A DNA stretch of 47,131 nt from Nitrospira sp. GTDB lineage: Bacteria; Nitrospirota; Nitrospiria; Nitrospirales; Nitrospiraceae. Numbering within the stretch: the first letter of the stretch is position 1; each line of letters starts with the position of its first letter. This document shows positions 1 through 47,131 of the stretch, one piece after another. Both the position numbers and the translations under genes were made by a program. The stretch covers positions 196,355 to 243,485 of the forward strand of contig SWDP01000010.1 in assembly GCA_005116885.1 (NCBI GenBank). Direction: 5' to 3'. A model generated the notes under the pieces. The model made no database searches, had not been told where the DNA came from, and was given only the letters and a program-made list of their open reading frames with translations.

Positions 1-605
1 ACCGATGGAACGACAGATCCCTGAAAGTCGCTTAACATCGCTTGTGCCGCAAGTTTACTCACGAGCTCGCTTTCGTAACGTAGGATGGCACGGCCTTCCT
101 GTTCCAATTCCTTCTGCGTGAAGTGATTCCATAGGTGGTAGTCGAATGGATAGGAGGCGACGGCCGCATTAATTTCACGACTGGAGGGGAGCGTCCACGT
201 CCAAAGATCTTTGTCTTGGATATAGTCAAGGAGCCACGGAGTCGGCTGATCGTGGGCCCATTCCCAGGCCAGGACCGCTCCGGATTTCTTCATGTCGAAG
301 TACGCATAGGGAAGACCGGCGAGGGCCTTCTCCGCGGTGATATGATGATCGAGCACAAGGAGCGCCTGCGTCTGAGCCGCCATAGTTTCCAGCGTTTCGC
401 GGGCATAACTGAAATCCACGATGACGACTCGTTCGTTTTGAAGTTCTGTGGGAGGAGGATTCCCGTGTTTCACGGGTATAAACCGAGCTGCTGGAAATCG
501 ATTCCAGATCGCCCAAGCGGCGCCGAACCCATCGGCGCATTCGGCGTGATAGAGCACGACAGTGGGAGAATCGGAGAATGGGTGTTGTGTGCGAGAACCG
601 GCCAT
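1..605 (-). CDS. DHH-family phosphoesterase, 3-prime end outside window
   Basis: About 200 residues are visible and the reading frame runs off the left edge. The N-terminal segment reads LYHAECADGFGAAW, and about 60 residues later comes LVLDHH. These are the first Asp-containing motif and the DHH metal-binding motif of the DHH phosphoesterase superfamily (RecJ, NrnA and relatives). The protein is therefore probably a metal-dependent cytoplasmic phosphodiesterase acting on oligonucleotides or small nucleotides; the exact substrate cannot be told. I chose the ATG at 605. An in-frame ATG at 617 would add four residues, and neither has a clear Shine-Dalgarno. It lies 57 bp downstream of the LOG gene on the same strand and could be co-transcribed with it. 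A large overlapping frame on the plus strand is antisense without family signal. Confidence 0.8.
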   Translation of the reverse strand, partial: MAGSRTQHPFSDSPTVVLYHAECADGFGAAWAIWNRFPAARFIPVKHGNPPPTELQNERVVIVDFSYARETLETMAAQTQALLVLDHHITAEKALAGLPYAYFDMKKSGAVLAWEWAHDQPTPWLLDYIQDKDLWTWTLPSSREINAAVASYPFDYHLWNHFTQKELEQEGRAILRYESELVSKLAAQAMLSDFQGSVVPS

Positions 606-662
606 CGCAGGGAGCATACCATGATGGAGCGTCGAGACTAAAGCGGCTTCGAGCGGAGTTGA

Positions 663-1718
663 TCAGAGCGCGTTGAGACGGTCGATCAGCTGACGCAACC
701 GGCTCGCACTCCGTCGATTGGAGGTAAAGGTCAGCCGCGGCAATTCTCGTAGACTTGGCTCGTCGAGCTCTTCGGGGAGCGCCCCACGCAATTCAAAGGT
801 GCCCTCGGATAACAGATCGCCAAACGTGTCATGAAGGTCGGCTACCTGCTCGGGGGAAATGCCCGTTTTCAGCCGCATGACCAAGAGGCGGCCCACATAG
901 CGGATGGAATGGAACCGGCGATAGAAACCTCTGATCTCATCGATCGCCTCGTCTATGGACGTGGTGATTTTGAACAAGCTGAGATCTTCATGATTAATAA
1001 GCCTACGGGCCAAAAGTTGGCGTGTGATGAAGGCGTACCAGTCGTCCCAATAGTCGCAGCCTGGAGCCTGGAGGCATACGATCGGCTGAGGATCGCTCTT
1101 TCCGGTTTGGGCGAGGGTGAGAATTTCAAAGCCTTCATCATGTGTCCCGAAGCCGCCGGGAAACAACGCAATAGCGTTGGCCTCTTTCTGAAAGATGAGT
1201 TTGCGGGTAAAAAAGTATTTGAACGTGACGAGCTTGGGGTCATCGGCGATCGTGGTATTCGGGCCCTGTTCGAAGGGCAGCATAATATTGACCCCGAAGC
1301 TGTTCTCCCGTCCGGCGCCTTCCTGGCATGCGCGCATGATCCCATCGGCGCCACCGGTAATGACCATGAATCCTTCCTCGACGATCCGACGGGAAAACTG
1401 GAAGGCCATCTGGTAGTTGGGATCGTCCGAGTCGGTGCGAGCCGAACCGAAGATACTGATCTTGCGTCGATCGCAATAGCCATGGAAGACCCGGAAGGCA
1501 TGACGCAGTTCTTTGACGGCGCGATTGACGATCTTGAGATCCAGGATGTCTAGATGAGAGTCGTGGAGTCGAAGCGTCCCGGCCAGGAGTTCTTTCATGA
1601 TCGCCGCTTGCAGGTCGTCTTCAGGACTGTCGAGCAGGAGCCGAATTTGACTGAGCAGCTCCTCGTTCGAGGGAAGAGGACGAGAACGGGCCTGGGACGT
1701 CTTCATGTAGTTATCCAT
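663..1718 (-). CDS. LOG-family protein (TIGR00730 / lysine-decarboxylase-like fold)
   Basis: The 351-residue protein carries the family signature PGGFGTHDEGFE (general form PGGxGTxxE), preceded by IFGSART and a GGADGIM nucleotide-binding stretch. LOG proteins are cytoplasmic; characterised members hydrolyse nucleoside 5-prime monophosphates such as cytokinin ribotides. The family has been misannotated as lysine decarboxylase. This copy is longer than the usual 180-250 residues, with a helical N-terminal extension of roughly 90 residues and a C-terminal extension of about 70. A frame extension upstream to 1844 would overlap the CBS-PilZ gene, so the ATG at 1718 is preferred; a second ATG at 1706 is also possible. 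No strong ribosome site is visible. Substrate unknown. Confidence 0.82.
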   Translation of the reverse strand: MDNYMKTSQARSRPLPSNEELLSQIRLLLDSPEDDLQAAIMKELLAGTLRLHDSHLDILDLKIVNRAVKELRHAFRVFHGYCDRRKISIFGSARTDSDDPNYQMAFQFSRRIVEEGFMVITGGADGIMRACQEGAGRENSFGVNIMLPFEQGPNTTIADDPKLVTFKYFFTRKLIFQKEANAIALFPGGFGTHDEGFEILTLAQTGKSDPQPIVCLQAPGCDYWDDWYAFITRQLLARRLINHEDLSLFKITTSIDEAIDEIRGFYRRFHSIRYVGRLLVMRLKTGISPEQVADLHDTFGDLLSEGTFELRGALPEELDEPSLRELPRLTFTSNRRSASRLRQLIDRLNAL

Positions 1719-1801
1719 AGGGGGTTCTATTTCATCTTTAGAGAGTAAAATTCTATCAGCTGATCGCCTATCGGTCAAAGGAATGGAACATCGGTGTGCG
1801 A

Positions 1802-2578
1802 TTAAGAGAGATGGGGTGAGGGGGGCATTGTCTGAAGCGCCCAAGCTCTGATCCGCCCGAGATCGGGCGATGAGAGGTCAGTGAACTGAATATCGATGTG
1901 CCAGGTAGGAGTCTCGCCTGATGTGTCATCGGGTTCTGCGTGAGGCGTTTCACTGGCCAATACCTTTCCACGAATGGTCAGAGGCGTATTTTGACCAGAA
2001 ATCGAAAAGGCCAGTACGACGTTTGTCTTTGGCGTGAGCTTTGTTGCCGATTCGAGCAACCCTCCAGCATGGCTCAGCTGGGTGATGATGGCGTTATAGT
2101 TGAGCCCCGGTTCCGGGGCTTGTCCAACCACACTCACCACGACGGGAATTCTCGTGCTCCGTCTTGGTGGGTTGAGCAATACGTCCTGCGCACTGAGTAC
2201 CCCGACCGGTTGGTGCTGCTTGGTGACAATTAAGAGGGAGGCGCCTGTGGCCATCATGAGTATCGAGGCCTCTGATAAGGCCTCATCGTATTCGATGAAT
2301 TGTACCGGCCGTGTCATGATCGTTCGGACTTCGATCTCGTGCGGTTCGAGTCCCTGAGCGACAACTTTTTTGACGATGTCGGTTGGCGTCATAAGGCCGA
2401 ACTGTGTGTCGGTATCCTTGATAAGCAGACAGGGCGCCTGCTCTCGCTCAAGCAACATGGCTGCCTCACTGACGGAGACGTCCCCTGGAATTTGTACAAC
2501 CCCTGGTGTCATCATATGGGCAACCATCGTGGGTATAAGCGGTGTCGTCTTAACGGACTTGTCATCGTCGTTCATCAT
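1802..2578 (-). CDS. CBS-pair protein with C-terminal PilZ-like domain
   Basis: Two CBS motifs occupy about residues 15-140 (PTMVAHMMTPGVVQIP... then IEVRTIMTRPVQFIEYDEALSEA...). They are followed by a segment beginning RRSTRIPVVVSV, which resembles the RxxxR start of PilZ domains, and then a beta-rich region ending in WHIDIQFTDLSSPDLGRIRAWA. CBS pairs bind adenine nucleotides and PilZ domains bind cyclic-di-GMP, so the protein may join energy sensing to c-di-GMP signalling; this role is inferred. The ATG at 2578 has GGGAG 11 bases upstream. A TTG at 2647 would add 23 residues. It is divergent from the MNIO-like operon, with about 105-175 bp between start codons available for both promoters. 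Confidence 0.75.
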   Translation of the reverse strand: MMNDDDKSVKTTPLIPTMVAHMMTPGVVQIPGDVSVSEAAMLLEREQAPCLLIKDTDTQFGLMTPTDIVKKVVAQGLEPHEIEVRTIMTRPVQFIEYDEALSEASILMMATGASLLIVTKQHQPVGVLSAQDVLLNPPRRSTRIPVVVSVVGQAPEPGLNYNAIITQLSHAGGLLESATKLTPKTNVVLAFSISGQNTPLTIRGKVLASETPHAEPDDTSGETPTWHIDIQFTDLSSPDLGRIRAWALQTMPPSPHLS

Positions 2579-2754
2579 GGGCTCGAGCACTCCCTCGATT
2601 GATGCCTGCACGATTTGTGAGGGCCCGCCCCTGGCGACGTATGCCAAGTATAGCAGACGGGTTTCTCTTGCCCATGAATCGGGCTTCCCTTGTCAAACAA
2701 GGAGTTCGGCGAATAGACTAGGCGAATTGTCTGTATAGTACGAGAGTTGATCCT

Positions 2755-4245
2755 ATGCCTGATTCCGGTTTTGTTCAACAGGACTTTCAGCGCCGCCTCA
2801 AGACCATTCCTCCGCTGGGAATGGGGCTGTCAGTCGACGTCTATTCTCCCAACCTGTTCGAGCTGGTGAACCGGCTCAAGGAGCAAGGACTTCAGCCAGG
2901 CTATCTTGAAATCTTTAAGGCAACGACAAGCATACTGTCAACGGTTCGCCAGGCGATGCCGGATATATTGTTGGGATACCATGGGGAGGGGTTGTGGATC
3001 ACTCAGCCGGACGTTCAAGTCTCTCCGTTCTTTCAGCAGGACGTAGACGAGATGGTTCTGCAGCTCAATAGTATACAGAGCCTTTGGCTGAATCATGAAT
3101 GTGCGATGAAGCAGATGGCGGGCTATTCGTTCGGTACGTATGTCCCGCCACTCTATACGCGGTTGAGTGCTGAGGTGGTGGCTGCCAACATTGCGGCGGT
3201 TCAGCAGATGATGGATCGGCAGAACTGCCGAGCAGATGGGGCGGCGCCGCTCTTTCTCTTGGAAATGCCGCCGCTCACTTATTTTTCCGCGGGCACGATA
3301 TCGATCCCCCATTTTTTTCGGCTTGTCGCAGGGTCGGTACCCTGTGGCCTCGTGCTGGACATCGGGCATCTCTGGACGGTCTATCGCTATACCACTGCCT
3401 GCCGACGGATGTCGCTTGAACGATTCGTCGGGGAGTTCCTCGATGAATTTCCTCTGGATCGAGTCGTCGAAATCCACATCGCGGGGTTAGCCTGTCATGA
3501 GTCGATTGGTCAGTCAACCTCGGGAGAGGAGCTTCCTGAATGGATCGACGCGCATGCGGCTCCGATTCCGTCGATCCTCCTCACCATGCTCAAACAAGTT
3601 CTGGCTCATTCGAACCTCGTGAGTCTCCGGGCGGTGGCGCTTGAAGTGGACACCAAGCCGATTGAGATGATTGTGGGCGAGTATGCAGGGGCTGTTCGGC
3701 GTTTTTCCCCCGTCGTTCAGCAGACGATGGCGAGAGGAACTTCTCTTGAGCACTCAATGGAGCTGGCGCCACATCCGGCTTCCTCACAGATGCCAGTGTC
3801 TCAGTCAGACCGACAGCAGCTACATGACGACTATACGCGCTATGCGCAAATTATCTCGGGGCATGCTCCCGCGACAGGGCCGGAATGGCAGGAAGCAGCC
3901 GCCGAAGCGACCGGTATGACTCGTTACCGCACAGTGTATCTTCCCTATGAGATTCTCCATTGGGGAGGAGATCTCGTGGAGATGTTTCCGCAGACTTGCC
4001 GGGTGTTAGCGGAGCGGGGCATTGACCTGGCAGAGTTTCTGGCATTCTGGTTTCGGTCCCCACGACCGCTTACGCACTCGTATGATTTCTTTCTCCTGAA
4101 GATCGAACGGTTTCTTGAATTTGTGACGGAACGTGCATTGGACCTACAAGGCTGCGCACAACAGGAATGTGATATCTTGCGCCAGGCCTATGCTGAGGCG
4201 AATGAAGTGGTAGACCCGGTGATGGAGATGGAGCGGACACAATGA
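2755..4245 (+). CDS. DUF692/MNIO-like enzyme with extra C-terminal domain
   Basis: The first ~330 of 496 residues match the TIM-barrel DUF692 family (multinuclear non-heme iron oxidases such as MbnB). Candidate metal ligands in the expected order are H76 (YHGEGLW), E170 (LEMPP), D202 and H205 (LDIGHLW), H241 (EIHIAG), D265 and H267 (DAHA), and E297 (LEVD). Known family members modify cysteines in ribosomal peptides together with a partner protein. Here several canonical positions differ: DxGH replaces the usual DVNN, and LEVD replaces EWD. Residues ~345-496 form a separate helical domain that I do not recognise; it may play the partner role. No short Cys-rich precursor is evident nearby. The gene starts the operon with dus and maf and overlaps dus by ATGA. 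Confidence 0.7.
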   Translation: MPDSGFVQQDFQRRLKTIPPLGMGLSVDVYSPNLFELVNRLKEQGLQPGYLEIFKATTSILSTVRQAMPDILLGYHGEGLWITQPDVQVSPFFQQDVDEMVLQLNSIQSLWLNHECAMKQMAGYSFGTYVPPLYTRLSAEVVAANIAAVQQMMDRQNCRADGAAPLFLLEMPPLTYFSAGTISIPHFFRLVAGSVPCGLVLDIGHLWTVYRYTTACRRMSLERFVGEFLDEFPLDRVVEIHIAGLACHESIGQSTSGEELPEWIDAHAAPIPSILLTMLKQVLAHSNLVSLRAVALEVDTKPIEMIVGEYAGAVRRFSPVVQQTMARGTSLEHSMELAPHPASSQMPVSQSDRQQLHDDYTRYAQIISGHAPATGPEWQEAAAEATGMTRYRTVYLPYEILHWGGDLVEMFPQTCRVLAERGIDLAEFLAFWFRSPRPLTHSYDFFLLKIERFLEFVTERALDLQGCAQQECDILRQAYAEANEVVDPVMEMERTQ

Positions 4246-5405
4246 GTTTCTGGCAATCACTTCCCAGGCCGGTCATCGGGATGGCGCCGATGGATGGGGT
4301 CACCGATGCCACCTTTCGCCATACCGTGGCGATGCATGGGAAACCGGATGTGTCCTTCACGGAATTCACACACGTGCATGACGTCTGCCGGGGACCGGAG
4401 TTCCTGTTGGACTCCCTCATCTATCACGAAGCTGAGCGACCGATTGTTGCGCAGCTCTATGGAAAGGAGCCGGACCTCTTCTATCAGGCCGCTCATGCCG
4501 TGTGTGAGTTGGGGTTTGACGGGTTAGATATCAACATGGGCTGTCCCTCGCGGAGCGTCGCGTCTTCCGGATCGGGCGCGGGGCTGATCCGAACGCCGGA
4601 TGTGGCTCATTCCATTATGCAGGCTGCTCGGCAGGGGATCGCCGATTGGGCGGCTGGTCAGACCCTTGAGAGCGCAGGTCTCAAGCCGGGCAGAGTGGCG
4701 GCGCTTCGGAGGATGAATGAGCAGAGGCAGGATGCCTGCCCGCTCGTTCGGCGCACGATCCCCCTGTCCGTGAAGACACGTCTTGGCTACGACGTAGTGG
4801 TCGTCGACGAATGGATCGAACATCTCCTCAGGGAACAGCCCGCGGTCATTTCTCTCCATGGACGCACCTTGCAGCAAATGTATCGAGGGGAAGAAGGTTG
4901 GAATGCTATTGCTCGGGGGGCGGAGATTGTGAAGGGGAGCGAGACGCTATTGTTCGGCAACGGAGATGTGCACAGTTACCGTGACATCACCCGTCGTGTG
5001 CGGGACTCTGGAGTCGATGGTGTGTTGGTCGGGCGAGCGGCGCTGGGAGCCCCCTGGTTCTTTCGGCAGAAAGAGGACGCGCGAATAGTGTTGCAGCAAC
5101 ATCGATCTGAAGAAGGGCCTGAACCGTGGGTGCCGCCGCTCGATGTTCGCTTTGAGGCGTTGCTCGATCATGCCAGACGCTTCGAAACGGCCTGTGGACA
5201 GGGTCAGTTTCGGCGGATGCGCAAACATCTGGGGTGGTACTGCAAAGGGTTTCCTCATGCCGCCTCGCTGCGAGCCAATATGTTCCGAGTCTCTTCGGTC
5301 GCTGACCTGGAACAAGTACTCGCCGATTTTCATGCGCACTGTGCAAGTTTCACCGAGGCCTCCGAGCGAATGCTGCTCTCCGTTGAACCCTCTCCGGCGT
5401 TGTAG
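4242..5405 (+). CDS. dus: tRNA-dihydrouridine synthase (Dus family)
   Basis: The 387-residue flavoprotein reduces specific uridines in tRNA to dihydrouridine using FMN and NADPH. It opens with the FMN-barrel signature PVIGMAPMDGVTDATFR. It carries the catalytic-cysteine motif DGLDINMGCPSRSVASSGSGAGLI near residue 100, then LSVKTRLGYD, VISLHGRTLQQMYRGEEGW and a phosphate-binding GNGDVHSYRD...DGVLVGRAALGAPW. The Cys-containing motif reads RSVASSGSGAGL where well-studied DusA/B/C proteins have KVxxxxxGAxL, so it is a divergent subgroup and I cannot assign A, B or C. The start overlaps the preceding stop (ATGA), and maf begins directly after the stop codon, so translational coupling is likely. 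Confidence 0.9.
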   Translation: MSFWQSLPRPVIGMAPMDGVTDATFRHTVAMHGKPDVSFTEFTHVHDVCRGPEFLLDSLIYHEAERPIVAQLYGKEPDLFYQAAHAVCELGFDGLDINMGCPSRSVASSGSGAGLIRTPDVAHSIMQAARQGIADWAAGQTLESAGLKPGRVAALRRMNEQRQDACPLVRRTIPLSVKTRLGYDVVVVDEWIEHLLREQPAVISLHGRTLQQMYRGEEGWNAIARGAEIVKGSETLLFGNGDVHSYRDITRRVRDSGVDGVLVGRAALGAPWFFRQKEDARIVLQQHRSEEGPEPWVPPLDVRFEALLDHARRFETACGQGQFRRMRKHLGWYCKGFPHAASLRANMFRVSSVADLEQVLADFHAHCASFTEASERMLLSVEPSPAL

Positions 5406-6038
5406 ATGCCAATCATTCTGGCTTCAACCTCTCCCCGCCGCCACGAGTTGCTTGCCCTGTTAGGCATCCCGTTCAACGTCAAACACCCATCCTTTAATGA
5501 ACGGCTGGAGACTAACCGTCCAGCGATCGAGCAAGTACGGTCCTTCGCGCAGGGCAAGGCCCAGTCGGTTGCGAGGCAAGAACCGGAGGCGATCGTGCTG
5601 GGGAGTGACACAGTGATTGAGTTGGATCATGACGTGATCGGGAAGCCGGTCGATCTGACAGATGCTCGTGCGATGCTCCAGCGCTTGGCTGGCCGCGACC
5701 ATCGTGTGCATACGGCGGTCGCAGTCGTCTGCTCAGCTCGCATAATCGATACGGTCGCATTTTCTACGACGGTTGTTCGAATGAAGCCCTTCGATACATT
5801 GACGCATGAACGGTATCTTGCGATAGGGGAAAGTCTCGGCAAGGCCGGAGCCTATTCGATCCAAGGAGATGGTGGCGCTCTGATTGATTCCATCGACGGA
5901 GATTTCCCGAATGTGGTCGGTCTGCCGCTCCGCCTGGTCGCGCAGCTATTGACGAAAGTTGGTGTGAGCGTGCCGGTCGATCTCGACGAACTCTATGCCA
6001 TGAAGCCCTATGCCAACTGGGCACGCTTCTCAGTGTAA
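5406..6038 (+). CDS. maf: Maf-family nucleoside triphosphate pyrophosphatase
   Basis: The 210-residue cytoplasmic enzyme belongs to the Maf/HAM1-like fold. Members remove pyrophosphate from dTTP/UTP or from modified nucleotides, a house-cleaning function; some are called septum formation inhibitors. Diagnostic features are ILASTSPRRHELLALLGIPF at the start, the catalytic VLGSDTVIELD near residue 65, RAMLQRLAGRDHRVHTAVAV, and the C-terminal AYSIQGDGGALIDSIDGDFPNVVGLPL. The ATG follows the dus stop codon with no gap, so it depends on the same transcript. The last ~25 residues lie beyond the usual end. Confidence 0.92.
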   Translation: MPIILASTSPRRHELLALLGIPFNVKHPSFNERLETNRPAIEQVRSFAQGKAQSVARQEPEAIVLGSDTVIELDHDVIGKPVDLTDARAMLQRLAGRDHRVHTAVAVVCSARIIDTVAFSTTVVRMKPFDTLTHERYLAIGESLGKAGAYSIQGDGGALIDSIDGDFPNVVGLPLRLVAQLLTKVGVSVPVDLDELYAMKPYANWARFSV

Positions 6039-6107
6039 TTGCAAAGGGGTAGGGAGCTTCCGTACAATGCCGCCTCATCAGTCTCTGCCTTGTATACGGA
6101 GGGAGTT

Positions 6108-6779
6108 ATGAGCGTGCGATACCTGACATCCTCGGCACGAGTCGGTGGTGTTGCCATCTGTGCGGTCTTGGGGCTGTTGACAGTTGTGGCGCTCCAGCCG
6201 GTCTCCGCCATTGAGGTGAAGCTTTCAGCTGAAGAGGCGCAGAAGGCTTTAGAAGTAGGGCGAGCGCCGATGGAGAAGGTGAACACCCCGGAGGATGTCA
6301 AAAAGGTCCTCCAGCAAGCCTCGCTGGTCACGCGAGTGGGCGCCGACCCGGAGAAAGATCCCTGCGGAGCCAGCGCGATCCTCCGGACCAAACGCTATCG
6401 ACTTGAAGCCTTTGGCCGACAGGAAGCGGCGGAGTCCAAGAAGCGAAAAATGGATGTGCGCATGCCCGAGGAGTTCATCAAGAAAGTCGTAGACATGCCC
6501 AATATGGAGATCGAGGTTCAGCTGTGTGGCGACGATGAATATTTTGCAGAAGGCGCTGTGATCGAATTGCAACAAGGCTCGAAGAGGATCAAGCCCATCG
6601 ATATTGGAAAAGCCGAACGCGGCCGAAAGAATGAGGGAGCCGGACCAATCTATCGATCACGCTTTACCGCGCTCTTTGCCTATGAAACATTCGATCCCAC
6701 TGCCGCCTCAGTTTTCGCCGTGAATCTTCAAGATGGAACTGAGGCAAGAATCGCTGCCGATTTCTCCAAGGTGAAGTAG
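6108..6779 (+). CDS. exported protein of unknown function
   Basis: The 223-residue protein begins with a signal peptide (basic start, hydrophobic core VGGVAICAVLGLLTVVALQPVSA, likely cleavage after VSA). The mature part is charged, with two Cys (DPCGASAILRTKRY and VQLCGDDEYF) that could form a disulfide, and an ELxxGSKRIKPIDI stretch. No family recognised. The ATG at 6108 has a GGAGG site 6-10 bases upstream (cggagggagtt), which rules out the longer frame reaching back to 6039. It is 69 bp after maf and may be the last gene of that operon or have its own promoter. Confidence 0.75.
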   Translation: MSVRYLTSSARVGGVAICAVLGLLTVVALQPVSAIEVKLSAEEAQKALEVGRAPMEKVNTPEDVKKVLQQASLVTRVGADPEKDPCGASAILRTKRYRLEAFGRQEAAESKKRKMDVRMPEEFIKKVVDMPNMEIEVQLCGDDEYFAEGAVIELQQGSKRIKPIDIGKAERGRKNEGAGPIYRSRFTALFAYETFDPTAASVFAVNLQDGTEARIAADFSKVK

Positions 6780-6870
6780 GCGCTATCCTTCGATTCGGTC
6801 CAAGCCAAATAGCGACAGTTCATTCTAATACTAGACCAATGGTTGCTTGTGGTTGCTCCAAGCAGGTACT

Positions 6871-6886
6871 TGGTCCCGCCTTTGCA
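6871..6886 (+). promoter_or_regulatory. possible sigma-54 (-24/-12) promoter
   Basis: TGGTCCCGCCTTTGCA has the invariant GG and GC separated by ten bases and a good TTTGCA -12 element. The -24 half (TGGTCC) fits less well than TGGCAC. It lies about 370 bp upstream of the NtrC-type regulator, so the leader would be long. The rest of 6780-7253 holds no gene, only this site and the inverted repeat at 7112-7236. Confidence 0.35.
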
Positions 6887-7111
6887 GATCTAGACCCGTG
6901 AGTTTGAAGAAACCTCAAATAGAACGAGTAATGGGGCGTTTCTCCCCAAGAGGGAGGTTTCTCTGTCGCTTTTCGCGCCAAAGCAGCCTTGGCTACTTCT
7001 AGATCAAAGGGATAGCCTCTGACATGCGGTTGTCAGTCGAATGAGGAACAGCGGTGTCGGCCTTTAGAAAATCCATTGTTTCGAATGTTTGAGACAACAG
7101 GACACGACCAC

Positions 7112-7236
7112 GCAAGATGCTCAAAAAGTTCTCCAGCAAGGCCGCAGGCGATTCGAAACCGGAGGCGTACCCTCGGGGTACGTTGAGGAGTTCGATGAGC
7201 CGAGAACGAAGCTGGGGAACTTTTTCAGCATCTTGC
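7112..7236. repeat. long imperfect inverted repeat (hairpin element)
   Basis: The left arm 7112-7137 (gcaagatgctcaaaaagttc...) is nearly the reverse complement of the right arm 7211-7236 (...gaactttttcagcatcttgc), with two visible mismatches. The arms flank about 73 bp that also contains short inverted words (gtaccctcggggtac). The element ends 17 bp before the start of the NtrC-type regulator and could fold in its leader RNA. It resembles a dispersed intergenic palindrome; no second full copy is in this window. Confidence 0.75.
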
Positions 7237-7253
7237 TGGAGAAGGAGTGCGGT

Positions 7254-8633
7254 ATGACCGAGGACTGGGGTGCAATTCTTGTGGTCGATGACGATGCAGA
7301 AATGCGTGAGCTTGTCCACGATGTGCTCAAAGATCGTGGACATCAGGTCGCGATGGCAGGGGGCGGGCAAGAGGCCTTGACGCTGTTAGCCGAGCAAGAC
7401 TGTGCTGTCGTGGTGACGGATTTGCGGATGAAAGGGATGCAGGGGACGGAGTTGTTGGCGGAGATCAGGCGTCTCTATCCGGACATCGGAATCATCCTCA
7501 TGACGGCCTTTGGGTCGGTAGACAACGCGGTCGAGGCCATGAAGCGGGGCGCCAGCGACTACTTAACCAAGCCGGTGAAAAACGAGGAGTTGGTTCGTGT
7601 CGTCGAACGTGTGATCCGTGAAGCGTCGTTGCGGCGCGAGGTGAACAGGCTCCGGCGCGAGGTTCACAAGGAGTACAGTTTTCATCAGATCATCGGCAAG
7701 AGCAAACCGATGCAGGAGATATTCGACCTAATTCGGCGTGTCGCCGACAGTCCGACGAATCTATTGATCACCGGCGAGAGCGGAACCGGCAAGGAGTTAG
7801 TGGCCAAGGCGATTCACTATAATAGCGATCGCAAAGATGCGCCGTTTATCCCCGTCAACTGTGCCGCCATTCCGGAACAGCTGCTCGAAAGCGAACTGTT
7901 CGGTCATATGCGAGGCGCGTTCACAGATGCGAAGGCGGACAAGCGGGGCCTTTTTGAAGAGGCCCAGAAGGGCACGCTCTTTCTCGACGAGATCAGCGAA
8001 CTACCGTTGATGTTGCAGGCCAAAATCTTGCGCGCGATCCAGGAGAAAGAGATCCGCCGGGTGGGCGCCAACAAGCCGGTTGCCGTCGACGTGCGGATCA
8101 TTGCGGCGACGAACCTCCATCTGACGGAAGAGGTCAAGGCGAAACGCTTTCGTGAGGACTTGTATTACCGGCTCAACGTGATCGAACTGCGTCTGCCTCC
8201 CTTGCGCGAACGCCGCGAGGATATCCCATTGCTCGTGGATTCGTTCATGAAGAAGTGTGCAGCTTCTCGTGGAAAACCAATACAGGGGGTGAGCGAATCC
8301 GCGTTGGCGATGCTGGTAGATTACACCTGGCCCGGCAACGTGCGGGAATTGGAGAATGTGATCGAACGGGCCGTTACGCTGGGCCGGAGCGAAAAGATCG
8401 TTCCTGACGACTTCCCGTCGACGATTCAGGGGGCTCGTGGCGATCGGCGCGTGCTCGACGATGCAGCTGAACGGACTTTGCCGCTGGATGAGGTGGAGAA
8501 AGAATACATTCTCAAGATTCTCGAGAAGACAGGTGGCAACAAATATCAGGCTGCCCACGCGCTTGGCATCGACCGTAAAACGCTGTATCGTAAGCTCGCT
8601 GAAATCGAAGGCAAGCCGCACCCAGAGGAATGA
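7254..8633 (+). CDS. NtrC-family sigma-54-dependent response regulator
   Basis: The 459-residue protein has three domains. A receiver (residues 5-120) has phospho-acceptor D56 in VVTDLRMKG and a later KPVKN lysine. An AAA+ sigma-54 activation domain (~145-375) has Walker A GESGTGKE near 174, GAFTDA near 221 (the sigma-54-contacting GAFTGA loop with D for G), FLDEIS and R-finger region LPPLRERRED. The C-terminus has a Fis-type helix-turn-helix (EKEYILKILEKTGGNKYQAAHALGIDRKTLYRKL). It should remodel sigma-54 holoenzyme at -24/-12 promoters when phosphorylated. ATG 7254 is preceded by GGAGAAGGAG; a longer frame back to 7089 runs through the hairpin and is rejected. Its likely partner kinase gene just downstream is broken. 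Confidence 0.93.
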   Translation: MTEDWGAILVVDDDAEMRELVHDVLKDRGHQVAMAGGGQEALTLLAEQDCAVVVTDLRMKGMQGTELLAEIRRLYPDIGIILMTAFGSVDNAVEAMKRGASDYLTKPVKNEELVRVVERVIREASLRREVNRLRREVHKEYSFHQIIGKSKPMQEIFDLIRRVADSPTNLLITGESGTGKELVAKAIHYNSDRKDAPFIPVNCAAIPEQLLESELFGHMRGAFTDAKADKRGLFEEAQKGTLFLDEISELPLMLQAKILRAIQEKEIRRVGANKPVAVDVRIIAATNLHLTEEVKAKRFREDLYYRLNVIELRLPPLRERREDIPLLVDSFMKKCAASRGKPIQGVSESALAMLVDYTWPGNVRELENVIERAVTLGRSEKIVPDDFPSTIQGARGDRRVLDDAAERTLPLDEVEKEYILKILEKTGGNKYQAAHALGIDRKTLYRKLAEIEGKPHPEE

Positions 8634-8796
8634 CCCCTCTTTCTGATCGTCGAATCGGGAATATGGACGGCGGTCCCACTTCAGGCCGGGATTGATCGTA
8701 TGAAGGTCGCCGACAGTCTTGTTATGCCCGCTGCACTCTGGGCAGGAGTGTCTGAGGGGTCGATCCATTACAAGTCTGTGCAGGAAGGACTCATCA

Positions 8797-10112
8797 GTGC
8801 AGAAACACTTTGAAGATATTTTCGAAGCCGCAGTGGATGCGATCGGCTATGCCGCCTCCGATGAAGCCATCCTCCTCGTCAATCGAGCGTTTTCAGAACT
8901 AACCGGTTTCTCAAAAGAAGAGCTGCTCAGGATGAATGCTCGGGACTTGATCCCCGAACAGCACAGAGAGCAACGGGATCGGGTTGTGGCTCAAGTTCTC
9001 CAGACCGGCAGGCCGGTCGAATATGAAATTGACTACCTTCGGAAGAATGGCTCCCAGGTTCCCGTGTCCATCACTCTGTTTGCGGTGAAGGAGGATGACG
9101 GGAAACCGACCGGTCTTGCCGCGATCGTCCGCGATTTTACCGAGCGCAAGCGGGCCGTGGAGCAATTCCGCCTTGTGGTGGAAGCGTCGCCGAACGGGAT
9201 GCTGATGGTGGATGAGGATGGCACCATCCTCTTGGTGAATCAGCAGATTGAGCAGCTGTTCGGCTATGAACGGGCTGAATTGATTGGGCAGCCTGTTGAA
9301 ATGCTTGTGCCGCAACGTATGCGGTCGCATCATGCCGGAGACCGGGCGAAATTCTTTGCTCACTCCGAGTCACGCGCCATGGGAAAAGGACGGGATCTCT
9401 ATGGTGTGAGAAAAAATGGACAGGAGTTTCCATTGGAGATCGGCCTCAATCCGGTTCGGACGCCGGATGGGTTGAGAGTCTTGGCGTCGATCGTGGATAT
9501 CAGTGGGCGAAAACGGGCAGAACAGGCGCTCCAGAAAGAGCGGGATTTCATCGACGCGGTGCTGGAGACCGCCGGGGCGCTTGTCGTCGTGCTGGATCGG
9601 GAGGGACGGATTCTGCGATTCAATCGTGCCTGTGAACAGGTGACCGGTTACTCTTCTGAAGAGGTGATGGGCCGAACTGTGTGGGACCTGTTCATTATTC
9701 CCGATGAGGTCGCCGGTGTGAAAGCGGTGTTCGAGCGGCTTCGGGGCGGCGAGCCGCGCAGCGACTATGAAAATTACTGGATGGGAAAGGGCGGGTTTCT
9801 GAGACGAATTTCCTGGTCGAATACGGTCATCGCGGACTTTGGTGGGAAGGTCGACTATGTCGTGTCATCCGGCCTCGATATCACCGATATCAAATCCATG
9901 CAGGAGCAGCTCCGCAAAACGGAACGGATTGCGGAGCTTGGTACACTTGCCTCCGGCATGGCGCACGAAATCGGTACGCCGATGAATGTGATTCTCGGAC
10001 GCGCATTGCTCTGGAGAGTGTTGTCGACAAAGGGACGACGTTTTGGATCCGACTTCCCCTTGACAGGACCGAGAGCGTGGCTACTTCCTCTACACCAACC
10101 CCCTCTCCCTGA
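8797..10112 (+). pseudogene. triple-PAS histidine kinase, ATPase domain deleted
   Basis: From GTG 8797 (AAGGA ten bases upstream) three PAS domains are readable (FEDIFEAAVDAIGYA..., FRLVVEASPNGMLMVDEDG..., FIDAVLETAGALVVVLDREG...). They are followed by the HisKA H-box LGTLASGMAHEIGTPMNVILGR with phospho-acceptor H390. The homology stops at about 10008. After ~17 bases the extreme C-terminus of a kinase ATPase domain appears in another frame (DKGTTFWIRLPLDRTES..., 10026-10112, ending in TGA). The second dimerisation helix and the N, G1 and F boxes, normally about 180-200 residues, are absent. This is an internal deletion with a frame change. The original frame continues with unrelated sequence to a stop at 10206. 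Such a protein could still sense but not phosphorylate itself. An assembly error is the alternative. Confidence 0.85.
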
Positions 10113-10136
10113 GAAGTTCGATCGCAGACTGGTCAT

Positions 10137-10161
10137 CTTCTGTCGCAATCTGCGACAGAAG
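10137..10161. repeat. perfect 11-bp palindrome with 3-base loop
   Basis: cttctgtcgca-atc-tgcgacagaag, just after the dead kinase gene and 199 bp before the REC-only regulator. It has no T-tract on either side (GGGGG follows), so it is a poor intrinsic terminator. It could be an operator or an RNA hairpin. The remaining sequence to 10359 shows no gene. Confidence 0.6.
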
Positions 10162-10359
10162 GGGGTTGTCATCTGTTGCAATTCTCATCAGACCTTAGGG
10201 TCGTAACACTCACCGCTCTGTTCATTTCCAAGAAAATCTCCTTCAAATTTGCTCAGTTCTGGAGTCCAGCACTTCCCAGCAGCGAGGGGGTTGGTTTGCA
10301 CGGGTTGTGCATTGTGTCCTATCAGAGAGTGAAGAGGGGCCTGGCACAGGGGGCAATCA

Positions 10360-10755
10360 ATGACACAGGATAGGAAATCTGCTGTGGTGCTCATTGCCGA
10401 AGATGATCGGGAGATGCGAAGCCTCCTGTGCGATGAACTCTATGATCTGGGGCTGTCCATTCGGGAAGCGGCTGATGGGGATGAAGCGCTTCGATCGGTG
10501 CTCGATACCCGCCCTGCTCTGATTCTCACGGATCTCCGTATGCCGGCAGGTGGTTTGGATTATATTGCCAGGCTCCGGACATTCGCTCCGGGTGTGCCGC
10601 TGGTGCTGATCACCTCATTCGGAGACCAGCAGACGAAAGCCAATGCCTTGGCCCTCGGCGTCGAAGCCTACTTCGACAAGCCTGTCCGCATCAGCGAACT
10701 GAAAGAAGCCGTGCGACGACTGTTAGGCCCGGCATTGGATGGAGAAATCGACTGA
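10360..10755 (+). CDS. single-domain response regulator (REC only)
   Basis: The 131-residue receiver domain has acidic pocket EDD near residue 15, phospho-acceptor D58 (LILTDLRMPAGGLD), the switch Ser/Thr region (VLITSFGD) and conserved K107 (YFDKPVRI). It has no output domain, so it probably relays phosphate or acts on a partner protein, as CheY- and Spo0F-type proteins do. ATG 10360 has a GGGGG-rich ribosome site. It lies between the deleted kinase and the truncated sigma-54 activator and was presumably part of that phosphorelay. Confidence 0.9.
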   Translation: MTQDRKSAVVLIAEDDREMRSLLCDELYDLGLSIREAADGDEALRSVLDTRPALILTDLRMPAGGLDYIARLRTFAPGVPLVLITSFGDQQTKANALALGVEAYFDKPVRISELKEAVRRLLGPALDGEID

Positions 10756-10797
10756 GATCTTGTAGGGTTTTGACGCTAAACGCATGAGAGGTATGAG

Positions 10798-12159
10798 ATG
10801 GCCGGATCTCACAAGCAGGCTAATACCGTTCCCTCCGGTGCTGACCCCATCCTCACAGCTCGACTGGAAGCCATCAAGCAGTTAGCCGGTGGGCTTTCCG
10901 AGCGAGTGGCAGTCGTGGATCGCGGTTTCAACGTGATTTACGCCAATGAATCCGCATGGTCTGAAGACGCATCCCGGTGGTCTGACCGTCAGGCGAAATG
11001 CTATGAGGCCTTTGCTCACCGGAACGATCCCTGTGGTACCTGCCCGGCAACAAAACTGTATGAATCCCCCGAGGTCCAATCCGTGGCCTGTTCCTCGGGA
11101 GGAGACGGCACAGCCTGTGGGATGCATCAGGCGTTTCCGCTCGTTTCGAGCAGCGGCGAGGTGGAGACGGTGCTGGTGTTGTTCAAGGCGCCGCCAAAGC
11201 CTACGAAACAGACGAGCCGTGTGCATCCGGGCACGAAATCCGAATCGACGTTGGGTGAGTTGATCGGTTCGAGCGCGCCGATGCGAGAAGTACTCGACAT
11301 GATCCGGCTCGTGGCAGACAGTTCTGCAACTGTGCTGATTCAGGGAGAGAGCGGCACCGGCAAGGAACTGGCGGCCAAAACGATTCACCAGACCAGCTAT
11401 CGGCGGGATAAACCGTTCATCGTGGTCGATTGCGGGTCGCTGCCAGAAACACTGTTGGAGAGTGAGTTGTTCGGCCATGTGAAGGGAGCCTTCACCGGAG
11501 CGCATGCCACCAAACGAGGACTGTTCGAAGAGGCAGACGGCGGGACGATTTTCCTCGACGAAATCGCCGACACGACACCAGTCTTTCAATCCAAGTTGCT
11601 GCGGGTGCTTCAGGAGGGAGAGATCAAGAGGGTTGGGGGAAACCAGCCGATCAAGATCGACGCGCGGGTCATTTCGGCGACGAATAAAGACCTGACCGAA
11701 CTTGTGAAGGGCAAAGCCTTTCGGCAAGATCTGTACTACCGGCTTGCGGTGCTGCCGTTGTCTCTTCCTCCGCTCCGTGACCGAAGGGAAGATATCCCGC
11801 TCCTGGTGCAACATTTCGTCGCGGCCTCCTGTAAGCGCCACAGACAGCCGATTCGGCAGGTGTCGCCGGATGCGATACAGGTGCTCACCCAGGCCTCATG
11901 GCCTGGCAATGTCCGGGAGTTGCAGCACTATCTTGAGCGGGCAGTTGTCACCACCACCGGTCCCGAGCTCAACTGCAAAGACATTGTCGCAATGGGATCA
12001 GATCCGGCAGAGCACGATCTCCGCACCATTGCGCGCGGGGCCACCCGCCAGGTAGAACGTGCGAGGATTCTTCAGGCGCCGAATACCCCTCTCTCCCCCA
12101 CTTCTCTCATACGACCGTCCAAGAAATTAGACAGCGCAACTCATTGTGTTTATATGTAG
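10798..12159 (+). CDS. PAS/AAA+ sigma-54 activator, DNA-binding end missing
   Basis: The protein has 453 residues. The N-terminal ~115 form a PAS-like sensor ([18 protein letters not shown]) with a cysteine cluster [16 protein letters not shown], typical of PAS domains that carry a CxxCP motif and may sense redox state or metal. The AAA+ domain has GESGTGKE near 183, GAFTGA at 230, FLDEIAD and [10 protein letters not shown]. Homology ends at [19 protein letters not shown], the point where the Fis-type helix-turn-helix should begin. The last ~25 residues ([16 protein letters not shown]...) are unrelated. It may act without site-specific DNA binding, or be a decaying gene. It has no receiver domain; the separate REC gene upstream could substitute. 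ATG with GAGAGGTATGAG upstream. Confidence 0.85.
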
Positions 12160-12294
12160 TGATTTTGGTGAGCCCTGGTCGGTCTTATTCTGTAGAAATA
12201 CGCGCCACAATTTGACCGCACAAATGATTCTCTTCCGTGGGCTAACCTCCGCAGTTGTCGATGAAATGTTTGAGGAGGCGTCGCGTACGAGCTC

Positions 12295-12311
12295 AGGCAC
12301 GGCTGTTGCGA
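12295..12311 (+). promoter_or_regulatory. sigma-54 promoter
   Basis: AGGCACGGCTGTTGCGA: the GG and GC are ten bases apart, and both the GGCACG -24 core and TTGC -12 core are near-perfect. It lies about 100 bp upstream of the exported protein at 12410 and points toward it, leaving an ~85-base leader. Confidence 0.7.
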
Positions 12312-12409
12312 ATGTGTAATAATAGGTGGAGGTCTGTTTGATTGGTACTTGGCCTCCGAGTGACTCTTTCCTCGACAAGGAGGAGAGGGTCGTCAGAAGG
12401 GAGAGTCTG

Positions 12410-13045
12410 ATGAGCAGGATGTATTCGGCGATGGTTGTGTTAGTCCTCGCACTTGCCAGCCTGGTGGGATATGAATCTCCAGCAGTTGGAGAGGTGAATC
12501 CAATTCGTGTGGCAGAGATGCAGAAGACTCTTCGCGATCTCTGGCTCGGGCATATCTTTATGATTCAGCATGTCGTGTTGTTCAATACCTCGAACGATCC
12601 GGCGGCGCGGGATGCCGCCGATAAACAGGTCCTCGCCAACGCTAAACAGATTGCGAACGTGTTTATCCCATTCTACGGCGAAGCGAGGTCTGCGAAGCTC
12701 TTTACCATGCTGAGCGGTCATTATGCCGCAGTCAAAGAATACTCCGAGGCCACCATCGCGGGGAATACACGCCAACAGGATGCGGCTCTGGTCCGCTTGG
12801 GGTCCAATGCCGACGACATCGATGGCTTCTTCATCGGCGTCAATCCCAACCACTTGCCGAAAGGTATCGTTCGGGGTTTGATCGAAGCGCATGGAGTCCA
12901 CCATGTGCTCCAAATCAACCAGTACAAGAAAAAGGAGTACGCGAAGCTCGAAGAAACCTGGCCGATGATGCGCCAACACGTCTATGTCATAGCGGATACG
13001 CTCACGACGGCATTGGCGAAACAGTTTCCGGACAAGTTCCCATAA
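12410..13045 (+). CDS. exported four-helix-type protein of unknown function
   Basis: The 211-residue protein has a signal peptide (MYSAMVVLVLALASLVGYESPAVG). The mature part is mainly helical: MQKTLRDLWLGHIFMIQHVV, ANVFIPFYGEARSAKLFTML, HYAAVKEYSEATIAGN, and LGSNADDIDGFFIGVNPNHLPKG. This pattern recalls a family of uncharacterised Gram-positive and environmental proteins with the order LW.EH, PYYGD, H...A and N.D.IA.FL..NP, sometimes misannotated as glycosyltransferase; that link is from memory. ATG 12410 has AAGGGAGA upstream. The sigma-54 promoter at 12295 and the adjacent regulators suggest it is a stress-inducible output of this cluster. Confidence 0.75.
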   Translation: MSRMYSAMVVLVLALASLVGYESPAVGEVNPIRVAEMQKTLRDLWLGHIFMIQHVVLFNTSNDPAARDAADKQVLANAKQIANVFIPFYGEARSAKLFTMLSGHYAAVKEYSEATIAGNTRQQDAALVRLGSNADDIDGFFIGVNPNHLPKGIVRGLIEAHGVHHVLQINQYKKKEYAKLEETWPMMRQHVYVIADTLTTALAKQFPDKFP

Positions 13046-13546
13046 CTCATGAGGGGCGCCGCAGCCTGGGTCGATTTCGAGAGAAGAATATATACGTACG
13101 CGCACAAATGTAGCGTCCAGGGGTTTTATCGCATGCCGATGTATTGGGGCGCTTAGTAGGGCCCGTAGATAAAGTTTCCAGCCAGTATGTGTGATCCTGC
13201 GCGCGGCGATTTAGATTATTTGCAGGATCAACGATCAAAAGGTTGCGATTGTGATTTTTCCCTCGTTGCCGATCGGGCTGGAATCGACGGATCAGTCCGT
13301 GGGTGACACATTCCGACTCTCCCCACCCTTGGCGAAGGCTCACTCCAACCCGACATTAAGTCCGACCACGCTCCGGCAGCGTTCTGACCGTTGTGGTGAC
13401 GGACTGAGGCGCCTGTCCGACATCGACCCTTCTCCTGCGGTGAACGATGGCCACGCATGTGCCTCGTGCTCGACCTCGACAAATCCTCACCATATTCCTG
13501 CGAATACGCCTCCGGTACCCAGCTCAACGATAACGAGGTTGCGGCT
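13046..13546. other. 500-bp stretch without a recognisable gene
   Basis: Open frames here are short, mutually overlapping and without family signal. No convincing promoter or terminator was seen. It presumably contains the desaturase promoter. Confidence 0.5.
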
Positions 13547-14500
13547 ATGGATCATCACTTGAATGCGGGCGCAGTGGATAGCCGAAGAGCGTGGGATATC
13601 CCGACGATAGGGTTGTTTGCTCTGGTCACGTCGTCGAGTCTCATCGGGGTGCCGCTCTTTGGCTACATGCATGGCTATACGAAGCTTGACTGGGCCTTGG
13701 CGGGGATTCTCTATCTCATCAGCGGGCTCGGCATTACCGTGGGGTATCACCGGATGATTTCCCATCGCAGTTTCCGCTGCCCCGACTGGGTCAGTGTGGC
13801 GTTCCTGGTTGCAGGTAGCTGGGCCATGGAGAACTCGGCCCTGAAATGGAGTGCCAATCATGCCCGGCACCATGCGCGCGTGGACCAGGAGGAGGATCCC
13901 TATAACGCGACAAAAGGATTCTGGTATAGCCATTGTGTCTGGTTCTTCATGAAAAGCCCTCACAAGACCGAACGCTATGCGCCGTGGCTGCGCGAGGATC
14001 CTGTGGTGATGTGGCAGCACCGCTGGTATGTTCCCCTTCTTCTGTCTGGACTGGCGCTGCCGTTTCTCGCAGGCTACGCCTACAACGGCTGGATAGGCGG
14101 AGTGGGCTGCTTCTTGTTGGCCGGTATCGGACGGATCTTTCTGGTTCTGAACTCCACGTTCTGCATCAATTCTGTCTGCCATCTATGGGGACGTCAGCCC
14201 TACAGTCGGTCCAACTCCAGTCGCGACAGTTGGTGGGTCTCGCTCATCACGCTGGGCGAGGGGTACCATAATTATCACCATACCTTTTCGCGTGATTATC
14301 GGAATGGGCCTCTGTGGTACAACGTCGACCCGTCGAAGTGGCTTATATATGCATTATCCAAGCTTGGACTTGCCGAAAGGCTGGTCAGATGCGACTCGAA
14401 AAAGCGCGCCGGGACCGGGCCCCAAAGTGCAGCGTCCGGAGGTTTTGGGCACATTGCCGGGAAGCACGTCGCAGACGCGCATTTGAATAGTAAGTGTTAA
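13547..14500 (+). CDS. acyl-CoA/lipid delta-9-type fatty acid desaturase
   Basis: The 317-residue integral membrane di-iron enzyme introduces a double bond into fatty acyl chains. The three histidine boxes of the acyl-CoA desaturase family are present: GYHRMISHRSF (HxxxxH), ANHARHHARVD (HxxHH) and EGYHNYHHTF (HxxHH). Four hydrophobic segments are arranged around them (IGLFALVTSSSLIGVPLFGYMHG, WALAGILYLISGLGITVG, VPLLLSGLALPFLAGYAYNGWIGG, VGCFLLAGIGRIFLVLNSTF). A further His motif, NSVCHLWG, is also conserved. ATG 13547 has GAGG upstream; a longer frame from 13457 has no family similarity in its extra 30 residues. The basic C-terminal tail after residue 285 is not conserved. Confidence 0.92.
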   Translation: MDHHLNAGAVDSRRAWDIPTIGLFALVTSSSLIGVPLFGYMHGYTKLDWALAGILYLISGLGITVGYHRMISHRSFRCPDWVSVAFLVAGSWAMENSALKWSANHARHHARVDQEEDPYNATKGFWYSHCVWFFMKSPHKTERYAPWLREDPVVMWQHRWYVPLLLSGLALPFLAGYAYNGWIGGVGCFLLAGIGRIFLVLNSTFCINSVCHLWGRQPYSRSNSSRDSWWVSLITLGEGYHNYHHTFSRDYRNGPLWYNVDPSKWLIYALSKLGLAERLVRCDSKKRAGTGPQSAASGGFGHIAGKHVADAHLNSKC

Positions 14501-14539
14501 AACCAAGGGTGTGGGTTCATCGATGGATCGGCAGCGAGG

Positions 14540-15016
14540 ATGACGGTCTTCCTGGTCTGGCTCCATGTGCTTGCGGCCGTCAGCTGGATCGGCGGAATGA
14601 TTTTTCTTTCCCTGGTCCTGGCCCCCTTGGTAAGAAGCCGTAAGGCCGCGCCTGAATTCATGGCGCTCTTTCGTTCTGCTGCGCGCCGATTCCGCTTTGT
14701 GGTCTGGGGTGCAATTGCCGTCCTCTTGAGTACCGGCCCTGTGCTTCTTTTGCAGAGAGGCCTTTCTCTTCTCAATCCGACCGAATGGCCACATGTCTTG
14801 TGGATGAAGCTAGGATTGGTCGGAGCACTCCTTCTCCTCACAGCTACGCACGATCTTCTGCTCGGGCCACAGGTGAGGAAGATCAGTGCTCTCCCTGAGG
14901 GCGCCAGGTCTTCCTGGGAGCAGACCATCGTTCGTACGTCCTCTTGGGTGCCTCGCGTCGCGCTAGTCCTTGCTCTCGGAGTCCTCCTTGCGGCGGTGGC
15001 GTTCGCGCGATCCTAG
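14540..15016 (+). CDS. CopD-like four-helix membrane protein
   Basis: The 158-residue protein has four hydrophobic helices (VFLVWLHVLAAVSWIGGMIFLSLVLAPL, FRFVVWGAIAVLLSTGPVLLLQ, VLWMKLGLVGALLLLTATHDLLLG, VPRVALVLALGVLLAAVAFA). The conserved WLHVLAAVSWIGGMIF and WMKLGLVGALLLLTATHD are typical of the CopD/copper-resistance D domain and related DUF families, where His residues in helices 1 and 3 may bind copper or heme. Function is inferred only. It follows the desaturase by 39 bp on the same strand and is probably co-transcribed. Confidence 0.7.
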   Translation: MTVFLVWLHVLAAVSWIGGMIFLSLVLAPLVRSRKAAPEFMALFRSAARRFRFVVWGAIAVLLSTGPVLLLQRGLSLLNPTEWPHVLWMKLGLVGALLLLTATHDLLLGPQVRKISALPEGARSSWEQTIVRTSSWVPRVALVLALGVLLAAVAFARS

Positions 15017-15174
15017 CCCGTCGTACTAGTGCTTCCCGTGATCGTGAACCTATCCCCTCCTGACGGGACACTCCTCCCTCTAGTCGATCAGTAGGATGTC
15101 TAGTGATCGGTCTTCCCTTCTTGATCGATACCATCTCATCCCTACGGGTTTTTAAATCAATCTATCGGGTCTAA

Positions 15175-15795
15175 TTACCGACGGATCAGACCAACGATAG
15201 ATCGCGCTTTCACCTGGTAGTCGAGATTCCGCAGACGGATCTCCAGCCCGGGCTCGGCGAAGTCATCTGAAGGGAGGAAGCTCGTATCCACCACTCGTAG
15301 CTAGTCACTCGCACGACCTTCTTGATTGATGAAGTGAAGATCTTCCGTATAGGCATTTACCATGGCATAGAGGTCGGTGTCCTGCTGGAACGATTCGTGA
15401 AGACAGAACGCCAGGCTATGCGACCAGAGTGAGCGATCGACTTCTGTTCCTACTCCATACCAGTGGACATCTTCGCGCCAGCATCGGCTGCGCCCCAAGA
15501 AGGGGTGGGTTTTGCGAAACGCGATCCTCAGTGTAAAGAAACGGACGATGTCGTGATTCTTCTGAAGCAGATCCCTGTTCAGCCAGGTGGTCACGTTATC
15601 CTGGTTGTAGGGATTGTTGTTCCCGCCCTGGGTATTCATGAACTCGTCGCCGGCACAGAACATCGGCGTGCCGTTGGAAAGAAACAGGAGACAGCCGAAG
15701 TTCTTGGTCTGTTGTTTTTGCAAGACTATCACATGGTCCGGCACCCCATCGTCGCCTTCCCATCCGCAATTCCAGCTGTAGGTGTCGTTGCTCTG
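15175..15795 (-). pseudogene. glgX: glycogen debranching enzyme remnant (C-terminal third)
   Basis: The minus-strand frame starts abruptly after an in-frame TGA and reads NDTYSWNCGWEGDDG..., KNFGCLLFLSNGTPMFCAGDEFMNTQGG and NPYNQDNVTTWLNRDLL, all characteristic of GlgX near its catalytic-domain end. It continues to INQEGRASD, then an in-frame TAG at 15301, then LRVVDTSFLPSDDFAEPGLE...VKARSIVGLIRR and TAA at 15175, which is the genuine GlgX C-terminus. GlgX normally has Trp at the TAG position, so the lesion is most simply TGG to TAG. The N-terminal ~450 residues including the catalytic residues are missing. GlgX removes branches from limit dextrins during glycogen breakdown; this copy is dead. 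Confidence 0.88.
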
Positions 15796-15930
15796 TCAGG
15801 CCGAGAACCGCAAGGACCTATTCGTCCTGGTAGTTTGAACATACTGAGCAATTGTGACCAGATTGCGGATCGTGCTTGGAGCAGAATAAAGACAGTGCCA
15901 ATCCGGGGCACAGATAGGGAAGAGAGAAGA

Positions 15931-16130
15931 ATGGCTGAGGTAGTCAAAATATTGGGCATCGCCGGGAGCCTACGCAAAGGGTTCTACAACAGATATGCGG
16001 CTTCGAGCCCGGTCAAGCTCGTCCCCCCCTGGCACTACACTGAGAGATCATTGATCTCGATGGCATTCCACCCTTCATGAGGATCATGAAAATGAATTCC
16101 CGCAGGCCGCGCGGGAGTTTAAGACCAAGG
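15931..16130 (+). pseudogene. NADPH-dependent FMN reductase remnant
   Basis: From ATG 15931 the frame reads VVKILGIAGSLRKGFYNRYA, the flavodoxin-like FMN-binding start of NADPH-dependent FMN/quinone reductases. Homology then shifts frame at least twice: a short LDGIPPF-like stretch near 16055-16075, then EDHENEFPQAAREFKTKV at about 16076-16130. The remaining two thirds of the enzyme are absent. Upstream AGAGAGAAGA could have been its ribosome site. Confidence 0.75.
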
Positions 16131-16232
16131 TGTCGGCGCCCTATGGTCCTGTTCAGCGGTGGTGAATCGAACGTTAAAAAGGCCTTGGATCCCAACGGCA
16201 TTCTGGCGCCGAGAAAGTCACGCATTCGCTGA
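16131..16232 (+). pseudogene. possible flavoprotein oxidase C-terminal scrap
   Basis: The frame reads ...SNVKKALDPNGILAPRKSRIR and stops at 16232. KxALDPNGILxPGK is the usual C-terminal signature of FAD-linked oxidases of the vanillyl-alcohol oxidase/GlcD type. It directly abuts the FMN-reductase remnant, so a deletion may have joined two unrelated genes. 16233-16385 holds nothing recognisable. Confidence 0.4.
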
Positions 16233-16385
16233 CAATGAGCGCAAGTTTTCCATGAAATGGGGGCCGAGGCTGAGACACTTAATCACGCAAAGACCACGGT
16301 TAGGCGGATAGACATTCACTCACTGGCGCTCTAGTTCTCCATCACATCTGGGACTGACAACGCCGTATATATGAAGGGAGTCGTC

Positions 16386-16913
16386 ATGCAATTCCGACAA
16401 TCCATCATCTCGACAGTCGCCCTACTCGTCATGAGCCTGGGGATTTTCTGCGGGGCCGAGGCAAAAACCATCGAAGCGGGCCATGCGACCGTGAGCTGGA
16501 AAGGACAAGGCGTGATCGAAGATCTGGGGGATGGGTACAGAGTCTTTAGTGGCGCAATTACCGGAACCATGCTCACGAAGCACCTTCCCGAAGGCTCGGC
16601 GCCTGCGCAGATCCATGCGACAAAATTAGATTGTCAGGCGATTCTCCGTATTAGTGAGAACGAAGTGGAGCGGCATACGGCCCTCTGCCTCATGAGGGCC
16701 CATGAAGGCAAGGACCTCGCATATGGAGAAATACGATGTGTGGGAAAGAAAAACGAATGCAAAGGCGAGTTTACGTTCGTCTGGGGGATGGGCGGATTCA
16801 AGGGTATTACAGGAACGACGCCGTTCGTCGGGGGTATCTATATTGAGCAAGAAAAAGAAGGACGGATCTACGGAAATGCACATTGGCCGGAGCTGACCTA
16901 TATCCTGCCGTAG
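16386..16913 (+). CDS. exported protein of unknown function
   Basis: The 175-residue protein has a clear signal peptide (ISTVALLVMSLGIFCGAEA, cleavage near AEA-KT). The mature part looks beta-rich (GHATVSWKGQGVIEDLGDGYRVFSGAITGTML, YGEIRCVGKKNECKGEFTFVWGMGGFKGITG) and contains four Cys (LDCQA, ALCLM, IRCVG, NECKG), enough for two disulfides. No family recognised; the GGFKGITG turn recalls periplasmic lipocalin/allene-oxide-cyclase-like barrels but is not diagnostic. ATG 16386 has AAGGGAG 6 bases upstream, preferred over ATG 16371. It stands intact between two decayed stretches. Confidence 0.75.
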   Translation: MQFRQSIISTVALLVMSLGIFCGAEAKTIEAGHATVSWKGQGVIEDLGDGYRVFSGAITGTMLTKHLPEGSAPAQIHATKLDCQAILRISENEVERHTALCLMRAHEGKDLAYGEIRCVGKKNECKGEFTFVWGMGGFKGITGTTPFVGGIYIEQEKEGRIYGNAHWPELTYILP

Positions 16914-17046
16914 AGGTTCAAGCTTCCTCACGGTGTAAAGAGCATCACGATCAAACCGATTGTCCGTGTCGAGTCATGGCCACCGAAGCGGAGGAGACGG
17001 AATATCATGAGCACCCGACACAAGAATCAATCTCCCCAAGTACGGC

Positions 17047-17226
17047 GGGTATGACAAGCTCAATATCGACGGCCGATGGGTGACGGGTCGCTCATCCCAT
17101 GTGGTGAAAGTGACGGACCTATATTATGATGATAGTGTCCAGACGGAAATCCCTGCTGTCGGCGTCGACATCACATCGATCGAAGAACTGATAGCCACAG
17201 GAAATAATCGCTATGCCAGTGAATAA
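17047..17226 (+). pseudogene. possible aldehyde dehydrogenase N-terminal fragment
   Basis: A 59-codon frame begins GYDKLNIDGRWVTGRSSHVVKV, which resembles the (Y)DKLYINGxWV start of aldehyde dehydrogenases, then loses similarity. It has no start codon of its own in context and overlaps the ftsH-like fragment. Low confidence. Confidence 0.25.
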
Positions 17227-17374
17227 AAAAATCTCATTTTCGATCGGGTATGTCTTTCTCGCGATTTTCGCGGTCATTCTCGTGCACGATTTCATCGTGG
17301 CCACGCAAAAGCTTGAAGAGCTTCCGTACAGCGAATTCAGGACACTCGTGGTGTCAGACAAAGTGCCAATGACG
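17213..17374 (+). pseudogene. ftsH: FtsH protease N-terminal fragment
   Basis: ATG 17213 opens MPVNKKISFSIGYVFLAIFAVILVHDF, a membrane anchor, followed by LEELPYSEFRTLVVSDKV. The hydrophobic anchor plus (I/L)xYSEF(K/R)xLxxxxKV is the standard beginning of FtsH. Homology ends near 17374; the frame runs on to 17746 as unrelated sequence, without the AAA+ or zinc-protease domains. Confidence 0.65.
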
Positions 17375-17946
17375 ACATTGAGCGGTCCTCCCATTTCCTG
17401 GGCAAGGTGCAGCACGCGTGTCATTCGATCATTGTCCGCTGTGGCTATCGTGACCGGCTTCTCTCCGCTCGGCGCTGGCCTGGTTTGCCCTACATTCCTC
17501 TTCACCTGTCCATTTAACAACCCGGCCTTCATCGTTTCCCTCCCTCGTGAGAACCTGTTGTCGAATCTTCAGTTTTTGACGTTTTATCCCTCCCAGTCGA
17601 GCGTCACTCACGAATCTGTCACCCCTGTGCACCGCATGAATCGACGCCGCGAGCCACATAGACAGACTGTTTCTGGACAAACCTCACCGCCCCGTAGCGA
17701 ACGCTTCCTCAATTATCCGTGGAATTCATCTACACGGTGCAGCTGATCATCTTGCTGTCTGCACTTCCCGCCGAAGCATCCGTGCCACGTCAAGCCAGCT
17801 CATCTCCGAGTAATGGATCGATTTGACATAGCACAATCGCATTTTCGACACACAGAAACTGGTCAATAGTGAACAGCTCCCAATTGAACCCGTACGTCAA
17901 AAATCAGTTGCGAAATTTACATGCGATGGCATAGCTGAATTTGGAC
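17375..17946. other. gene-less, degraded sequence
   Basis: No conserved frame is seen on either strand. A minus-strand frame at 17119-17532 with a GGAGG site before its ATG reads PVTIATADNDRMTRVLHLAQEMG, then runs antisense to the ftsH fragment. I could not place it in a family. Confidence 0.4.
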
Positions 17947-18188
17947 TGACCCTCTACCTGGAATTGAGCATTGAACTTTCCTTGGAAACACGGATGCGTC
18001 CTTTGACGGGGTCACGGCATCCCGAGCCTGTCAATGGACGCTTCACGAGGAACGCAGGCGCAGCAATTTCGCGACGAACCGTCATAAATCCTGCGTACTC
18101 GAGCATGCGCGCTTGCCCCTATCGATAGGCATTGTGGAGATACTGAACGAGCATCCGGTGCATAAAGAATAACGATCCGTTGACCCTG
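17947..18188. repeat. direct repeat copy A (decayed glgP 3-prime end)
   Basis: About 240 bp align base for base with 18857-19098, with scattered substitutions and small indels (roughly 80 percent identical by eye). Shared anchors include ttccttggaaacacg, gcatcccgagcctgtc and cgataggcattgtggagatact. The right half corresponds to the last codons of glgP on the minus strand, here beyond repair. Confidence 0.85.
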
Positions 18189-18257
18189 AGATCTGGTCAA
18201 AATTGCTCAGCTAGCAAGACTCCAAGGAGCTTACAGTGACATGTAGAGGAGGTGCCT

Positions 18258-18332
18258 ATGCCGAACGGTAGCCGACAGTCCGAGAGACCACTGACTCCAC
18301 TCTCGAATCAGCACGAGGGCTCGCTGGCGTGA
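18258..18332 (+). CDS. 24-residue ORF with strong ribosome site (doubtful)
   Basis: The sequence gaggaggtgcctATG precedes 24 codons (MPNGSRQSERPLTPLSNQHE...) ending in TGA. The ribosome site is as good as any in the window, but the peptide has no recognisable family. It may be the start of a truncated gene or a short leader for the BON gene 87 bp downstream. Confidence 0.25.
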   Translation: MPNGSRQSERPLTPLSNQHEGSLA

Positions 18333-18419
18333 AGACGCATGCGTGTCTAAGTGGGAATCGAGGAAGTTGGGAAATGAGCGAATGATCCAACCACATCCAA
18401 TATATGAAGGAGATATCTG

Positions 18420-18785
18420 ATGCACACAAGAAAAACACAAGGGAAGGTACTGGCCGGATTCGTCATTGCAGGAGCATTGGTTTTGACGCTGCCACTGCTG
18501 AGTCAGGCGCAAGAGAAGTCTTTTGCCGGCAAGTCGCAATCCAGCCTTGATCCCCATTACATAGAAAGCAAGCACGACTTGCGGATTAAATTAGACGTCA
18601 AGTGGGAGCTGTCCATGAGTCCCTATGTCGACGCCGATCATATTCGCGTCATCGTCAGGGATGGAGTGGTCACGCTCAGAGGGTCGGTAGAGGATCAAAG
18701 TGCCTTCGATGCTGCGACTGCAAACGCGCTCGAAGGCGGTGCCAAGAAAGTCGTCAACTTGCTGACAATTGAAAAGAAGGGGTAA
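18420..18785 (+). CDS. exported BON-domain protein
   Basis: The 121-residue protein has a signal peptide (LAGFVIAGALVLTLPLLSQAQ, cleavage after AQA or nearby) and one BON domain (IKLDVKWELSMSPYVDADHIRVIVRDGVVTLRGSVEDQSAFDAATANALEGGAKKVVNLLTI). The pattern LxxSPxVDxxxIxVxVxDGVVTLxGxV is the BON consensus (OsmY-like). Such proteins sit in the periplasm, probably bind phospholipid and are commonly stress-induced. ATG 18420 has AAGGAGATATCTG upstream. It is intact although surrounded by decayed genes, which suggests it is still under selection. Confidence 0.88.
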   Translation: MHTRKTQGKVLAGFVIAGALVLTLPLLSQAQEKSFAGKSQSSLDPHYIESKHDLRIKLDVKWELSMSPYVDADHIRVIVRDGVVTLRGSVEDQSAFDAATANALEGGAKKVVNLLTIEKKG

Positions 18786-18856
18786 AGACGTGGGACACCC
18801 CTGATGACGGGAGGGGCAGCGGTTGTGCGCATGAATGTGCCGAACGTACGGCCGAC

Positions 18857-19098
18857 CCTGACCTTCTCCCTGGAATTGACCATTGAACATTCCTTGGAAA
18901 CACGCGGTACGTCCTTCGACGGGCTCAGGGCATCCCGAGCCTGTCGAGGGACGCTGCACGAGAAACGCATGCGCAGGAATTTCTCGACGAACCGTCATTA
19001 ATCATGCGTACTAGGGCATACGCGCTTGTCCCAATCGATAGGCATTGTGGAGATACTGGGCGACCATGCGCTGCGTATTGAAAAACGCCCCGTTCACG
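18857..19098. repeat. direct repeat copy B (includes glgP 3-prime end)
   Basis: Partner of the repeat at 17947-18188. Copy B spans from just after the BON gene into the last codons of the glgP pseudogene. The two copies bracket the BON gene, suggesting a tandem duplication of a BON-glgP block followed by decay of the first copy. Confidence 0.85.
18911..18952. terminator. long GC-rich hairpin between convergent genes
   Basis: Arm 18911-18930 (gtccttcgacgggctcaggg) pairs with 18934-18952 (cccgagcctgtcgagggac) around a 3-base loop. It lies between the ends of the BON gene and the oppositely oriented glgP, a place expected for a bidirectional terminator. It also matches the common dispersed palindrome with core TTCGACRGGCTC, so it may be a repeat element. 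No T-tract follows. Confidence 0.55.
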
Positions 19099-20083
19099 GC
19101 AATCGTATGCCGCATCATCTCGACAAAACGTTCATGTTCCTTGTAAAAACAAGGCAAGACCTTTTCTTCCAGCTTTCTATAGAGTTCCGTTGCGTGACAG
19201 GCATCCATCCCAGGCTGAGGCTCCAGGCATGCCTCCACTCGATCGCCGATCGACCAGCCGATCACACATTCGAGGTGACATACCGAGATCCCCGCAGAGC
19301 CACTTGCGTCAGATTGAGCGTCTCCCCAACACCACAGGCATTCAGTAGGCCCCACCAGCGATCACCCAACACCTGGCGCGCGAGTGTCACGGGAAATTTA
19401 TCGTGCCCTGCCGGCACAGGAGTGTGGGTTGTAAACACGCACTGTTCGCGAATGGCTTCGATCAGCTCATCTGAAATCGAATCCGACTGGTTCCGCAAGG
19501 CCAGCTTCTCCTCGCCCAACGCAAGGACGAGCAAGGCAGCGTGACCCTCATTCATGTGGAACCGACGGATGTCTGTATATCCGAGGGCCCGTAATAGTCG
19601 AAATCCTCCAACCCCCAGCACCATTTCCTGACACAAGCGATAATGGTCGTCGCCTCCATAAAGCACATCCGTCAGTGTCCGATCCCATGGCTGATTCTCG
19701 CTCACGTCTGTATCGAGCAGATACACCGGAACGACATGCCCGGACTCACCCGTGACGCGGTACTTCCAGGCCCTGACATGGACCGTGCGACCTTTAATAT
19801 CGACCGTGGCTCGCTCGTCGATCAGCTCAGCGAAATCATCGACCGACCATGCGACAGGCTCCTCGCTTTGATGACCCTGCGCATCCAGCCGCTGGAAAAA
19901 GTATCCGCGCCGGTGGATCAACGACACTGCCACCATCGGCACATCGAGATCCGCAGCTGAACGAATCGTGTCGCCGGCAAGCACACCAAGCCCTCCCGAA
20001 TAGGTCGGCATCCCGGATTCCAGACCGATCTCCATGGGAAAATAGGCAACAAGCGGAGAAACACGATCGAACGAGCACCTACC
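19011..20083 (-). pseudogene. glgP: alpha-glucan phosphorylase with central deletion
   Basis: The minus strand first reads [57 protein letters not shown] and [15 protein letters not shown], the N-terminal domain of the short GlgP/MalP type (GT35). After [14 protein letters not shown] the frame stops at 19262. In another frame the extreme C-terminus appears from about 19285 to 19011 ([42 protein letters not shown]). Some 300 residues including the pyridoxal-phosphate lysine are missing. GlgP releases glucose 1-phosphate from glycogen; this copy cannot. A stop at 20084-20086 lies just upstream in frame, so the original start is also uncertain. Confidence 0.88.
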
Positions 20084-20123
20084 TTATAGCTTAACGACCG
20101 AATCGGTACGGTATGAGCGCACA

Positions 20124-20645
20124 TCAGCGAAAGAGCTGTGCCACGGCCCAGATGAGGAACAGGCCATAGACGCAACCGAAAAACCAGGGAAAGCTGACGG
20201 AGCGATGGGCCCACCACTGCCGGTGCTGGCGGAACGCCCAGTTCGGCTTGAAGATGGGAGGATCGTTCCGTAGATCTTCGACTGGTTGCCGCGTTTCATG
20301 GAGTCGATACAGGCCCGTGACGAGTTTCTGCCCCTGCCACTCCTGAGCCAGTTCGATTCCCCTCAGCTGCCACTCCCACAATCCATTCTGCCCTGACAAG
20401 CGACCGAGAACGATCGCCATCTGAAGACAGAGGAGAATACCGAAAATGCACAGAAGAAGAATTAACACGGTAAGTGACATAGTCGCCGACTCTCTGGACA
20501 CGATCAGCCCGATGACCGCGACGAAAATGGAGTTGGCCGTGAGGTAGTCGGAAAGCATCGAATGGTAGTCCCGAACTCCCGAGGTCCAGAGCGTGATGAG
20601 ATGATCGTAGTCCATCGTAAGACCGGATTCTCGTGGCGTCGTCAT
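20124..20645 (-). CDS. membrane protein of unknown function (RipA-like layout)
   Basis: The 173-residue protein has two adjacent hydrophobic helices (NSIFVAVIGLIVSRES, LTVLILLLCIFGILLCLQMAIVLG), a soluble amphipathic middle (WEWQLRGIELAQEWQGQKLVTGLYRLHE) and a C-terminal helix (FPWFFGCVYGLFLIWAVAQLF). This arrangement resembles the RipA/YsaB-type small membrane proteins, but no diagnostic motif is seen. ATG 20645 has AAGGA four to eight bases upstream; a TTG at 20666 is the alternative. It is 33 bp behind the VIT-like gene on the same strand, probably one operon. Confidence 0.6.
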   Translation of the reverse strand: MTTPRESGLTMDYDHLITLWTSGVRDYHSMLSDYLTANSIFVAVIGLIVSRESATMSLTVLILLLCIFGILLCLQMAIVLGRLSGQNGLWEWQLRGIELAQEWQGQKLVTGLYRLHETRQPVEDLRNDPPIFKPNWAFRQHRQWWAHRSVSFPWFFGCVYGLFLIWAVAQLFR

Positions 20646-20678
20646 GATGTCCTTGCCGCGATTCAACTGAGATAGCCC

Positions 20679-21161
20679 TCATTTCACTTCTACGAGTCCT
20701 TGAACCCAATCGCCGACTGCATAGGTCAAGACGACAACGCATAGGGCGATAAGGAGATGTTCACCTATGACCTTCCACGGGGGGATCGCTTGCGCCCGTG
20801 CGACAAAGAAACTGAGGACTGCCAGCAAGAGCAGCCCCCAGATCAAGCTGATCACAATCGCTTGATCGAGCGGACGGGTCACGACCGGGATCACGAACGT
20901 CATCGCGATTACAAACTTTGCAACAAACGTCGCCACGGTCGCTTCCCAAATTTGCCTTGTAGGACCGCTGTTCTTCGACTCTTCGGACACGTGGATGCCG
21001 AGGGCATCAGACATGGCATCGGCAATCGCAATGGTCACGATGCCACCGATCACGACGGTTCGTGAGTGAGTGCCTGAATGGAGACCCACCATCAACCCCA
21101 ATGTCGTAATCACGCCGGACGTAAGACCAAAACTCAGACCGGTTTTGAACGATGATTTCAT
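20679..21161 (-). CDS. VIT1/CCC1-like membrane protein
   Basis: The 160-residue protein has five predicted helices. The first carries FGLTSGVITTLGLMVGLHSGT, and the second IGGIVTIAIADAMSDALGIHVSEESKN, which matches the VIT family pattern of (S/A)xADxxSxxxGxYxSxxSE. These proteins transport Fe2+ or Mn2+ across membranes in plants and yeast. The bacterial short forms are poorly studied, so the substrate is inferred. ATG 21161 has GAAGGTCGACA upstream. Divergent from the P-type ATPase gene, with 234 bp between start codons. Confidence 0.7.
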   Translation of the reverse strand: MKSSFKTGLSFGLTSGVITTLGLMVGLHSGTHSRTVVIGGIVTIAIADAMSDALGIHVSEESKNSGPTRQIWEATVATFVAKFVIAMTFVIPVVTRPLDQAIVISLIWGLLLLAVLSFFVARAQAIPPWKVIGEHLLIALCVVVLTYAVGDWVQGLVEVK

Positions 21162-21395
21162 TGTCGACCTTCATTGCGGATTCCGCACTCCAGCGGGGCA
21201 AGCGAGACTGGCGGGAAAAGCGCGACGCGAAGTTCGAAGGTCTAGACTTGAGATTCCGGATACTTCAGCCTTCAGCCTGCCTGGCCTGTGCCGCCGTGGT
21301 GGCGGCATCTGTTGATCGATACCCAGTGATTTTCTAATCATCATCGAGTGCTGCCTCGAACTTTGGTTGCTGTATGGATGAGAGATGGGTCCGAC

Positions 21396-24158
21396 ATGCC
21401 TCAGTTGCTAGAGAACCAGACGACTAAGACCTGGCAGTTTACGCCGGACAAGCTCATAGCCCTTCTTGGCACCGATTCTGAGCGCGGACTTGCCGGCCAG
21501 GAAGTCGAGCGCCGCCACACTGAATTCGGCCCCAACGAACTGCCAGAAGCTCTCCCACCGTCACTGGTGAAGCTGTTTCTCTCTCAGTTTACGAGCGTCA
21601 TGGTCTGGGTATTGATTGGGGCGGCGATCATATCCGGTCTCTTGGAAGACTGGCTCGATGCGGCAGCCATCCTGGCCATTGTGCTGCTCAACGGTCTGCT
21701 CGGCTTTGTGCAGGAGTTCCGGGCGGAGCGGTCCTTGGCGGCGCTTCGGAAAATGTCGGTGGCGACGGCCAGGGTATTCCGTGACGGCGTCCTTCTGTCT
21801 ATTCCCGCGCGTGAATTGGTGCCCGGAGATGTCATTCTCTTGGAAGCCGGCGACCGTATCCCGGCGGATGCTCGGCTCATCTATGCCGCAAATTTCCAGG
21901 TTCAAGAAGCGTCGCTGACCGGCGAATCCACGCCGGTTCAGAAGCACGCGGGTGTCATTGCCGGAGCTGATGTACCGCTGGCCGACCAGACCAACATGGC
22001 ATTCATGGGCACCATCGCGGTCTCAGGCAAGGCCCGCGCGCTGGTCGTCGCAACGGCGCTCCGAACGGAGCTGGGCCGGATCGCCGCGATGATGCAGAAG
22101 GAGTCGGAGGCCGAACGGGCGGAAACCCCGCTGCAACGCCGGCTCGAACAATTCGGCTATACCCTCTTGTGGCTGGCGCTGGCTGTGGTCGCCGTCGTGT
22201 TCGCCCTGGGCTATCTGCGCGGCGAGCCGTTGGTGACTATGTTCATGACTTCGGTGAGTCTGGCTGTGGCGGCTGTGCCGGAAGGTCTCCCCACCGTGGT
22301 GACGATTACATTGGCGCTGGGGGTGACCCGCATGGTGAAGCGGCACGCACTCATCCGCAAGCTGCCTGCCGTTGAAACGCTCGGATCGGCAACGGTCATC
22401 TGTACGGACAAGACCGGCACTCTCACGAAGAACGAAATGACGGTCACGAGGTTGTTCGCCGGAGACCTGGTGTTCGAGGTCACGGGCGAAGGGTATGAGC
22501 CGGTCGGTGAAATTCGTGAAACGTTAGATGTGAAACGTGAAACGTCACCACCCTTGAAAAACCTCTCACCGTTCACTTCTCACCTTTCACCTCTTCCCTC
22601 TGCCTTGCGCGAACTGCTGACGGCGGCAGTGCTCTGCAATGGCGCGACACTGCGACTGGAGGAGGGTGCTTGGAGAATTCTAGGAGATCCGACCGAAGGT
22701 GCGCTGTTGGTCGTGGCAGCGAAAGCGGCGCTTAAGATTGAGACTCTCGCAAAAGCCTATGACTTTCTCGGGGAGGTGCCGTTCGATCCGGAGCGCAAGA
22801 TGATGACGATCGTACAGCGGACGCCGGATGGGCCGGTCGCGTACGTCAAGGGCGCGCCGGATATGTTGTTGCGGCACTGTACACACCGTTTGGCCATGGA
22901 CGGCACGATTGAACCGATCACGGAATCCATTCGTGCCGCCACCCTTGAAGCGAATGCGGCGTTCGCGCATCAAGCGTTGCGCGTGCTGGGAATGGCCCAT
23001 CGGCGATTGGAACGCGAGCCTGACGCCTATCGCGCGGACGAGTTGGAGAACCAGCTGGTGTTTCTTGGGCTCGCAGCCATGAAGGACCCGCTGCGGCCGG
23101 AAGCAAAGGCAGCCGTTCAAGCATGCCGCGACGCCGGCATACGCACAGTGATGATCACGGGGGACCATAAGGACACCGCAGCGGCGATTGCGGGAGAGCT
23201 CTACGGGACGGACAGCCAGGTGGAAGCCTTATCCGGGATGGAACTCGATCGCCTATCCGACGATGAATTGGTCAAGACTGTGGAGCAGGTGGCGGTCTAT
23301 GCAAGGGTCTCGGCAGAACACAAGTTGCGTATCATCCAGGCCTGGAAACGCCAAGGCGGGATTGTGGCGATGACGGGAGACGGCGTGAACGATGCGCCTG
23401 CGATCAAGGCAGCGGATATCGGCATCGCGATGGGGATCACCGGCACCGATGTCACGAAAGAAGCTGCCGACATGGTGGTGACAGACGACAATTTCGCTTC
23501 CATCGCCGCGGCGGTGGAAGAAGGTCGGGGGGTCTTCGACAACATCCGGAAGACCGTCCATTTCCTCCTATCGTGCAACCTGAGCGAAGTGCTGGTCATG
23601 TTGTTTGCGGCGCTGCTGGGGTTGCCTCTTCCGCTTCTGCCGATTCAGATTCTCTGGATGAATCTCGTCACAGACGGCATCCCGGCTTTGGCGCTCGCGG
23701 TCGATCCCAAGGCGCCCGATTTGATGACGCGTCCGCCTCGACGCCCGGACGCTCGGCTGCTGGACGGCGGACGATTACTGGCTATCGGCGGAGAGGGGAT
23801 GATGCTGGGGGTGATTGCGTTAGGCGCGTTCAGCTATAGCCTCTATGGTCTGCATCAAGAGCTCGATCAGGCCAGGACGGTGGCTTTTACGGTGTTGGTG
23901 GTGGCGCAACTGGTGCATGTCTTCAACTGCCGGAGCGAACGGTTGTCGCTCTTCCAGTTGGGCGTCTGGACGAACCGTCCGCTGGTGTGGGCCTTCCTCC
24001 TCTCGCTGGTTGTGCAGGTGGCGGTGCTCACCATTCCAGCGGCCGCGCCGATCTTCAAGATTGCCCCGCTGCCGATCGAAGACTGGGTATTGATGGGAGC
24101 CATGGGCATGTTACCATTTCTTCTTATGGAACTGGTGAAGGCTCTGCGACGACGATGA
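21396..24158 (+). CDS. P2-type (Ca2+-like) cation-transporting ATPase
   Basis: The 920-residue membrane pump has all P-type hallmarks: TGES near 175, phosphorylation motif DKTGTLT with D338, TGDGVND near 660, and cation-ATPase N-terminal sequence. Ligand positions of SERCA are kept: PEGLP at 295 (M4), NxxE in SCNLSEV (M5) and NLVTDG (M6). Ca2+ is therefore likely, but the subgroup also contains Mn2+ and Na+ pumps. In the nucleotide-binding domain, residues ~372-405 ([20 protein letters not shown]...) are encoded by an inserted inverted repeat. The stop overlaps the ackA start (ATGA). The frame could extend upstream to 21348, but the conserved start favours ATG 21396; its ribosome site is weak. 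Confidence 0.92.
22507..22600. repeat. GTGAAA-type inverted repeat inside the ATPase gene
   Basis: The left half has cgtgaaacg, atgtgaaacgtgaaacg; the right half has the complement (cgttcacttctcacctttcacc). These are the same words as the intergenic element at 25409-25500. The length leaves the ATPase frame open, adding about 30 residues of low-complexity Ser/Pro/Leu sequence to a surface loop. Confidence 0.8.
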
Positions 24159-25414
24159 AGAATGTATTAGCGATCAATAGTGGAAGTTCGTCCTTGAAGT
24201 TTAAGGTCATCGAGTTCGACGAATCTCCGAAGACAGCCGCCCGCTTCACCGCAAGCAGTCGGTATGAAGGATCCATAGAAGACATCGGGCCAGCGGCGAA
24301 AATGGTGCTCCGTCCCGCTGGAAAAACGGTGGTCCAGACGACAGGCCCTGTTTCGACCCATGCTGAGGCGGTCCGGTGCATGCTGCAGATGTTGGAGGAA
24401 TCGAACCGGTTTGATGGACGAGATCTCCGCGTTGACGCGGTTGGCCATCGAGTGGTGCATGGAGGGGAACAATTTCGAGAGCCGGTCGTGATCGATAACG
24501 ACGTGGTCGCTGCAATCGACCGTTTGGCCGAATTCGCGCCGCTCCACAATCCTGGATCAATTGCTGCGATTGAGGGTGCGCGCGCTGTGCTGGGATTAGA
24601 CATCCCGATGGTTGCCGTATTCGATACGGCCTTTCACCGCTCGATCCCGCCCAGGGCAGCCACCTATGCCATCGATCTCGATCTGGCCCGCAAGCACGGC
24701 ATCCATCGTTACGGATTTCACGGCATTGCCCATGCGTCGTTGGCCGGCATCTGTGCGGCAGCAGTCAACCGTCCGCTCGCCCAACTTCGACTCATCACGC
24801 TGCAACTCGGCAATGGCTGCTCCGCGACGGCGATCGATGGGGGACGCTCGGTGGATACGTCGATGGGATTTACGCCGCTCGAAGGTCTGGTGATGGGGAC
24901 CAGATCGGGTGACCTGGACCCGGCAGTCATGGGACATCTTGTTCGGAGGGAAGGTCTGTCGATCGATGAGGTTGAACGTCTCTTGAATGAGCGTTCGGGC
25001 CTTCTGGGGGTGTCGGGTATCTCGCGCGACATGCGCGAACTGCTGATTGCAGCCGAAGGTAAGCCGAACTCACGCGCCGCGCTGGCACTGGATATGTTTT
25101 GTTATCGCGTGCGCAAGTACATCGGCGCATACCTGGCCGTGCTGGGAGGCGCCGATGCGATTGTGTTCGGCGGCGGCATCGGTGAGCGATCTGCGGTCAT
25201 CCGTGCGCGGATTTGTGATGAAATGGACTGGTGTGGGCTTCGTCTCGATCCCGTGCGCAATGAGGCGGCGAGGGAGATCGCTTCCGGCGAGGCAATAAAG
25301 ATCAGCGAGGAAGACGCACCAATGGCCTGTTACGTGGCGGGAGGCGATGAAGAGCTCGAGATCGCTCGCGCCACGTTCGAATGTATACTGAACAGGCGGT
25401 CCAACAGTTCGTGA
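24155..25414 (+). CDS. ackA: acetate kinase
   Basis: The 419-residue enzyme interconverts acetyl phosphate + ADP and acetate + ATP. Signatures are the N-terminal VLAINSGSSSLKFKVIEF, GHRVVHGGEQF, AVFDTAFHRSIPP, the family signature HRYGFHGIAHASL, LGNGCSATAIDGGRSVDTSMGFTPLEGLVMGTRSGDLDP and FGGGIGERSAVIR. The ATG at 24155 overlaps the stop of the ATPase gene (ATGA). With the phosphoketolase gene 102 bp downstream it forms the classic pair: phosphoketolase makes acetyl phosphate and acetate kinase turns it into ATP and acetate, or the pair works in reverse for acetate assimilation. Confidence 0.96.
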   Translation: MKNVLAINSGSSSLKFKVIEFDESPKTAARFTASSRYEGSIEDIGPAAKMVLRPAGKTVVQTTGPVSTHAEAVRCMLQMLEESNRFDGRDLRVDAVGHRVVHGGEQFREPVVIDNDVVAAIDRLAEFAPLHNPGSIAAIEGARAVLGLDIPMVAVFDTAFHRSIPPRAATYAIDLDLARKHGIHRYGFHGIAHASLAGICAAAVNRPLAQLRLITLQLGNGCSATAIDGGRSVDTSMGFTPLEGLVMGTRSGDLDPAVMGHLVRREGLSIDEVERLLNERSGLLGVSGISRDMRELLIAAEGKPNSRAALALDMFCYRVRKYIGAYLAVLGGADAIVFGGGIGERSAVIRARICDEMDWCGLRLDPVRNEAAREIASGEAIKISEEDAPMACYVAGGDEELEIARATFECILNRRSNSS

Positions 25415-25500
25415 AATGTGAATTGTGAAAGGTGAAAAGTTTCGGAAGCAGAGCTCTCGGCAGTCCTACGTGTCACCTTTCACGTCTTACCTTTTACGAT
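25409..25500. repeat. GTGAAA-type inverted repeat between ackA and phosphoketolase
   Basis: The left arm (gtgaaatgtgaattgtgaaaggtgaaaagt) pairs with the right arm (cacctttcacgtcttaccttttacg read in reverse complement). It starts at the ackA stop codon and ends 16 bases before the phosphoketolase ATG, just upstream of its GGAGGAG site. It could act as an attenuating or mRNA-stabilising hairpin within the operon. Confidence 0.75.
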
Positions 25501-25516
25501 TCTGCCAGGAGGAGAA

Positions 25517-27889
25517 ATGCCCATGAAGAAGTCGGTGTTAGCCAAGAAGAACTTAACTCTGATCGACGCCTATTGGCGCGCGGCCAATTACCTGTCCGTC
25601 GGTCAAATTTATCTCTATGACAATCCCTTGCTGAAGAAGCCGCTGAAACGCGCCCATATCAAGCCGCGGTTGCTCGGTCACTGGGGGACGACGCCGGGAT
25701 TGAACTTCATCTATGTCCATCTGAACCGGGTCATCAAGGAACAGGATCTCAACATGATCTATATTGCCGGGCCCGGCCATGGTGGACCTGGGATTGTGGC
25801 AAACGCCTATCTCGAAGGCACCTACACCGAAGTCTATCCGACCGTCTCGCAGGACGAACGAGGCATGAAACGGCTGTTCAAACAATTTTCCTTCCCGGGC
25901 GGCATTCCCAGTCACGTAGCTCCGGAAACTCCGGGCTCTATTCACGAAGGCGGCGAATTGGGATATTCACTCTCACATGCATACGGGGCCGTATTCGACA
26001 ATCCAGACTTGATCGCAGCCTGCGTGATCGGTGACGGTGAAGCGGAAACCGGCCCGCTCGCGACGAGTTGGCATTCCAATAAATTCCTTAACCCGGTCAC
26101 CGACGGCGTCGTCCTGCCCATTCTCCATCTGAACGGTTACAAGATCGCGAGTCCCACGGTCCTGGCCCGTATCAGTCACGAGGAGCTGGAATCGCTATTG
26201 GTCGGCTACGGCTACAGCCCCTATTTCGTCGAAGGCCACGACCCCCTGAAGATGCATCGGCTCATGGCCTCGACGCTCGATACTGTTATGCGGGATATCC
26301 AGCGTATCAAAGCCGCCGCCAGCCGGGACGGTGCCAAGAAGCGCCCGCTCTGGCCCATGATTGTGCTCCGAACGCCCAAAGGTTGGACCGGTCCGAAGCA
26401 GGTTGACGGCAAGCGGACCGAAGATTATTGGCGCTCACATCAAGTGCCCATGGGCGACATGGACAAACCAGGGCACATCAAAATCCTCGAACAGTGGATG
26501 AAGAGCTACAAACCCGAGGAGCTGTTTACCAAGACGGGAGGATTCACCCCTGCATTGGCCGAACTGGCGCCCGAGGGAGCGCGTCGCATGAGTGCGAATC
26601 CCCATGCGAACGGCGGTCTGCTTCTCAGGGATCTGCGTCTGCCTGATTTCCGCGACTATGCGGTCAAGGTCACGAAACCAGGCGCCCTTGACGTCGAGTC
26701 CACCCGCCTCATGGGGACATTCCTGCGGGACACGATGACGCTGAATATGGAGAGCCGGAATTTTCGCCTCTTCAGTCCAGACGAGAATAATTCAAACCGC
26801 TGGCAGAATGTGTTGGAGGTGACCAACCGCGCGTGGATGGCGGATCGCTATCCCTACGACGACCACCTCGCGCCGGACGGCCGGGTGATGGAGATGCTCA
26901 GCGAGCACCAGTGCCAGGGTTGGCTGGAAGGGTATCTCTTGACCGGACGGCACGGGTTCTTTTCCTGCTACGAGGCGTTCATTCACATTATCGACTCGAT
27001 GTTCAATCAGCATGCGAAGTGGCTGAAGGTCTGCGGCCACATTCCCTGGCGGAGACCGATCGCCTCGCTGAATTATCTGTTGTCTTCCCACGTCTGGCGG
27101 CAAGACCATAATGGATTCAGCCATCAAGATCCTGGCTTCATCGACCACGTCGTCAATAAGAAGGCTGAGGTGATCCGGGTCTATCTCCCGCCGGACGCGA
27201 ATACCCTCTTGTCCGTCACCGACCATTGTCTGCGCAGCCGCAACCATGTGAACGTCATCGTCGCGGGCAAACAATCGGCGCCGCAGTGGCTCGACATGGA
27301 CGATGCGCTCAAACACTGCCCTGCCGGCATCGGCATCTGGGAATGGGCGAGCAACGACAAGAACAGCGAGCCGGACGTCGTGATGGCTTGCTGCGGCGAT
27401 GTGCCCACGCTGGAAACGCTGGCGGCCGTGTCGTTGCTGCGTGCCTACTTTCCCGCTGTCAAGGTGCGAGTGGTCAACGTCGTGGATCTTATGAAGCTGC
27501 AACCGCCCAATGAGCATCCGAACGGATTGCCCGACAAGGACTTCGATGCCCTGTTCACGACGGACAAGCCGATCATCTTTGCGTTTCACGGGTACCCCTG
27601 GTTGATTCATCGCCTGACCTACCGGCGGACTAACCACAAGAACCTGCACGTGCGCGGGTACAAGGAAGAAGGGACAACCTCGACCCCGTTCGATATGGTG
27701 GTGATGAACGATCTCGATCGTTTTCATCTAGTCGCTGACGTCATCGACCGAATCCCTCTGCGCGGTTCCCGTGCGGACTATGCCAAACAGGCCTTGCGTG
27801 ACAAGCGCTTTGAGCACAAACAGTATATTGCCAAATACGGCGAGGACATGCCGGAGATCCGCAACTGGCGATGGAGTGGGGCAGTCTGA
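25517..27889 (+). CDS. xfp: D-xylulose-5-phosphate/D-fructose-6-phosphate phosphoketolase
   Basis: The 790-residue length is normal for the family. This thiamine-diphosphate enzyme cleaves xylulose 5-phosphate and/or fructose 6-phosphate with phosphate to give acetyl phosphate plus an aldose phosphate. Family stretches are [76 protein letters not shown], the TPP motif GDGEAETGP near 172, [15 protein letters not shown], and C-terminal [13 protein letters not shown] and [20 protein letters not shown] 25517 has AGGAGGAG seven bases upstream; ATG 25523 is an alternative. It is co-transcribed with ackA and followed 43 bp later by a HAD gene. Confidence 0.96.
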
Positions 27890-27932
27890 GGCATGCAGAT
27901 CCACGAATTCGATACAGATGAGAGGTGTATCA

Positions 27933-28619
27933 ATGGCAACAACGAATGTCGTCTTCCTCTTCGATGTCGATAATACCCTTCTCGACAACGATCGGGTGAC
28001 GGCCGATCTTAAGCGCCATCTTGAACAGACGGTGGGGCACGAACGGCAGGAAAACTACTGGGCGATCTTCGAGCGGTTGCGAACGGAGCTCGGCTACGCC
28101 GACTACTTGGGGGCGCTCCAGCGCTTTCGAGTCGAGCATCCCCGCGATCCACAAGTATTGACGGTCTCTCATTTTCTGGTGAACTATCCATTCGCGAATC
28201 GATTGTTTCCAAATGCGCTCGATGCGGTGGAGCACGTGAAGCAATGGGGAAAGGCGGTCATCCTGTCGGATGGGGACGTGGTGTTCCAACCGAGAAAAAT
28301 CGAACGGTCCGGTCTTTTCGAGGCTGTGGATGGCCATGTGCTGATCTACATCCACAAAGAACAGGAACTCGACGATGTCGAGCGGCGGTATCCGGGCGAT
28401 CACTACGTGCTGGTCGACGACAAGCTCAGAATCCTCACGGCGGTCAAGAAGATCTGGGGCGCGCGGGTGACCACCGTATTCCCACGGCAGGGGCACTATG
28501 CGCACGATCCGCACCTGCTCAAGAATTACCCGCCGGCGGACGTGACTATCGAGTGCATCGGCGACGTGCTCCAGTACGATCTTTCCCAGCTTGTCGACGC
28601 ATCGGCTTGTAAGTCATGA
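27933..28619 (+). CDS. HAD-superfamily hydrolase
   Basis: The 228-residue cytoplasmic phosphatase-like protein has all four HAD motifs. Motif I is FLFDVDNTLLDND (nucleophile and acid/base Asp), motif II is AVILSDGD, motif III is the Lys in the QPRKIERSGL region, and motif IV is HYVLVDDKLRI. A helical cap lies between motifs I and II. The substrate is unknown. Position behind ackA-xfp suggests a sugar-phosphate or acyl-phosphate substrate, but this is inference. ATG 27933 has GAGAGGTG upstream. A frame reaching back to 27771 overlaps the phosphoketolase gene and is not real. Confidence 0.85.
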   Translation: MATTNVVFLFDVDNTLLDNDRVTADLKRHLEQTVGHERQENYWAIFERLRTELGYADYLGALQRFRVEHPRDPQVLTVSHFLVNYPFANRLFPNALDAVEHVKQWGKAVILSDGDVVFQPRKIERSGLFEAVDGHVLIYIHKEQELDDVERRYPGDHYVLVDDKLRILTAVKKIWGARVTTVFPRQGHYAHDPHLLKNYPPADVTIECIGDVLQYDLSQLVDASACKS

Positions 28620-28707
28620 CGATTTTTCAGGCGTGAATCGTAACGGGTGAACAGTCAGAGATGAGAGGTCCGAGAGCGAACCAAGGAAAGAAGGGAAGGA
28701 GGGAGCT

Positions 28708-29142
28708 GTGGAAGTACGACCGAAAGTTTACACGTATCACACATCGGTCAAATGGACGGAGCAACGCAAGGGGGTCATTTCCTGTGCCGGGAAGCCGGAT
28801 ATCCAGGTTGCGACGCCGCCTGAGTTCAAGGGCCACGACGGTATCTGGTCGCCGGAGGATCTGTTCGTCGCATCAGCCAACATCTGTCTGATGACGACGT
28901 TCCTGGCGGTGGCGGAGCGAGCAGGTCTGGTCTTTACTGCGTATGAGAGTGCGGCCGAAGGGAAGCTGGAATTGGTTGATGGAAAGTTTCAGTTCACGGC
29001 CATTACGTTGAGACCCACCATCATACTCCCGGCGAACGCCGATGCGGCCAAAGCTAAGGAGCTGATCGAGAAAGCCGAGGCGAACTGTCTGATTTCCAAC
29101 TCTATGAAGGCGAGAGTGAGCTTGGAAGCGACCATCCGATAA
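28708..29142 (+). CDS. OsmC/Ohr-family protein
   Basis: The 144-residue protein starts with GTG at 28708 behind GGAGGGAGCT. The segment WSPEDLFVASANICLMTTFLAVAERAGL has the first conserved Cys in a helix, and EKAEANCLISNSMKARVSLEATI has the second. These are the two thiols of the OsmC/Ohr fold that reduce organic hydroperoxides. The exact subfamily (Ohr, OsmC or the less-studied YhfA-like group) is uncertain. It is the last gene of the ATPase-ackA-xfp-HAD run, 88 bp after the HAD gene. That gap contains GTGAA-like words but no gene. Confidence 0.85.
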   Translation: MEVRPKVYTYHTSVKWTEQRKGVISCAGKPDIQVATPPEFKGHDGIWSPEDLFVASANICLMTTFLAVAERAGLVFTAYESAAEGKLELVDGKFQFTAITLRPTIILPANADAAKAKELIEKAEANCLISNSMKARVSLEATIR

Positions 29143-29153
29143 CAGGGGGCCTG

Positions 29154-29243
29154 GGGTAGCCTGGTCGTCCTCCTGCTCGCGGAACGCGCACGCTCAGAAG
29201 GTGCTCGTTCGACGCGCGCATTCGAGGATCGACCAGGCTACCC
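29154..29243. repeat. imperfect palindromic element
   Basis: gggtagcctggtcg at 29154 pairs with cgaccaggctaccc ending at 29243. The interior contains the 19-mer tgctcgcggaacgcgcacg (29174-29192), which recurs at 30339-30357. It follows the OsmC gene and may terminate that transcript, but it looks like a mobile intergenic repeat. 29244-29425 holds more decayed copies of the same words and no gene. Confidence 0.65.
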
Positions 29244-29425
29244 TTGAGAAAATAAGTAGGGATGGAGCGGCTGCGCGCAGTGGAAGATCCTCTAGCAAGC
29301 CGCTATGAAGAAGATAGGGGGCAGCGGAACAACGCCTCAAGTGCGCCCCGCGAAGGCTCGCACTTTGAGATAGCCTCATTTCAGGTCATGGGGTAGAATT
29401 GCACACGCGAAGAAAGGCAACAGCG

Positions 29426-29617
29426 ATGAAGAGCAAGCCACTCATTGAAACCAACCCTCATCTCAAGGTTCCAGCGAAATACCGGAAAGCTTTGATCGCC
29501 AATGTTGCTAGCTCGACGGCAGTTGAGACCGGAGCATCTGTTGAATCCATTGCCCGCATCCTGGCTGAGAAGAGCAAGCCTGTGTTGTCTAAGAAGACGA
29601 ACGGCTCTGTTCGATAA
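29426..29617 (+). CDS. small protein, possible Fic-associated antitoxin
   Basis: The 63-residue protein begins MKSKPLIETNPHLKVPAKYRKALIANVASSTAVETGAS. It is conserved-looking, with a predicted helix carrying SSTAVETG, which resembles the (S/T)xxxE(G/N) inhibitory motif that blocks the ATP site of Fic enzymes. Here T replaces the final G/N. Its 3-prime end overlaps the Fic gene by 29 bp on the opposite strand, unlike known class I pairs where the antitoxin lies upstream in the same operon. ATG 29426 has a weak AAAGGCAAC upstream. It could instead be an unrelated small protein. Confidence 0.55.
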   Translation: MKSKPLIETNPHLKVPAKYRKALIANVASSTAVETGASVESIARILAEKSKPVLSKKTNGSVR

Positions 29618-30233
29618 TCTTTCCGAATAATCGCTCCATCGGCGCATAGTGCTTATCGAGGCCTGCATGAATCGCGGCAATGTACGCGGTCTTGCCCGTT
29701 CCCGCCATGAGGCTGAAGTCGAGTAGCGGCAGTCCTGCCTGGAGCGCCATCAAAGATGACAGCACACGAGCGAGGCGTCCGTTCCCATCACGAAACGGAT
29801 GGATCAGCACGAACTCAACGTGCGTCTCCGCCAGCGCATGGACAAGGTCAGCTCGATCTGCAAACGTACACGGCGTATAGCGCCGCAACACATCCCGTTC
29901 AAACTGATCCATCAAGACAGGTACCTGCGCGGCGGCTGCGAAAGGGAATCCGTCTTTGCTGACATGTACACGCCGATAGCGACCGGCCCATTCATAGATA
30001 TGGCCAAGCCAGGTGCGGTGACAGTCACAGAGATCCATGGCCGTAAACCGATGCGCCTCACCGTAGGCTCTGACCAGTACATCCATTGCCTGTTCAAGGG
30101 CTCTGGCCTCTACTTCGGCCATAACTTGCTTCGACGTAATCCCGATCAGATTCTTGAGCACCAGCCCATGGGAGCCAGGTTCAAACTGCATCTCCGGCAA
30201 GCCGGACACATCGTAGCGATCATCGGCAGTCAT
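29589..30233 (-). CDS. Fic/Doc-family AMP-transferase-like protein
   Basis: The 214-residue protein has the intact Fic motif HPFRDGNGR at residues 145-153 (catalytic His, acidic residue, phosphate-binding GNGR) plus the upstream flap region WAGRYRRVHVSKDGFPFA. Fic enzymes usually transfer AMP from ATP to a target protein, and many are toxins. No (S/T)xxxE(G/N) inhibitory helix is visible within the protein, so an external inhibitor is expected. ATG 30233 has GAGGT four to eight bases upstream; the longer frame to 30356 adds an Arg-rich, non-conserved stretch and is rejected. Confidence 0.88.
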   Translation of the reverse strand: MTADDRYDVSGLPEMQFEPGSHGLVLKNLIGITSKQVMAEVEARALEQAMDVLVRAYGEAHRFTAMDLCDCHRTWLGHIYEWAGRYRRVHVSKDGFPFAAAAQVPVLMDQFERDVLRRYTPCTFADRADLVHALAETHVEFVLIHPFRDGNGRLARVLSSLMALQAGLPLLDFSLMAGTGKTAYIAAIHAGLDKHYAPMERLFGKIIEQSRSSS

Positions 30234-30633
30234 GCGCACCTCATTGGGAGAGTATAAAACGACGGCAGAAAGAATACCTCGGCGCCGACATTTTGGGAAG
30301 CGCCTGCTGGCGGGGAAGGAGCGATCAGGTGCCCTTCTTGCTCGCGGAACGCGCACGATGAAACGGTGATAGTCCGATGTGCGCAGTAAAGGGCAGCCTT
30401 GGCCACTCCTTCGAAGAAAAGTATAGGGAATTGGAAGGGCCTCGCTCGACGGCCGCAGTCAAAAGCTCCTCACGCCCTTGCTTGGCTATGCATCGAGCTG
30501 GGAATGAGAGTACGATTGGATGCGCGCAATGGAAGATCAATCAGCCCCCATCCCTGGAAAGAGAATAAGCGAGCTTGCAGGAAGCATCTCAGACCTTGAG
30601 AAAAGACTCCCAACCTCTTTCCTTTCCCGCTCA
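30234..30633. other. 400-bp gap with decayed repeat words, no gene
   Basis: Contains the 19-mer tgctcgcggaacgcgcacg at 30339-30357 (also at 29174-29192) and gcgcaatggaagatcaat near 30524, similar to gcgcagtggaagatcct near 29274. No frame has family signal. It should hold the Fic promoter. Confidence 0.55.
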
Positions 30634-31641
30634 CTACTGCGAACAGTCGTGCAAAGCTGAGTTGATTCTATCAAATACTCCTTGATGGGCTTGAATATCG
30701 CCGAAATGGCCGATGTCCAGTTTGATGATTGATTTGGGAATAGGCCCAAGTGCGGTTACCTTCCCTGTGCATGTTTGGGAGAAGGCGAGAAATGCCGGCA
30801 GCGCTTTCTTGCCGGCGAATAGATTCATGACATTTGGAAGCCCAATCTCGGCAACGACTTGATTGTACTTCTGTGTGACCACTTCCAAAATGTGCGAGGC
30901 AACGAACTCATCTGGCCGCTCGTATGCGGCAATAATTGGTTCCGCGCCATTGAGGTATTCAGCTTTATTCAGAATAGGCCAGCATTCCTCGTGCCTGATG
31001 ATGTTGCGAAAATTCATGACTACGATTCCAACCTGAGCTTTGGGAGCCGCTTCAATTTGCTCCACCCCTTGCTCTATGTTGTCGTAAAAGGTCTTCCCGG
31101 ACGCGCCATAAATAGTTTTGCACGCAAATCCCCAACATAGCCCGTCAATCGTTACCAACACGTCGGGATTGTCACCCTGGGCCGAGGAGGGGTGGTCGAG
31201 AATGACTTCGTCGCTGACGTCGAGCAACACCAAGGCAAACAACAGCTCAAAAATCTTATTGGTAGCCTCTTGGCACACGGCGGCTCGCTTGTTCTGGCCT
31301 ACGGTTCCTTTGTTGAGCAGTGCGAGGTGAGGTGCAAATTGAGAAATGCCTGGATGGCTCTCCAAGCGAACGATCTTCTTGAGGAAAGTCCAAATGCCTA
31401 AGATTTCAGTAAATACGAGACGAATATCCTCCTGCGGATCACAAATATGGGCATTCTCATTCTTGCCAAGCACCTCCAGGACGGAACAGCATGCCCCCTC
31501 AAGCTCCGAGCCTGATTGAATTCGAATGCCGAATCGACCCAGGACCGCTTCGAATGCAAAAACAAGTTGCTCAATCTCTGCGTAAGATGAGACCTGTCCG
31601 GTATTGCCTAGATGCTGAATGATCCTTGAGTCTTGAGGCAT
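30634..31641 (-). CDS. PD-(D/E)XK-nuclease-like protein of unknown function
   Basis: In this 335-residue protein the core reads E132 in a helix (NKIFELLFALVLL), D160 in GDNPDVLVTIDG, then WGFACKT with K175. This is the alpha-beta-beta order of PD-(D/E)XK nucleases, with Ala at the position of the second acid (A-C-K in place of E-x-K). A downstream NIEQGVEQIEAAP and VGIVVMNFRNII fit the same fold. A DNA-cleaving or DNA-binding role in defence is inferred from fold and neighbours (hsdM remnant, BrnT/A, Fic). The substitution may reduce activity. ATG 31641 lacks a strong ribosome site; lower GC and more AT-rich codons than the neighbours hint at transfer. Confidence 0.5.
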   Translation of the reverse strand: MPQDSRIIQHLGNTGQVSSYAEIEQLVFAFEAVLGRFGIRIQSGSELEGACCSVLEVLGKNENAHICDPQEDIRLVFTEILGIWTFLKKIVRLESHPGISQFAPHLALLNKGTVGQNKRAAVCQEATNKIFELLFALVLLDVSDEVILDHPSSAQGDNPDVLVTIDGLCWGFACKTIYGASGKTFYDNIEQGVEQIEAAPKAQVGIVVMNFRNIIRHEECWPILNKAEYLNGAEPIIAAYERPDEFVASHILEVVTQKYNQVVAEIGLPNVMNLFAGKKALPAFLAFSQTCTGKVTALGPIPKSIIKLDIGHFGDIQAHQGVFDRINSALHDCSQ

Positions 31642-31679
31642 GGCGATATAGTAAATAACAGAGCAACGCTTTTCCTCTT

Positions 31680-31912
31680 TGTCTTGACGGGGCTCTGGAA
31701 CTTATTCTGGGCCTTGGTGAAGATCAGCCTTAGCATATACTCCTTTTGCCGAGCTCTTCCACAAGACGACGGAAGTGGTCGAACAAGTCGTTGCCGTCCT
31801 TCTTGAGCAGGCTAGGCCAACTGTACTTATCAGGAATCTGGCTCGTCTGATTGTGCGGCGGCTTCGTGCGCTCGTCGGGCATCTTAAGGAAGATCAAATA
31901 CGTCAATGTTCT
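31680..31912 (-). pseudogene. hsdM: type I restriction methylase (HsdM) fragment
   Basis: The minus strand reads LTYLIFLKMPDERTKPP, IPDKYSWPSLLKKDGNDLFDHFRRLVEELGK, then shifts frame and gives LIFTKAQNKFQSPVK. These are successive N-terminal segments of type I N6-adenine methyltransferases of the LSYLIFLKMADE...WPSLL...IFxKAQNKxxDPxKL kind. The catalytic domain (NPPF motif) is absent. The fragment directly abuts the PD-(D/E)XK-like gene downstream, suggesting that insertion or deletion joined them. Confidence 0.85.
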
Positions 31913-31922
31913 ACAAGGACGC

Positions 31923-32216
31923 TTACGCGGCTTTGGAGGCGGCCTTTTCTAAGAGCTCATGAATCAGTGACTGATAGGGTTTCCCTTGCTTAGCGGCCAT
32001 CTTTCGGAGCTGGCTTAATAGCCGGGGAGAGAGACGAATGGCGATCAACTGCTTTGCCATGCCGCTGGCCGGTCTGCCGACCCGACGCATGCGCTTCAAT
32101 TGTGCGTCTGTAGCTTCCGGGATGTCGGAAAAATCAATCTGCGAGTCGGGTATAGGCTTGACGTTCCTTGCGGCTCGCCGGTCGGGCACTGATAATACGG
32201 ATCGTTTCTTTTTCAT
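31923..32216 (-). CDS. brnA: BrnA-type antitoxin
   Basis: The 97-residue protein ends with a ribbon-helix-helix-like domain: ATDAQLKRMRRVGRPASGMAKQLIAIRLSPRLLSQLRKMAAKQGKPYQSLIHELLEKAA. IAIRLSPRLLxxLRxxAxxxGxxYQSLIxxLL is the BrnA/CopG-like DNA-binding consensus. BrnA neutralises the RNase BrnT and represses the operon. ATG 32216 has AAGGA ten bases upstream and lies inside the 3-prime end of brnT in another frame, an 83-bp overlap that couples the two genes. Confidence 0.82.
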   Translation of the reverse strand: MKKKRSVLSVPDRRAARNVKPIPDSQIDFSDIPEATDAQLKRMRRVGRPASGMAKQLIAIRLSPRLLSQLRKMAAKQGKPYQSLIHELLEKAASKAA

Positions 32217-32423
32217 GTGTTGTCCTTCGTATCGTATACACCACAAAAAGGATTCGTCCGGTCAATGATCGCCGATGCGCTGACGGCGACGTTCGTGCGT
32301 CGAGTGTTCTGGGTCCTCGCCATCCAGCGTATCGGAGTCGGCGAAGACGGTAGTGGCTTCCTCAAACGGGACGCCATGCTTCTCGAAGCTCGCGATGGCC
32401 TTCGGAATGTCCCATGTAAACAC
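32134..32423 (-). pseudogene. brnT: BrnT-type toxin gene with one-base frameshift
   Basis: From GTG 32423 the frame reads VFTWDIPKAIASFEKHGVPFEEATTVFADSDTLDGEDPEHSTHERRRQRIGD, then hits TGA. Deleting-base repair at about 32262 restores SLTGRILFVVYTIRR and KETIRIISARPASRKERQAY to a stop at 32134, the full BrnT sequence (DUF497, ribonuclease toxin). The length of 290 bp is one short of 97 codons, consistent with a single lost base. It is either an inactivated toxin with a surviving antitoxin or a sequencing error. Confidence 0.85.
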
Positions 32424-32801
32424 AATACCGTATATACACTAATCGCCTGGATGCCGCAAGACTGAAGGAGAGAGAAGAAGCAGGTAGCAAGCACCGCTCG
32501 GAAGCGGAGACAGTCCCAGCCCACGATTGTCGAAGGATGAGCCGATTGACGAATGGTCGCTGCTCAGATGTTTAGACTGAATACTGAATGCTAAAAGCCT
32601 TCAGCCTATTTACCTGAATCGTGACGACGAACGACCGTTGACCGTTGACGTTCTTCTGGCTGTGGCGTCTTGCGACAGTGACCGGATGATCGGCGGGGTC
32701 TTTCTCGCCAGTTGCGGGGCTCTGTCGGCGGCGTCTCCAGGCCCCCTCTCCTAACGCATTGTTTGTGCTGAGCTTTAGCTGCTCTCATTTCCACGCTTGG
32801 C
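32424..32801. other. intergenic stretch without a gene
   Basis: Contains short direct words such as actgaatactgaatg near 32578 and gaccgttgaccgttgacg near 32634, related to the heptad-like repeats seen elsewhere in the window. No conserved frame on either strand. Confidence 0.5.
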
Positions 32802-32817
32802 TGGCATCTCACTCGCA
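32802..32817 (+). promoter_or_regulatory. sigma-54 promoter of the first cytochrome operon
   Basis: TGGCATCTCACTCGCA has TGGCAT at -24 and TCGCA at -12, with the GG and GC exactly ten bases apart. The predicted start of transcription (about 32828) leaves room for the AAGGGAG ribosome site at 32835 and ATG 32850. Confidence 0.7.
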
Positions 32818-32849
32818 ATGATATCTAACGGATAAAGGGAGTCGATGCG

Positions 32850-33254
32850 ATGAAAGCTGTAATTGTCGGGGTCTCTTTGCTGGTGTTTGCCGGGATCACG
32901 GGGTTGGGAAACGCCGGAGGGCCGAGCCTGAAGGATTTAAACGCGCCTCAACCGGAACGCGATGTGCTCAGCGGCAGAGTCATCTATTCAACGACCTGCA
33001 TTCGGTGCCATGGGGTCGATGGGAAGGGAGATGGGCAGATGAAGTTTAATCCTCCGGTCGCCGACCTCACGTCGTCGGCAGTTCAAGGGAAGCTGGATGC
33101 GAGGTTATTTAAGAGCGTGCATGACGGCAGGCAGAATACGGCGATGGGAGCCTGGAGGGAAGCACTCACAGACGATGAGATTTGGGATGTGCTCGCCTAT
33201 GTGAGAACCCTGGCTCCTGAACAAACTGGCGGCATGGGCAGCGGGCTCCGATGA
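32850..33254 (+). CDS. exported monoheme cytochrome c
   Basis: The 134-residue protein has a signal peptide (VIVGVSLLVFAGITGLGNAGG), one heme site CIRCH near residue 51 (GRVIYSTTCIRCHGVDGKGDG), and the class I cytochrome c C-terminal helix ALTDDEIWDVLAYVRTLAP. The distal Met ligand may be M93 or so in NTAMGAWREAL. It probably shuttles electrons in the periplasm. It shares a 4-bp overlap with the next gene and is preceded by a sigma-54 promoter. It is closely similar in layout to the cytochrome at 44179 (EEY/YQQHC-type start, LSDQDIWDVLSYVRTLAP end). Confidence 0.9.
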   Translation: MKAVIVGVSLLVFAGITGLGNAGGPSLKDLNAPQPERDVLSGRVIYSTTCIRCHGVDGKGDGQMKFNPPVADLTSSAVQGKLDARLFKSVHDGRQNTAMGAWREALTDDEIWDVLAYVRTLAPEQTGGMGSGLR

Positions 33255-33724
33255 AATCGACGCTCTGTTGGATCACATTGGGGCTGTGGATCGTGACGAT
33301 TGGGGTTGCCGGTTGGTTTTTCGTGCAGGGGGTGACGACGCAAGGCACAGACGGACGGACACAAATCATGTTGGCGTCGGCAGAGCGAGACCTGATCCTG
33401 GGCGAGATGCGTCTGCTCCTGAAGGCGGTTCATGGTGTCGTGACCGGTCTGGCAGGCCAGAACCAGGCTGCGGATCGAACCCAGATGGAACAAGCGGCCC
33501 GCTCAGCGGGCATGCACATGGCTGAGGACGTAAACCCGGCACTCATGGCGAAGTTGCCGCTGCCGTTCAAGCAGATGGGCATGTCGATCCACAAGGACAT
33601 GGATGCCCTCGCGGATGCGATCGCGAACAAAGAGACCTCACAACAGATTCTGCAACGGCTCTCGAGCATGACGGCTCGCTGTACGACCTGCCATGATGTA
33701 TATCGATTTTCAGCAGAACGGTAG
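33251..33724 (+). CDS. membrane-anchored cytochrome c-prime-like protein
   Basis: The 157-residue protein has an N-terminal helix (CWITLGLWIVTIGVAGWFFVQGV) that is either an uncleaved anchor or a signal peptide. A mostly helical body (GEMRLLLKAVHGVVTGLAGQ, FKQMGMSIHKDMDALADAIA) is followed by a heme site CTTCH close to the C-terminus (LSSMTARCTTCHDVY). Helical bundle plus C-terminal CxxCH is the cytochrome c-prime arrangement, a class that binds NO or CO in other bacteria. ATGA overlap with the preceding cytochrome indicates co-translation. Confidence 0.82.
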   Translation: MKSTLCWITLGLWIVTIGVAGWFFVQGVTTQGTDGRTQIMLASAERDLILGEMRLLLKAVHGVVTGLAGQNQAADRTQMEQAARSAGMHMAEDVNPALMAKLPLPFKQMGMSIHKDMDALADAIANKETSQQILQRLSSMTARCTTCHDVYRFSAER

Positions 33725-33934
33725 ATGTGACAGGCCAGATATGACATGCGAGAAGTCGGGCGATACGATACATCCTTCCCGCAGCGTTCTATTAGGATAG
33801 GCGCGCGAGAACTGAATGTGATACATCGATGACTGAATGGTTGTGGACTGAGTGCCATTGTGAGAATATCTTTGCGCTCGGCTCTTAATAGGGAAAGTCG
33901 TGTGTTCTGACTGTTGGCTAACGAAGGAGGCTGT

Positions 33935-34519
33935 ATGAATCGAATACTTGTGGGAACTGCAATTGTGGTGTCGGCGCTTGTGCCGCTTGCCGGCTGCTCG
34001 TCCTATTACACAGGCAAGGTCGAAAAACCTGTGCACGCGAAGGCGATCATCGCCGGCCCCGGCATTACGGGAGAGGTGCATCTCTACGAGAAGTACGAGG
34101 GGCGCGTCACGATCAAGCTGAAGCTCACTGGCGCGCCGGACAGCAAGTTGAAGCCGGGACGCCATGCGATCCATATTCACGAGGTCGGCAACTGCGAGCC
34201 CTTCGCTGCAGCCAAGGGACACTTTGATGGGAATGTCGATGCGGCAATCAATCCGGAAGCGAACGTCACCTCTGGGTTAGGGAACCATCCCTACCATCTC
34301 GGCGATCTCCAGAACCTCTCCGTGAACGATGACCAGAAGGGGTCGCTGTATACCATCACGAGTCGAGTGACACTATCCGATGGACTGAACACTCTCCTCG
34401 ATAAGGATGGGAGCGCCTTCATTATCCATGAGTTTGACGATAAGTATTTGCCTGATCCTGTGACAAAGGATGCACCGGGCGGACCCCGCATCGCGTGCGG
34501 CGTGATTGTGAAGGAATAA
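33935..34519 (+). CDS. sodC: Cu/Zn superoxide dismutase lipoprotein
   Basis: The 194-residue protein begins with a lipoprotein signal ending in the lipobox LAGC (Cys ~21). The SodC core follows: RHAIHIHEVGNCEPFAAAKGHF (Cu/Zn His ligands and a disulfide Cys), NHPYHLGDLQNL (bridging and Zn ligands), GSAFIIHEFDDKYLPDPVTKDAPGGPRIACGVI (last Cu His and the second disulfide Cys). The Asp-containing Zn loop is present, so it should be active. It converts superoxide to peroxide and oxygen outside the cytoplasm. ATG 33935 has GAAGGAGG upstream. 33725-33934 between this and the cytochromes shows no gene. Confidence 0.93.
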   Translation: MNRILVGTAIVVSALVPLAGCSSYYTGKVEKPVHAKAIIAGPGITGEVHLYEKYEGRVTIKLKLTGAPDSKLKPGRHAIHIHEVGNCEPFAAAKGHFDGNVDAAINPEANVTSGLGNHPYHLGDLQNLSVNDDQKGSLYTITSRVTLSDGLNTLLDKDGSAFIIHEFDDKYLPDPVTKDAPGGPRIACGVIVKE

Positions 34520-34552
34520 AGGCTCGCTTAGTCAGATAGGAAGAAAAGGTGC

Positions 34553-34594
34553 GATCCGAAGTTTGAAGCGCCTAGAGCCTTCGAACTTCGGATC
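34553..34594. terminator. 15-bp stem hairpin after sodC
   Basis: gatccgaagtttgaa (34553) pairs with ttcgaacttcggatc (ending 34594), one G-T type mismatch, loop of 12 bases. It lies 34 bp after the sodC stop, suitable as a terminator although without a strong T-tract. The rest of 34595-34865 shows no gene. Confidence 0.6.
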
Positions 34595-34865
34595 GTGTCC
34601 CCCTCGGTTCTGAGTCCCGGAAACTTGGAATCCTCCTCCATCCCGTCCTTCTCTGTCCGCCTCTCCTCAGCACTCAGCAGTTCCTGTCCCGCCCGTCTCG
34701 CTCCTCGCCAGCCTTCTGTGGCATCTCGCAACAATCACTGGGTCAGCGCTGTGGCTTTTAGCTCCAGGGCTTTCGGAGGCTTACGGCTAATCATGTGATT
34801 TGACAGGAGTAAAGGATAGGCCGGTTCCTCTTGATAGTGGCACGGTCTTGGCACAAGAGAGGGGC

Positions 34866-35726
34866 ATGGTATGGCTATTGCCGGCTGTTCTCGGAATGAT
34901 AGCGCTCGCAAGTTGCTCAGGTGAAAAGGCTCGGGTTACGACTGACGAGCTTCGAGCGACCAGCCAAACTGTTCGCGCGCCGATAGAATTCGCTCCGCCT
35001 TCCCCCGACACTATTCTGGGCAGTCAACTAGGTGAACAGATCCGACTCGGCTATGAGATCGTCGTCAACACGCAAGAATATGCTCGCCCCTATGTTGGCA
35101 ATCGCCTCAACTGCACCAACTGTCATCTCGACGGCGGGCTCAATCCAAACGCCGCCTCATTCGTCGGCCTTGCCGCAATCTATCCCGAATATCGCCCTCG
35201 CAGCGCGAAAGTAAATACGCTCGCCGATCGTGTCAACGAGTGTATGGAGCGGAGCCTGAATGGGCGGGCATTTCCACCGGACAGCTCCAAGCTACAGGCC
35301 GTCGTCGCCTATATCACCTGGCTTTCACGCGGCGTGCCGATCGGTGCGAAAATATCCTGGCGGGGCCTCCAGCGCATTGAGTCACGTCGCCCGCTCGATG
35401 CAGGCAACGGGAAGACCGTGTTCGCGAGCAAATGTGCCTTCTGTCACGGCTCCGATGGCCAAGGGACGATGGCCGCGCCGCCGGTCTGGGGCGTTCTCGC
35501 ATCGCTCAGAGGCTCGGAAGTACTGGAGGATATGTTCCGTTCGCCAAGATCCATTTTGCGGGCGAACGGCTACACAAAGTGCGGTTGGTACCTCCTCGCC
35601 TCTTCGCTCGCTGCGGCCTTGCTGGACAGCCTTTTTGATCATCCTGCGACTATGTTGATCTCAGCGCCATCGGTACTATGCCATTGGCGTTCTACGTATA
35701 AATCGAGTTTTTCCGCATCCTGCTAG
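34866..35726 (+). CDS. diheme cytochrome c lipoprotein, C-terminus aberrant
   Basis: The 286-residue protein has a lipobox LASC at residue ~17 and heme sites CTNCH at 83 (NCTNCHLDGGLNPNAASFVGLAAIYPEYRPRSAKVNTLADRVNECMERSLNG) and CAFCH at 190 (KCAFCHGSDGQGTMAAPPVWG). The pattern CxxCHLDxG...PxYxxRxxxVxxLxxRVNxCxxRSLNG is that of diheme SoxA/TsdA-related cytochromes, including thiosulfate dehydrogenase, but the substrate is not established. After AAPPVWG the expected (R/K)xNMPxG and DVAAF(I/V) segments are missing in this frame. The last ~80 residues look unrelated, so a frameshift or rearrangement is likely. ATG 34866 with GAGAGGGGC. Confidence 0.75.
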   Translation: MVWLLPAVLGMIALASCSGEKARVTTDELRATSQTVRAPIEFAPPSPDTILGSQLGEQIRLGYEIVVNTQEYARPYVGNRLNCTNCHLDGGLNPNAASFVGLAAIYPEYRPRSAKVNTLADRVNECMERSLNGRAFPPDSSKLQAVVAYITWLSRGVPIGAKISWRGLQRIESRRPLDAGNGKTVFASKCAFCHGSDGQGTMAAPPVWGVLASLRGSEVLEDMFRSPRSILRANGYTKCGWYLLASSLAAALLDSLFDHPATMLISAPSVLCHWRSTYKSSFSASC

Positions 35727-35757
35727 GCGTAAACGTTGCGAGGGTGGTGTTATCACG

Positions 35758-36192
35758 ATGAACGCGATGCTCGTCACACTTCTCGTCAGCCTACTGAGTG
35801 CTTCTGTTGCGGGGCTCAGTGGAGCGGCTGAGACGTCTCAGGGCCCGCATCGAGTGGTCATGCACCTCAATTCAGGCGATGAGAAGGTGCAACGAGGCGC
35901 GTTGAATAATATCCGTAATCTTTATCAGGAAGTGGGCCGTGAGCACCTGCGTGTGGAGTTGGTCGTGCATGGCGCCGGGCTGCCGCTGTTGACGAAAAAA
36001 GATTCGACGTTGGGGCCGGAACTGGCGCAACTGAAGACGGCCTATGCTGTCGAGGTTACTGCCTGCTCCAATACGATGAAGGCTCAGGGTCTTACGCGGG
36101 CGGATTTGCTCGATCAGGTGGACCGAACGGTTCCCGCCATGGTCCGTCTGATGGAATTGCAAGAAGAAGGCTGGGCCTATATCAAACCGTGA
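35758..36192 (+). CDS. exported DsrE-like protein
   Basis: The 144-residue protein has a signal peptide (MLVTLLVSLLSASVAGLSGAAE). The mature part has the DsrE/DsrF fold: RVVMHLNSGDEKVQRGALNNIRNLYQEVG, LRVELVVHGAGLPLLTKKDS, AVEVTACSNTMKAQGL. One conserved Cys sits in the ACSNTM loop, the position of the persulfide-carrying Cys in related proteins. This suggests periplasmic sulfur carriage or a structural role. The next gene, a YeeE/YedE transporter, starts 8 bases after the stop. GGTGGTG precedes the ATG. Confidence 0.82.
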   Translation: MNAMLVTLLVSLLSASVAGLSGAAETSQGPHRVVMHLNSGDEKVQRGALNNIRNLYQEVGREHLRVELVVHGAGLPLLTKKDSTLGPELAQLKTAYAVEVTACSNTMKAQGLTRADLLDQVDRTVPAMVRLMELQEEGWAYIKP

Positions 36193-36199
36193 AGCCGAA

Positions 36200-36766
36200 A
36201 TGAAGAAAAACATTCCAAATCGTCCTGACATGTCTCACGAGGATGCGAGCCCGGTACTCCGATGGTGGGCCGGTGGGATCGGAATCGGTCTGGTCTTGAT
36301 CGTCGCTGTTGCATTGGTCCAACCCATCGGGGTGTCGGCGCAGTACGTCGTGTTGGATGGCGTGCTCCTGCACGCTGTGCTTCCGGACATCGCGTCGACA
36401 AGTCCCTACTTGGCCAAGACTGCGCAAGGATGGACGCTGGCCACCTACGAATTCTTCTTTGTGTTGGGGATCCCGTTGGGTGCGTTGGTGGCAGCGATGG
36501 CCACCTCACGTTTCACCATTAGAGTCGTGCCGACCGAATGGAAAAAACGGTTTGGCTCGAATCCTGGACGTCGCTTGGTCTGGTCCTTCGCCGGAGGATT
36601 TCTCCTCCTCTTCGGAGCCCGCTTCGGCGGCGGCTGCACCTCCGGGCACATGATCAGTGGGATATCTCAATTGGCCATCAGTTCCTTTGTCTTTTCGGCG
36701 GCACTCTTCATCAGCGGGATTATCACGGCGCGCCTCCTCTATCGGGATGGAGCGTCAAGATGTTGA
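36200..36766 (+). CDS. YeeE/YedE-type transporter, first half
   Basis: The 188-residue protein has an N-terminal helix (WWAGGIGIGLVLIVAVALVQPIG), further helices, and the signature FGARFGGGCTSGHMISGISQLAISSFVFSAALFISG. The Cys in GGGCTSGH is the thiosulfate-passing residue in characterised YeeE. Full-length YeeE has two repeats in one chain; here they are two genes, this one and 36760, overlapping by 7 bp. Likely imports thiosulfate or another sulfur species. Flanked by DsrE and OsmC genes that may handle the sulfur. Confidence 0.85.
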   Translation: MKKNIPNRPDMSHEDASPVLRWWAGGIGIGLVLIVAVALVQPIGVSAQYVVLDGVLLHAVLPDIASTSPYLAKTAQGWTLATYEFFFVLGIPLGALVAAMATSRFTIRVVPTEWKKRFGSNPGRRLVWSFAGGFLLLFGARFGGGCTSGHMISGISQLAISSFVFSAALFISGIITARLLYRDGASRC

Positions 36767-37293
36767 CACTCGCACTGGGGTTGGCGCTCGGGGCGGCGTT
36801 TGGAGCCCTACTCCAGCTCTCCGGCGCGTCGAGTCATACCAAGATTGTCAATGCGCTCCGGTTGAAGGATTTGACCATCATGAAGCTGATTCTGATGGCC
36901 ATCGGCGTCGGGCTCATGGGGGTGCATTTATTGGATCTGTTCGGCTTCGCCAATATGAAGGTGAAAGATCTCTATCTTTTAGGGCTCATTCTCGCCGGGC
37001 TGATCTTTGGTGTGGGATTTGCGCTGACGGGATACTGCCCCGGTACGGCACTCGCAGCCTGCGCAGAGGGTAAGCCGGATGCCTGGGTCACTGTGTTGGG
37101 CGGATTATGCGGAGCGCTCGCATTCGCTTTCCTGTTTCCTGAGGTCGAAGAGTCTCTGATGACCATTGGTCGATATGGTCCGGTGACGATTCCAGATGCT
37201 GCTGGAATTCACGGCATGTGGATCGCGGCGCCGTTGGGAACCGTCTGCGTCTGGCTGGCGATGCGATTGCCTGAACCGGGAGGTGCGCAATGA
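36760..37293 (+). CDS. YeeE/YedE-type transporter, second half
   Basis: The 177-residue protein has five to six helices and the second-repeat signature GVGFALTGYCPGTALAACAEGKPDAW, whose Cys matches the counterpart of GGGCTSGH. The ATG at 36760 overlaps the end of the first half by 7 bp and its stop overlaps the OsmC start by ATGA, giving tight coupling. Frames reaching farther upstream are shadows of the first half. Confidence 0.85.
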   Translation: MLTLALGLALGAAFGALLQLSGASSHTKIVNALRLKDLTIMKLILMAIGVGLMGVHLLDLFGFANMKVKDLYLLGLILAGLIFGVGFALTGYCPGTALAACAEGKPDAWVTVLGGLCGALAFAFLFPEVEESLMTIGRYGPVTIPDAAGIHGMWIAAPLGTVCVWLAMRLPEPGGAQ

Positions 37294-37706
37294 CACTCAC
37301 CGTGGTCTACCATGGCGGCACTCGGTACGACATCACGAGCGGCAAGCACCGGGTTGTCACCGATCAGCCGATCGAAGAAGGGGGACAGGATGCCGGCATG
37401 AGCCCTGTCGAACTCTTCGTCGGTTCACTCGCCAGCTGTGTCGGGTATTTTGTTGGCCGCTACTGCGACCGCCATCAGATCTCGACCAAAGGGCTGAGCG
37501 TCGAGGCGGAATGGACCATGGCGGAACAGCCGCATCGGGTGGGCCAGATCACATTGGCGATTCGCTTGCCGCATCGCGTGACGACTGCACAAAGCGAGCG
37601 GCTGCTCAAAGTGGCACATGGCTGCACCGTGCATCAATCTCTTGCGGTGCCTGCCGGCGTGGCGATCGAACTCAATCCCCATCACAGGGAGGAGAAACCA
37701 TCGTGA
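37290..37706 (+). CDS. OsmC-family protein
   Basis: The 138-residue protein reads VTDQPIEEGGQDAGMSPVELFVGSLASCVGYFVGRYCDRHQI (first conserved Cys in a helix) and KVAHGCTVHQSLAVPAGVAIEL (second Cys). This is the OsmC fold of the subgroup often found beside YeeE/YedE and rhodanese genes. Members reduce hydroperoxides or transfer sulfane sulfur; a persulfide-related role here is inferred from context. ATGA overlap with the transporter. Confidence 0.85.
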   Translation: MTLTVVYHGGTRYDITSGKHRVVTDQPIEEGGQDAGMSPVELFVGSLASCVGYFVGRYCDRHQISTKGLSVEAEWTMAEQPHRVGQITLAIRLPHRVTTAQSERLLKVAHGCTVHQSLAVPAGVAIELNPHHREEKPS

Positions 37707-37719
37707 AAGGAGAGGCGGC

Positions 37720-39126
37720 ATGTATCTGAGAAATCGGGTGGTCATTGGAAGCGCTGCACTCGCGTTACTGGGACTCATGTCGTCCCCGCAGCTGTCGTTT
37801 GGGAGCGATCAAGCGCGCGCGAAAGACATCATCCAGCAGACTTGCGTGCAATGCCACCGGCTGGAAGGTCAGCCGGATTCTCGCTTCAATCTGAGGGCGC
37901 CAGACCTCATCTGGGCCGGCAGTAAGTACAAACGACCCTGGTTGATCCAGTGGCTGACGGGCAAGGAAGCGCCATTATATGCCAAAGGTTATCGATGGGA
38001 TCTGACCGAGGTGCCGTCGAAGCATCCAATGGTGACTGAGCCGGAGGCCCATGCCATTGCCGACTACTTTACTGAGCACAACAAGGACCCGCGCGTGAAG
38101 GTCGGCGCGTTCGACCGCTCGAAGGTGACGAAGTTCGAGGCGACGTTCGGGGGGAAGGCCTTCAAGGCGCATGCCTGCCTCGGCTGTCACGTGATCGAAG
38201 AGGATGGCAAGCTCATCGGGGGTCCCCAGAGCACATCGCTTGTAGCGGCCGGACAGCGGTACGATCAGGATTGGCTCTTCCGTTTCGGACAGAATCCACA
38301 GGACTTCCCGCCACACAGCGGCGAGTTTCTTGCCGATGCGACGGAGCCACAGCTTCGCGCGGTGATCGGGTTTCTCATGGTGCAGGGGGTGAAGGACTTC
38401 ACGTACTACGAGCCCTGGACGAGCCGTGAATTCGAGATGGCCAGCGTGGATCGGGGTAAGGTCGTCTATAAGGAATATTGTTCGCAATGCCACGGCGCAA
38501 CAGGTAAAGGTGATGGACCGGCAGCCTCCGGTCTGGAACCCAAACCGGCGATTCATGCCAACATTCCATTTGAAAAGCTCCCGATTGAATATCTGTACAA
38601 CGTCATCAATCATGGCGGGCCGGCAGTAGGCAAATCACCGAATATGCCCTATTGGAATTTGACGATCGGTCAACAGGGCGTGGCCGATGTAATGGCCTAT
38701 GTGAAGGCGACGTTTAAGGGAGCGCCGGACATGGCCACCGCTCCGAGCGGGGGTCAGGGAGGAGTCTGTGTGCAACCGCGCAAGACGGCCAAGGCTCCGG
38801 ACGAATTCATGGCCAAGACGAATCCGCTCCCTGCTTCCGCTGGAGCCATTCAGGCAGGGAAGACACTTTACTTGAAGACGGCCCAACCTGTGGCTTGTGC
38901 GATGTGCCATGGAGAGCAGGGGGATGGAAAAGGAATTATGGGGGCAGCCTTGGTGCCGCCGCCGCGTAACTTCACGTGTGGGTCGATGATGCAGGATATT
39001 TCCGATGGGCAACTGTTCTGGATCATCAAGAACGGTTCGCCGGGAACCGGGATGATGCCGTTCTCCGGATTGCCGGATGAGCAGGTGTGGCAGCTGATTC
39101 ACTACGTTCGTTCATTGGCGAAGTAG
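37720..39126 (+). CDS. exported tetraheme cytochrome c
   Basis: The 468-residue protein has a signal peptide (VVIGSAALALLGLMSSPQLSFG) and four heme sites: CVQCH at ~42, CLGCH at ~153, CSQCH at ~254 and CAMCH at ~393. It reads as a chain of class I cytochrome c domains, the last ending MMPFSGLPDEQVWQLIHYVRSL. The middle link carries a Gly/Ser/Pro-rich stretch (TAPSGGQGGVCVQP). It would conduct electrons in the periplasm and may receive them from oxidation of the sulfur compound handled by the upstream genes. ATG 37720 has AAAGGAGAGGCGGC; starts 13 bp after osmC. Confidence 0.88.
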   Translation: MYLRNRVVIGSAALALLGLMSSPQLSFGSDQARAKDIIQQTCVQCHRLEGQPDSRFNLRAPDLIWAGSKYKRPWLIQWLTGKEAPLYAKGYRWDLTEVPSKHPMVTEPEAHAIADYFTEHNKDPRVKVGAFDRSKVTKFEATFGGKAFKAHACLGCHVIEEDGKLIGGPQSTSLVAAGQRYDQDWLFRFGQNPQDFPPHSGEFLADATEPQLRAVIGFLMVQGVKDFTYYEPWTSREFEMASVDRGKVVYKEYCSQCHGATGKGDGPAASGLEPKPAIHANIPFEKLPIEYLYNVINHGGPAVGKSPNMPYWNLTIGQQGVADVMAYVKATFKGAPDMATAPSGGQGGVCVQPRKTAKAPDEFMAKTNPLPASAGAIQAGKTLYLKTAQPVACAMCHGEQGDGKGIMGAALVPPPRNFTCGSMMQDISDGQLFWIIKNGSPGTGMMPFSGLPDEQVWQLIHYVRSLAK

Positions 39127-39240
39127 GATGTGAAGCGCGAAAAGCGGTCATTGGTCACTAGTCAATGGACAGAGAAATGACTGATGACGAATGACCAGTG
39201 ACTGGCAGGCCGAGCCGAGAAATATGACCAACGAGATGCA
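39127..39240. repeat. short inverted/direct repeat cluster
   Basis: Words ggtcattggtcactagtcaatg and gacgaatgaccagtgactgg are imperfect inverted copies, next to gtgaagcgcgaaaagcgg. Same style as the GTGAAA elements in other gaps. It separates the tetraheme gene from the cytoplasmic DsrE gene. Confidence 0.6.
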
Positions 39241-39263
39241 AAGAGTGAACAAAGGAGTAGATC

Positions 39264-39623
39264 ATGGCGACATTTATTGTGTCTGGAAGTCGAGGGACGG
39301 ACGATCCGACGATGGCGACGCTGCCGTTCATGGCGGCGAAGGTTGCGAAGGAGCAAGGGCATGAGGTCGTGCTCTGGCTTTGGAATGAAGCGGTCACGCT
39401 CGGGCGCAAAGGAACCGCCGATCACGTGACGGGGGTGAATCTGACGCCAATGAAAGATCTGCTGACAGCCGTCCAAGCGGCGAATATTCCCATCTGGGTC
39501 TGCGGGGCCTGTGCTGTGGCGCGGCAGATCGGTTCGGGAGATCTTGTTTCTGGCGCCACGATCAAAGGCATGGCAGACTACATCAAGGCCGTTGCTGAAC
39601 GTGATCGCAACGTCGCATTCTGA
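39264..39623 (+). CDS. cytoplasmic DsrE-family protein
   Basis: The 119-residue protein has no signal peptide. FIVSGSRGTDDPTMATLPFMAAKVAKEQGHEVVLWLWNEAVTLG and NIPIWVCGACAVARQIG match the DsrE/TusD-like fold, with a CxxC (CGAC) at the sulfur-carrying position and GMADYIKAV at the end. The GGSRGxDDPTxATxPFxxA form is usually linked to sulfur relay or to sulfur-oxidiser gene sets. It could take sulfur entering through the YeeE/YedE pair; inference. ATG with AAAGGAGTAGATC. Confidence 0.85.
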   Translation: MATFIVSGSRGTDDPTMATLPFMAAKVAKEQGHEVVLWLWNEAVTLGRKGTADHVTGVNLTPMKDLLTAVQAANIPIWVCGACAVARQIGSGDLVSGATIKGMADYIKAVAERDRNVAF

Positions 39624-39650
39624 TTCTGCAAAAAATGGAGGAGTCTTTGT

Positions 39651-40712
39651 ATGTCAGCCGATGGCGAATCGACCGGAAAATCAAAAGGCCGAACGGGTCG
39701 GCGGGCTGAGGCGCACCTTGGCCAGTCCATCGAACAGGACGGGCGTCTCGATGCCAATGAGCTGGAGGCCATTCCTACAATGGTGCCGCGGGAAGGAGAC
39801 GGTTACCGAGTTTCGCTCAGCGGGCTGGTCGGCCAGGAGCTTGGACGCATCGGCGAACCGGGCCACGGCTTGACCGCGGACGATCTCCGAAGAATCAACA
39901 CGAGAAAAGGTTTTTTTAAGCTCCTTGAGAGTAAAGCTGTCGATATCGAGGAGGTGCGCAAGACACTGCTGTACGAGCAAGAGTTGCGGCAATTACAAGT
40001 TGAATTAGTCAGGCTTCAACGGTGGGTACAAAACAAAGGCGAACGGATTGCGATCCTGGTCGAAGGGCGCGATGCGGCCGGGAAGGGCGGCACGATCCGC
40101 CGGTTCACCGAGCATCTGAATCCTCGCGCCATGCGAGTGGTCGCGCTGCCCAAACCGTCGGATGAAGAGCGGGGGCAGTGGTACTTTCAGCGCTATATCC
40201 GACAGCTGCCCAACAAGGGCGAGATCGTGTTCTTCGACCGCAGTTGGTACAACCGCGCGGTGGTTGAACCGGTGATGGGGTTTTGCAGCAAGAAGGAACA
40301 TCAGCGGTTTCTGCAGCAGGTTCCGGAATTCGAACATATGCTCTACGAAGACGGGGTGACCATCATCAAGTTTTGGTTCTCCATTTCCAAGGAAGAGCAG
40401 GCGAAGCGATTCGACGCGCGCAGGCAGAATCCACTCAAGCAATGGAAGCTGAGCCCGGTCGATGACAAGGCGCAAGAGCTGTGGGACTCTTATACCCGCT
40501 ACAAAGAGGAGATGTTCAGCAAGACGCACACGACGTTCAGTCCTTGGATTATCGTCAAAGCCAACGACAAGCAGGCGGCGCGTTTGGAAAGTCTCCGGCA
40601 CGTGCTGAATTTGTTGCCCTACAACGGCAAAGACGAAGCTCCCATTCGACTGGCGCCGGACCCCAACGTGATCACTCGATTCCACCGCAAGATGGTGGTG
40701 CTGGATTTGTAA
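39651..40712 (+). CDS. ppk2: polyphosphate kinase 2
   Basis: The 353-residue protein has Walker A AILVEGRDAAGKGGTIRRFTEHLNPR near residue 135, lid-region LPKPSDEERGQWYFQRYIRQLP, and Walker B GEIVFFDRSWYNRAVVEPVMGF, then the C-terminal SPVDDKAQELWDSYTRYKEEMFSKT and WIIVKANDKQAARL. PPK2 enzymes transfer phosphate between polyphosphate and nucleotides, mostly NDP phosphorylation. An N-terminal ~90-residue basic extension precedes the kinase core. ATG 39651 with GGAGGAGTCTTTGT. It is 27 bp downstream of dsrE. Confidence 0.93.
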   Translation: MSADGESTGKSKGRTGRRAEAHLGQSIEQDGRLDANELEAIPTMVPREGDGYRVSLSGLVGQELGRIGEPGHGLTADDLRRINTRKGFFKLLESKAVDIEEVRKTLLYEQELRQLQVELVRLQRWVQNKGERIAILVEGRDAAGKGGTIRRFTEHLNPRAMRVVALPKPSDEERGQWYFQRYIRQLPNKGEIVFFDRSWYNRAVVEPVMGFCSKKEHQRFLQQVPEFEHMLYEDGVTIIKFWFSISKEEQAKRFDARRQNPLKQWKLSPVDDKAQELWDSYTRYKEEMFSKTHTTFSPWIIVKANDKQAARLESLRHVLNLLPYNGKDEAPIRLAPDPNVITRFHRKMVVLDL

Positions 40713-40940
40713 TACGCTGCAGCAAGAAACTTTTCTGCGTTTGACTCATCCAATCACGGTTCATTTTCCAAGTTTGCCGTATTCATGCCGGGTGCGCCCA
40801 CCGTTGCATTTTGCCTCAGTTGCCTGCCCAGATCGTTGCAAGACTCCCCAGTCCCGCAAACACGATAGAACGAGACCACTATTCCCATTGCTGAACACGC
40901 TGTTAATCCAAGGCTATTTGGAACTCTGATTTTTTCCGAT
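40713..40940. other. intergenic stretch without a gene
   Basis: 228 bp with no conserved frame; it precedes the sigma-54 site at 40941. No terminator hairpin after ppk2 was obvious. Confidence 0.5.
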
Positions 40941-40956
40941 TGGCATAGAGGTTGCT
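40941..40956 (+). promoter_or_regulatory. sigma-54 promoter of the CBS gene
   Basis: TGGCATAGAGGTTGCT: TTGGCAT at -24 and TTGCT at -12, with the GG and GC ten bases apart, one of the best matches in the window. The predicted start near 40967 gives an ~85-base leader before ATG 41051. Confidence 0.75.
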
Positions 40957-41050
40957 GATCCATTCATACGAGCCGTCGAGGCAGCGCTGCTGCTCGATGA
41001 GCCGAATGATTTGTGACCCTGTAACGATTCAACATCAAGAGGAGGGTGCT

Positions 41051-41497
41051 ATGACCACGTTAGCCAGGCCGGGTGTTCCTGCCGGGGGGTTCAAGACAAT
41101 TGGGCAAGTGCGTGCCACGAATGATCTGGTGTTTACTCGGAAACAAAATGCGATGGGGATTGCCGTTGAATTGTTGACGACGCATACGCCGGGAGCACCG
41201 GTGGTCGATGGGGAGGGGAGGTTCGCCGGATTCATCAGCGAGTTCGACATCCTTCGGGCGCTGGAAGCGGGGAAGGATCTGAACCGGCTGGCCGCAGAGG
41301 ACATTATGGTGAAAGACCGCATCGCCGTGACAGATGAGACGAGTTTCGATGAGGCGGTGAAGCTCATGGAGGATAAGCGGCTTCTCAACCTGCCGATCGA
41401 GAGGAACGGCAAGATCGTCTATTCGATCACGCGGCACGATCTGCTGCGGGCCTGGATTGGCCTTGGAGTCGATATCGAATCGAATGTTGCCCCGTAA
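41051..41497 (+). CDS. CBS-pair regulatory protein
   Basis: The 148-residue protein has two CBS motifs (IGQVRATNDLVFTRKQNAMGIAVELLTTHTPGAPVVDGEGRFAGFISEFDILRAL and AEDIMVKDRIAVTDETSFDEAVKLMEDKRLLNLPIERNGKIVYSITRHDLLRAWIG). It has no other domain. It presumably binds ATP/ADP/AMP and regulates a partner. ATG 41051 with AAGAGGAGGGTGCT. Frames extending back to 40952 cross the sigma-54 promoter and are not real. The same operon may include the cytochrome gene 87 bp downstream. Confidence 0.88.
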   Translation: MTTLARPGVPAGGFKTIGQVRATNDLVFTRKQNAMGIAVELLTTHTPGAPVVDGEGRFAGFISEFDILRALEAGKDLNRLAAEDIMVKDRIAVTDETSFDEAVKLMEDKRLLNLPIERNGKIVYSITRHDLLRAWIGLGVDIESNVAP

Positions 41498-41583
41498 GCG
41501 GTGTCTGTGCGTTGAGGATCTGAACGATGTGAGAGCGACGTTGGCGGACTATTTCGGCATCCTGTGAGAGGAGGAGAAAGTTG

Positions 41584-42180
41584 ATGAAGCTGAATATGTT
41601 CCCATTGATAGCCGTCATTATTTCCCTTGCCATTCCCGCTGTGGCTGCCGAACGGCACATGATGCAGTCGCTGGTGCCGGCCGATAAGCTGGCCGATGCG
41701 CGCGCACTCATGAACCCGTTGCCGAAATCCCCGGAGGTCGTCAAGGAGGGCAAGACGCTCTACGACGGAAAGGGGGCTTGCTTCAACTGTCATGGAAAAG
41801 ATGGGGACGGCAATGGGCCGTTGGCGGCCCAGCTGAATCCATCGCCCCGCAATTTCCAGCATCATGGATTCTGGCGCCATCGTACGGAAGGTGAAATATT
41901 CTGGGTGATCAAGAACGGATCGCCCGGTACCAGCATGGTGGGATTCGGCGGGCAACTGACGGACAAAGAGATCTGGAGCATGATCCAGTATCTGCGCGGC
42001 TTCGCCGGCGAACATGGACCGGGCATGATGGGGCGTGGACAAGGCATGGGGCCCATGATGGGGAGAGACGGTGGCATGGGCGGTATGGGACAGGGCGGAT
42101 CGAGAGGTGAGATGGGGGGCATGGAAGGCATGAAGGGTTGTGAAGGTGAGGGCTGCCCTCAATCCAACTCAAATCCATAA
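41584..42180 (+). CDS. exported cytochrome c with Gly/Met-rich tail
   Basis: The 198-residue protein has a signal peptide (FPLIAVIISLAIPAVA, cut at AVAAE), one heme site CFNCH near residue 62 (KGACFNCHGKDGDGNGP), a distal Met in TSMVGFGGQLTDKEIWSMIQYLRGF, and then a ~60-residue tail rich in Gly and Met (GPGMMGRGQGMGPMMGRDGGMGGMGQGG) ending with CEGEGCPQ. Met-rich tails usually bind Cu(I) or Ag(I). A periplasmic electron carrier with a metal-binding extension is inferred. ATG 41584 with GGAGGAGAAAG; the preceding TTG is not needed. Confidence 0.85.
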   Translation: MKLNMFPLIAVIISLAIPAVAAERHMMQSLVPADKLADARALMNPLPKSPEVVKEGKTLYDGKGACFNCHGKDGDGNGPLAAQLNPSPRNFQHHGFWRHRTEGEIFWVIKNGSPGTSMVGFGGQLTDKEIWSMIQYLRGFAGEHGPGMMGRGQGMGPMMGRDGGMGGMGQGGSRGEMGGMEGMKGCEGEGCPQSNSNP

Positions 42181-42370
42181 CGACCCATCTATCGCTTCAC
42201 TGGTTCTGCAGTGTTGCATGGCTCGCCCGCTTTGAAGGCTGCTGCCTTTTGCGAGAGTGATCCCTCTCGCGGTGGGGGTATTCGTCGGCAAACCATCCGT
42301 CATGTCTTCTCTCTCTGCGTCATCACATAGCCTGTGCCCTTATTCTCTAGTGATGCCTATGCGAAGGGAG
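42181..42370. other. intergenic stretch without a gene
   Basis: 190 bp after the cytochrome; no conserved frame, ends at the sigma-54 site. Confidence 0.45.
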
Positions 42371-42386
42371 TGGCAGGACACTCGCA
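42371..42386 (+). promoter_or_regulatory. sigma-54 promoter of the DUF2934/Spy-like genes
   Basis: TGGCAGGACACTCGCA, with GG and GC ten bases apart. The -12 half and flank (ACTCGCAATGA) are identical to those of the promoter at 32802. The predicted start near 42397 precedes the small DUF2934 gene and the Spy-like gene. Confidence 0.65.
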
Positions 42387-42480
42387 ATGACTATCTTCGA
42401 AATTCTTATTCCTTGAACGTGGACATTCCCGTTAGCCTGCTACGGAGAGGGTCGTTACGACCGGCGCGGAGTACGCAGAC

Positions 42481-42639
42481 GTGAGAGAAAGCACGGGTTT
42501 GGCCCTGGACGATCTCGATGTTCTGATTGCGCAACGCGCGTTCGACCGGTACCAAGCGAGGGGCTGTCAGGATGGTTGTGATCTTGACGACTGGCTCGAA
42601 GCTGAACGGGAAGTCCTGAGCCAAGTCCCGCCTTTGTAG
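42481..42639 (+). CDS. small DUF2934-type protein
   Basis: GTG 42481 (GGAG ten bases upstream) opens 52 codons: VLIAQRAFDRYQARGCQDGCDLDDWLEAEREVL. The pattern IxxRAxxxYxxRGCxDGxDLDDWLxAExE is the DUF2934 consensus, a short helical domain found alone or with other domains in Nitrospira and other environmental bacteria; function unknown. The sigma-54 promoter 95 bp upstream and the Spy-like gene 80 bp downstream suggest a shared stress-induced transcript. Confidence 0.8.
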   Translation: MRESTGLALDDLDVLIAQRAFDRYQARGCQDGCDLDDWLEAEREVLSQVPPL

Positions 42640-42719
42640 AACAGGAGACAGAATCAACAACTCCGTTCCAATAGTAGCAAGTAGCGACCTTGGACGGACT
42701 CACACGGGAGGTGATCGTC

Positions 42720-43337
42720 ATGATGAAGAGACAGTGGGTTGTGGTATTGGGTGGAGTTGCCTGTCTAGTCGCGGCCACGTTTCTCTCCGGTCTTGCCGAT
42801 GAGGCCCAGGGGCGGATGATGCATGACCAGATGCATGGCGGCCACGATCAGGAGGAACAAGACGACCATAGCGCGCACTATCTGAAGCATCTGTTGAAAC
42901 ATGCGAAAGAGATCGGGCTGACGCCGGAACAAATCAGCAAGGTCAAGGCTCTGCAGCTGGACTTCAAACGTTCAGAAGCCCGGTTAGAAGCCGACGCGAA
43001 GGTGGCGAAACTCGAACTACAGGCACTGATGGAAGATGAGCAGACTGATCTCACGGCGATTCAGGCAAAAGTCGATCAGTTGAAAAAAGCAGAAGCGGCC
43101 TGCCTATTCACGGCGATCAAGAGTAAGCGCACCGCCATGGCTCTGTTGACTCCCGACCAACGGGAAAAGGACCGTGCCGTTCATGAACAAATGAAGAGTG
43201 GAGCACAGCACGGAGATGGAATGGGAGGCATGATGGGGGGAATGGGAGGTGGCGGCATGAGTGGTGGTGGACATGGAGGGAGTGGCGGTGGCGATCATGC
43301 AGGTGGGGCGCAGGGCGGAGGACAACACCAACATTGA
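42720..43337 (+). CDS. Spy/CpxP/ZraP-like periplasmic protein with Gly/His tail
   Basis: The 205-residue protein has a signal peptide (WVVVLGGVACLVAATFLSGLADEAQG), a His/Met-rich start to the mature protein (MMHDQMHGGHDQEEQDDHSAH), then a helical LTxxQ-type core (IGLTPEQISKVKALQLDFKRSEARLEADAKVAKLELQALM...MALLTPDQREKDR), and a tail of Gly, Met and His (GMGGMMGGMGGGG, GGGHGGSGGGDHAGG, QHQH). The core is the Spy/CpxP/ZraP hairpin, chaperones that bind unfolded proteins or metal (Zn). ATG 42720 with GGGAGGTGATCGTC. Induced envelope stress protein, likely metal-binding; inference. Confidence 0.82.
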   Translation: MMKRQWVVVLGGVACLVAATFLSGLADEAQGRMMHDQMHGGHDQEEQDDHSAHYLKHLLKHAKEIGLTPEQISKVKALQLDFKRSEARLEADAKVAKLELQALMEDEQTDLTAIQAKVDQLKKAEAACLFTAIKSKRTAMALLTPDQREKDRAVHEQMKSGAQHGDGMGGMMGGMGGGGMSGGGHGGSGGGDHAGGAQGGGQHQH

Positions 43338-43371
43338 ATAGGTGTATGGCAGAGGCATGTGAGGCGTTGAC

Positions 43372-44007
43372 ATGATGACAAGGAACAGATGTCGTGTGAT
43401 GAGAGCATTGGCAGGAAGTGTTGTCGTGCTCATGATAACGACCAGTATTGCCTCTGCCGACCAGACCGAACTTGCACGGGGGGCGTTCGAAGTGGCCACG
43501 ACCTTTCTGGAAGAGTTAGGCGAGGCCATGACACGGGAGATGACCGAGCGAGGCCCGGTCGAAGCGATCATCGTCTGCACGAAGCTGGCGCCCGATATTG
43601 CCGGACGGTTGTCGCGGGAACGTGGCTGGCGGGTCACACGCGTGGGGACTCGTGTGCGCAATCCCTTGCTCGGGATGCCGGATGCCTGGGAGCAGCGAGT
43701 GCTGGCTGAATTCACCGAGCGCGCCGCGAAAGGGAAAACGATCGCGAGCATGACTCATCATGAGGTGGTGACGGAGCCGGATGGGCAGTACTTCCGATTT
43801 ATGAAACCGATTATGGTTCAGTCGAAATGTCTGCTCTGCCACGGGTCGAGTGACCAGATTCCGGAGTCGATTCGAATCATGCTGAAGCAGCAGTATCCAT
43901 TTGATCGTGCCATTGGGTACAAGACGGGTGAGCTACGCGGTGCGGTCAGCATTAAACAGCCGATCGAGGATGCTCGAGTCGGGCCGCTCGGCGGGCGAGA
44001 CCAGTGA
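43372..44007 (+). CDS. exported DUF3365 (Tll0287-like) heme protein
   Basis: The 211-residue protein has a signal peptide (LAGSVVVLMITTSIASA). The mature protein matches the DUF3365 pattern: CTKLAPDIAGRLSRERGWRVTRVGTRVRNPLLGMPDAWEQRVLAEF, then FRFMKPIMVQSKCLLCHGSSDQIPE with heme site CLLCH, then YKTGELRGAVSIKQPIE. Tll0287-type proteins have a PAS-like fold with a c-type heme and are thought to sense redox or ligand; the role here is unknown. ATG 43372 has GAGGCGTTGAC. It follows the Spy-like gene by 34 bp. Confidence 0.85.
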   Translation: MMTRNRCRVMRALAGSVVVLMITTSIASADQTELARGAFEVATTFLEELGEAMTREMTERGPVEAIIVCTKLAPDIAGRLSRERGWRVTRVGTRVRNPLLGMPDAWEQRVLAEFTERAAKGKTIASMTHHEVVTEPDGQYFRFMKPIMVQSKCLLCHGSSDQIPESIRIMLKQQYPFDRAIGYKTGELRGAVSIKQPIEDARVGPLGGRDQ

Positions 44008-44178
44008 ATCAATCGGCCTTCCCTGGGTTTTCGGGTTTGCCCTCCTCGTTCCCGGTTTTCATCGGCGAATCGGGGGTGAGATGGGGCTCGGGCAATTGGT
44101 GTTCATCCTGGAGGAGGTGGAACGATTTTGATGCTGCTGCACATGCCCCATAGTTAAGCCCAAGAGGAGGACAACGAT

Positions 44179-44541
44179 ATGTACACACGCATGATGGTAG
44201 TTGGGGTCGTGGCTGTTATGCTGGCCGGATCATGGGCGATGGCTCAGCCCCTGACGGGAAATCCCAAGAAAGGCGAGGGAATCTACCAACAGCACTGTGT
44301 CCGGTGCCATGGCACCTCTGGAGACGGATTGGGGCGCGACGTCAAAGATCTGATTGTTCCTCCGGCTAATTTTCAGGCGCTGAAATCTCGCTCGAAGACC
44401 GACATGGAATTATTGTTGGCGATCAAACAAGGTGTACTCTTCAGTCCGATGCACGGGTGGGGGGATCGGTTATCGGATCAAGACATCTGGGATGTACTGA
44501 GTTATGTCCGCACATTGGCTCCCTTTAATCCCATCAGTTAG
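44179..44541 (+). CDS. exported monoheme cytochrome c
   Basis: The 120-residue protein has a signal peptide (MMVVGVVAVMLAGSWAMA), heme site CVRCH near residue 40 (GIYQQHCVRCHGTSGDGLGRDVKDLIVPPANFQALKS), and C-terminal DRLSDQDIWDVLSYVRTLAPF. A distal Met is available in LFSPMHGWGDR. Same small-cytochrome type as at 32850, so the two are probably paralogues. ATG 44179 with AAGAGGAGGACAACGAT. 44008-44178 before it has no gene. Confidence 0.9.
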   Translation: MYTRMMVVGVVAVMLAGSWAMAQPLTGNPKKGEGIYQQHCVRCHGTSGDGLGRDVKDLIVPPANFQALKSRSKTDMELLLAIKQGVLFSPMHGWGDRLSDQDIWDVLSYVRTLAPFNPIS

Positions 44542-44723
44542 CTTCATGCATGCCCCTCGTAGGGCTGGCGTATCACTCTGATCGAAAGGTCCTGTCGCCT
44601 TTTGCCTCAGGTCACTCACTCTGTCAGGCCTGGAATGCCCCAGCGGTTCTCCTCCCTCCTGTGAATGCCGTCTGAAATCTTCGCCAATTCAAGACGATTG
44701 CCGACCGATTCGTTTTGACCCTG

Positions 44724-44739
44724 TGGCATGGCCTTCGCT
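44724..44739 (+). promoter_or_regulatory. sigma-54 promoter of the YtxH gene
   Basis: TGGCATGGCCTTCGCT with GG and GC ten bases apart. Predicted transcription start ~44750, then AAGGAGGAATCGCT and ATG 44781, so position and spacing fit well. Confidence 0.65.
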
Positions 44740-44780
44740 TTTAATTGAAGAGAACCCAGTTTACCCAAGGAGGAATCGCT

Positions 44781-45089
44781 ATGGACAATCGAGAGACAAC
44801 ATGTTCTGGGCCGGCCGTTGCACTCGCATTTTTAGGGGGAGCCATGGCCGGAATGGTGGCAGGTCTTCTTCTTGCTCCGAAGCCGGGTGAAGAGACCCGC
44901 CGGGCTTTGAAGGGTTATGGCAGAAAGGCCGAGGAAGAAGTCCTGGAGAAGGCGAAGGAAGCGCGAGCTGCCCTCGATCGGGCTATCGAGCGGGGGGAGC
45001 ATTTCTTGGCAGAGAAAACGACGGATGTCGAGGCGGCGGTCAAGGCGGGAGGAGAGTCCCTAAAAGAAAAAAATAGACAAATGTTGTAG
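44781..45089 (+). CDS. YtxH-domain stress protein
   Basis: The 102-residue protein has a hydrophobic helix (VALAFLGGAMAGMVAGLLLAPKPGEETRRALKGYG), whose GGAxxGMVAGLLLAPKxGxETR pattern is the YtxH signature, then a charged helical tail (KAEEEVLEKAKEARAALDRAIERGEHFLAEK). YtxH proteins are induced by general stress in Bacillus; their function is unknown, and the helix is thought to anchor them in the membrane. ATG 44781 has AAGGAGGAATCGCT. Likely sigma-54-controlled. Confidence 0.85.
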   Translation: MDNRETTCSGPAVALAFLGGAMAGMVAGLLLAPKPGEETRRALKGYGRKAEEEVLEKAKEARAALDRAIERGEHFLAEKTTDVEAAVKAGGESLKEKNRQML

Positions 45090-45230
45090 CTAGCCTGCAT
45101 TATTCATGATTGTTCTGGGGAAATCGTTGAGCTGCATCGGTGACTCATACAAAAGTACTCATGGATGATATAGGTTAAGATATCTGTGAAAATATCTCTG
45201 CCAAATCTATTCTTCTTGTGAGGAGAAAAC

Positions 45231-45710
45231 ATGAAGGTGTCGATTCTTGCGGCGGTGCTTGCTGCTCCCCTGTTGTTCTTCCAGCCTGTGTGGGCACATA
45301 CCGATGCATCGTTGGACGCAATACCGTCGCCGCATGGCGGGCAGGTTCGTGCGGCAGGCCCCTATCATCTGGAGCTTATTGCGAAGAATGGAGCGTTGGT
45401 CCTCCATGTGACCGATCACGCATGGAAAGAGATTCGTACCGAGGGGGGAGAGGGTAAGGCGACCATTCAGCAGGGTAAGTCCGGGAGCAAAATCACCGTC
45501 AAACTGGAGCCGTCACAACAGAATATGTTGATGGGTAATGGTGAGTTTCAGGTCACACCCGAGACCGTGATTGTGGTATTCGTCAAGTTGCCGGAACAGG
45601 AAGCATATGGTGCAAAATTTACCCCGCTGAAGCCTAAGACTGTCGGGGCGGGAAAGAAAGTAGGGGACGGTCATCATCATGATCATGACCTTCAGCATCA
45701 GCACCATTGA
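45231..45710 (+). CDS. exported His-tailed metal-binding protein
   Basis: The 159-residue protein has a signal peptide (ILAAVLAAPLLFFQPVWA) and a mature start HTDASLDAIPSPHGGQVRAAGPYHLELIAKNGALVLHVTDHAWKEI. The PHGGQxxxxGPYHxEL motif is common in periplasmic proteins linked to heavy-metal efflux or copper handling. The C-terminus ends VGDGHHHDHDLQHQHH, a metal-binding tail. The core is predicted to be a beta-sandwich. Metal unknown. ATG 45231 with TGAGGAGAAAAC. Preceding 141 bp show no gene. Confidence 0.75.
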   Translation: MKVSILAAVLAAPLLFFQPVWAHTDASLDAIPSPHGGQVRAAGPYHLELIAKNGALVLHVTDHAWKEIRTEGGEGKATIQQGKSGSKITVKLEPSQQNMLMGNGEFQVTPETVIVVFVKLPEQEAYGAKFTPLKPKTVGAGKKVGDGHHHDHDLQHQHH

Positions 45711-45794
45711 GAGGCAGGATGTGGTCGTGTTCGCGTAGGAGTCTCGCTCAGAAGTGCGTGCATCTCCATAGGCTGACATATACGAGCGACTTAC

Positions 45795-46298
45795 ATGTCA
45801 CGATTATATAGAGGAAGGCAGATCCTTCTTGGAAGGGTCGCGCTGGGTGTTCTGTGTATCGCTTTGTCGGCTGGTTGCAGCGAAGCCGAACGTCGCCACG
45901 ACGAGCAGCCGTCGATTCCGTATCTCACGTCCGAATCCAGGCATCCCATTCCATTATCTCCATCTGCGGGGAAAGAGCATCGTGCGGTCATGTTACAGCA
46001 CCTGGAGACCATTCAGGTGATTGTGAACGCGCTGGTAGACGAGGACTACGAGTTGGCAAGAGGGTTGACGGAATTGCACCTGGGATTCTTCATTCATCGG
46101 TTGGCGAAGGCGAGTCAACCGTCCGAGAATTTTCCACCCGCCTATCACGACTTGGCCATGGCGCACAATGCGGCGGCTGAAGAGTTGGCAAGGATCATTC
46201 CCACCAGGGATATGAAACAGATCTTGCCGAAGTTCAACAGTATGTTGAAGGCCTGCGTGGCCTGTCATTTGGAGTTTAAAGTCAGAGAGCAGTCCTGA
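45795..46298 (+). CDS. cytochrome c-prime-like lipoprotein
   Basis: The 167-residue protein has a lipoprotein signal with lipobox LSAGC (Cys ~28). A helical body (KEHRAVMLQHLETIQVIVNALVDEDYELARGLTELHLGFFIHRLAKA, YHDLAMAHNAAAEELARIIP) is followed by a C-terminal heme site CVACH (NSMLKACVACHLEFK). Four-helix bundle with C-terminal CxxCH is the cytochrome c-prime layout, as in the gene at 33251. It is probably anchored at the outer membrane. No strong ribosome site; ATG 45795 is the first in frame. 16 bp before the hemerythrin gene. Confidence 0.82.
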   Translation: MSRLYRGRQILLGRVALGVLCIALSAGCSEAERRHDEQPSIPYLTSESRHPIPLSPSAGKEHRAVMLQHLETIQVIVNALVDEDYELARGLTELHLGFFIHRLAKASQPSENFPPAYHDLAMAHNAAAEELARIIPTRDMKQILPKFNSMLKACVACHLEFKVREQS

Positions 46299-46313
46299 TG
46301 TCTTGGAGGCGTC

Positions 46314-46787
46314 ATGAGCGAGCAGAACACCATCACTGCATTCTTTGAGCAGGACCATGATCGGTTGGATGAGTTGTTCAAGACCTTTCAGCAGTTGAAA
46401 CGGTCTGATTTTCCCAAGGCCAAAGACGCATTCAAAGAATTTAAGGTCGGCTTGCAGCGCCATATCGTGTGGGAGGAGGATCTGTTGTTTCCATTGTGGG
46501 AGAAGAAAACCGGTAGGTCCGAAGAAGGGCCAACCGTTTTGATGCGGGCGGAGCATCGCCAGATCGGGCAGCAGCTTGAGGCCATTCATAGCAAAGTGGT
46601 GGAGCAGAATCCAGACAGCGATAAAGAAGAACAGGTGCTGTTGGACCTACTCGGTTCCCATAATAGAAAAGAAGAGCGGGCGCTCTATCCCGCCATCGAT
46701 CAGGTGGCCAGTGCGGAAGAGCGCGAAACTATCTTTCAGAACATGAAAAATATTCCTGAAGAGCGATACAAGCTTTGTTGCGGGTAG
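46314..46787 (+). CDS. hemerythrin-like HHE-domain protein
   Basis: The 157-residue cytoplasmic protein has the HHE di-iron pattern: FFEQDHDRLDELFKTF, FKVGLQRHIVWEEDLLFPLWEKKTG, MRAEHRQIGQQLEAI, SHNRKEERALYPAIDQV. The His and Glu ligands of the four-helix bundle are all in place. It ends CCG, with ERYKLCCG. Hemerythrin-like proteins bind O2 or NO or store iron. ATG 46314 with GGAGGCGTC. Immediately follows the cytochrome c-prime-like lipoprotein. Confidence 0.88.
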   Translation: MSEQNTITAFFEQDHDRLDELFKTFQQLKRSDFPKAKDAFKEFKVGLQRHIVWEEDLLFPLWEKKTGRSEEGPTVLMRAEHRQIGQQLEAIHSKVVEQNPDSDKEEQVLLDLLGSHNRKEERALYPAIDQVASAEERETIFQNMKNIPEERYKLCCG

Positions 46788-46819
46788 CACTGACTGAGAT
46801 CGACTGACAGGGTGATGTG

Positions 46820-47131
46820 ATGACTGACTCGAAGCGTAAGATTCTCCGGGGATTCTCTTTCACCTGCTTCTTCCTCGTAGGCTGGTTGGCGATCCAGTTC
46901 GTACACCTACCTGAGATGAATGCCTGGGCCGGTTCACTGCCGTCATCCAAGGGCACAAAGGCGGCAGGCGATGCTGAGCGTGGCAGAGCAGTCTTTAACG
47001 GGAAGGGTGTGTGCTACTACTGTCATGGTATGGATGGGAACATGGACCGACGACCGCAACTCGCAGCCGACACGGCTGCGCTCATCGCGCAGCTCAATCC
47101 GCCACCGGCCGATCTGAGAAGCCCGAAGTCG
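46820..47131 (+). CDS. exported cytochrome c, 3-prime end outside window
   Basis: 104 codons are visible from ATG 46820 (GGGTGATG upstream). A hydrophobic anchor (GFSFTCFFLVGWLAIQFVHLPEMNAWA) precedes heme site CYYCH (GRAVFNGKGVCYYCHGMDGNMDRRPQLAADTAALIAQLNPPPADLR). Frame still open at the right edge. Probably part of the same transcript as the hemerythrin gene 32 bp upstream. Confidence 0.88.
   Translation, partial: MTDSKRKILRGFSFTCFFLVGWLAIQFVHLPEMNAWAGSLPSSKGTKAAGDAERGRAVFNGKGVCYYCHGMDGNMDRRPQLAADTAALIAQLNPPPADLRSPKS

Follow-up and report, generated by a model that had tools for sequence, protein, structure and literature searches.

In this study, we lean towards reading a run of six genes in a comammox Nitrospira, probably of clade B, as the remnant of a periplasmic sulfur cluster of the Nitrospiraceae, in which sulfur import would have been kept and oxidation lost, and the tetraheme cytochrome would have a general function. 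The run lies in a stretch of 47,131 nucleotides, hereafter the window, of a 3.19 Mb draft genome that is 84% complete. The first-pass annotation had spoken of a nitrifier-like organism. Indeed, this genome encodes an ammonia monooxygenase (AMO; PF02461 above cut-off), and the host is thus a comammox Nitrospira, converting ammonia to nitrate. Nitrospira CG24A (91%) and a bin called 'Rifle_cladeB' (89%) are among the close relatives of its cytochrome, and from these names we take clade B to be the most likely placement.

The run had been described as an exported DsrE-like protein, a two-gene YeeE/YedE transporter, an OsmC protein, a tetraheme cytochrome and a cytoplasmic DsrE protein with a CGAC motif. 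All six genes are present in this order, on the evidence of open reading frames, Pfam domains and motifs (Table 1). From DsrEx to DsrE2, the successive spacings are 7, -7, -4, 13 and 137 bp, the negative values being the overlaps of yeeE1 with yeeE2 (7 bp) and of yeeE2 with osmC (4 bp). Gaps or overlaps of 4-13 bp over most of the run were thus correctly described, the word "most" leaving room for the 137 bp that precede DsrE2. The start of yeeE2 was taken as 36760 and not as that of a longer open reading frame at 36538; for the cytochrome we retained the ATG at 37720, a longer frame starting at 37618 and overlapping osmC being unlikely. No dsrE-dsrF-dsrH set beside dsrAB was seen around the run in the open reading frames and Pfam matches. 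Across the window, Rfam gave 0 matches, and a promoter and terminator scan gave a result near chance level.

Table 1. Position, strand and supporting evidence of the features of the run and of the gene upstream (window coordinates).
Feature	Coordinates	Strand	Evidence
TsdA-like diheme lipoprotein gene, 3' end replaced	34866..35726	+	PDB TsdA 2e-33, residues 68-233
Dispersed repeat, replaced TsdA-like 3' end	35490..35735	.	58 matching places in own genome
DsrEx, exported DsrE-family protein	35758..36192	+	Pfam DsrE 1e-7; MTH1491 1l1s 6.8e-16
PmpA/YedE-type half transporter, C-terminal half of YeeE/TsuA (yeeE1)	36200..36766	+	PF04143 positions 169-309
PmpB/YedE-type half transporter, N-terminal half (yeeE2)	36760..37293	+	PF04143 positions 12-150
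OsmC-family protein	37290..37706	+	Pfam OsmC 6.6e-13
Exported tetraheme c-type cytochrome	37720..39126	+	four CxxCH
DsrE2, cytoplasmic DsrE-family protein with CGAC	39264..39623	+	Pfam DsrE 2.7e-18

The gene order of the run is far beyond chance, as judged from linkage in relatives. Among 175 genomes of the family, counting a gene as linked if it shares the strand of the cytochrome and lies within 5.5 kb of it, PmpB is linked to the cytochrome in 33 of the 38 genomes that encode PmpB, and DsrE2 in 103 of 123. SorA also neighbours the cytochrome (62 of 77 genomes with SorA). The largest version of the cluster comprises Rieske, cytochrome b, TsdA-like, PmpA, PmpB, OsmC, SorA, SorB, tetraheme cytochrome, DsrE2 and PPK2, and was found at three loci (L114, L115 and L121; PPK2 was not found in L114). 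In many relatives, SorA and SorB are placed between osmC and the cytochrome, the TsdA-like gene is intact and the Rieske and cytochrome b genes often lie upstream. These relatives have an Oxidored_molyb plus Mo-co_dimer subunit beside a SorB-type cytochrome, as in SorAB; at one locus (L057) the former matches PF00174 at 1.9e-58 and PF03404 at 1.1e-16, and SorB is matched at 2.8e-11. As its 319 bits are under the curated NCBIfam equivalog cut-off of 600, we name this subunit SorA-like. The relatives' cluster therefore resembles the SorAB sulfite:cytochrome c oxidoreductase by its SorA-like molybdopterin protein and its diheme SorB-like cytochrome, but the latter carries an extra heme domain and the pair is absent from the window genome. 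We could rule out that SorAB replaces PmpAB, both being found in one cluster in ten genomes. With SorAB, an intact TsdA-like protein and Rieske/cytochrome b in the relatives' cluster, it is plausible for the family that sulfur compounds are connected to periplasmic cytochromes. The conserved Nitrospiraceae cluster supports a sulfur context; the cytochrome also occurs without sulfur genes in other nitrite oxidisers.

What the window retains of this cluster is centred on the importer. The first of its two genes corresponds to the C-terminal half of the YeeE/TsuA fold and the second to the N-terminal half, in keeping with PmpB and PmpA being the N and C halves of TsuA (PMC11582611), and a fused YeeE/TsuA thiosulfate transporter is ruled out by their separate PF04143 matches. 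Each half has one cysteine of the essential type: Cys146 of PmpA aligns with Cys293 of TsuA and is invariant in 21 aligned sequences, and Cys93 of PmpB aligns with TsuA Cys91 and is invariant in 22. The pair shares with PmpA/PmpB, or YedE1E2, of Serratia and Cupriavidus pinatubonensis the two short membrane proteins, one for each half (C and N) of YeeE/TsuA, the single essential cysteine in each and the adjacent genes. It differs from them in being joined to a tetraheme cytochrome, OsmC and two DsrE proteins, and in the length of its proteins, 188 and 177 aa versus the ~130 aa reported for PmpA/PmpB (PMC11582611). The split YedE1E2 of Cupriavidus and Sinorhizobium imports zero-valent sulfur and needs the cysteines of both halves (PMC10812762); by analogy, the window PmpAB most likely imports zero-valent (sulfane) sulfur. 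YeeE/YedE relatives that import thiosulfate for assimilation, or selenium (PMC11582611), and to which NCBIfam matches were obtained below cut-off, could point instead to an assimilatory role, in which biosynthesis or tRNA modification would draw its sulfur (or selenium) from PmpAB and the DsrE and OsmC proteins. We hold such a role to be very improbable, since zero-valent sulfur is imported by the split form, the fused YedE3 having given no faster import (PMC10812762), and since neither a periplasmic cytochrome nor SorAB is a fitting neighbour in an assimilatory operon.

The thiol-type proteins around the importer also agree with their initial description. The N-terminus of DsrEx is signal-like, and its only cysteine (Cys103) is conserved in 5/5 aligned sequences. 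Cys50 and Cys112 of OsmC align with the two OsmC cysteines of 2pn2 and are invariant in 55 sequences, as in an OsmC peroxidase/thiol protein. In DsrE2, the CGAC motif is C80-G-A-C83, with both cysteines invariant in 56/56 sequences, and full-length matches across the family share 80-99% identity.

The oxidative part of the cluster is damaged in the window. A diheme SoxA/TsdA-like cytochrome had been announced just upstream of the run: it exists and is TsdA-like, but it is neither SoxA nor intact. SoxA/SoxAX identity is rejected by TIGR04484 (43 bits versus a curated cut-off of 110) and by matches to SoxA structures of 2.6e-9 and weaker, against the TsdA match of Table 1. The gene, for which a longer open reading frame with a TTG start exists at 34800, encodes two CxxCH hemes (at 105 and 212) and a cysteine, C148, aligned with Cys96 of TsdA, the ligand of heme 1. 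While these features, and the intact homologues in relatives, are shared with TsdA of Allochromatium vinosum (4WQ7), the window protein has a lipoprotein-like N-terminus and lacks a complete second heme domain, about 74 C-terminal residues common to 11 relatives being missing. Its conserved part ends at about 35491. Up to this position, the gene matches CG24A at 95%; homology picks up again at 35736, and the corresponding interval in CG24A is 222 bp that encode the conserved C-terminus. DNA matches to L090 and L045 break off at 35491/35492 and start again at 35736 (L090) or 35753 (L045). The intervening segment is a repeat of about 244 bp, with partial copies by the dozen in the same genome. 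An assembly error at this repeat is possible in principle, but it would need to have left the two flanks in their order. No second TsdA-like copy was found in the 84% complete assembly.

SorAB is also missing. A search of this incomplete genome gave only a 107-residue match of 34%, elsewhere, and the usual place of SorAB, between osmC and the cytochrome, measures only 13 bp; the genes could lie elsewhere in the genome, in the part absent from the assembly. With SorAB absent and the only TsdA-like gene truncated, import and handling of sulfane sulfur are what is left to the locus, and they are more likely than oxidation of a sulfur compound, which is unlikely. This bears directly on the first proposal, that of a working module here for the import or oxidation of a sulfur compound, whose electrons would pass to periplasmic cytochromes. 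The proposal is in line with the gene content, with the relatives' cluster and its SorAB and intact TsdA-like protein, and with the sulfite dehydrogenase transcripts detected in comammox strain WS110 (PMC7078480). Its sulfur module stands, but sulfur-derived electrons are probably not delivered in this organism, the run being left without an oxidising enzyme, and we judge the proposal as a whole to be improbable. Entry of sulfite or thiosulfate electrons into the cytochrome is plausible only in those relatives that possess SorAB and whose TsdA-like protein is intact.

The distribution of cluster-type SorA in the family was compared with that of AMO. SorA is present in 1/61 AMO-positive versus 77/114 AMO-negative genomes, with the same pattern in two lineages: 0/12 versus 13/20 in the genus of the window, and 1/49 versus 18/30 in the largest other genus. 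The corresponding Fisher value of 1e-19 is meaningless as a probability given the relatedness of these genomes. Many comammox genomes encode a sulfite-oxidase paralogue that is more distant (31-41% identity). Three nitrite oxidisers and some clade A comammox were reported to have a sulfite dehydrogenase (PMC7078480); in LK70 (L079), a strain named in that work, the cluster is without SorA, and the distant paralogue may be the source of the reported enzyme. SorAB was also described as occurring largely in lineage IV of Nitrospira (PMC12342949), a restriction that differs from the distribution found here.

The tetraheme cytochrome, whose four CxxCH motifs are invariant in 37 aligned sequences, has a distribution of its own. 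Among 396 Nitrospirota genomes drawn, it is confined to two families of one order. The best 80 loci from a scan of 84,980 genomes, which detects close relatives only, belong to Nitrospirales, Nitrotoga/Gallionellales and Nitrospinaceae, along with a few probably misbinned contigs. The cytochrome is thus restricted to nitrite oxidisers, namely two Nitrospirales families, Nitrotoga and Nitrospinaceae. No published function was found in the literature searched. In an AlphaFold2 model (mean pLDDT 75), PDB matches cover single or two domains: two domains align with class I cytochrome c domain chains such as anammox Kustc0458 (6h5l_B; 1.9e-16 by sequence, 7e-9 by fold), but the four-domain chain as a whole matches no solved protein (TM about 0.2). 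No partner could therefore be deduced from these matches.

In a quick tree, the Nitrotoga cytochromes are nested within those of Nitrospiraceae, with moderate SH-aLRT values (85-93) at the placing nodes. They are accompanied by DsrE2 (82-84% identity), with no OsmC, PmpAB or SorAB nearby, which points to horizontal passage of a cytochrome-DsrE2 pair to Nitrotoga. Since this pair travels without the importer, the role of the cytochrome would not depend on it; and since other nitrite oxidisers have the cytochrome without any sulfur genes, sulfur-derived electrons are not required. From its restriction to nitrite oxidisers and its pairing with DsrE2 alone in Nitrotoga, the cytochrome probably serves the general electron pool of nitrite oxidisers.

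These observations could be taken further, the cytochrome and DsrE2 forming an electron-transfer or redox-stress unit of nitrite oxidisers to which the sulfur importer is a mere neighbour. Besides the restriction to nitrite-oxidising lineages, the Nitrotoga layout, cytochrome-(SodC)-DsrE2, has genes for catalase and cytochrome peroxidase next to it in several strains, and in several Nitrospira a cupredoxin-like protein is the only companion of the cytochrome. However, PmpAB and SorAB are tightly linked to the pair in many genomes, and DsrE-family and OsmC proteins are typical of sulfur and thiol chemistry, so that we regard a mere neighbourhood as possible but rather unlikely. More speculative, and somewhat more doubtful still, is the idea that the pair is a portable unit, specific to nitrite oxidisers, that would couple sulfane-sulfur chemistry to the nitrite-oxidation chain and would have passed from Nitrospira to Nitrotoga, SorAB being lost in parallel in two comammox lineages.

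Under the remnant reading that we favour, we infer the substrate, the direction and each transfer of electrons or sulfur as follows. In relatives with the full set, SorAB would oxidise sulfite and the TsdA-like protein possibly thiosulfate, both in the periplasm, and electrons would pass to SorB and the tetraheme cytochrome and on to the cytochrome pool. In the window, the exported DsrE protein may bind or present periplasmic sulfane sulfur, PmpA/PmpB would use their conserved cysteines to move zero-valent sulfur across the membrane, and in the cytoplasm the persulfide would be accepted or detoxified by OsmC and DsrE2. As to the tetraheme cytochrome, it would have been retained for the general electron chain of nitrite oxidisers.

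The sulfur metabolism of Nitrospira has been thinly described so far (PMC12342949, PMC7078480), and the cluster provides a set of genes on which the use of alternative electron donors by canonical Nitrospira can be tested. Its state in the window suggests that clade B comammox lost such donor use and kept import. Furthermore, the cytochrome-DsrE2 pair, common to unrelated nitrite oxidisers, is a concrete candidate component of their poorly known electron-transfer chain.

Across 175 Nitrospiraceae genomes, ammonia monooxygenase and the cluster-type SorA, a SorA-like sulfite dehydrogenase gene lying between osmC and the tetraheme cytochrome gene in relatives, are almost mutually exclusive, the latter being found in 1/61 genomes with ammonia monooxygenase versus 77/114 without.

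Within the window, the TsdA-like gene has had its 3′ end replaced by a dispersed repeat, which matches 58 places in the same genome and also has copies in related Nitrospira (homologous loci L090, L117 and L121). This repeat has no Rfam match and no strong fold. In other Nitrospira (L044, L065, L092, L103), another DsrE paralogue adjoins homologues of the second OsmC gene.

Coordinates of the features within the window
Feature	Position
Second OsmC gene	28708-29142
Dispersed repeat	35490-35735

Many Nitrospira among the family genomes encode a protein whose match to the cytochrome is confined to the latter's first ~335 residues, with three hemes (e.g. G157:C12:94913-95914, genome:contig:positions), and some of these matches are interrupted by an internal stop; thus, the fourth heme domain appears to have been split off or lost. 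Cytochrome copies outside the module are followed by a cupredoxin-like protein (L058, L067, L068, L072, L075, L080, L085), a candidate redox partner.

The Nitrospira cluster also occurs on contigs labelled Pyrinomonadaceae and Nitrosospira (L104, L076, L077), which are probably misbinned. Finally, a Nitrotoga-type cytochrome with DsrE2, often beside SodC, catalase or cytochrome peroxidase genes, occurs at L052, L053, L054, L056, L059, L074, L081 and L093, where the cytochrome takes a nested position within Nitrospiraceae; this pair was probably transferred between nitrite oxidisers.
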